From a virus: DNA of 26,207 nt. The notes under the pieces are model-generated. The model did not search any database, was not told the DNA's origin, and saw nothing but the letters and a program-made list of their open reading frames with translations. The DNA lies in the IMG/VR virus record IMGVR_UViG_3300044641_006998, positions 1-26,207 of that record; one strand, 5' to 3'. Shown here one piece after another: positions 1 through 26,207 of this stretch (within the stretch, counting starts at the first letter, position 1; each line of letters begins with the position of its first letter). Made by a program: the position numbers and the translations under genes.

Positions 1-27
1 CTGGTTGCCGCATATTTCTAAAAAAAC

Positions 28-612
28 GTGAGTAACAAAAAGACACCCCGGAAACCTCAGGCGCGCCGGCCGCGGGTGGAGGAAAAGCCGGTTGGACCAC
101 CAAGTCCGAACCGGGATGGATCTGGCCGGTTAATCCTGGCCTACATCGCGGCTGAAATGGGCGTGAACGTGTCCACGGTTAGCCGATGGGCGATGCAGGG
201 AATGCCGCGCGATTCGGTGGAGAGTGCGCGAGCATGGAAAGCTGCGAAGGCGGCCGAGTCGGCTGAGATTAGCGCGCACGGGCCCCCGAACATTGCCGCG
301 GCGCGTTTGGAAAAAATCCGGGCGGAAACCGAGCGCATCAAATTTCGTCTGCTGGTCGATCGAAACCAGTTTTTGCCGGTCGATCAGATCCGAGAGGAGG
401 CGACAACGATTGGCAGCGTGCTGGTGGCGGAGTTGTCCGCGCTGGCAAACGACTTGCCCGGGCACCTTGCCGGGCTTACAGAAATCCAAATCCGGGACCG
501 GTTGCTAGTGCGACTTGATTCCCTTATCGAAAAAATCCGTGGTCAATTGGAATCTCTCCTCGATGTCAGACAACACGATGACCCCGAGGAAGTGCCGCGC
601 CCCAGTCCTTGA
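28..612 (+). CDS. Terminase small subunit, Nu1-like
   Basis: A 194-residue protein directly upstream of the large terminase. It would bind the packaging start site on the phage genome and load the large subunit. Residues about 36-60 form a helix-turn-helix-like segment with an N-terminal core IAAEMGVNVSTVSRW, as in the Nu1/winged-helix family. Residues about 90-185 are predicted helical and charged, suited to oligomerisation and contact with the large subunit. The start is a GTG at 28 without a Shine-Dalgarno; no in-frame ATG precedes the HTH. A stop codon at 19-21 could end an upstream gene, of which only six codons would lie in the window. The 3' end overlaps the large subunit start by about 50 bp. 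The family is inferred from motif and position. Confidence 0.8.
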   Translation: MSNKKTPRKPQARRPRVEEKPVGPPSPNRDGSGRLILAYIAAEMGVNVSTVSRWAMQGMPRDSVESARAWKAAKAAESAEISAHGPPNIAAARLEKIRAETERIKFRLLVDRNQFLPVDQIREEATTIGSVLVAELSALANDLPGHLAGLTEIQIRDRLLVRLDSLIEKIRGQLESLLDVRQHDDPEEVPRPSP

Positions 613-2323
613 CGGGTTCCTTTCCGGGTTCCAGTCGCGTTTTCGGGGGGACCCCCTTGACTGGCTCGAGGCAAACGTGACGCTGCCGCACTCGGCGCGC
701 GCGACATTGTTTGACCGAGCGGTCACCCCCTGGCTCAACGAGATCATTCAGACGTTTACCGCGGGGGCGCACCGCCAGATTGCGATCCGCGCCCCGGTGG
801 GCGGGGGTAAAACGACGCTTCTCGAGCTGCTGGTGGCGTACGTGGTGGCGGAAGCCCCGGGCGGCATGCTGCTAGTGGGCCAGAGTGACGACATGGCCAA
901 GGATTTTGCCGAAACGCGGTTGCTCCCGGTGCTGCAGGGGTGCAAAAAAACCGCGGCGCTGTTTCCGCGGGACCGGCATCAAAAACGTAAGACCAGCATC
1001 CTATTTCCGCACATGCCGTTGTTCATTGCAGGCGCGAACCTTTCCAGCCTGCAGGAAAAGTCCATGCGGTACGTGTGGTGTGACGAGCTGTGGAGGTGGC
1101 GCCCCGGCATGATTGGCGAGGCGCAGCGGCGCACGCACGACCGTTGGAACTCGGTCGTGATTGGCGTGTCGCAAGGGTGGGACGACACGCATGAGGCCGA
1201 AGCTTTTTTTGAGGCCGGGGAACTACGGTGCTGGGGGACCGTGTGCGCAGGCTGCGGTGTGTGGCACCGGCTGGTGTGGTCGAACATCAAATGGGAAGAC
1301 GCTACGCTCGATGACGGCACGCCCGACTGGGAGCGGCTGGCAAATTCGGCGCGCCATGAGTGCCCGGAGTGCGGGCACGTCACGCGCGACACCGCGCAGG
1401 AGCGGCGCGCGATGGCCACCGCGGGGCGTTACGAGCGGATGCCGAGCAACGGGCTATCGGGGCGCGTGTCGTTTCACTACAGCGCGATGGGCGTGTATTG
1501 GATCCCGTGGGGCACGCTTGTTGTGGAATGGATTAAGGCGCAGATACTGAAAAAATCTGGGGACCTGTCTGCGCTGCGACAGTTTGTCCAAAAGCGTTTA
1601 GCGGAGGTTTGGAAACAGGAAAACGACGCGCCGCCGGTGGAGTTGCGGGGAGCGGATTACCTCAAATCTGATTTGATCGATGGGCAGCGAATCGAGGGAG
1701 AAGTGCGCCGGTTTTTGACGATCGACCGGCAGCAAGATCACTGGTGGGTGCTGTGTCGGGCATGGCGCGCCGACGGGTCAAGCCGGTTGATTTGGGAAGG
1801 GAAAGTGCTGACGATTGAAAGCATCCGCGACACGCAGGAGCGTTTAAAAGTGGAAGACTACTGCGTTTTTCAGGACGCCGGGTACAGCACGGGCAACGTT
1901 TACGATGAGTGTGGGCAGCACGGTTGGAACGCGATGATGGGCCGCGGGGATGACTTCTTTTGGATCGGCACCGGACGCCGGCGACATCAACGGGCGTTTT
2001 CCGAACCGCGGCCGGTGCGGTCTCCGCGGGGCCACACTTGTAAACTGATCAACTGGGCAAACGAGCCGATCAAGGATCAGCTTGTCCGGTTGCGCGCGCA
2101 GGGGGCGCCCCTGTGGGAGCATCCGCGGGACGTGTCTATCGATTGGACGTCGCACATGAACTCCGAGGTGAAGCGGGACACCGTAGACCGCGTCACAAAG
2201 CAGGTGAAGCAAAGGTATGTGCTGGTAAAACGGCACAACCACCTTTGGGATTGCGAGGCAATGCAGCTGGTCGCTGCGGCGTATTTCCGAATTCTCGGCC
2301 AGATTGACAACCGGGACGAGTGA
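563..2323 (+). CDS. Terminase large subunit, GpA family
   Basis: The ATP-driven DNA packaging motor with C-terminal nuclease, 586 residues from the chosen ATG. Walker A is visible around residues 77-85 (APVGGGKTT) and a Walker B-like strand at 170-175 (YVWCDE). Four cysteines at about 228, 231, 267 and 270 (two CxxC pairs) form a zinc-ribbon-like element, as often seen in GpA-type terminases. The nuclease half begins near a conserved-looking FLTIDRQQDHWW segment, whose Asp is a metal-ligand candidate. The frame stays open upstream to a TTG at 515, but ATG 563 is preferred because it gives the shorter overlap with the small subunit; ATG 578 is also possible. The overlap implies translational coupling. 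Confidence 0.93.
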   Translation: MSDNTMTPRKCRAPVLDGFLSGFQSRFRGDPLDWLEANVTLPHSARATLFDRAVTPWLNEIIQTFTAGAHRQIAIRAPVGGGKTTLLELLVAYVVAEAPGGMLLVGQSDDMAKDFAETRLLPVLQGCKKTAALFPRDRHQKRKTSILFPHMPLFIAGANLSSLQEKSMRYVWCDELWRWRPGMIGEAQRRTHDRWNSVVIGVSQGWDDTHEAEAFFEAGELRCWGTVCAGCGVWHRLVWSNIKWEDATLDDGTPDWERLANSARHECPECGHVTRDTAQERRAMATAGRYERMPSNGLSGRVSFHYSAMGVYWIPWGTLVVEWIKAQILKKSGDLSALRQFVQKRLAEVWKQENDAPPVELRGADYLKSDLIDGQRIEGEVRRFLTIDRQQDHWWVLCRAWRADGSSRLIWEGKVLTIESIRDTQERLKVEDYCVFQDAGYSTGNVYDECGQHGWNAMMGRGDDFFWIGTGRRRHQRAFSEPRPVRSPRGHTCKLINWANEPIKDQLVRLRAQGAPLWEHPRDVSIDWTSHMNSEVKRDTVDRVTKQVKQRYVLVKRHNHLWDCEAMQLVAAAYFRILGQIDNRDE

Positions 2324-2342
2324 TTGACATGCGGCGGATTAC

Positions 2343-2609
2343 GTGGACGCCGCAACTTCTGTGATTCTTAACGTGTTTCTCCAGCAGGACGTGGCGCTTT
2401 TGCGCAACCTGCGCGACTCAACTTTCGACGCGGTAAGCGCAGGCGAAGGCACGCTAATTTCCAGCACGGTCAACGGATCGAGCTTTTCATTTTCCGCGCC
2501 GGGGATGCTTTCCAAGCTGCAAATTTTAGCGATGGCGCAGCTCGCCCTTGACCACAAAGCGCGCGGCATCTGTCGGCCGGTGACCCGCACGCAGGCAATG
2601 TTCAACTGA
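2343..2609 (+). CDS. Head-tail joining protein, gpW-like
   Basis: An 88-residue protein between the large terminase and the portal, exactly where lambda carries gpW. gpW-family proteins bind below the portal during head completion. Here an N-terminal helical part with LRNLRDSTFDAVSAGEG is followed by a short beta hairpin (STVNGSSFSFSAPG) and a C-terminal helix, which is the gpW layout of helix, hairpin and helix. The start is uncertain: GTG at 2343 follows a weak GGCGGA, and in-frame GTGs at 2361 and 2373 are alternatives. It ends one base before the portal ATG. The gpW call rests on position, size and pattern rather than on strong identity. Confidence 0.6.
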   Translation: MDAATSVILNVFLQQDVALLRNLRDSTFDAVSAGEGTLISSTVNGSSFSFSAPGMLSKLQILAMAQLALDHKARGICRPVTRTQAMFN

Positions 2610-2610
2610 T

Positions 2611-4086
2611 ATGGTCCGCAACTTTTTGCAACGCATCAAAGCCAGTCTTGGGTTTGCCACTGGCGGGCCTAACCAACTGCGGCTGGCAAACGGCGGGTAC
2701 TGGGCGCAGAGGCCCCTGCTAGGCAACTACGCGCAACCGCTCGACAAAAATATCGACGTGAGCGAGTGGCGGACGATCGTCAACGCGTCTCAGAAACTGT
2801 TCTGGAATTTTGGGCCCGCGCAGGGTGCCCTGCAGGAGAAAAGCACGTACGTGGTCGGGCGCTCCTGGCTGCCGCGGTTTGAGGGCGAGGACAAAGAGTG
2901 GGGCCGCGCGGCGACTGACTGGCTCGTGTCGCAGTTTTACGGAGTGTCGCATGTTAACGGGATGGATTTCCAGACGGCGCTTTACCTCGACAGTCTTTCG
3001 GTAGACCGCGACGGGGATGTCTTTTGTTTGTACACTGAAGCGCGCGACGGGTACCCGCAGTTCCAACAAATCCCTTGGCACGCGATTGGCAGCCGCGACA
3101 ACAAACCAACGGTGGAAGCCGGGGCATTTCGCGGGTACCGGCAGCACAACGGGGTCATCGTTAACGAGTACGGGCGGCCTATTGGGTTTCGCGTGTTGGG
3201 GCGCACGCCGGAAGAAGACCGGGACATTAGCGCACGCAACATGGATTTCCTCCGCGAGCCGGTGGCCCCGGACCAGACGCGAGGGCTGCCTGCGTTTACG
3301 AGCGCAATCCTCGATTTGCGCGACCTGATGACAATGCAGGATTACGTGCGCCAAGCCGCAAAACTGGCAGCGGCGATTGGATTGATCGAACACAACGAAC
3401 TCGGCGTTGCGGATATGTCGGATCCGGTGATGCAGTTGCAACGGCCGGGCCCGACGCAGCAGGGGCTGGTCGGCGAAGAAATCTTCGGCGGCACCGTGCG
3501 CTATTTCCGCGCCAACAGCGGCGCAAAACTGGAACAGTTGAAGAGCGAAGTGCCAAGCGAAGCAACAAACAGCTTGATGGAGCGACTTCTACGCAACGCC
3601 CTGCACGGTGCCGGGCTTCCGTATGAGTTTTTTTGGGACGCGTCAAAACTTGGGGGCGCCAGCGTCCGCGCAATGGTGGCAAAAGTAAACCGCACCGTGC
3701 AGGACCGGCAGGACCTTTTGCGCCCCGCCGCGCGCCGGCGTGTCGGCTACGCGGTCAGCAAAGCGATCAAGCTGGGCATACTGCCTCCCTACCGCGGCGC
3801 GGACCTAGGCGGAAGCCTCAAGTGGGGCTTTACCACGCCCCCAACGGTTACCGTCGACGCAGGCTATGCCAACGCCGATGCCCGGGAGGCGTACAAACTG
3901 GGCATGCGCACACTCACCGAGATTTTGGCCGAGGGCGGCCGCACGCTGACCGACCATTTGGACGAACGTGAGCGCGAAGAAATCGAAATCCGCACACGCA
4001 TGGAACGCAGCGGGCTGCCGGAATCGGCGTTTCGCGTGATTCCCGGCGTGCAGCCCGCCCCAGTTCAAATCGATCCAGCATTATGA
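2611..4086 (+). CDS. Portal protein, lambda gpB family
   Basis: A 491-residue portal of the lambda gpB (Phage_portal_2) type, forming the dodecameric ring at the head vertex through which DNA enters and leaves. Recognisable features are the early aromatic/Asn-rich region with RTIVNASQKLFWNFGPAQGA, the central block with DLRDLMTMQDYVRQAAKLAA, and the late KVNRTVQDRQDLL segment. All have the usual spacing, and the length suits the family. The C-terminus is proline-rich (GVQPAPVQIDP). The gene starts one base after the gpW-like gene and overlaps the protease start by four bases (ATGA), so it belongs to the packaging/head operon. Confidence 0.9.
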   Translation: MVRNFLQRIKASLGFATGGPNQLRLANGGYWAQRPLLGNYAQPLDKNIDVSEWRTIVNASQKLFWNFGPAQGALQEKSTYVVGRSWLPRFEGEDKEWGRAATDWLVSQFYGVSHVNGMDFQTALYLDSLSVDRDGDVFCLYTEARDGYPQFQQIPWHAIGSRDNKPTVEAGAFRGYRQHNGVIVNEYGRPIGFRVLGRTPEEDRDISARNMDFLREPVAPDQTRGLPAFTSAILDLRDLMTMQDYVRQAAKLAAAIGLIEHNELGVADMSDPVMQLQRPGPTQQGLVGEEIFGGTVRYFRANSGAKLEQLKSEVPSEATNSLMERLLRNALHGAGLPYEFFWDASKLGGASVRAMVAKVNRTVQDRQDLLRPAARRRVGYAVSKAIKLGILPPYRGADLGGSLKWGFTTPPTVTVDAGYANADAREAYKLGMRTLTEILAEGGRTLTDHLDEREREEIEIRTRMERSGLPESAFRVIPGVQPAPVQIDPAL

Positions 4087-4895
4087 GGTTCCAACGCGTT
4101 TTTGAGCAGGTCTTTTTCCGCCCGTGGTTTATTACCGCCGAAGGGCACGCTGCGGTGGCGCGCGTGGTGAAAAATGCAATGGTGCGCGCTGACGGCATGC
4201 CGGGCGCGGAAATGTTTGCCAACCCGCGCGAGGAAATGGAAATCCTGCCGTCGGGGATCGCGAAAATCCATGTCTGCGGCGTACTCGGCAAAGGGCTGTC
4301 GATGATCGAAAAAAGCTGCGGGAACAGCGACTACGAAGACATCGCCGATGAAATTGAAAGCGCGGTGGAAGAGGGAGCACGCGGGATTTTTTTAGAAATT
4401 TCGTCACCGGGCGGAACCGTTGTTGGCAACGCGGAAATTGCCGAGGCCGTGCAGGCATGCCCGATTCCGGTCCTTGCGTTTTCCGATGACCTCGCATGCA
4501 GCGCGGCCTACAACATTGCCGTCAGCGCTGACTGGGCTTTTGGTACGCCGTCGTCCACCTGGGGCAGCATCGGCACGATCATCCCGTGGATCGATCAATC
4601 GGCGATGTGGGCCGCGGAGGGCATGGACTGGCAACCGATCACAAACGCCGAGGGCGACCTCAAAGCCGCCATGCACGGGCCCTCCCTGACACCGGACCAG
4701 AGGGCATCACTGGAGCAGTACGTGCAGGATGCCTTTGAGCAATTTCGCGGCAACGTCCTCCGCCGTCGGCTAGTGAGCGCGGACGCAATGCGTGGGCAGG
4801 CGTTCCTTGCGCCGCGCGCGCTGGCCAACAACCTGATCGACAAAATCGCGTTGGAAGATGAAGCAATGGCATTTCTTGAAACGCAGCTTAGTTGA
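4083..4895 (+). CDS. S49 family head maturation protease, lambda gpC-like
   Basis: A 270-residue serine protease of the SppA/S49 clan, the type that in lambda-like phages trims head proteins and scaffold during procapsid maturation. The oxyanion-side motif is LEISSPGGTVVGN. The nucleophile is Ser140 in ACSAAY, followed by the SSTWGSIGTI strand. Lys194 in GDLKAAM is the likely general base; the Ser-Lys gap of 54 matches bacterial SppA enzymes. It is much shorter than lambda gpC, and no C-terminal scaffold extension is seen, so the scaffold is probably a separate gene, perhaps the next one. Start ATG 4083 is coupled to the portal stop. Confidence 0.88.
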   Translation: MRFQRVFEQVFFRPWFITAEGHAAVARVVKNAMVRADGMPGAEMFANPREEMEILPSGIAKIHVCGVLGKGLSMIEKSCGNSDYEDIADEIESAVEEGARGIFLEISSPGGTVVGNAEIAEAVQACPIPVLAFSDDLACSAAYNIAVSADWAFGTPSSTWGSIGTIIPWIDQSAMWAAEGMDWQPITNAEGDLKAAMHGPSLTPDQRASLEQYVQDAFEQFRGNVLRRRLVSADAMRGQAFLAPRALANNLIDKIALEDEAMAFLETQLS

Positions 4896-4913
4896 CAGCC
4901 CGAAAAGGGCACG

Positions 4914-5306
4914 ATGATCGAAGGCCCTAAAACGATTACCGAGGCGCTGACCGCGCTGCGGTCTATGCAGGAAGAAAATGTCCGCCTTGCCGCGGATTTG
5001 GCCGCAGCCACCGCGCTGCTAAACGAGCAGACCGGCCGCGCCGAAAGCATCGAAGCGCAACGCGTGGAGCTTTTGGACGCGGTGACAGCTCTTGAGGCGC
5101 GCAACGCCGAATTGAGCCAAGCAGCGCAGGCTGCCGAAATGCGCGTGACCGAGGCGATGGCAGCGATTGGCGTTCCGCCTGTAGCTGTCGCGTCCGAACC
5201 GATGCAGCAGCGCACACAAAAGGACCTTTGGGCCGAATACAACGCCCTTCCCGTCGAAGCACGAAACGCTTTTTACCTCAAGCATCGCGACACACTCCGC
5301 AACTAA
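4914..5306 (+). CDS. Coiled-coil protein, candidate scaffold
   Basis: A 130-residue protein between protease and major capsid gene. Residues about 8-85 form a long acidic coiled coil (heptads through ENVRLAADLAAATALLNEQ). A Pro/Val/Ala linker follows at about 88-98, then a C-terminal helical segment LWAEYNALPVEARNAFYLKH with a basic end. That layout fits a scaffolding protein whose C-terminal helix contacts the coat, and it sits where lambda carries the scaffold and decoration genes. No decoration-protein beta fold is apparent. An AAAGGG lies six to eight bases before ATG 4914. The scaffold role is inference from position and architecture; a small head accessory protein is the alternative. 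Confidence 0.5.
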   Translation: MIEGPKTITEALTALRSMQEENVRLAADLAAATALLNEQTGRAESIEAQRVELLDAVTALEARNAELSQAAQAAEMRVTEAMAAIGVPPVAVASEPMQQRTQKDLWAEYNALPVEARNAFYLKHRDTLRN

Positions 5307-5326
5307 CACCCAACTAACCAAACCCC

Positions 5327-6211
5327 ATGGCCACCAATACCATCGCCGGAGTCAACCTCGCGGCTATTGCTCAAGAAAGCCTCCCATACGCGGCGTCCGT
5401 GTTTGCTCCGCTCGGCGCGTTCACGACAGATTTTTCGGCAGATATCGCTGCAAACGGCGCTTCCGTTACAACCCGTATTCCCACTCGCCCCACCGCGGTT
5501 GACCTGTCTAGCGGGTACACGCAACAAGACACGGCGATGACGGCGAAGACCATCACGCTCAACCAGTTCCCGGGTTTTGTGTGGGGCTTTAACGACCTTG
5601 AGCGCAGCAAAAGCGCGATCAACCTTAACGACTTGTTCATCCGCCCCGCGCTGGAAGCCGTTGGGCAAGCGGTATTTGACTACATCTGGAACCTCGTCGT
5701 TGTTGGAAACTTTGCCACGTCAACAACGATTACAGCGGCTAACTTCGATCGCGATGACCTCGCCGATATCGCCGCCACGTTGACCGCCACTAAAAAAGCG
5801 CCCAAATCCGGCCGCAGTTTGTTGGTCAACCCAACTTACTACGCGTCGCTGGTCAAAACGTTGAACAGCGCAGAAATCCCCGGCATCACGGCCCAAAAAA
5901 CCGAGGGAGTTGTCCCTCGCGTTGCCGGGTTTGACGTGTATGAGACGGACCTTGCCGACGCGAACGCCGCTAATTTACAGGGGTTTGCGGCGCACAAGTC
6001 TTCTCTGATTGTTGCGGCGCGCAGCGTCGACAGCACCGGGTTTGCCGAGTCCGGCGGTGAGATTGCCGACGTAGTTGTTCCCGGCCTTAATCTGCCGCTC
6101 CAGTGGCGCCGTTGGTACAACCAGGACGAGGGCGTTTTAAAGTACTCCCTTAGCGTCCTTTACGGAGCGTCCGCTGGCACTGACACCGGCGTCCGCATCG
6201 TCAGCGCCTAG
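5327..6211 (+). CDS. Major capsid protein
   Basis: A 294-residue protein in the invariant coat position after the protease and coiled-coil genes, with the composition of an HK97-fold coat protein: Ala/Thr-rich, a basic loop with TTRIPTRPTAVDLSSGY, a long spine-type helix around INLNDLFIRPALEAVGQAVF, and beta strands of the P-domain type at VAGFDVYETD and DVVVPGLNLPLQWRRW. It should form the icosahedral shell. No obvious propeptide delta domain is seen; the coding part begins almost directly with the coat. There is no Shine-Dalgarno before ATG 5327, which is odd for a highly expressed gene. A strong terminator follows its stop codon. Confidence 0.85.
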   Translation: MATNTIAGVNLAAIAQESLPYAASVFAPLGAFTTDFSADIAANGASVTTRIPTRPTAVDLSSGYTQQDTAMTAKTITLNQFPGFVWGFNDLERSKSAINLNDLFIRPALEAVGQAVFDYIWNLVVVGNFATSTTITAANFDRDDLADIAATLTATKKAPKSGRSLLVNPTYYASLVKTLNSAEIPGITAQKTEGVVPRVAGFDVYETDLADANAANLQGFAAHKSSLIVAARSVDSTGFAESGGEIADVVVPGLNLPLQWRRWYNQDEGVLKYSLSVLYGASAGTDTGVRIVSA

Positions 6212-6229
6212 TTGTTTGTTGATGTGTTT

Positions 6230-6268
6230 CACCGCCGAGGGCCTCAAATCCTCGGCGGTGTTTTTTTT
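6230..6268 (+). terminator. Rho-independent terminator after the capsid gene
   Basis: A perfect 11-bp GC-rich stem (CACCGCCGAGG at 6230-6240 with CCTCGGCGGTG at 6250-6260), a 9-nt loop and eight uninterrupted Ts at 6261-6268. It lies 19 bases after the capsid stop codon and would attenuate or end the head-gene transcript. No convincing promoter was found between it and the next gene, so partial read-through is likely. Confidence 0.92.
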
Positions 6269-6307
6269 GATGCAACGCGTCGCGATTGTCGTAAGTTCCG
6301 GCTTGAA

Positions 6308-6526
6308 ATGACGAAACTTGCAATCGTAACGCACCGGACGGGCCTGCGGCCTGATGTTGTTTTCCACGGTCCGCCAGATGAAGCCGTGCGCTTTTACAAA
6401 GACTTTTCAACGCCCGGCGAAGTGTGTCTGTTTGTCTGCCGCAGCGCAGAGCGGACAAAAAAGCTGAAAGCTGCGGCACCAGACGCAGAAGCAACAGCGC
6501 CTCGGGCGCGCAAACGAGTGTTGTAA
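6308..6526 (+). CDS. Small protein after capsid, FI-like position
   Basis: A 72-residue protein beginning at ATG 6308. The frame is open further upstream to 6212, but that stretch contains the terminator, so the longer reading is rejected. The N-terminal half has short beta-like segments (LAIVTHRTGLRPDVVFHG and GEVCLFVCR, with two cysteines), and the C-terminus is basic and Ala/Pro-rich. Its stop overlaps the next ATG (TAATG), so translation is coupled. The location between coat and head-closure genes matches lambda FI. No family is recognised and the function is unassigned. Confidence 0.6.
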   Translation: MTKLAIVTHRTGLRPDVVFHGPPDEAVRFYKDFSTPGEVCLFVCRSAERTKKLKAAAPDAEATAPRARKRVL

Positions 6527-6825
6527 TGGGATTCCACGAAATCAACGCCCGCGCTGTGACGGACGCAATCGCCTACATGGGCCAATCGTTCACATTTCGC
6601 GGCACCGTTTATCGTGCGATCATCAACGAATTGGAAACGGACCCGGACCTCGACATCGGCGGCAACCGAGCCAACTACGTGATGGCGGTTTACGTCCGCA
6701 AAACGGGGTTTCCAGCGCCAGCCGTTGGCGAGCTGGTGACGGTTAACGGCACCGCGCTACGCATCGCGACGATCCAGTCGGACGTGATTTCCTACACGCT
6801 CAACCTGGAGCACCCAACGCAATGA
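6526..6825 (+). CDS. Head-tail connector, gpFII-like
   Basis: A 99-residue protein starting at ATG 6526 inside the TAATG junction with the preceding gene. The body looks like a small beta barrel: FRGTVYRAIINE, YVMAVYVRKTGF, then a VGELVTVNGTALRIATIQ segment typical of head-closure proteins of the gpFII type, which seal the portal/gpW neck and receive the tail. It ends in a four-base overlap with the next gene. The assignment rests on the VNG turn motif, size and place in the gene order. Confidence 0.6.
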   Translation: MGFHEINARAVTDAIAYMGQSFTFRGTVYRAIINELETDPDLDIGGNRANYVMAVYVRKTGFPAPAVGELVTVNGTALRIATIQSDVISYTLNLEHPTQ

Positions 6826-7202
6826 TCGATCAGTTTTTAGTGACGGCAATCGGCGACGCGTTGGCCACCGAGTTTCCGGCAATGTACATCGGCCGACAGC
6901 ACACGGCCGATGAAATGCAGTTGCCGGCAATACTGCTAAAAATTGAAGCCGAGAGCGTGCTTGGCAGCCCGTTGTACCGGGGGACACTCGAGGTTGCGCT
7001 AGTTGCCGCCAGCAGCGACACAACGACCGCGCAGCAAGCTGTATGGGCGCAAGAGATCGACACGGTGATTCGCGAGCTGGAAATCTCAACGGATACGGTT
7101 GCGCTTTTTGGCGTTGTCGCGACCAGCACGCAGCCAAGCGTCAACAACAACCAATTTGTCACGACGATGAACTACACCGTCGGCTTCGGGCCGCCGGCTT
7201 GA
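6822..7202 (+). CDS. Tail terminator candidate, gpU-like
   Basis: A 126-residue protein coupled to the upstream gene by ATGA. The pattern of an N-terminal helix (IDQFLVTAIGDALATEF), central beta strands (LPAILLKIEAES, GTLEVALVAAS), a second helix (AVWAQEIDTVIRELEIS) and a C-terminal strand (QFVTTMNYTVGF) is that of gpU-type tail terminator proteins. These form a hexamer that caps the completed tail tube before joining to the head. The place between head closure and tail tube genes agrees. No single diagnostic residue motif can be cited, so confidence is moderate. Confidence 0.6.
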   Translation: MIDQFLVTAIGDALATEFPAMYIGRQHTADEMQLPAILLKIEAESVLGSPLYRGTLEVALVAASSDTTTAQQAVWAQEIDTVIRELEISTDTVALFGVVATSTQPSVNNNQFVTTMNYTVGFGPPA

Positions 7203-7219
7203 CAACCCGCAAAAAACGT

Positions 7220-7528
7220 ATGCCCGCATCATTTGGAGTAACCGACACTTTTAGCGGCACGGCCCCATCCGGTGGCTGGATGCAGGAATCTTCCGAGGAA
7301 CAAAGCGTCGAAGTCGCGACGATTAAAAACGAGGTCGGAGCAACTGTTGTTGCACAGCCGAAAGGCGTGGTGACCACGCGTGTCACAATCCGCAGCAAGG
7401 GCGATGTTTCTATCGGATCGACGCCGAGCATCGGCTCTTTTTCCGGGTTCAAGGTGACCAGCGCAAAAATTTCCGAATCAAACGACGATTTCCGAACCGC
7501 GGAAATTACCGCGACCAAGTACGAATAA
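7220..7528 (+). CDS. Small tail protein, tube-like, paralogue 1
   Basis: A 102-residue all-beta-looking protein starting at ATG 7220 (an upstream extension of the frame overlaps the gpU-like gene and is rejected). It aligns over its whole length with the next gene: a shared FG(V/I) start, an acidic ESSEEQSVEV / YESEEK segment, a (T/F)T(I/V)R strand, an (F)K(V/I) strand with VTSAK / ITSVK, and the NDDF motif near the C-terminus. Its position after the terminator gene and before the chaperones suits a tail tube subunit or tube-associated protein. It is short for a classical gpV-type tube protein, so the role is inferred. Confidence 0.5.
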   Translation: MPASFGVTDTFSGTAPSGGWMQESSEEQSVEVATIKNEVGATVVAQPKGVVTTRVTIRSKGDVSIGSTPSIGSFSGFKVTSAKISESNDDFRTAEITATKYE

Positions 7529-7541
7529 AGAGGACCACATC

Positions 7542-7856
7542 ATGCCAAGCGCAAACGGTTTTGGAATCTCAGCCCTAACGGGGACGCTTATTGAGTCCGT
7601 TGAAATTTCGTACGAGTCGGAAGAAAAGATGCTCATGGACCGACTCGGCGAATTTAGCGAGGCGCGGTTGATCGACACAACAACGACATTTACCGTGCGC
7701 GGTTCCGGAGAACCTACCGTCACCATTGGCGGCACATCCGGCGCCCCGACTGGAGCTGACGGAAAAATCGTTATCACCAGCGTAAAAAGAACGCAGGTAA
7801 ATGACGACTTTGAAAAGTTCGAGTACTCCGGCACCGCATACCCGAGCGCAGACTAA
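7542..7856 (+). CDS. Small tail protein, tube-like, paralogue 2
   Basis: A 104-residue homologue of the preceding product, sharing the VNDDF/SNDDF motif, the FTVR/VTIR strand and the same overall layout, with a Gly-rich turn GGTSGAPTGADGK that the first copy carries in a different form. An AGAGGA Shine-Dalgarno about eight bases before ATG 7542 is one of the better ribosome sites in the structural region, which suggests strong expression. Two adjacent similar genes suggest an ancient tandem duplication, with the products forming either alternating rings or two different tail parts. Which is the major tube subunit cannot be told. Confidence 0.5.
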   Translation: MPSANGFGISALTGTLIESVEISYESEEKMLMDRLGEFSEARLIDTTTTFTVRGSGEPTVTIGGTSGAPTGADGKIVITSVKRTQVNDDFEKFEYSGTAYPSAD

Positions 7857-7895
7857 CGCACACGCCCGCGGCGGGCAGAGCCGACAAAATTTGAA

Positions 7896-8348
7896 ATGAG
7901 ACCAGGGCAAACAATTGAGTTTTTGCGCGACAACGAAAACCCGTTGCAGTCGCGCAACACACGCACCGTAGCCGCGGCCATTAGCTGCGGCTGTAAACCG
8001 GCGGAAAAGGCCTACAGCTACACCGTCGAAGAAACGAGAAACGGGCTGCAACGCACCGTCACGTGGGTCATGGATGGCGACGCCAAAGCTGTTTTTGAAC
8101 CGGCGTTTGAACGCGAGGAACTGACTTTTTCCGAGGTGGCAAAACGCTTTGCCGACAAGGCCTGGTGCGAAGCAAACGCCAACCATCCGATCGCCTACCT
8201 GCGCGCGTTTTCGGACAATCTGGCGCAATTGACCGCGTTTGTGAAGGAGCATAAACCGAGCGTGCTTATCCGCCGCGGAAACCGAGTGGCGACAATTGCG
8301 GCAAACGCGAGCGATGAAATGAAGGCAAAGATCTTGGCGATGCTATGA
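7896..8348 (+). CDS. Unknown protein before tail chaperone
   Basis: A 150-residue protein of no recognised family. It has a polar N-terminal part with a CGC pair (residues about 31-33), a central YTVEETRNGLQRTVTWVMDG beta hairpin that may bind a partner, and a helical C-terminal half (ELTFSEVAKRFADKAWCE and onwards). It is linked by a four-base overlap to the chaperone gene, so it may act with it, or be a minor tail component. ATG 7896 lacks a Shine-Dalgarno; 39 bases separate it from the preceding gene and hold only a very short GC palindrome. Confidence 0.5.
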   Translation: MRPGQTIEFLRDNENPLQSRNTRTVAAAISCGCKPAEKAYSYTVEETRNGLQRTVTWVMDGDAKAVFEPAFEREELTFSEVAKRFADKAWCEANANHPIAYLRAFSDNLAQLTAFVKEHKPSVLIRRGNRVATIAANASDEMKAKILAML

Positions 8349-8734
8349 GCACCGACGACGCATTTTTTGACGGGCCGGTGGATGTTGGAAATTTGAAGCT
8401 GCGGCCGTTTTCTATCGGCAGCATGACTGCATGCCGCAAGCTGGGACTAAGCCTGTTCCTCGGGCACGGAGACGCGTTAACAGCCGAGGAAATGCAGCGC
8501 CAAGTGGTGGCGTTTGCTTGGGTCCAGAGCGCCCCACTAGCAACCGTCCAACGTGCCCTTCGCGAGGGCACCGCCGATGAATACATCGCGCGGTTTGAAT
8601 TCGAGGTGATGCCGAGCGACTTGAAAGCGTTGGAGCGGGAAATCAATCGCATTTCCCAACTGACCGAAGCCGCGGCCATCGACACCGTTTCACGTGAAAC
8701 AACCCCAGACCCTGCGGAACCGGGGGAATCTTAG
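8345..8734 (+). CDS. Tail assembly chaperone, gpG-like
   Basis: A 129-residue protein with the N-terminal pattern of phage tail assembly chaperones: a short beta strand NLKLRPFSIGSM, then helices beginning TACRKLGLSLFL, and an acidic C-terminus rich in Glu, Pro and Thr. Such proteins coat the tape measure before tube polymerisation. Position before the tape measure supports this. Its last codons run through CCG GGG GAA TCT TAG, where a -1 slip would enter the open frame of the next small gene, as in lambda G/GT. Start ATG 8345 overlaps the previous stop by ATGA. Confidence 0.65.
   Translation: MSTDDAFFDGPVDVGNLKLRPFSIGSMTACRKLGLSLFLGHGDALTAEEMQRQVVAFAWVQSAPLATVQRALREGTADEYIARFEFEVMPSDLKALEREINRISQLTEAAAIDTVSRETTPDPAEPGES
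8722..8728 (+). other. Candidate -1 frameshift site
   Basis: The run GGGGGAA lies two codons before the TAG at 8732-8734. The zero frame reads GGG GAA. A -1 shift re-pairs GGG perfectly in the P site and reads GGA next, entering a frame that is open from 8698 to 8958 and contains the following small protein. The A-site pairing is imperfect, so this is a weaker heptamer than the lambda G GGA AAG. Conservation of the arrangement is inferred from lambda-like phages. Confidence 0.35.
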
Positions 8735-8754
8735 CGCCCAACTGGACGGCGAGC

Positions 8755-8958
8755 ATGATGTTTGCGATCAGCTCGAACACCGGTTGGGCGGAATCGTTCA
8801 TCATGTGGGACCTGCCGCTTTCGCGCGCGCTGCAGTACTGGCACGCTTGGCTTTACTCACAAGGTGTGTGGACCGTTGCAAAGCGCCCGCCGGCCGCTGC
8901 AGAGTTTAACGCCGTGCAGGCCCGGATTGCCGCGCTTGACGCAGAGGGAGAAGTATGA
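8755..8958 (+). CDS. Small tail assembly protein, gpT-like position
   Basis: If translated from its own ATG the product is 67 residues; as a frameshift extension of the chaperone it would add about ten residues from the upstream sequence in this frame. The protein is rich in tryptophan (TGWAESFIMWDLPLSRALQY and YSQGVWTV), a composition familiar from second-frame tail chaperone extensions that contact tube subunits. A weak GGCGAG precedes the double ATG. It overlaps the next gene by four bases. It lies between the chaperone and the tape-measure region, as gpT does. The family is not proven. Confidence 0.5.
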   Translation: MMFAISSNTGWAESFIMWDLPLSRALQYWHAWLYSQGVWTVAKRPPAAAEFNAVQARIAALDAEGEV

Positions 8959-9671
8959 GCGAAACCGTGAGCTTTAAAATGGATACGCGCATGATGTGGC
9001 GTGCCATTGACGAGCATCACCGCACTTTTCGCCGCTCGTATGAACACCTTTTTATGGTCGCGGCAAAAGGTGTTGCTGCAAAAGCTGTGCGACTGACCCC
9101 GCCTTTCAAATGGCAGCGCAACAGTGGAAACACTGAATCAGACAGAAACGCTCGCCAGCGAGGCATCAGCAGCGTTGAAGTGGGTATTTTGAAGCTGTTT
9201 ACAACAGACGCTTCAGTTGCTCTAGAAAACGGTTTGGCGCAGAAACCGACAAAAACGAACATCCAAGCGAACTCTGCGATGTCGTTAATGGCGTCGTACC
9301 ACAAAGAAAAACGCAACCCTTCCGGGCGTGTTCCGAAGTCGCACAAGCCGACAAAAGTCGTGACGCGGCAGGCGTTGAAAAAATACCTGTCGACTACAAA
9401 AAAACGCGTGGGCTACTTAGCTAGCGGCTGGGTCCAAGGCGCGCAGACCGTGCAGGCATCTGTGCCGTCGTGGGTCAAAAAACATGCGGGGCCCGGAAGC
9501 GCAGTTTTGCAGGTTACGGCAACCCGGCTTTATTTTCGGATGACGAATGCCGTCGGGTTTCCGACCAAAGACATGTTGATGGCAAGCCGAATCCCTGTCG
9601 CCGTGCGGCTTCAATCGGCAGCAATGCTGCGGCAGATAGTTTTTAAGACCAAGAAAAAGGTGGCCCTATGA
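8955..9671 (+). CDS. Basic minor tail or neck protein, unknown
   Basis: A 238-residue, strongly basic protein with no certain family. Parts resemble minor tail/tail-completion proteins of the gpZ or HK97 gp10 type: an N-terminal helix with HRTFRRSYEHLFMVAAKG, then VRLTPPFKW where such proteins have a TP motif, and a GYLASGWVQGAQ segment like their substrate-facing helices. The C-terminus is a basic tail (FKTKKKVAL). A GAGGGAGA Shine-Dalgarno lies just upstream of ATG 8955. The position directly before the tape measure is unusual for gpZ-like proteins, so it could instead be a tape-measure partner. Confidence 0.5.
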   Translation: MSETVSFKMDTRMMWRAIDEHHRTFRRSYEHLFMVAAKGVAAKAVRLTPPFKWQRNSGNTESDRNARQRGISSVEVGILKLFTTDASVALENGLAQKPTKTNIQANSAMSLMASYHKEKRNPSGRVPKSHKPTKVVTRQALKKYLSTTKKRVGYLASGWVQGAQTVQASVPSWVKKHAGPGSAVLQVTATRLYFRMTNAVGFPTKDMLMASRIPVAVRLQSAAMLRQIVFKTKKKVAL

Positions 9672-11293
9672 GCGCAACAGCAGTTCTCGATTTAAAAGTC
9701 GGCGGGTTTACCGCGGGGTTAAGTGCGGTCAATAAAGGCCTGAAAGCAATTGGTTCAACCGCGGCACAAACGGGCAGCCTAATGGGTTCCGCGCTAAGTA
9801 AAGGCATCAGCGGTATCACTGGGCTTGTCAAAGGGCTGTCGGTCGCCGGCGTTGGCGCGTTTGCCGGGCTCGGTGCGGGAATCTACGAGGCCATGAACCA
9901 GGGCGGCGAACTGGTCGACTTGCAGGAGCAGACGGGCGTGAGCATTGAAAAACTGATGCAGTTGCGCGTCGCATTTGAGCAGGCCGGGCTTGGTGCAGAT
10001 GAGGTGCAACCGACGATTGCCAAGTTGCAAAAAGCCATCGTGGGCGCGCAAACCGGCAGCGAGGCGGCGCAAAAAGCTTTTGAGGCGTTGGGGCTGTCTG
10101 CGGATAATTTGGCGGAAACAACCGCAGACGAACAACTGCGGCTTGTCGGCGAGAGCATTGCCAACATCGAAAACCCGGCGCTTAAATCTGCGGTGGCGAT
10201 GGAAGTGTTCGGAAAAAGCGGCGGGCGGATGCTTGCGTTTTTTGCGGCCGGCGGACTCGATGAAGCTGCGGCAGCTATTGGCCGGCAGAGCGAACTAATG
10301 GCCAAGTATGCGGACACGTTCGACTCGATCACTGATTTGTTTGGGCTTTATCACACAAAACTGCGCGGGTTTTTTGTCGGGATGGCCGCAGAACTGGCGC
10401 CAATTTTGAAAATGGCGGCGGATTGGTTTAAGACTCTGGATATCACCGCGATTGGCGAAAGTGTTGGAAACGTAATTGCGTCGATTTACGGCACGATTGA
10501 AAAGGGCAATCTAAGCGAGTTGATTGGCACGGCTCTAAAAATTGGGTTTGGCGACGGGATCAACTATTTTTGGGCCGGAGTAAAAGCCGTCGGAGCTGCA
10601 ATTGCGGAACTGTTTCGCGGGTCCTTTGGAGGCATCACAGACTATTTTAAAGGATTTGGCACTGTGTTGTTGGGAATTGGTAAACAGTTTGCTGCGTTAA
10701 TTTTAGACGGAATCGGAACGATGCTTGTCAAACTGCGCGATTTGCCAGTGATCGGCGAAAAATTAGTGCAAGCCGGTTCTGAATTGCAGTCGTCTGCGTT
10801 TCGAATGGGCGCAACCGGCAATTTAGACATGGTCAAAGGTGCAGATGAAATGACCGCTGCGTTACCAACGCTTGACCAAGCCGGACAACGACTTGTTGCT
10901 AGTGGAAAAGCGTTCGCTGCGGAGTTTAAAAAAGCAGGGCAAACGCAAGTTGTTGACGTTGCTGCAGAAAAAGAACGTTTTAAAGAATTGATGACCGAAG
11001 GGCGCGCGGAAGCTGCAAAAATGCAACTTGAACTTGGCGCGAAAAAACGCGAAGCCGAACCGCCTAAATTGGAACGCGACATCCTTGACGTTCTTGGCAA
11101 AAAAGAAGCTCCATCCCGTGCGTCGCAGGTGTTCGGAATGTTCGGCAGCGTCGGCGGCGGCACTGTGCGTGGGTCGTTTCAGTCGCTCGATCCGATGGTA
11201 GCGCAGCAGAAGTTCACAAACGCCCTGCTGAAGCAAGTCGTTGATAATACGAACAAAGCAGCAACCATTGCCGCCCCGGCTTACCAAAAATAA
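9668..11293 (+). CDS. Tape measure protein
   Basis: A 541-residue protein with typical tape-measure composition: a Gly/Ala/Ser-rich hydrophobic N-terminal part with GISGITGLVKGLSVAGVGAF, long Ala-rich helices at about 90-220 (AQTGSEAAQKAFEALGLSAD), further hydrophobic segments in the middle (FGDGINYFWAGVKAVGAAIA) and a charged helical C-terminal third. It sets tail length and is ejected or threaded during infection. At the usual 0.15 nm per residue of an extended helix it would predict a tail of about 80 nm. It overlaps the preceding gene by ATGA, after an AAGGTGG. No peptidase or lysozyme domain is recognised in it. Confidence 0.82.
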   Translation: MSATAVLDLKVGGFTAGLSAVNKGLKAIGSTAAQTGSLMGSALSKGISGITGLVKGLSVAGVGAFAGLGAGIYEAMNQGGELVDLQEQTGVSIEKLMQLRVAFEQAGLGADEVQPTIAKLQKAIVGAQTGSEAAQKAFEALGLSADNLAETTADEQLRLVGESIANIENPALKSAVAMEVFGKSGGRMLAFFAAGGLDEAAAAIGRQSELMAKYADTFDSITDLFGLYHTKLRGFFVGMAAELAPILKMAADWFKTLDITAIGESVGNVIASIYGTIEKGNLSELIGTALKIGFGDGINYFWAGVKAVGAAIAELFRGSFGGITDYFKGFGTVLLGIGKQFAALILDGIGTMLVKLRDLPVIGEKLVQAGSELQSSAFRMGATGNLDMVKGADEMTAALPTLDQAGQRLVASGKAFAAEFKKAGQTQVVDVAAEKERFKELMTEGRAEAAKMQLELGAKKREAEPPKLERDILDVLGKKEAPSRASQVFGMFGSVGGGTVRGSFQSLDPMVAQQKFTNALLKQVVDNTNKAATIAAPAYQK

Positions 11294-11296
11294 AAT

Positions 11297-12013
11297 ATGG
11301 GCACGCTGATATCCGAAGAAACCATCTACAACACGGAAGCCGCGACAAAAACGCTGCGCTTTACGTACCAGAGCCTCGATAGCTTTGGGAGTGAAGTAGA
11401 TGGGATGGCCAACCAGACCTATAAAATCTCAAACGGGGTCTACGAGTATTCAGGAGAACAAGTCTATTTTTGGAACAATAGCGGCGGAGGTCCGGGCGGC
11501 GGCGGGGGCACCGGTGAGACGCAGCTTTCCGTGAGCGGTGCGGCAACGATGGAACCAATTGAAAATCATCCAGCGTTTAATGATATTGTAGGGGGCAACG
11601 CCGCGTGGGACGCATGGAACCGCTGGAAGGCAAACCCGCAAGATCCTAAAAACAAAAACCTTGCGGCGTCTGGGTTCACAGTCATCACTGATGACCTTGG
11701 CTATTTTGACCCTAGTAAATATCCAGAAAATGAATATATTGGAAAGCTTTACAGCCTATACTCTCGCGGAATCAAAGAGTACTACACGCCCAAAGTGGTC
11801 GTCCGTTTGACGCGATTTGAGAACGCAGCGCCACCGCTGGAGTTTGTTGGAAAAATTAACACGCCACCGATTGATCCGGGTGGGATGACAAACTACATAC
11901 TCAACAACGCCGAAGGGCGTTACACACCGTCGACAGGGCTTTGGGAAAACACGTACGAGTGGATTGGCAGCGCCAGCGGATGGAAAACAGAACTTTACGG
12001 AGCAACCACCTAA
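11297..12013 (+). CDS. Tail tip or virion protein with Gly linker
   Basis: A 238-residue protein following the tape measure, in the place of distal tail or tail-tip proteins. An N-terminal beta-rich region (residues about 1-62, YKISNGVYEYSGEQVYFWN) is joined by a glycine linker at about 64-72 (GGGPGGGGGTG) to a larger domain rich in Asn, Trp and Tyr, ending in strands around VVVRLTRFENAAPPLEFVGK. The linker suggests two hinged domains. No family was recognised. The junction TAA-AAT-ATG with the tape measure has no Shine-Dalgarno and suggests reinitiation. Confidence 0.55.
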   Translation: MGTLISEETIYNTEAATKTLRFTYQSLDSFGSEVDGMANQTYKISNGVYEYSGEQVYFWNNSGGGPGGGGGTGETQLSVSGAATMEPIENHPAFNDIVGGNAAWDAWNRWKANPQDPKNKNLAASGFTVITDDLGYFDPSKYPENEYIGKLYSLYSRGIKEYYTPKVVVRLTRFENAAPPLEFVGKINTPPIDPGGMTNYILNNAEGRYTPSTGLWENTYEWIGSASGWKTELYGATT

Positions 12014-12014
12014 C

Positions 12015-12758
12015 ATGTTGCCCACAATTTCAGTAGGGGACACGATTCGCGCGGTCCACCTGCAACAGATCATTGCGGAGATCCGGCAAAACACAGTGCG
12101 GCCTGGAGTTGGGCTGCGGATGATCCAATCGAGCAACGGCACGATACTCAGTGTCGATGACATTGGGCGGCGCGGTGGCGGTGGTGGTGGAGAGGCAAGC
12201 GAGGAAATTAAATACACGCCGTTTCGTGTCGTGCTTGGCTACCCGGAGGACCCGGCGTTCCCGGTTGTGCGTGTGCAAGGGGAGTCCTATTTTTGTTCCA
12301 TCGAAACCGGGGAATTGATCACGATCGGCGGAGATCTGCCGCTTGGGGCAATTCTCGGCAGTGCGCAAGACAACGCAGACGACCCCGGACAGTTCCCTCT
12401 GCCGGAAATCGGCGAATCAATCTGGCTTGAGTGCGACGTTGACGGCCTGACGATTGCCAGCGCAACGCTCAAAGAAGGTGACCCAACAGCCGAGGGGTGG
12501 ACAAACTACCCGGACCCAATTGAAACCGCCGGGAATGACCCTTTCACGGTCATCAAAAGCCGGGTGCTGATCGCTCACGTTGTCGACGGCGAGGACCCGA
12601 GGCACGGCGACACGTACAGCGTCGGGACCGGAGAGACTCCCGAGAAACGGAAGGTGCTGCAGCAACTGCGGACGAACGTGGGCGCGCAGGTGCTCATGAT
12701 GCGGGGCATTGCGGCTCCGGTGATTGTACCCTGGCACGGACCATTCATCATCGCATGA
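12015..12758 (+). CDS. Virion structural protein with Gly linker
   Basis: A 247-residue protein from ATG 12015; a further upstream open stretch overlaps the preceding gene and is rejected. Residues about 1-50 hold a helix (IRAVHLQQIIAEIRQ) and the segment RPGVGLRMIQSSNGTILSVD, a pattern recurrent in phage tail-tip and fibre-base proteins. A (G)6 linker at about 54-59 leads into a beta-rich domain with two Asp/Pro-rich loops and the strand RVLIAHVVDG. It has the same N-domain, Gly linker, C-domain layout as the preceding product. It is coupled to the next gene by ATGA. The exact tail function is unknown. Confidence 0.5.
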   Translation: MLPTISVGDTIRAVHLQQIIAEIRQNTVRPGVGLRMIQSSNGTILSVDDIGRRGGGGGGEASEEIKYTPFRVVLGYPEDPAFPVVRVQGESYFCSIETGELITIGGDLPLGAILGSAQDNADDPGQFPLPEIGESIWLECDVDGLTIASATLKEGDPTAEGWTNYPDPIETAGNDPFTVIKSRVLIAHVVDGEDPRHGDTYSVGTGETPEKRKVLQQLRTNVGAQVLMMRGIAAPVIVPWHGPFIIA

Positions 12759-14485
12759 CCGGCGGCGCTCCTTACCCGATACCGTTGCAGCAGCTCGCAC
12801 CGAGAACCCCGACGGTCGGGGGTTTTGAAAACTCGGTGAACCCAATTGCGCGCGTTACCGTGCCGATGGCGCAGGCGGGCTGGCTTTACCACGCGGTGGA
12901 AGAGTGGGAGCGGACGATTGAGTTCACTCCCATCGCTTCAATTGGAAATCTGACGAGCATTGACTATTCACTGCAGCCCGATTGGGAGGGGGACAAGTTT
13001 GTCCGGCGGGACACAATTACCGCGGATCCTCCGTTGCCGACTCTGGGTGTTAACAACAACACGATGCCGGACGACTCCCTGCGGGCGTTTGTACGTGGGT
13101 ATCAATTGGGTGATGAACTGGGCGATTCAATCGCAGGCGAATGGATGGGCGTCGGGTTAGGTTCCGGGCCTGTGTACAGTTTTTTCGCGCATTCGTGGGA
13201 CCCGCGGATGTCCGTCACGGATAAAGCGATGCGCTACGATGCGCCGGAGGATTATGAGGCTGCAAAAGCAGAGCTCTCCACGGTCATCACTGACATGTTT
13301 TCGGCTTGGTCGGCTCGACTGGCTGCGCAGGCGGCGACAGCCACCGGAGATCGACTGGCAGAAATCCAACGGCAGCAGGCGGCCCTAGTCATCCTGCAGT
13401 CGCAAGCGCAACTGCGAAAGACGGCGCAGATTGACCGGATGGAAGAAGCAAAAGCAGACTTGGAAACCGCTGATCAAGTGTGGGCGGATCGTTTTGCGAC
13501 CAACGGCATCCTCGCAGAGATTGACGCGTTTGCCCGTTGGATCCGGGCGGAAGAAGAGCTTGAGGCTTTTGCGTTGCGGTACGGATCGTTGCAACAATTT
13601 CGAAACAAGATTAGCGACTGGTGCCGGTGGCGCGCGTCTGCGGGGATGTTTGGCGCGGAGGAGGCTGCGGTGTACAGCATCGACAAAATTTACGGACTCG
13701 GGTTTGTCGGAGGAAAACTGGCGACGGTGAGCGGCGACGCACCGACGTTGATTCCTGCGTTTGGAAATGCCGATTTGGCGCTGCACCTGTCCGGGCCGTT
13801 GCCGAGTTTTATCGACGAGTTTGGGGACCCGGATTTTGTGTCGGGGTACTGGTCGCAACTCGAGCACACCGTCGGTGGGTGGATGATTGACGACGGACAG
13901 ACATCTATTGAGGGCACCGGCACTCTCAGCGTAGCCGTGCATCCAGTCGCGATTGGATTTAACCCGGAGGACTGCATCGCCGAGCTTAAATTTGGCTGCG
14001 CTCCTTACTACTCTCCGCGCATGCATGTCCTAGAGGGCCAAATCCTTTCGGGGCGACTTTATGACCCCGAGATTGGTCTGGTGGGGCACTCGATTGAGTT
14101 CGGGGAAATCTTTGCCAACGACGGATCTACCGTCACCTATCAGATTCCGGGAGACCTTCCGCTTGGGCCGGACAATACGCGGGCGTGGGCGTTTCAATCG
14201 CCCTACGCTACATACACAACGCTTCCCGCCAACCCGGAAGACCCTACCGCACCAACGGAATCGGTTGACGTTTCCGGATTGCAGACGCTCTGGCAGACCG
14301 CAGCAACCGCGTTAGCAGACCAGTGGGAGGCGATAAGTCCCGCGGGCACACCGTGCGGGCTCTTTCAGATTTTGGGTGCGGAAAACGAGCAGCTTTACGC
14401 CCACCCACTGCATGCGACTCCGCAAAGCGTGGGGACCGTTGACATCACCTATAAGGCAGTGACATTGCGCGACACCCTCGCGTGA
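12755..14485 (+). CDS. Large virion structural protein with coiled coil
   Basis: A 576-residue protein with no family identified. Residues 1-155 look beta-rich and Pro/Gly-rich. Residues about 160-290 are a long helical, coiled-coil stretch (ALVILQSQAQLRKTAQIDRM and onwards). Residues 300-570 are again beta-rich with aromatic patches and a C-terminal strand VGTVDITYKAVTLRD. A protein with rod and two globular ends in this position, between tail-tip genes and the fibre, suits a baseplate or fibre-attachment component. It overlaps the previous gene by ATGA. The function is inferred from position only. Confidence 0.5.
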   Translation: MTGGAPYPIPLQQLAPRTPTVGGFENSVNPIARVTVPMAQAGWLYHAVEEWERTIEFTPIASIGNLTSIDYSLQPDWEGDKFVRRDTITADPPLPTLGVNNNTMPDDSLRAFVRGYQLGDELGDSIAGEWMGVGLGSGPVYSFFAHSWDPRMSVTDKAMRYDAPEDYEAAKAELSTVITDMFSAWSARLAAQAATATGDRLAEIQRQQAALVILQSQAQLRKTAQIDRMEEAKADLETADQVWADRFATNGILAEIDAFARWIRAEEELEAFALRYGSLQQFRNKISDWCRWRASAGMFGAEEAAVYSIDKIYGLGFVGGKLATVSGDAPTLIPAFGNADLALHLSGPLPSFIDEFGDPDFVSGYWSQLEHTVGGWMIDDGQTSIEGTGTLSVAVHPVAIGFNPEDCIAELKFGCAPYYSPRMHVLEGQILSGRLYDPEIGLVGHSIEFGEIFANDGSTVTYQIPGDLPLGPDNTRAWAFQSPYATYTTLPANPEDPTAPTESVDVSGLQTLWQTAATALADQWEAISPAGTPCGLFQILGAENEQLYAHPLHATPQSVGTVDITYKAVTLRDTLA

Positions 14486-14497
14486 TTTGATTTTTTT
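14468..14497 (+). terminator. Weak terminator-like hairpin, low confidence
   Basis: CGCGA at 14468-14472 pairs with TCGCG at 14478-14482 around a 5-nt loop, overlapping the end of the 576-residue protein gene. Seven Ts follow at 14491-14497 after an eight-base gap. The stem is short and the T-run is displaced, so at most it attenuates transcription before the fibre genes. Confidence 0.25.
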
Positions 14498-14517
14498 ACG
14501 CTGAACACCCCGACCAC

Positions 14518-14850
14518 ATGGCCGCAGGAATCTACAACTTTTCGATTGAAGAGGGGGCCGATTTTTCCATTGGGGTCCGCGTAAAAATCAACAACGAGAT
14601 GCAGGCTTTGGCGGGGTGGCAATTCCACGCGCAATTGCGAACTGCGGTAAACGGCACGCTGTTGGCGACGTTTATTTGCGAGCTTTGCGGCGACGGTGAA
14701 ACGCTTCGGGTCGCACTTGACGCCGCGACAACGGATGAGCTCCTGCCGCAGAGCGCGCGATGGGATTTGCTGGCCGAGTTGCCCGATGGCCGCAAGCTGC
14801 GGCTTCTCGAGGGCAAAGTGACAATCTCTGGAAGCGTGACCGAATTATGA
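14518..14850 (+). CDS. Small beta-sandwich-like fibre-associated protein
   Basis: A 110-residue protein coupled by ATGA to the collagen-like fibre gene. It has the regular strand pattern of the small Ig-like phage proteins found next to fibre genes: [20 protein letters not shown], then [41 protein letters not shown] and a final TISGSV strand. Such proteins often sit at fibre bases or baseplates. ATG 14518 follows an A-rich stretch without a Shine-Dalgarno. It probably forms a complex with, or assembles onto, the fibre. No enzymatic motif is present. Confidence 0.55.
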
Positions 14851-17800
14851 GCTGCCCAACCTCCTGTGAAATTATCGTCTGCGAAATCCTAGCCGGAGCA
14901 CCTGGCGCATTCGGCGGGGCTCAGGGGGCAACCGGGGCCACGGGCCCAATTGGCGCAACGGGCGTTGGAGCAACAGGAGCCACCGGCGAGATTGGCGCGA
15001 CAGGCCCCGCTGGCGCTACGGGGCCCGCTGGAGCAACCGGCGCAGGTGAAACTGGCGCGACAGGTGCAACCGGATCTATTGGAGCCACAGGGCCCGCAGG
15101 CGCTACAGGCGCAGGTGAAACTGGCGCGACTGGCGCAACCGGACTTGTTGGAGCCACAGGGCCCGCAGGCGCTACAGGCGCGACCGGCGCGACGGGATTG
15201 GCTGGAGAGGTCGGGGCAACTGGCATTGCAGGGCCAACAGGCCCAACGGGGGACGCTGGAGCTACCGGGCCCGCTGGGGCCACTGGTGAAGCTGGCATTG
15301 CAGGCGCAACCGGCGAAACCGGGCCTGCAGGAGCCACTGGCGAGGCTGGGGCTGTAGGAGCAACAGGAGCGACAGGTGACGCTGGGCCCGCAGGCGCAAC
15401 GGGCGAAACGGGGTCTGCAGGAGCAACGGGCGAAACCGGGCCTGCTGGCGCGACTGGTCAAACCGGCCCTACAGGCGCGACAGGTGAAGCTGGGCCTGCA
15501 GGCGCAACCGGCGCTGGCGCAACCGGGGCGACGGGCCCCTCTGGGGCTCAGGGGCCGTCGGGAATTAGCTCGACTGACGCTTACTGGGGGTCGTTTTGGA
15601 GCACGGTTGATCAAACGGCCGCGGCGATCAACACGGGGTACCCGATTAGTTACAACAACACGGACCCCGATTCTGCGGGCGTGTCTATTGTGTCGGGTAG
15701 TCGCGTTACGTTTGCTGTCGCTGGCGTTTATTCGATCACTTTCAGCGTTCAGTGGAACAACGCGAGTAACCAAATTCACGACGGCAACATCTGGCTCAGT
15801 AAAAACGGCACAACCGTTCCTGATACCGATTCCCGATGGAGTATTACGGAGAGCCACGGGGGCGCGCCGGGGCGGCAGATTGGCACGGTTAACTACGTTC
15901 TCAAGCTCGCGGCAAACGACTACCTCGAGCTCTATTGGCAGACCACCGACACGGCGGTAACTCTCGAGTACGCACCGGCCTCTGCGCCGGCGCCGGCAAT
16001 TCCGAGCGTGATTTTAACGGCTGCGCAGGTGCTCTACGGGCAACTTGGCCCGAGCGGCGCCACGGGATCCTCCGGGGCTCAAGGCGCAAGCGGCGCTACA
16101 GGTCCGTCTGGGGTTCAAGGGGCGACTGGAGAGGCGGGACCGCAGGGACCAAGCGGCGCCACGGGCGCAACAGGCGCGCAGGGCGATCAAGGACCATCGG
16201 GAGCGGAAGGACCAACAGGCGCGACTGGATCAGCGGGAATTGAAGGCCCAACGGGAGCCACGGGATTGGAAGGGCCTACAGGCGCAACAGGCGTTGAAGG
16301 CCCAACAGGCGCAACAGGCGTCGAAGGTCCCACGGGAGCGACAGGCGTTGAGGGTGCAACTGGACCGTCTGGAGCCGAGGGCCCAACGGGCGCAACAGGC
16401 GTTGAAGGGCCAACTGGCGCGACGGGCGTTGAGGGTGCAACGGGCCCCTCTGGAGCCGAAGGCCCAACTGGAGCCACGGGCCCGGAAGGATCAAGCGGCG
16501 CGACAGGACCGTCGGGGCTTGAAGGGCCAACGGGGGCAACAGGAACCGAAGGGCCAACAGGGGCAACAGGTGTCGAGGGCGCGACAGGCCCTTCGGGAGC
16601 CGAAGGCCCAACTGGGGCGACAGGAATTGAAGGACCAACAGGGGCAACTGGTGTCGAGGGCTCAAGCGGCGCAACGGGGCCCTCCGGTTTGGAAGGCCCA
16701 ACTGGAGCTACTGGACCGGAAGGTTCAAGTGGCGCGACTGGACCCTCTGGAGCCGAGGGCCCAACTGGGGCGACAGGCGTGCAAGGTTCAACTGGAGCCA
16801 CGGGCCCGGGCGCGGCGGGCATTGGCGTTTTGACCGAGTTTGTCGGCAGCGGGGCAACACAGTTTTCGCCAATTAACGGCTACCTCGGCACCGAAGCGGC
16901 ATCATACTTGGTGACAATTGACGGCACGATCCAACATCCGGGCGCAACGGATGGCGCGTACACGATTACGGCCGCAAACGGCGGGACAATTACTTTTGCA
17001 AGCGCACCTGCCGTCGGGGCGCTTATCACGGTGCGTGTGGTGCGGGGAGAAATAGGAGCCACCGGGGCTCAGGGCGTGCAAGGCCCGAGCGGGGCGCAGG
17101 GCGCGTCGGGGATCCAAGGCGTTTCGGGCGTTCCGGGAGAGGCTGGAGCCGTGGGATCCACCGGAGCCACAGGCCCGTCGGGGGCGCAGGGCGTCCAAGG
17201 CGTTTCGGGCGTCCCGGGAGAAGCGGGAGCCGTTGGGGCCACGGGGGCCACGGGCCCTGCAGGTCCTTCGGGCACACCGTCAACGGTTTCAGGCCCAAGC
17301 GGGCCAGCAGGAGCCGTTGGTGCTACCGGAGCCACGGGTCCGGGGTTAGCGACAACTAGCATCACGGCGGGCACTTATGGCAACAGCTCTTCCGTCGGAG
17401 CTTTTACGGTCAACGAATTTGGTCAGTTGACCGGAGCAACAAACTCTCTAATTTCAATCAGTTCCGCTCAGATTAGCGGGCTGATCGCGACGAGCAAAAT
17501 AAGCGGGCTAGCGGCATCCGCGACCACGGACACAACTAACGCGAGCAACATCACGTCCGGGGCTTTGCCAACCGCGCAGTTGTCTGCAAGCCCGGTGACT
17601 CCCGGGACATACGGCAGCGGCTCGCAAGTCGCAGTGCTGGGCATCGACTCAAAAGGTCGTGTCACAAGCGCGTCCAACGTCGCAATTTCCGCAGCAGCGG
17701 GCGTTTCAACCTTTTCTGCTGGCACGACCGGTCTCACTCCATCGACCGCAACGAGCGGTGCTGTGACACTTGGAGGGACGCTAGGGATTGCGAGCGGCGG

Positions 17801-19163
17801 GACAGGGTCGACAACTGCCGGTGGTGCACTTTCAAACCTTGGAGGGTACCCCTCAAGTAACCCAAGCGGGTACACGTCCAATACCGGCACCGTGACCTCG
17901 GTTTCCGGGACTGGTACCGTGAGCGGGCTGTCGTTGTCCGGCACGGTAACGGGGTCGGGCAACATTACCTTGGGAGGCACGTTGGCTGTCACTGCGTCAA
18001 ATTTTGCAAGCCAGACCGCAAACACCGTCTTGTCTGCGCCCAACGGCACAGCGGGAGTGCCGACGTTTCGAGCGTTGGCCGCTGCGGACATTCCGGTCCT
18101 CAACCAAAACACGACGGGCACCGCGGCAAACGTCACTGGAACCGTTGCAATCGCAAACGGAGGAACCGGCTCAACCACGCAGCAGGCAGCCGTGAACGCT
18201 TTGGCTGGGGCAGTGACCAGCGGGCAATTCCTGCGCGGGAATGGCACCAACGTGGTGATGTCGGCAATTCAAGCGGCGGATGTCCCGACCCTCAACCAAA
18301 GCACCACCGGCACGGCTGCAAACGTCACTGGGACTGTCGCAATTGCAAACGGTGGCACTGGGGCGACCACTGCTGGAGTTGCGCTCTCCAACCTTGGAGC
18401 GTATCCCGCATCCAACCCAAGCGGGTACACGTCCAACACAGGCACCGTAACCTCGGTGTCCGGCACCGGCACTGTGAGCGGGCTGTCGTTGTCTGGCACG
18501 GTGACTGGAAGCGGCAACATCACCCTGGGCGGTACGCTGTCGGTTGCTCCGACAAACTTTGCGAGCCAAACTGCAAACACGATCCTTGCGGCGCCCAACG
18601 GTGCAGCGGGAGTACCAACGTTCCGGGCACTAGCCGCCGCGGACATTCCAACCCTCAACCAAAACACGACGGGCACCGCCGCAAACGTCACTGGCACTGT
18701 AGCAGTTACAAACGGCGGCACAGGAGCCACAACTCTTACCGGCTACGTCAAAGGGACCGGCACGGCGGCGCTCACAGGCTCCGCATCTGTACCGGTCGCA
18801 GACATCTCTGGGACGTTGCCGGTGAGCAAAGGGGGGACTGGGTCGACCGTCGCAAAAAACAGCACTTTCCAGAACATTACCGGTGTTGGAGTCTGGGCAT
18901 CTGGGGACTTTCCACTCGACCCCACAGACACTCTGCTGTGGATCATTGATGCAGCAAATGCTTCATCCATTGTCACATTACCCGATGTGTCCGCAACCAC
19001 TGCTGGACGTCTGTTTATGGTCGCAAACCACAAATCAACGTCTTTAACCGTGCGGCTGTTTGGGACAACAACCACTTATACAACAATCCCCGCTGGGAAA
19101 ATTGGAATTTTCACGTGCAACGGAAGCACAAACACTGCCGCCAGTTGGATGAACAACCTCTAA
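14847..19163 (+). CDS. Collagen-like tail fibre, 1438 residues
   Basis: The largest gene, starting at ATG 14847 in an ATGA junction. Segments in order: a short cysteine-bearing N-terminus; collagen-like Gly-X-Y region 1 (residues about 17-239, dominated by GAT and GPAGATG triplets); a C1q/TNF-like beta domain (about 240-397, with [19 protein letters not shown]); collagen region 2 (about 398-656); a small beta domain (about 657-733, [20 protein letters not shown]); collagen region 3 (about 734-833); a fibre-repeat region with GGTG(S/A)TT modules and two 121-residue repeats; and a C-terminal beta domain (about 1345-1438). It should form a long trimeric adhesion fibre, with host recognition at the C-terminus or the internal beta domains. 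No chaperone-type autoprotease tail is recognised. Confidence 0.85.
16038..16815 (+). repeat. Collagen-like repeat DNA, region 2
   Basis: About 260 codons of near-perfect Gly-X-Y, built from recurring 9- and 18-base units such as those encoding [16 protein letters not shown]. Homologous, slightly diverged units alternate, so the tract is prone to expansion or contraction by recombination or slippage. Similar but less regular tracts lie at about 14895-15565 and 17046-17345. Confidence 0.8.
17796..18158 (+). repeat. Fibre internal repeat, copy A (363 bp)
   Basis: A 121-residue module beginning at GGTGSTT and ending before the next GGTGSTT. It is nearly identical in protein to the copy at 18351-18713 but differs at many third codon positions. 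Both copies are exactly 363 bases. A shorter 192-base related unit lies between them. Confidence 0.85.
18351..18713 (+). repeat. Fibre internal repeat, copy B (363 bp)
   Basis: The second 121-residue module, from GGTGATT. It shares [33 protein letters not shown] and [12 protein letters not shown] with copy A while using different synonymous codons, which indicates an older duplication kept under protein-level constraint. Confidence 0.85.
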
Positions 19164-19166
19164 TTT

Positions 19167-19598
19167 ATGCTCGTAGCAAAAATTGAAAACGGTCGGATAA
19201 GCTCTTGGGGCAAAAGCGTTTCGTACCCAGAGCTTGAAGGCTACACAGGCACTCCGGCTTTGGTTGAGCTTGGTTTTTTGCCGCTGGTAATGAGCCTTCC
19301 GCTTGATGAAAAAACGGAAAAACTAGTTGCTGTTCAACCGTTTATCCAAGGCGGCAAAGTTTACATTGTTGCAAAGGAAGCCAAAACAAGTGCTGACATC
19401 GATGCGGACAAGGCTGCGGCGCTCGAACAAATCCGAAGCGACCGCAACTCGAGACTGTTGGCCTGCGACTGGACGCAGCTTCCGGACTCGACCGCAAACA
19501 AAGCCGCGTGGGCAACGTACCGGCAGGCGCTGCGTGATTTACCGAACACGCTTACAGACCCGCGTGACCCGGTGGTGTGGCCTCAAGCTCCTCAATAA
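19167..19598 (+). CDS. Fibre assembly-like protein, Phage_tail_APC domain
   Basis: A 143-residue protein directly after the fibre gene, as fibre chaperones usually are. Residues about 88-143 match the Phage_tail_APC pattern: IRSDRNSRLLACDWTQLPDS, then KAAWATYRQALRDLPNTL, and a closing VVWPQAP. The N-terminal part is a small mixed domain (LVAKIENGRISSWGKSVSYP). It likely helps fold or attach the fibre, or is a fibre-associated structural protein. The start follows the fibre stop by three bases (TAATTTATG), and the same nine-base junction recurs before the next gene. The domain call is fairly firm; the chaperone role is inference. Confidence 0.75.
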   Translation: MLVAKIENGRISSWGKSVSYPELEGYTGTPALVELGFLPLVMSLPLDEKTEKLVAVQPFIQGGKVYIVAKEAKTSADIDADKAAALEQIRSDRNSRLLACDWTQLPDSTANKAAWATYRQALRDLPNTLTDPRDPVVWPQAPQ

Positions 19599-19601
19599 TT
19601 T

Positions 19602-20582
19602 ATGGCGCAACAAATTAGCAAGGTCGGCAGCGACCTGATGAAATTGACCGGGGTGACCCCGGGAACGTACGGATCGAGCGCGCAGATCCCCGCGCTCACG
19701 ATTGATGCGGCGGGGCGCATCACGAGCGCAACGACTCAGCCTGCGTCTGGCGGGAGCGCCACTCCCACAAGTGTGGAGGTCTTCATTTCCAGCGGAATAT
19801 GGACGAAACCGGCTGGAGCAAAAGCAGTTTATGCTATTTGCATTGGTGCGGGTGGTGGAGGTGGATCTGGAAGAAAAAGTGCATCTGGAACCAACGGATT
19901 TGGTGGCGGCGGAGGAGCGGGAGGCGGCTATACACATCGAACCATTCCAGCTTCATCGCTTGGAGTTACTGAGACTGTAACTATTGGAGCTGGAGGAGCA
20001 GGAGGCGCTTCTGTTGTCACTAACTCTACAAATGGTAATGGCGGAGTCGCTGGAGGAAACAGTTCTTTTGGTGCTTGGGTTGTAGCTGGCGGAGGAGGTG
20101 GAGGAGGTGGCGGAAGCACTACTGGAGGAGCAACTGGCACGGTGACAAATCAGCGCGCTCAATTTGTTGCAGGAGCAGGTGGATCAGGAAACACATCCGC
20201 TGGAACTGTTGGAGTTTCTTCTAGCGGCGCTGCTGGCGGCGGTGGTGGTGGCGGAGGATTTTCAGCAACTCCAGCAAACAATGTTGGAGGTGGTGGAGGA
20301 ATAGCACTTGGATCGTTTCTTACAGGCGGAAGTGCTACGGGCGGAAATGGCATTGGGGTTAATGGACAAAATGGAGCTAGTGTTGGCAATAATGTTGGAT
20401 TGCCCGGAGGAGGAGCAGGAGGTGGATATGCTTACTCTCTTGGAAACTCTACCAATGGAGGAAATGGAGGTAATTACGGTGGAGGCGGCGGCGGCGGCGG
20501 CGCTGCGTTGGATACCGTTGGGAACAGTGGGGCTGGAGGAACTGGAGCTAATGGTATAATTATCGTAATTACTTACTTCTAA
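19602..20582 (+). CDS. Glycine-rich receptor-binding adhesin
   Basis: A 326-residue protein. Residues about 18-46 repeat the VTPGTYGS...GRITSAT module found twice in the collagen-like fibre. A short linker and strand VEVFISSGIWTKPAGAKAVY come next, then from about residue 84 a Gly-rich, low-complexity domain with many (G)5-9 runs and GAGGAGG/GGNGG motifs. This fits the Gly-rich tail-protein family and could form polyglycine-II sheets like the tip adhesins of T-even-like phages. The hydrophobic C-terminus IIIVITYF is typical. From about 19800 on, the gene favours GGA codons over the GGC/GGG of its neighbours, a compositional shift that fits acquisition or fast exchange. Confidence 0.7.
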   Translation: MAQQISKVGSDLMKLTGVTPGTYGSSAQIPALTIDAAGRITSATTQPASGGSATPTSVEVFISSGIWTKPAGAKAVYAICIGAGGGGGSGRKSASGTNGFGGGGGAGGGYTHRTIPASSLGVTETVTIGAGGAGGASVVTNSTNGNGGVAGGNSSFGAWVVAGGGGGGGGGSTTGGATGTVTNQRAQFVAGAGGSGNTSAGTVGVSSSGAAGGGGGGGGFSATPANNVGGGGGIALGSFLTGGSATGGNGIGVNGQNGASVGNNVGLPGGGAGGGYAYSLGNSTNGGNGGNYGGGGGGGGAALDTVGNSGAGGTGANGIIIVITYF

Positions 20583-20584
20583 GC

Positions 20585-20764
20585 ATGAAATACGCAACCG
20601 TTGATGACGCCACCAAAGTAGTGCTGAATATAAGCGTGTGGGATGGCATCACGCCGTGGACTCCTCCATCCGGGACGACGGTAATCGACGTGGAGTTGAT
20701 CCCGTGCAACATTGGCTGGATCCAGCAACCCGACGGCGGCTTTGCCCCACCTGACGACCAATGA
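20585..20764 (+). CDS. Small fibre-associated protein, 59 residues
   Basis: A short reading frame from ATG 20585 to TGA 20764, three bases after the adhesin stop, overlapping the next ATG by four bases (CAATGA). The product starts MKYATVDDATKVVLNI and contains VWDGITPW, IPCNIGWIQQPDGG and an APP ending. That hydrophobic, Trp-rich and Pro-rich layout recurs in small proteins found after phage fibre genes, where it may cap or decorate fibre tips. Overlaps on both sides support real translation. No function can be assigned with certainty. Confidence 0.6.
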   Translation: MKYATVDDATKVVLNISVWDGITPWTPPSGTTVIDVELIPCNIGWIQQPDGGFAPPDDQ

Positions 20765-20979
20765 AAGAGCTTTTTGAACTAGCGCACGGTCAACCGTTTA
20801 CCGTCGTCATTCTTCTAGTTGCGATTTGGTGGATGAACCGCACAAACAGCGAGCTTATCGCTCGGCTGCACGTTGAGCGCGCGGAGCGGTTGGATCGCTT
20901 GGAGACTGCAATTTCCGAATGTGAGCGCGACCGGAAAGAGCTCTGGCAGAAAATCTTGCAACACACGGAAGGCAAATGA
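20761..20979 (+). CDS. Membrane-coiled-coil protein, BhlA-like holin candidate
   Basis: A 72-residue protein with one membrane segment at about residues 13-25 (FTVVILLVAIWWM) followed by a charged coiled coil at about 33-68. That is the layout of BhlA/UviB-type phage holins, and also of short i-spanin-like proteins. It opens the lysis cassette: its TGA overlaps the next ATG. It may permeabilise the inner membrane or regulate the other holin candidates downstream. The lysis role is inferred from layout and neighbours. Confidence 0.55.
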   Translation: MKELFELAHGQPFTVVILLVAIWWMNRTNSELIARLHVERAERLDRLETAISECERDRKELWQKILQHTEGK

Positions 20980-21140
20980 ACTACATACTCGAACGACTCA
21001 AAGAGCCCTCGACATGGCGCGGACTGCTGGCGCTGGCGACTGCGTTGGGCGTCAAACTGCATCCTGAAATGCAGGAAGCCATTTTAACGGCGGGGCTTGC
21101 GCTTATCGGCGCGGTGAACGTCTTCCGGAAAGAAAAATGA
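20976..21140 (+). CDS. Small holin-like membrane protein, 54 residues
   Basis: A short frame from ATG 20976 to TGA 21140, coupled by ATGA overlaps at both ends. It starts MNYILERLKEPSTWRGLLAL and has two hydrophobic stretches (about 17-27 and 35-49, with AILTAGLALIGAVNVF) separated by a VKLHPEMQ turn, ending in a basic RKEK. This matches a widespread family of small phage holin-like proteins with the LKEPSTWRG signature. It probably acts in lysis timing with the neighbouring holin candidates. Confidence 0.6.
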   Translation: MNYILERLKEPSTWRGLLALATALGVKLHPEMQEAILTAGLALIGAVNVFRKEK

Positions 21141-21394
21141 TCCTTAGCCTGATCCGCGCACTTGAACACTGGCTTTGCATCAAATCGATTCGCGCACGCT
21201 GGGAACTGGAGCGCGACATTGAGTACTACGTCCAGGTCTGTGAGGAAGAGATCCGCAAAGCTCGGGCGGATGGGGATGATGCTCGGGCTGATCGTGTGCG
21301 GCACAAACTGCTGCGGTCCTCGGGCATCGTCATCCCTCGGCAACCAGATTTTGCGACTTCAACCAGGGCAGACGCACCGGGCGGAGACCGTTGA
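21137..21394 (+). CDS. Basic coiled-coil protein in lysis cassette, spanin-partner candidate
   Basis: An 85-residue protein, ATG 21137 coupled to the holin-like gene. It has an amphipathic N-terminus (MILSLIRALEHWLCIKSIRA) and a long charged helix (WELERDIEYYVQVCEEEIRK and beyond) with ARADGDDARADRV. A second gene is nested out of frame in its 3' half, an arrangement seen for i-spanin/o-spanin pairs. It lacks a clear long membrane segment, so a spanin role is doubtful; it might instead be a regulator or a peripheral lysis protein. Confidence 0.45.
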   Translation: MILSLIRALEHWLCIKSIRARWELERDIEYYVQVCEEEIRKARADGDDARADRVRHKLLRSSGIVIPRQPDFATSTRADAPGGDR

Positions 21395-21482
21395 AGTGTG
21401 GCACTCCGCGGCACGATACGCGGCGCTTGAACAGGAGCTTCTAAATGCGGCGGCGGCGCTCAAACAGCGGGAGAACCGATGA
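21270..21482 (+). CDS. Small Cys-bearing protein, o-spanin-like lipoprotein candidate
   Basis: A 70-residue protein starting at ATG 21270 inside the previous gene in another frame (125-bp overlap). A short hydrophobic N-terminus MGMMLGLIVCGTNCC carries cysteines at residues 10, 14 and 15; Cys10 is the best lipid-attachment candidate, though the residues before it fit the lipobox imperfectly. The C-terminal half is a charged helix (ALEQELLNAAAALKQRE). Its TGA overlaps the start of the next gene (ATGA), and this coupling is the strongest evidence that it is real. Start codons at 21276 and 21279 are possible. o-spanin-like function in Gram-negative lysis is an inference. Confidence 0.45.
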   Translation: MGMMLGLIVCGTNCCGPRASSSLGNQILRLQPGQTHRAETVEVWHSAARYAALEQELLNAAAALKQRENR

Positions 21483-21802
21483 TCAATTTGAAGGACGCTG
21501 GAATCGACCTTGGCCTTGCAATTGCGGGCCTCTTTGGCGCGATCTTGATGTCCTCAAAAGAAGCCGGGCAAAATCCCGGAAAAACCATTGCGTCTCTCGT
21601 AGGGGGCGCGGCCTCGGCTAACTACGTCACCCCACTCATTCTTAAAGTGGCGCACTTAGATGGAGAGCCTCAATACAGCTACGCGGCAGCGTTTCTTCTT
21701 GGATTCTGCGGCCTCCGGGCCGTCGAAAACATGGCCGAACGAATCCTCTCAACCCATGGCCCAACTAAGCCCGCTCATCGTCCTAAACGCGCTCGCAAAT
21801 AG
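21479..21802 (+). CDS. Holin candidate with three membrane segments
   Basis: A 107-residue membrane protein starting at ATG 21479 (coupled to the preceding stop). Hydrophobic segments lie at about 9-24 (IDLGLAIAGLFGAILM), 37-56 (IASLVGGAASANYVTPLILK) and 66-80 (YSYAAAFLLGFCGL). The C-terminus is a basic cytoplasmic-type tail (GPTKPAHRPKRARK). Three segments plus a basic end is the class I holin topology, and the gene lies in the lysis cassette upstream of the endolysin. It overlaps the next membrane-protein gene by about 47 bp in a different frame. Confidence 0.55.
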   Translation: MINLKDAGIDLGLAIAGLFGAILMSSKEAGQNPGKTIASLVGGAASANYVTPLILKVAHLDGEPQYSYAAAFLLGFCGLRAVENMAERILSTHGPTKPAHRPKRARK

Positions 21803-22118
21803 CGTTCTTGCGGCGTCTGCCATCCATCTGTGGCTTAAAGTTTTTGGGCACAGTGACAGCCAAATTTATCGGCATCCCTACGCGGCTCCGTTGTGTAAGC
21901 TCGCAACCACGGTCACAATTTGTGGCGCCGTCGCAAACATCTTCGCGCACCAGGAACCGCCGATCACTGAGTTCGTCCTAAACCTTGGCGTAGCGCTGAA
22001 CTACACGTGGCTGTCTTGGTTTCTTGGCGAAACTTTTCGAGGGCCAAAAAAAGCGATGGCAAAGACGACACCAAAACCGGCTGCAAAAGCTGCAGTCTCA
22101 AAGAAAACTAGAAAATGA
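21756..22118 (+). CDS. Second polytopic membrane protein, holin-like
   Basis: A 120-residue protein starting at ATG 21756 (the longer open frame upstream runs inside the preceding gene and is rejected). Three hydrophobic stretches at about 7-27, 45-64 and 72-91 (ending NYTWLSWFL) are followed by a Lys/Ala/Pro-rich tail (KTTPKPAAKAAVSKKTRK), again a holin-type layout. Its stop overlaps the endolysin start by ATGA. Together with the other candidates this makes up to four holin-like membrane proteins in one cassette; one may be the holin and another an antiholin or pinholin-type partner. Confidence 0.5.
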   Translation: MAQLSPLIVLNALANSVLAASAIHLWLKVFGHSDSQIYRHPYAAPLCKLATTVTICGAVANIFAHQEPPITEFVLNLGVALNYTWLSWFLGETFRGPKKAMAKTTPKPAAKAAVSKKTRK

Positions 22119-22714
22119 ATCTCTCCGAAAAAGGCCTCGAATTAGTGCTCAAGCATGAAGTGGGCGGCGGCCAAAAATACTACGATAAATTCTTAGCCCG
22201 CCCCACGGTACCCGGCTTCGAGAGCGGGGTTACCATCGGAATCGGTTATGACCTTGGATACGTCAACGCCGCGGAGTTCTCCGGCGCGTGGGGTTATTTG
22301 GTGCACGCGGAAAGACTGCGGGCTGCAATTGGCCTTAAAAGCGCAGAAGCGCGGAAAATCTGCGCACAACTCGGGGACGTGGTGGTGCCGTGGTCAGCAG
22401 CGCTGCAGGTGTTTTTGGACATCACAATTCCAACGCACTGGGTGAGGACTCTTCGCGCTTTTCCGCAGACCAGCACACTCCCGGAAGATTGCGCCTCAGC
22501 GCTTTTCAGCCTGGTCTTCAACCGCGGCCCCGGACTCACCGGGGAGCGGCGAAGCGAAATGCGAGGGATTAAAGACGCGCTTGCTACGGGGCACCGGGAC
22601 GCAGTGCCCGGGCTGATTCGGTCGATGAAACGGCTTTGGCCCGAAACTAGCGGACTAGTACGGCGGCGGGAGGATGAGGCGCAGCTTTTCGAACAGGGCC
22701 TGAAAAACGGTTGA
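22115..22714 (+). CDS. Endolysin, pesticin/T4-type lysozyme
   Basis: A 199-residue muramidase-like endolysin. The N-terminal motif around LKHEVGGG gives Glu15 as acid, Asp24 in YYDKF as the second carboxylate and Thr40 in VTIGIGYD. The Glu-Asp spacing of nine equals that of T4 lysozyme, and the longer Asp-Thr gap is closer to pesticin-type lysozymes. Further down, LFSLVFNRGPGLTG and RRSEMRGI fit the conserved second half of the fold. No signal peptide is seen, so export to the cell wall would depend on a holin from the adjacent genes. A fairly confident family assignment. Confidence 0.8.
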   Translation: MNLSEKGLELVLKHEVGGGQKYYDKFLARPTVPGFESGVTIGIGYDLGYVNAAEFSGAWGYLVHAERLRAAIGLKSAEARKICAQLGDVVVPWSAALQVFLDITIPTHWVRTLRAFPQTSTLPEDCASALFSLVFNRGPGLTGERRSEMRGIKDALATGHRDAVPGLIRSMKRLWPETSGLVRRREDEAQLFEQGLKNG

Positions 22715-22760
22715 CTTTTCGGCTGCGAGCCAGATTTTGCACTCGGTTGTTGTCATAGCG

Positions 22761-22790
22761 CGCCCGGAGGGGATAAGTCCTCTCCGGGCG
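22761..22790. promoter_or_regulatory. Strong hairpin between endolysin and glycosyltransferase
   Basis: CGCCCGGAGGGG at 22761-22772 and CCTCTCCGGGCG at 22779-22790 form a 12-bp stem with one G-T pair and a 6-nt loop. No T-run follows, so it is not a canonical intrinsic terminator. It may slow transcription or affect translation of the glycosyltransferase. The stretch 22715-22792 otherwise shows no gene. Confidence 0.5.
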
Positions 22791-22810
22791 TAGTGACAAA
22801 CCGAGAAATC

Positions 22811-23959
22811 ATGAGATTCCACTGCCCGGGCTTACCGCACACCGTCACGTCGCCAGAGTACAACGCCTGCGCGTTTACTCAAAAGGTCCTCAAGCTGTGC
22901 AAGGGCCTGCACCAAGCGGGGCACACGGTGATCCACTACGGGCACGAAGAGTCGCAGGTCGAATGCAGCGAGCATGTCACGGTGAGCACCAACGCAGACC
23001 TGCAGGAGGCGTACGGGTCCTATGATTGGCGCCGCGAGTTTTTCCGACACAACACGGGCGACGCGGCTTACCGAAATTTCATGGGGCGCGCGGTGCCGGC
23101 GATCGCGGATCGAAAACGCCCGGGGGATTTTTTGTTGATCCCGTTTGGGTGGGGACACGCGGGGCTGTGCGACGCGAATCAGGACATTCACGTGGTGGAG
23201 TCGGGGATCGGGTACCCGTGGGTGTTGCCGCGGGCAAAAGCGCGTTGGAAAGTGTATGAGTCCTACGCGGTCCGAAATGCGGTGCACGGACGCGAACGCG
23301 TTGAACGGGCAAATAACGACGACTATGAGGTCGTTATTCCAAATTACTTTGAGCCAGAAGATTTTGGCCCGCTGTCAGTGGGGCAGGGGTACGTGTTGTA
23401 CCTCGGCCGAATCACGCGTGCAAAAGGCGTACACATCGTCGCCGAGGCCTGCGCGCGTGCGGGGCGCAAACTGATCATTGCCGGGCAAGGCGACCTTGCA
23501 AAAGAGTACGCCGGGCCAACCGATCACATCACGCTGCACGGCTACGCAGACATGCAACAGCGTCGCGATTTAATGCGGCGCGCCGACTGCCTCATGATCC
23601 CGTCGCAGTACATCGAGCCTTTCGGGGGCGTCGCGGTCGAAGCGATGATGAGCGGGACGCCAGTCGTCACGAGCGACACCGGCGCGTTTACCGAGTGGGT
23701 CGTCCCCGGCCGCAACGGATACCGCTGCCGCACCATGGGACAATACGAGTGGGCGCTTCACAACGTGGGGCTTTTGGACCGCTACGCGATTCGCAGTTTT
23801 GCGTGGGACAATTTTTCTTTGCGGGCAGTGGTGCCGCAGTTCCTCGAGTATTTTCGGATGATCGAAGACGTGCGCACGGGTGCCGGTTGGTACACCTCGC
23901 ACAATGAAAGCAGCATCCAGATGGGGGCGCTCGATTTTTCGGCGTTGTATGTCGATTGA
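22811..23959 (+). CDS. GT4-type glycosyltransferase
   Basis: A 382-residue glycosyltransferase of the GT-B fold, GT4-like. The N-terminal half holds a histidine-rich substrate lobe (HTVIHYGHEESQVECSEH). The C-terminal half has the donor-binding signature: YVLYLGRITRAKGVHIVAEA, then LIIAGQGD, HGYA, and the E-x7-E motif at Glu269 and Glu277 in EPFGGVAVEAM followed by GTPVVTS. It probably moves a sugar from a nucleotide donor onto a surface glycan, virion protein or other target. GTG 22793 is an alternative start. It overlaps the downstream gene by 11 bases. The target is unknown. Confidence 0.85.
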   Translation: MRFHCPGLPHTVTSPEYNACAFTQKVLKLCKGLHQAGHTVIHYGHEESQVECSEHVTVSTNADLQEAYGSYDWRREFFRHNTGDAAYRNFMGRAVPAIADRKRPGDFLLIPFGWGHAGLCDANQDIHVVESGIGYPWVLPRAKARWKVYESYAVRNAVHGRERVERANNDDYEVVIPNYFEPEDFGPLSVGQGYVLYLGRITRAKGVHIVAEACARAGRKLIIAGQGDLAKEYAGPTDHITLHGYADMQQRRDLMRRADCLMIPSQYIEPFGGVAVEAMMSGTPVVTSDTGAFTEWVVPGRNGYRCRTMGQYEWALHNVGLLDRYAIRSFAWDNFSLRAVVPQFLEYFRMIEDVRTGAGWYTSHNESSIQMGALDFSALYVD

Positions 23960-24401
23960 CGGCTCATATCGTTGGGATCCCGGCACACTCGACAGCCCTG
24001 CAGAAGAGCTGGCGGAGGAACTCGGTTTGACGGTGGAGCAGGCGGAGCGGGTGTTAGCCTGGCACGCGACACAAGCGCGCGCGGCGGTCTATTCTGCAGG
24101 GTCAACCGAAATGCTGGCAGTGATCCGGCTTTTTTGGCGGTACGGGCAGAACTCGCGGATGCTGGCTCTTGCGCTGGCGTTTGCCGCCGGGCTTGACCGC
24201 CAACTGCCGTTTCGGTCAATGCGCGAAGCCGCGGCTAGCAGCGGATACACGGTGGCGCAACTCTCAAAACTGGTGCGCACCGTGCAGGATTCGTTGGGGT
24301 TACCGCGGACGTGCCATAATAAAAGCGACGAGGCCACCGCAGCGTTTTCACGCGTCCAAAAAGAACGGCACTTTCGCAAAAGAAAATTCCGAATAAAATG
24401 A
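23949..24401 (+). CDS. Helix-turn-helix-like protein, unknown
   Basis: A 150-residue protein from ATG 23949, overlapping the glycosyltransferase end. Residues about 107-133 (MREAAASSGYTVAQLSKLVR) have the spacing of a helix-turn-helix, and the C-terminus is strongly basic (QKERHFRKRKFRIK). An N-terminal helical part has LTVEQAERVLAWHATQ and a central stretch IRLFWRYGQNSRM. It looks like a DNA- or RNA-binding regulator. ATGA couples it to the following gene. No family was recognised with certainty. Confidence 0.5.
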   Translation: MSIDGSYRWDPGTLDSPAEELAEELGLTVEQAERVLAWHATQARAAVYSAGSTEMLAVIRLFWRYGQNSRMLALALAFAAGLDRQLPFRSMREAAASSGYTVAQLSKLVRTVQDSLGLPRTCHNKSDEATAAFSRVQKERHFRKRKFRIK

Positions 24402-24988
24402 ACTTGAATGTCCTCCAAACCCAAAGCCTCCACCTCGACAACATCCAAACCGAGGCCGACGCCGTCGCGCTTTTGGGCGTGCTTGATTGGGCTCGGAACG
24501 ACGTGCTTTTTGGTCTGGGCGATTGGATGGTGGCATGCGCGGAAAGATTCGGAAAAGAGTGGGTAAACAATCAGTTGGAGCTGGCAACGTGGTCGTTTGA
24601 GGAAGCGTCCCGCGCGTACGAGGTCGCCAGCAAGATCCCGCGCGGAAAGCGTCACCGGGGGTTGAGTTTTGCCCATCACGCGGTTGCGGCGCGCAGCGAA
24701 CAACCGGAACTAGCGTTGGAGTGGGCGATGGAACAAGGCCTGAGCGCGGCCGAGTTAGCTCACACCGTGCGGACGAAAGTGCAGCTCACAAAAGCGGAGA
24801 TTGCCGCGCAACGTTCAACCGCGTCGTTTGTGTCGCCGTCGTTGATTGCCGAGCGATTTTCCCAATGGCTCAAAAAAACTCCGCGCGACGCGTGGACGCG
24901 CGAAGACAAAGAAACCATCTACCGCGATTTGCGGCCGCTTTACGATTTCCTCCGCGAAATCGAAACAGATTTAGGCGTAGGCAATTAG
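24398..24988 (+). CDS. Regulator-like protein of phage/plasmid type
   Basis: A 196-residue helical protein with a familiar order: DVLFGLGDWMVACAERFG, EASRAYEVASKIPRGKRHRG, LSFAHHAVAARSEQPE, GLSAAELAHTVR. This resembles proteins near replication or partition genes in phages and plasmids, where a GD..I.GEER-type helix, an RR.NLSWSHH stretch and a W..R....R helix recur; a DNA-linked regulatory role is possible. It is the last gene on the plus strand. Its 3' end overlaps the minus-strand gene by 18 bp, with no terminator in between. Confidence 0.45.
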   Translation: MNLNVLQTQSLHLDNIQTEADAVALLGVLDWARNDVLFGLGDWMVACAERFGKEWVNNQLELATWSFEEASRAYEVASKIPRGKRHRGLSFAHHAVAARSEQPELALEWAMEQGLSAAELAHTVRTKVQLTKAEIAAQRSTASFVSPSLIAERFSQWLKKTPRDAWTREDKETIYRDLRPLYDFLREIETDLGVGN

Positions 24989-25210
24989 GTTTCCGGGTTC
25001 GGCGCTGCGGCGGACCAATTTTCCGTGCTCGGTGTATAGCGTCACCGGCGGCAAAAGCCGCGCTTGTGACTGCACCGAGCCGGGAATCTCGGTCGGTAGA
25101 CTGGTCTTCGGCATGCGGTCAAACGACTCCACCACCGCCCGGACAAGCGGGCGAAGGTTGGAATGTTGCGCGACTTGGTAGATGCTGGCGATGGGTTGGA
25201 CGGAAATCAT
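24971..25210 (-). CDS. Small unknown protein, minus strand
   Basis: A 79-residue protein ending the leftward operon. It has a helical start (IASIYQVAQHSNLRPLVRAV), a middle rich in Pro and Ser, and a C-terminal strand-like part LLPPVTLYTEHGKLVRR. Its start ATG 25210 overlaps the stop of the preceding minus-strand gene (ATGA). It converges with the plus-strand gene, overlapping its 3' end by 18 bp. No family or function is recognised. Confidence 0.5.
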   Translation of the reverse strand: MISVQPIASIYQVAQHSNLRPLVRAVVESFDRMPKTSLPTEIPGSVQSQARLLPPVTLYTEHGKLVRRSAEPGNLIAYA

Positions 25211-25404
25211 ACCTTACCGTCACGGGCGCGGCGCGCGGCGTCAATTGCATTTGCTCGCCGGATCCACGCCCGCAGCGTCTCCCGGGAGACGCCGAACTGC
25301 GCCACTAATTCAGCGTACAGGGCCCCACGGGCCCGCATGTCTGCCGCGCGGCGTTGGAGCGCCAAGAGGGGCCCCGATTGGTAGGCTAGGCTACTGCGGT
25401 GCAT
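25207..25404 (-). CDS. Small helix-turn-helix protein
   Basis: A 65-residue protein. Residues about 30-55 (AELVAQFGVSRETLRAWIR) are a canonical helix-turn-helix of the resolvase/transposase-like or regulator type, embedded in a basic, Arg/Ala-rich protein. It probably binds DNA and controls phage genes. The start ATG 25404 lies inside the end of the upstream gene (14-bp overlap), and its stop is coupled to the next one. A stand-alone HTH of this size could be a regulator or a remnant; no truncation sign was seen. Confidence 0.6.
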   Translation of the reverse strand: MHRSSLAYQSGPLLALQRRAADMRARGALYAELVAQFGVSRETLRAWIRRANAIDAARRARDGKV

Positions 25405-25741
25405 CCTGTAATCGTTTGCGTGACTGCTCTAATACCGCCTCAAGCTCCGCAATGCGGGCTTGAGCTTGCGCCAGTTGAGCGCCTAACGTCTGCGGCGCAC
25501 GCGCAGGGACGGCAAGGCCGAACGCTAAACACAATTCCGTGTAGGTTTTTTTGCCCATTTGCCACGTGTTCACGGTGTTGGGCTTAACTAGCCAGCGCAC
25601 CAATTCTTCGCGAGTTTTGTGTTCCGCGGCAAAGCGTGCAGCCCGAAAACTTAGAGGCGGGTTAATAACAACGCCCAAGTCAAGGGCAACTTTTTGGCGC
25701 CAAGCAAGCCTATCTTTTGTTTGGTGGTGGAGTGTTTCCAT
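25391..25741 (-). CDS. Small helical protein with coiled-coil C-terminus
   Basis: A 116-residue protein from ATG at 25741 (a longer open stretch overlaps the next gene upstream). The N-terminal half is a helical domain with KTREELVRWLVKPNTVNTWQ, which may be HTH-like; the C-terminus is an Ala/Gln-rich coiled coil (LAQAQARIAELEAVLEQSRK). This could be a DNA-binding dimer, but no firm motif is present. It overlaps both neighbours in the minus-strand operon. Confidence 0.5.
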   Translation of the reverse strand: METLHHQTKDRLAWRQKVALDLGVVINPPLSFRAARFAAEHKTREELVRWLVKPNTVNTWQMGKKTYTELCLAFGLAVPARAPQTLGAQLAQAQARIAELEAVLEQSRKRLQDAPQ

Positions 25742-25916
25742 TTTGGATCTGGAATTTTTCTGGTGTGAGTTTGTAACGGTGAGCTGCCGCGCGGGCCTCG
25801 TCCGCAGTGGCAAATTGAGTTGCTGCCGCTTTATCCGCAGGCCCGACGTAAACGTCGCGGCCGGACAGCTCAACTAACAGCCAGCAGCCGGTTTCACGGT
25901 GCCGGATTCGGAGCAT
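25710..25916 (-). CDS. Small unknown protein, possible beta domain
   Basis: A 68-residue protein from ATG 25916. It looks like a small beta domain (MLRIRHRETGCWLLVELSGR, DVYVGPADKA), with a helix (ATADEARAAAHRYKL) and a disordered C-terminus (NGNTPPPNKR). The frame is open much further upstream, but that segment overlaps other genes and looks unlike a natural sequence. The start overlaps the stop of the upstream gene by about 23 bp. No function is recognised. Confidence 0.45.
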   Translation of the reverse strand: MLRIRHRETGCWLLVELSGRDVYVGPADKAAATQFATADEARAAAHRYKLTPEKFQIQNGNTPPPNKR

Positions 25917-26118
25917 TCGGTTTTTTGCGGCGGTTTTTTGTCGCGTACCACATCGACTGACGCATGCCCGTCGCCTCCAAGCCGCGGCGCGCTTCCCACG
26001 CGCGCAGCGCGGCGAGCATATCGCCAACTTGTTCGGGGTAGTTGGCCCCAGCGGTGTCAATGTCCATTGGCTGATTAAGATGCGCCCCCATAGTGCGCTG
26101 CGCGTCACGCCTCCCCAC
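25894..26118 (-). CDS. Small unknown protein, minus strand
   Basis: A 74-residue protein. A GTG start at 26118 is chosen over ATG 26091 because a full AGGAGG Shine-Dalgarno lies six bases before it, the best ribosome site seen in the window. Residues about 26-50 are helical (YPEQVGDMLAALRAWEARRG) and the C-terminus is basic and Pro/Asn-rich (KNRRKKPNAPNPAP). It lies in the middle of the overlapping cluster. Function unknown. Confidence 0.55.
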   Translation of the reverse strand: MGRRDAQRTMGAHLNQPMDIDTAGANYPEQVGDMLAALRAWEARRGLEATGMRQSMWYATKNRRKKPNAPNPAP

Positions 26119-26207
26119 GGTGCGCCTCCTCTCTGGCTTTTGCCCGGGCCAAAAATTCTTGGTTCACGCCAGCGCGGCCAGCAGCGAGTTCTTGGCGCAG
26201 GCGTTGG
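26105..26207 (-). CDS. C-terminal end of a partial minus-strand gene
   Basis: Thirty-three codons and a TGA stop are visible at the window edge. The visible end is charged and Ala/Glu/Arg-rich (QELAAGRAGVNQEFLARAKA followed by REEAHRGEA). It overlaps the start of the next minus-strand gene by 14 bp, so it belongs to the same operon. The rest of the gene lies outside the window and no function can be given. Confidence 0.5.
   Translation of the reverse strand, partial: QRLRQELAAGRAGVNQEFLARAKAREEAHRGEA
26125..26130 (-). promoter_or_regulatory. Strong Shine-Dalgarno for minus-strand gene
   Basis: AGGAGG on the minus strand, six bases upstream of the GTG at 26116-26118. It decides the start of the 74-residue protein and shows that this operon uses ordinary ribosome-binding sites, unlike many late plus-strand genes. 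Confidence 0.8.

Follow-up and report, generated by a model that had tools for sequence, protein, structure and literature searches.

A conserved pair of paralogous, putative tail-tube genes in siphophages that probably infect Verrucomicrobiota

Why would a virus with a siphophage-like tail carry two small and similar genes, side by side, at the place of its tail-tube gene? The question is raised by a 26,207-base virus record (IMGVR_UViG_3300044641_006998), analysed over its whole length and hereafter called the window, which carries a siphophage-like head and tail module with the following features.

515-2323: terminase; resembles phage terminase large subunits
2611-4086: portal; 28% identity to the portal of phage P8625
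4083-4895: ORF in the protease position, assigned by that position
5327-6211, plus strand: major capsid protein; PHROG 283 at E 2.7e-22, and 63% identity to a P8625 protein
6526-6825, plus strand: gene like that for head-tail attachment (gpFII); Pfam PF05354 at E 1.6e-4 and 22.6 bits, under the 26-bit cut-off; the start at 6526 is inferred, within an ORF of 6424-6825
6822-7202, plus strand: 126-aa gene in the terminator position, assigned by position only
7220-7528, plus strand: gene A, 102 aa, putative tail-tube paralog A, from profile homology to B and pairing in related loci
7481-7492, plus strand: NDDF turn in A, residues 88-91
7542-7856, plus strand: gene B, 104 aa, putative tail-tube paralog B and probable bulk tube subunit, from its model and structure matches
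7800-7811, plus strand: NDDF turn in B, residues 87-90
7896-8348, plus strand: 150-aa gene after B, chaperone or other; recognised in 94 of 98 non-redundant loci
8345-8734, plus strand: 129-aa gene, presumed tail assembly chaperone from its position; recognised in 90 of 98 non-redundant loci
9668-11293, plus strand: tape measure protein, 541 aa; PHROG 9483 (tail length tape measure) at E 3.2e-15

The A-B pair thus sits between head-tail joining genes and the chaperone and tape measure genes, which is the position of a tube gene, the chaperone and terminator assignments being positional. Family searches, PHROG and Pfam among them, gave no usable match for the 126-aa gene in the terminator position. 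In the same way, the 150-aa gene had no PHROG or Pfam family match, and the 129-aa gene had weak rows only; a small ORF and then a 238-aa gene separate the latter from the tape measure gene. Lying directly 3' of B, the 150-aa gene may be functionally part of the tube pair. Further downstream, 14760-19163 is a single ORF of 1467 aa in which collagen-like GATG repeats abound and which probably encodes a tail fibre, and a glycine-rich ORF of 326 aa (19602-20582) is found 3' of it.

The first-pass annotation had described two adjacent genes of 102 and 104 codons, paralogous and sharing an NDDF motif and an overall layout, and this description is borne out. Both ORFs start with ATG, have 102 and 104 codons plus a stop, and lie on the same strand with 13 nt between them. 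In a single BLASTP comparison the two proteins were 37% identical over 54 aa (E 1e-5). A profile-profile comparison of 32 A and 33 B proteins, gathered from viral contigs, extended this match to 100 columns with a probability of 98.3% and an E of 2.3e-14. Moreover, in a combined alignment of 35 pairs, G12, G42, G63, N101 and D103 (alignment numbering) were near-invariant in both families, and these columns are scattered along the whole chain. Mean identity was 48% among A proteins and 44% among B proteins; for A against B within a genome it was 27% (35 pairs). It could be argued that two short beta-rich proteins resemble each other by chance or convergence, since the sequences are short and BLASTP alone spans about half of each protein. 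The strength of the profile-profile match and the glycine, asparagine and aspartate columns common to both along their length speak against this explanation, which we consider scarcely credible. Given that match and those columns, A and B are, as judged from their sequences, full-length paralogs, and NDDF, which in both models forms the turn joining the last two predicted strands, is the most visible piece of a wider similarity.

The pair was then followed across 193 related loci (L001-L193), of which both strands were searched with the A and B profiles in frames of at least 50 aa, at E up to 0.1. These loci correspond to about 130 contigs and 98 distinct A-B pairs, many contigs having been fetched more than once; the window itself accounts for L001 and L002. 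The relatives used were the best 80 of 106 for A and the best 80 of 132 for B. Exactly two matching frames were present in 192 of the 193 loci, the remaining one (L096) having a single frame on a contig that ends at the stop of A. Neither a third copy nor a fused A-B frame, that is two strong matches in one frame, was found in the 193 loci; the relatives were found through short motifs common to both families, so that lone or very divergent copies may have escaped. In all 84 loci from L110 to L193, each of the two frames was matched by both profiles. Both genes were called in 186 of 194 loci, the window being counted besides L001 and L002. In L107 and L108 gene B is present but scored below the 80-bit calling threshold, and the six other uncalled loci end within 234 bases of A, five of them still showing a second matching frame. 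Wherever both genes were callable, A lay 5' of B on the same strand (186 of 186), at a distance of 1-15 nt in 185 loci and of 37 nt in one.

A tree was built from 35 pairs, with up to three per cluster. In this unrooted tree a single branch parts the 35 A proteins from the 35 B proteins with a support of 1.0, and such a split of all A from all B places the duplication before the sampled group. One contig of 103,827 bases (IMGVR_UViG_3300042564_006100; L065 and L085) contains two A-B tail modules, separated by about 58 kb, and would represent either two proviruses or a chimeric assembly.

When bacterial genomes were scanned with the A alignment, four contigs with an A-B pair were retrieved, all from metagenome-assembled genomes (MAGs) of Verrucomicrobiota: two from Akkermansiaceae, one from Verrucomicrobiaceae and one unplaced. 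A first scan with the B alignment retrieved no contig from the bacterial genomes. The four contigs may be of phage origin and have been binned with a host. The phages that carry the pair are siphophages that probably infect Verrucomicrobiota. P8625 is the only named phage matched by the capsid and the portal (two records; 63% and 28% identity, respectively) and the nearest relative in culture that was found. It has been described as a lytic siphophage, its tail about 75 nm long, that infects the Puniceicoccales strain IMCC8625, according to the available text (PMC4642752).

The tail genes of P8625 are broadly similarly placed, but a single gene, gp16 (124 aa, weakly similar), occupies the tube position. 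Within the 22 kb searched, both profiles had gp16 as their top match, at the weak E values of 0.019 and 0.16. When gp16 and its relatives were compared by hhalign, the probability was 57% with A and 11% with B, over the last hairpin only. Among 34 gp16 relatives, the A profile matched 8 and the B profile 4 at E 0.05, and loci of the gp16 type had a single copy in 34 of 34 cases. It is therefore plausible, on the basis of this weak similarity, that gp16 represents a single-copy outgroup of the pair.

Neither sequence pointed directly to a function. For A and B of the window, PHROG and Pfam yielded nothing up to E 1, tblastn of each against phage records was likewise empty up to E 1, and sequence searches of the PDB returned weak and unrelated rows only. 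The 32 A and 33 B members gave scattered weak family rows, such as phrog_32965 (virion structural protein) for 3 of 33 B proteins with a best E of 0.026; these were too weak to be used.

Structure prediction was more informative for B. Its model, of moderate confidence (mean pLDDT 78.8), has four long strands. Among the best 50 of 479 Foldseek rows in the PDB, nearly all were entries of phage tails, GTA, type VI secretion or contractile injection systems, with the caveat that row titles often name a whole assembly and not a single protein. The list was led by a GTA particle, the tail tube of siphophage R4C, the neck of phage 812 and the tail of HFTV1 (probability 0.98-1.00, E 0.016-0.085); with the monocin tube added, the range becomes 0.97-1.00 for the probability and 0.016-0.2 for E. 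None of these best 50 rows was under E 0.001. With VIA-align the R4C tube again came first (Z 5.9, 94 residues, rmsd 4.5), every Z being below 6, a range common by the tool's own account, with values up to 4.4 for some unrelated chains; the absence of a family from the VIA lists was not counted as evidence. A predicted structure, A0A6J5LK19, matched the B model at E 1.2e-3 and TM 0.57. The consistency of the lists is a stronger point than any single score, and the B model is predicted to have a tail-tube-like fold, a beta-sandwich with a long beta-hairpin, on a match that is moderate (Foldseek E about 0.02).

The model of A was poor (mean pLDDT 53.3) and its structure matches mixed tubes, terminators and unrelated proteins, with an unrelated protein in the top row. 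For this reason the fold of A would be deduced mainly from its homology to B. By sequence, A0A6J5LK19 was also the best match of A among predicted viral proteins, with 47% identity over the match (E 3.5e-5). Neither model contains a helix of at least 4 residues, at a confidence that is moderate for B and low for A, while known tail tubes are described as carrying a flanking alpha-helix in the accessible part of a review (PMC9022992). In its fold and gene position B resembles the single-gene tubes of R4C, GTA, lambda (gpV) and SPP1 (gp17.1), but these proteins, as far as their descriptions were available, are larger and have the flanking helix that the B model lacks. The two proteins were thus not predicted to have unrelated folds, which would have spoken against the first-pass annotation, and the A model is too poor for a direct confirmation.

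The mixed matches of A bring in another explanation, in which B alone builds the tube and A is a neck, terminator or completion protein, or an assembly factor absent from the virion, on a tube-derived fold. The weak A model does match terminators (lambda gpU, T1 and T5), and A adjoins the gene in the terminator position. However, the profile similarity of A to B covers the whole protein with its hairpin, and a separate gene, identified by position only, already lies in the terminator position. We regard this role for A as unlikely.

If both proteins are tube subunits, how are they arranged? The first-pass annotation had proposed two tube subunits in alternating rings, or else a tube protein and a derived tip or terminator piece. 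In the former case each ring would be a homohexamer of one protein, and the two kinds of ring would follow one another by turns, or in blocks, along the tube. Of this view of the pair, the paralogy and the tube-like fold of the B model are supported, but nothing specifically favours alternating homohexameric rings. The glycine at alignment column 42 is invariant in both families and in the B model forms the turn of the long hairpin, whose loop is the contact between rings in known tubes, as far as these are described in the accessible sources; such an arrangement would nevertheless need an ordering mechanism, and none was seen. We know of no tail tube built of alternating homohexameric rings of two proteins, and we hold this arrangement to be very unlikely.

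A second arrangement is suggested by phages in which tube domains are duplicated. In T5 (pb6) and P74-26, two tube domains in one chain make trimeric, pseudo-hexameric rings, according to the available text of the reports (PMC5717097, PMC10034513) and of a review (PMC9022992). As in these phages, two divergent copies of the tube domain would be present per phage, but A and B are separate ORFs of about 100 aa. They could alternate around each ring and form an unfused A3B3 pseudo-hexamer, a free-standing counterpart of the fused trimeric tube of the T5 type. The two proteins are alike in length and layout, neither has extra domains, and their genes are side by side in the loci examined. Furthermore, T5 and P74-26 indicate that duplicated tube domains can share one ring (PMC5717097, PMC10034513, as far as available), and the 27% mean identity of A and B within a genome exceeds the 16% given for the P74-26 domains in the accessible part of the report (PMC10034513). 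Against the A3B3 ring stand the absence of a fused A-B frame from the 193 loci and the leader structure, with codon use more weakly, which suggest that B is made in excess of A. The A3B3 ring remains a serious if doubtful candidate, and the main rival to the reading favoured below.

The relative amounts of the two proteins were approached through the leaders of their start codons, compared over 98 non-redundant loci in 18 clusters. Leader structure, a weak proxy that is confounded by the upstream coding sequence, was weaker for B than for A in 17 of 18 clusters (Wilcoxon p 1.5e-5). The B leader was also lower in G than that of A in 14 of 18 clusters and equal in one. Over all loci, its G content was 6.6%, as compared with 7.2% for the capsid gene, and folding energies were -2.8 kcal/mol for B, -1.6 for the capsid gene, -9.5 for A and -8.1 for the tape measure gene. 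In the window the difference was small (-5.8 kcal/mol for A and -3.8 for B). Codon use of B was slightly nearer to that of the capsid gene than codon use of A, with small differences (n 63-67): scores were -0.066 for B, -0.094 for A, -0.097 for the 150-aa gene, -0.122 for the gene in the terminator position, -0.138 for the 129-aa gene and -0.181 for the 238-aa gene. Taken together, these values are suggestive and hint that B, like the capsid protein, is made in bulk, and A less so. Shine-Dalgarno energy gave the opposite result, being stronger for A than for B in 77 of 98 pairs, which counts against a scarcer A; it was set aside as a measure of expression, given this result and the fact that the capsid gene of the window has no Shine-Dalgarno site.

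Two further observations were made on leaders. The capsid gene leader (5307-5326 in the window, and its counterparts in related loci) had a cluster-mean G content of 0-14% and little structure in 16 of 18 clusters with the gene found. Together with the missing site in the window, these G-poor and little-structured leaders suggest high-level translation of the capsid gene independent of a Shine-Dalgarno site. In parallel, the last ~25 nt before the ATG of A, from the TGA stop of the gene upstream, are taken up by a small hairpin in L062, L110, L113, L161 and L177. The letters of its stem vary between loci. A weaker hairpin is seen in L165, L168 and L175, and hardly any in L167 and L182 of the same cluster. 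This hairpin could have a limiting or coupling effect on the translation of A.

The reading that we favour, tentatively and at somewhat less than an even chance, is that of two tube-ring subunits, with B making up the bulk of the tube and A a scarcer ring or rings, likely at the head-proximal end. A and B would stem from an ancient duplication of a small siphophage tail-tube protein of about 100 aa, and both very probably form tail-tube rings around the tape measure. B would be synthesised at a high level as the bulk subunit. A, the second ring subunit, would be made in smaller amount and would most likely lie between the terminator and the B tube. The difference in amounts is drawn from the leader data and from the gene order (terminator position, A, B, the 150- and 129-aa genes, tape measure), and the head-proximal placing from the fact that gene A lies between the gene in the terminator position and gene B; this placing depends on the terminator assignment, itself positional only. 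Besides the Shine-Dalgarno energies, a scarcer A ring has against it that an end-ring protein might be expected to have extra parts, and A has none.

Two major tail proteins in one phage have been reported before. In the available text of one report they are described for the Microbacterium phage Damascus, as are several major tail protein genes in cluster EL and in AM, AU, AW, BI, CC and DJ (PMC11080557). In Camille, a Microbacterium phage related to Damascus, gp17, gp19 and gp20 are annotated as major tail proteins and share 42-48% identity. These actinophages resemble the present group in that a single phage has paralogous tube genes near one another, as seen here in their annotation only. 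Unlike A and B, the proteins of the Camille type have 255-410 aa, another gene lies between gp17 and gp19, and their comparison with A and B gave no similarity above chance (best E 0.99 for B and 2.1 for A). SPP1 obtains a second form of its tube protein by a frameshift, according to the available text of a review (PMC9022992); two forms of one gene were ruled out for the pair, A and B being distinct genes with a mean identity of 27% (35 pairs). JBD30 was considered as a case of two major tail proteins and dropped, a single major tail protein gene being found in the material available on it. The accessible part of an Arthrobacter phage paper yielded no case of two tail genes. Finally, in the literature searched, which mostly lies outside subscription journals and was partly accessible, no description was found of a tube built from the products of two small, separate tube genes.

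Neighbouring paralogous tube genes are thus already known in kind from actinophage annotation. The A-B pair represents a distinct family, A and B of the window having no PHROG or Pfam row; its proteins are much smaller than those of the actinophages, and the pair is constant in the loci examined. A likely function can now be assigned to these proteins, which match no PHROG or Pfam family. Up to now, duplicated tube domains have been seen either fused, as in T5 and P74-26, or, by annotation, as larger neighbouring genes in actinophages. Compared with P8625, in which the tube gene is apparently single, the A-B group gives an opening for studying the change from a homohexameric to a two-component tube. 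Should A and B indeed alternate within A3B3 rings, the tube would be a true polymer of two proteins and an extant intermediate between duplication and fusion.
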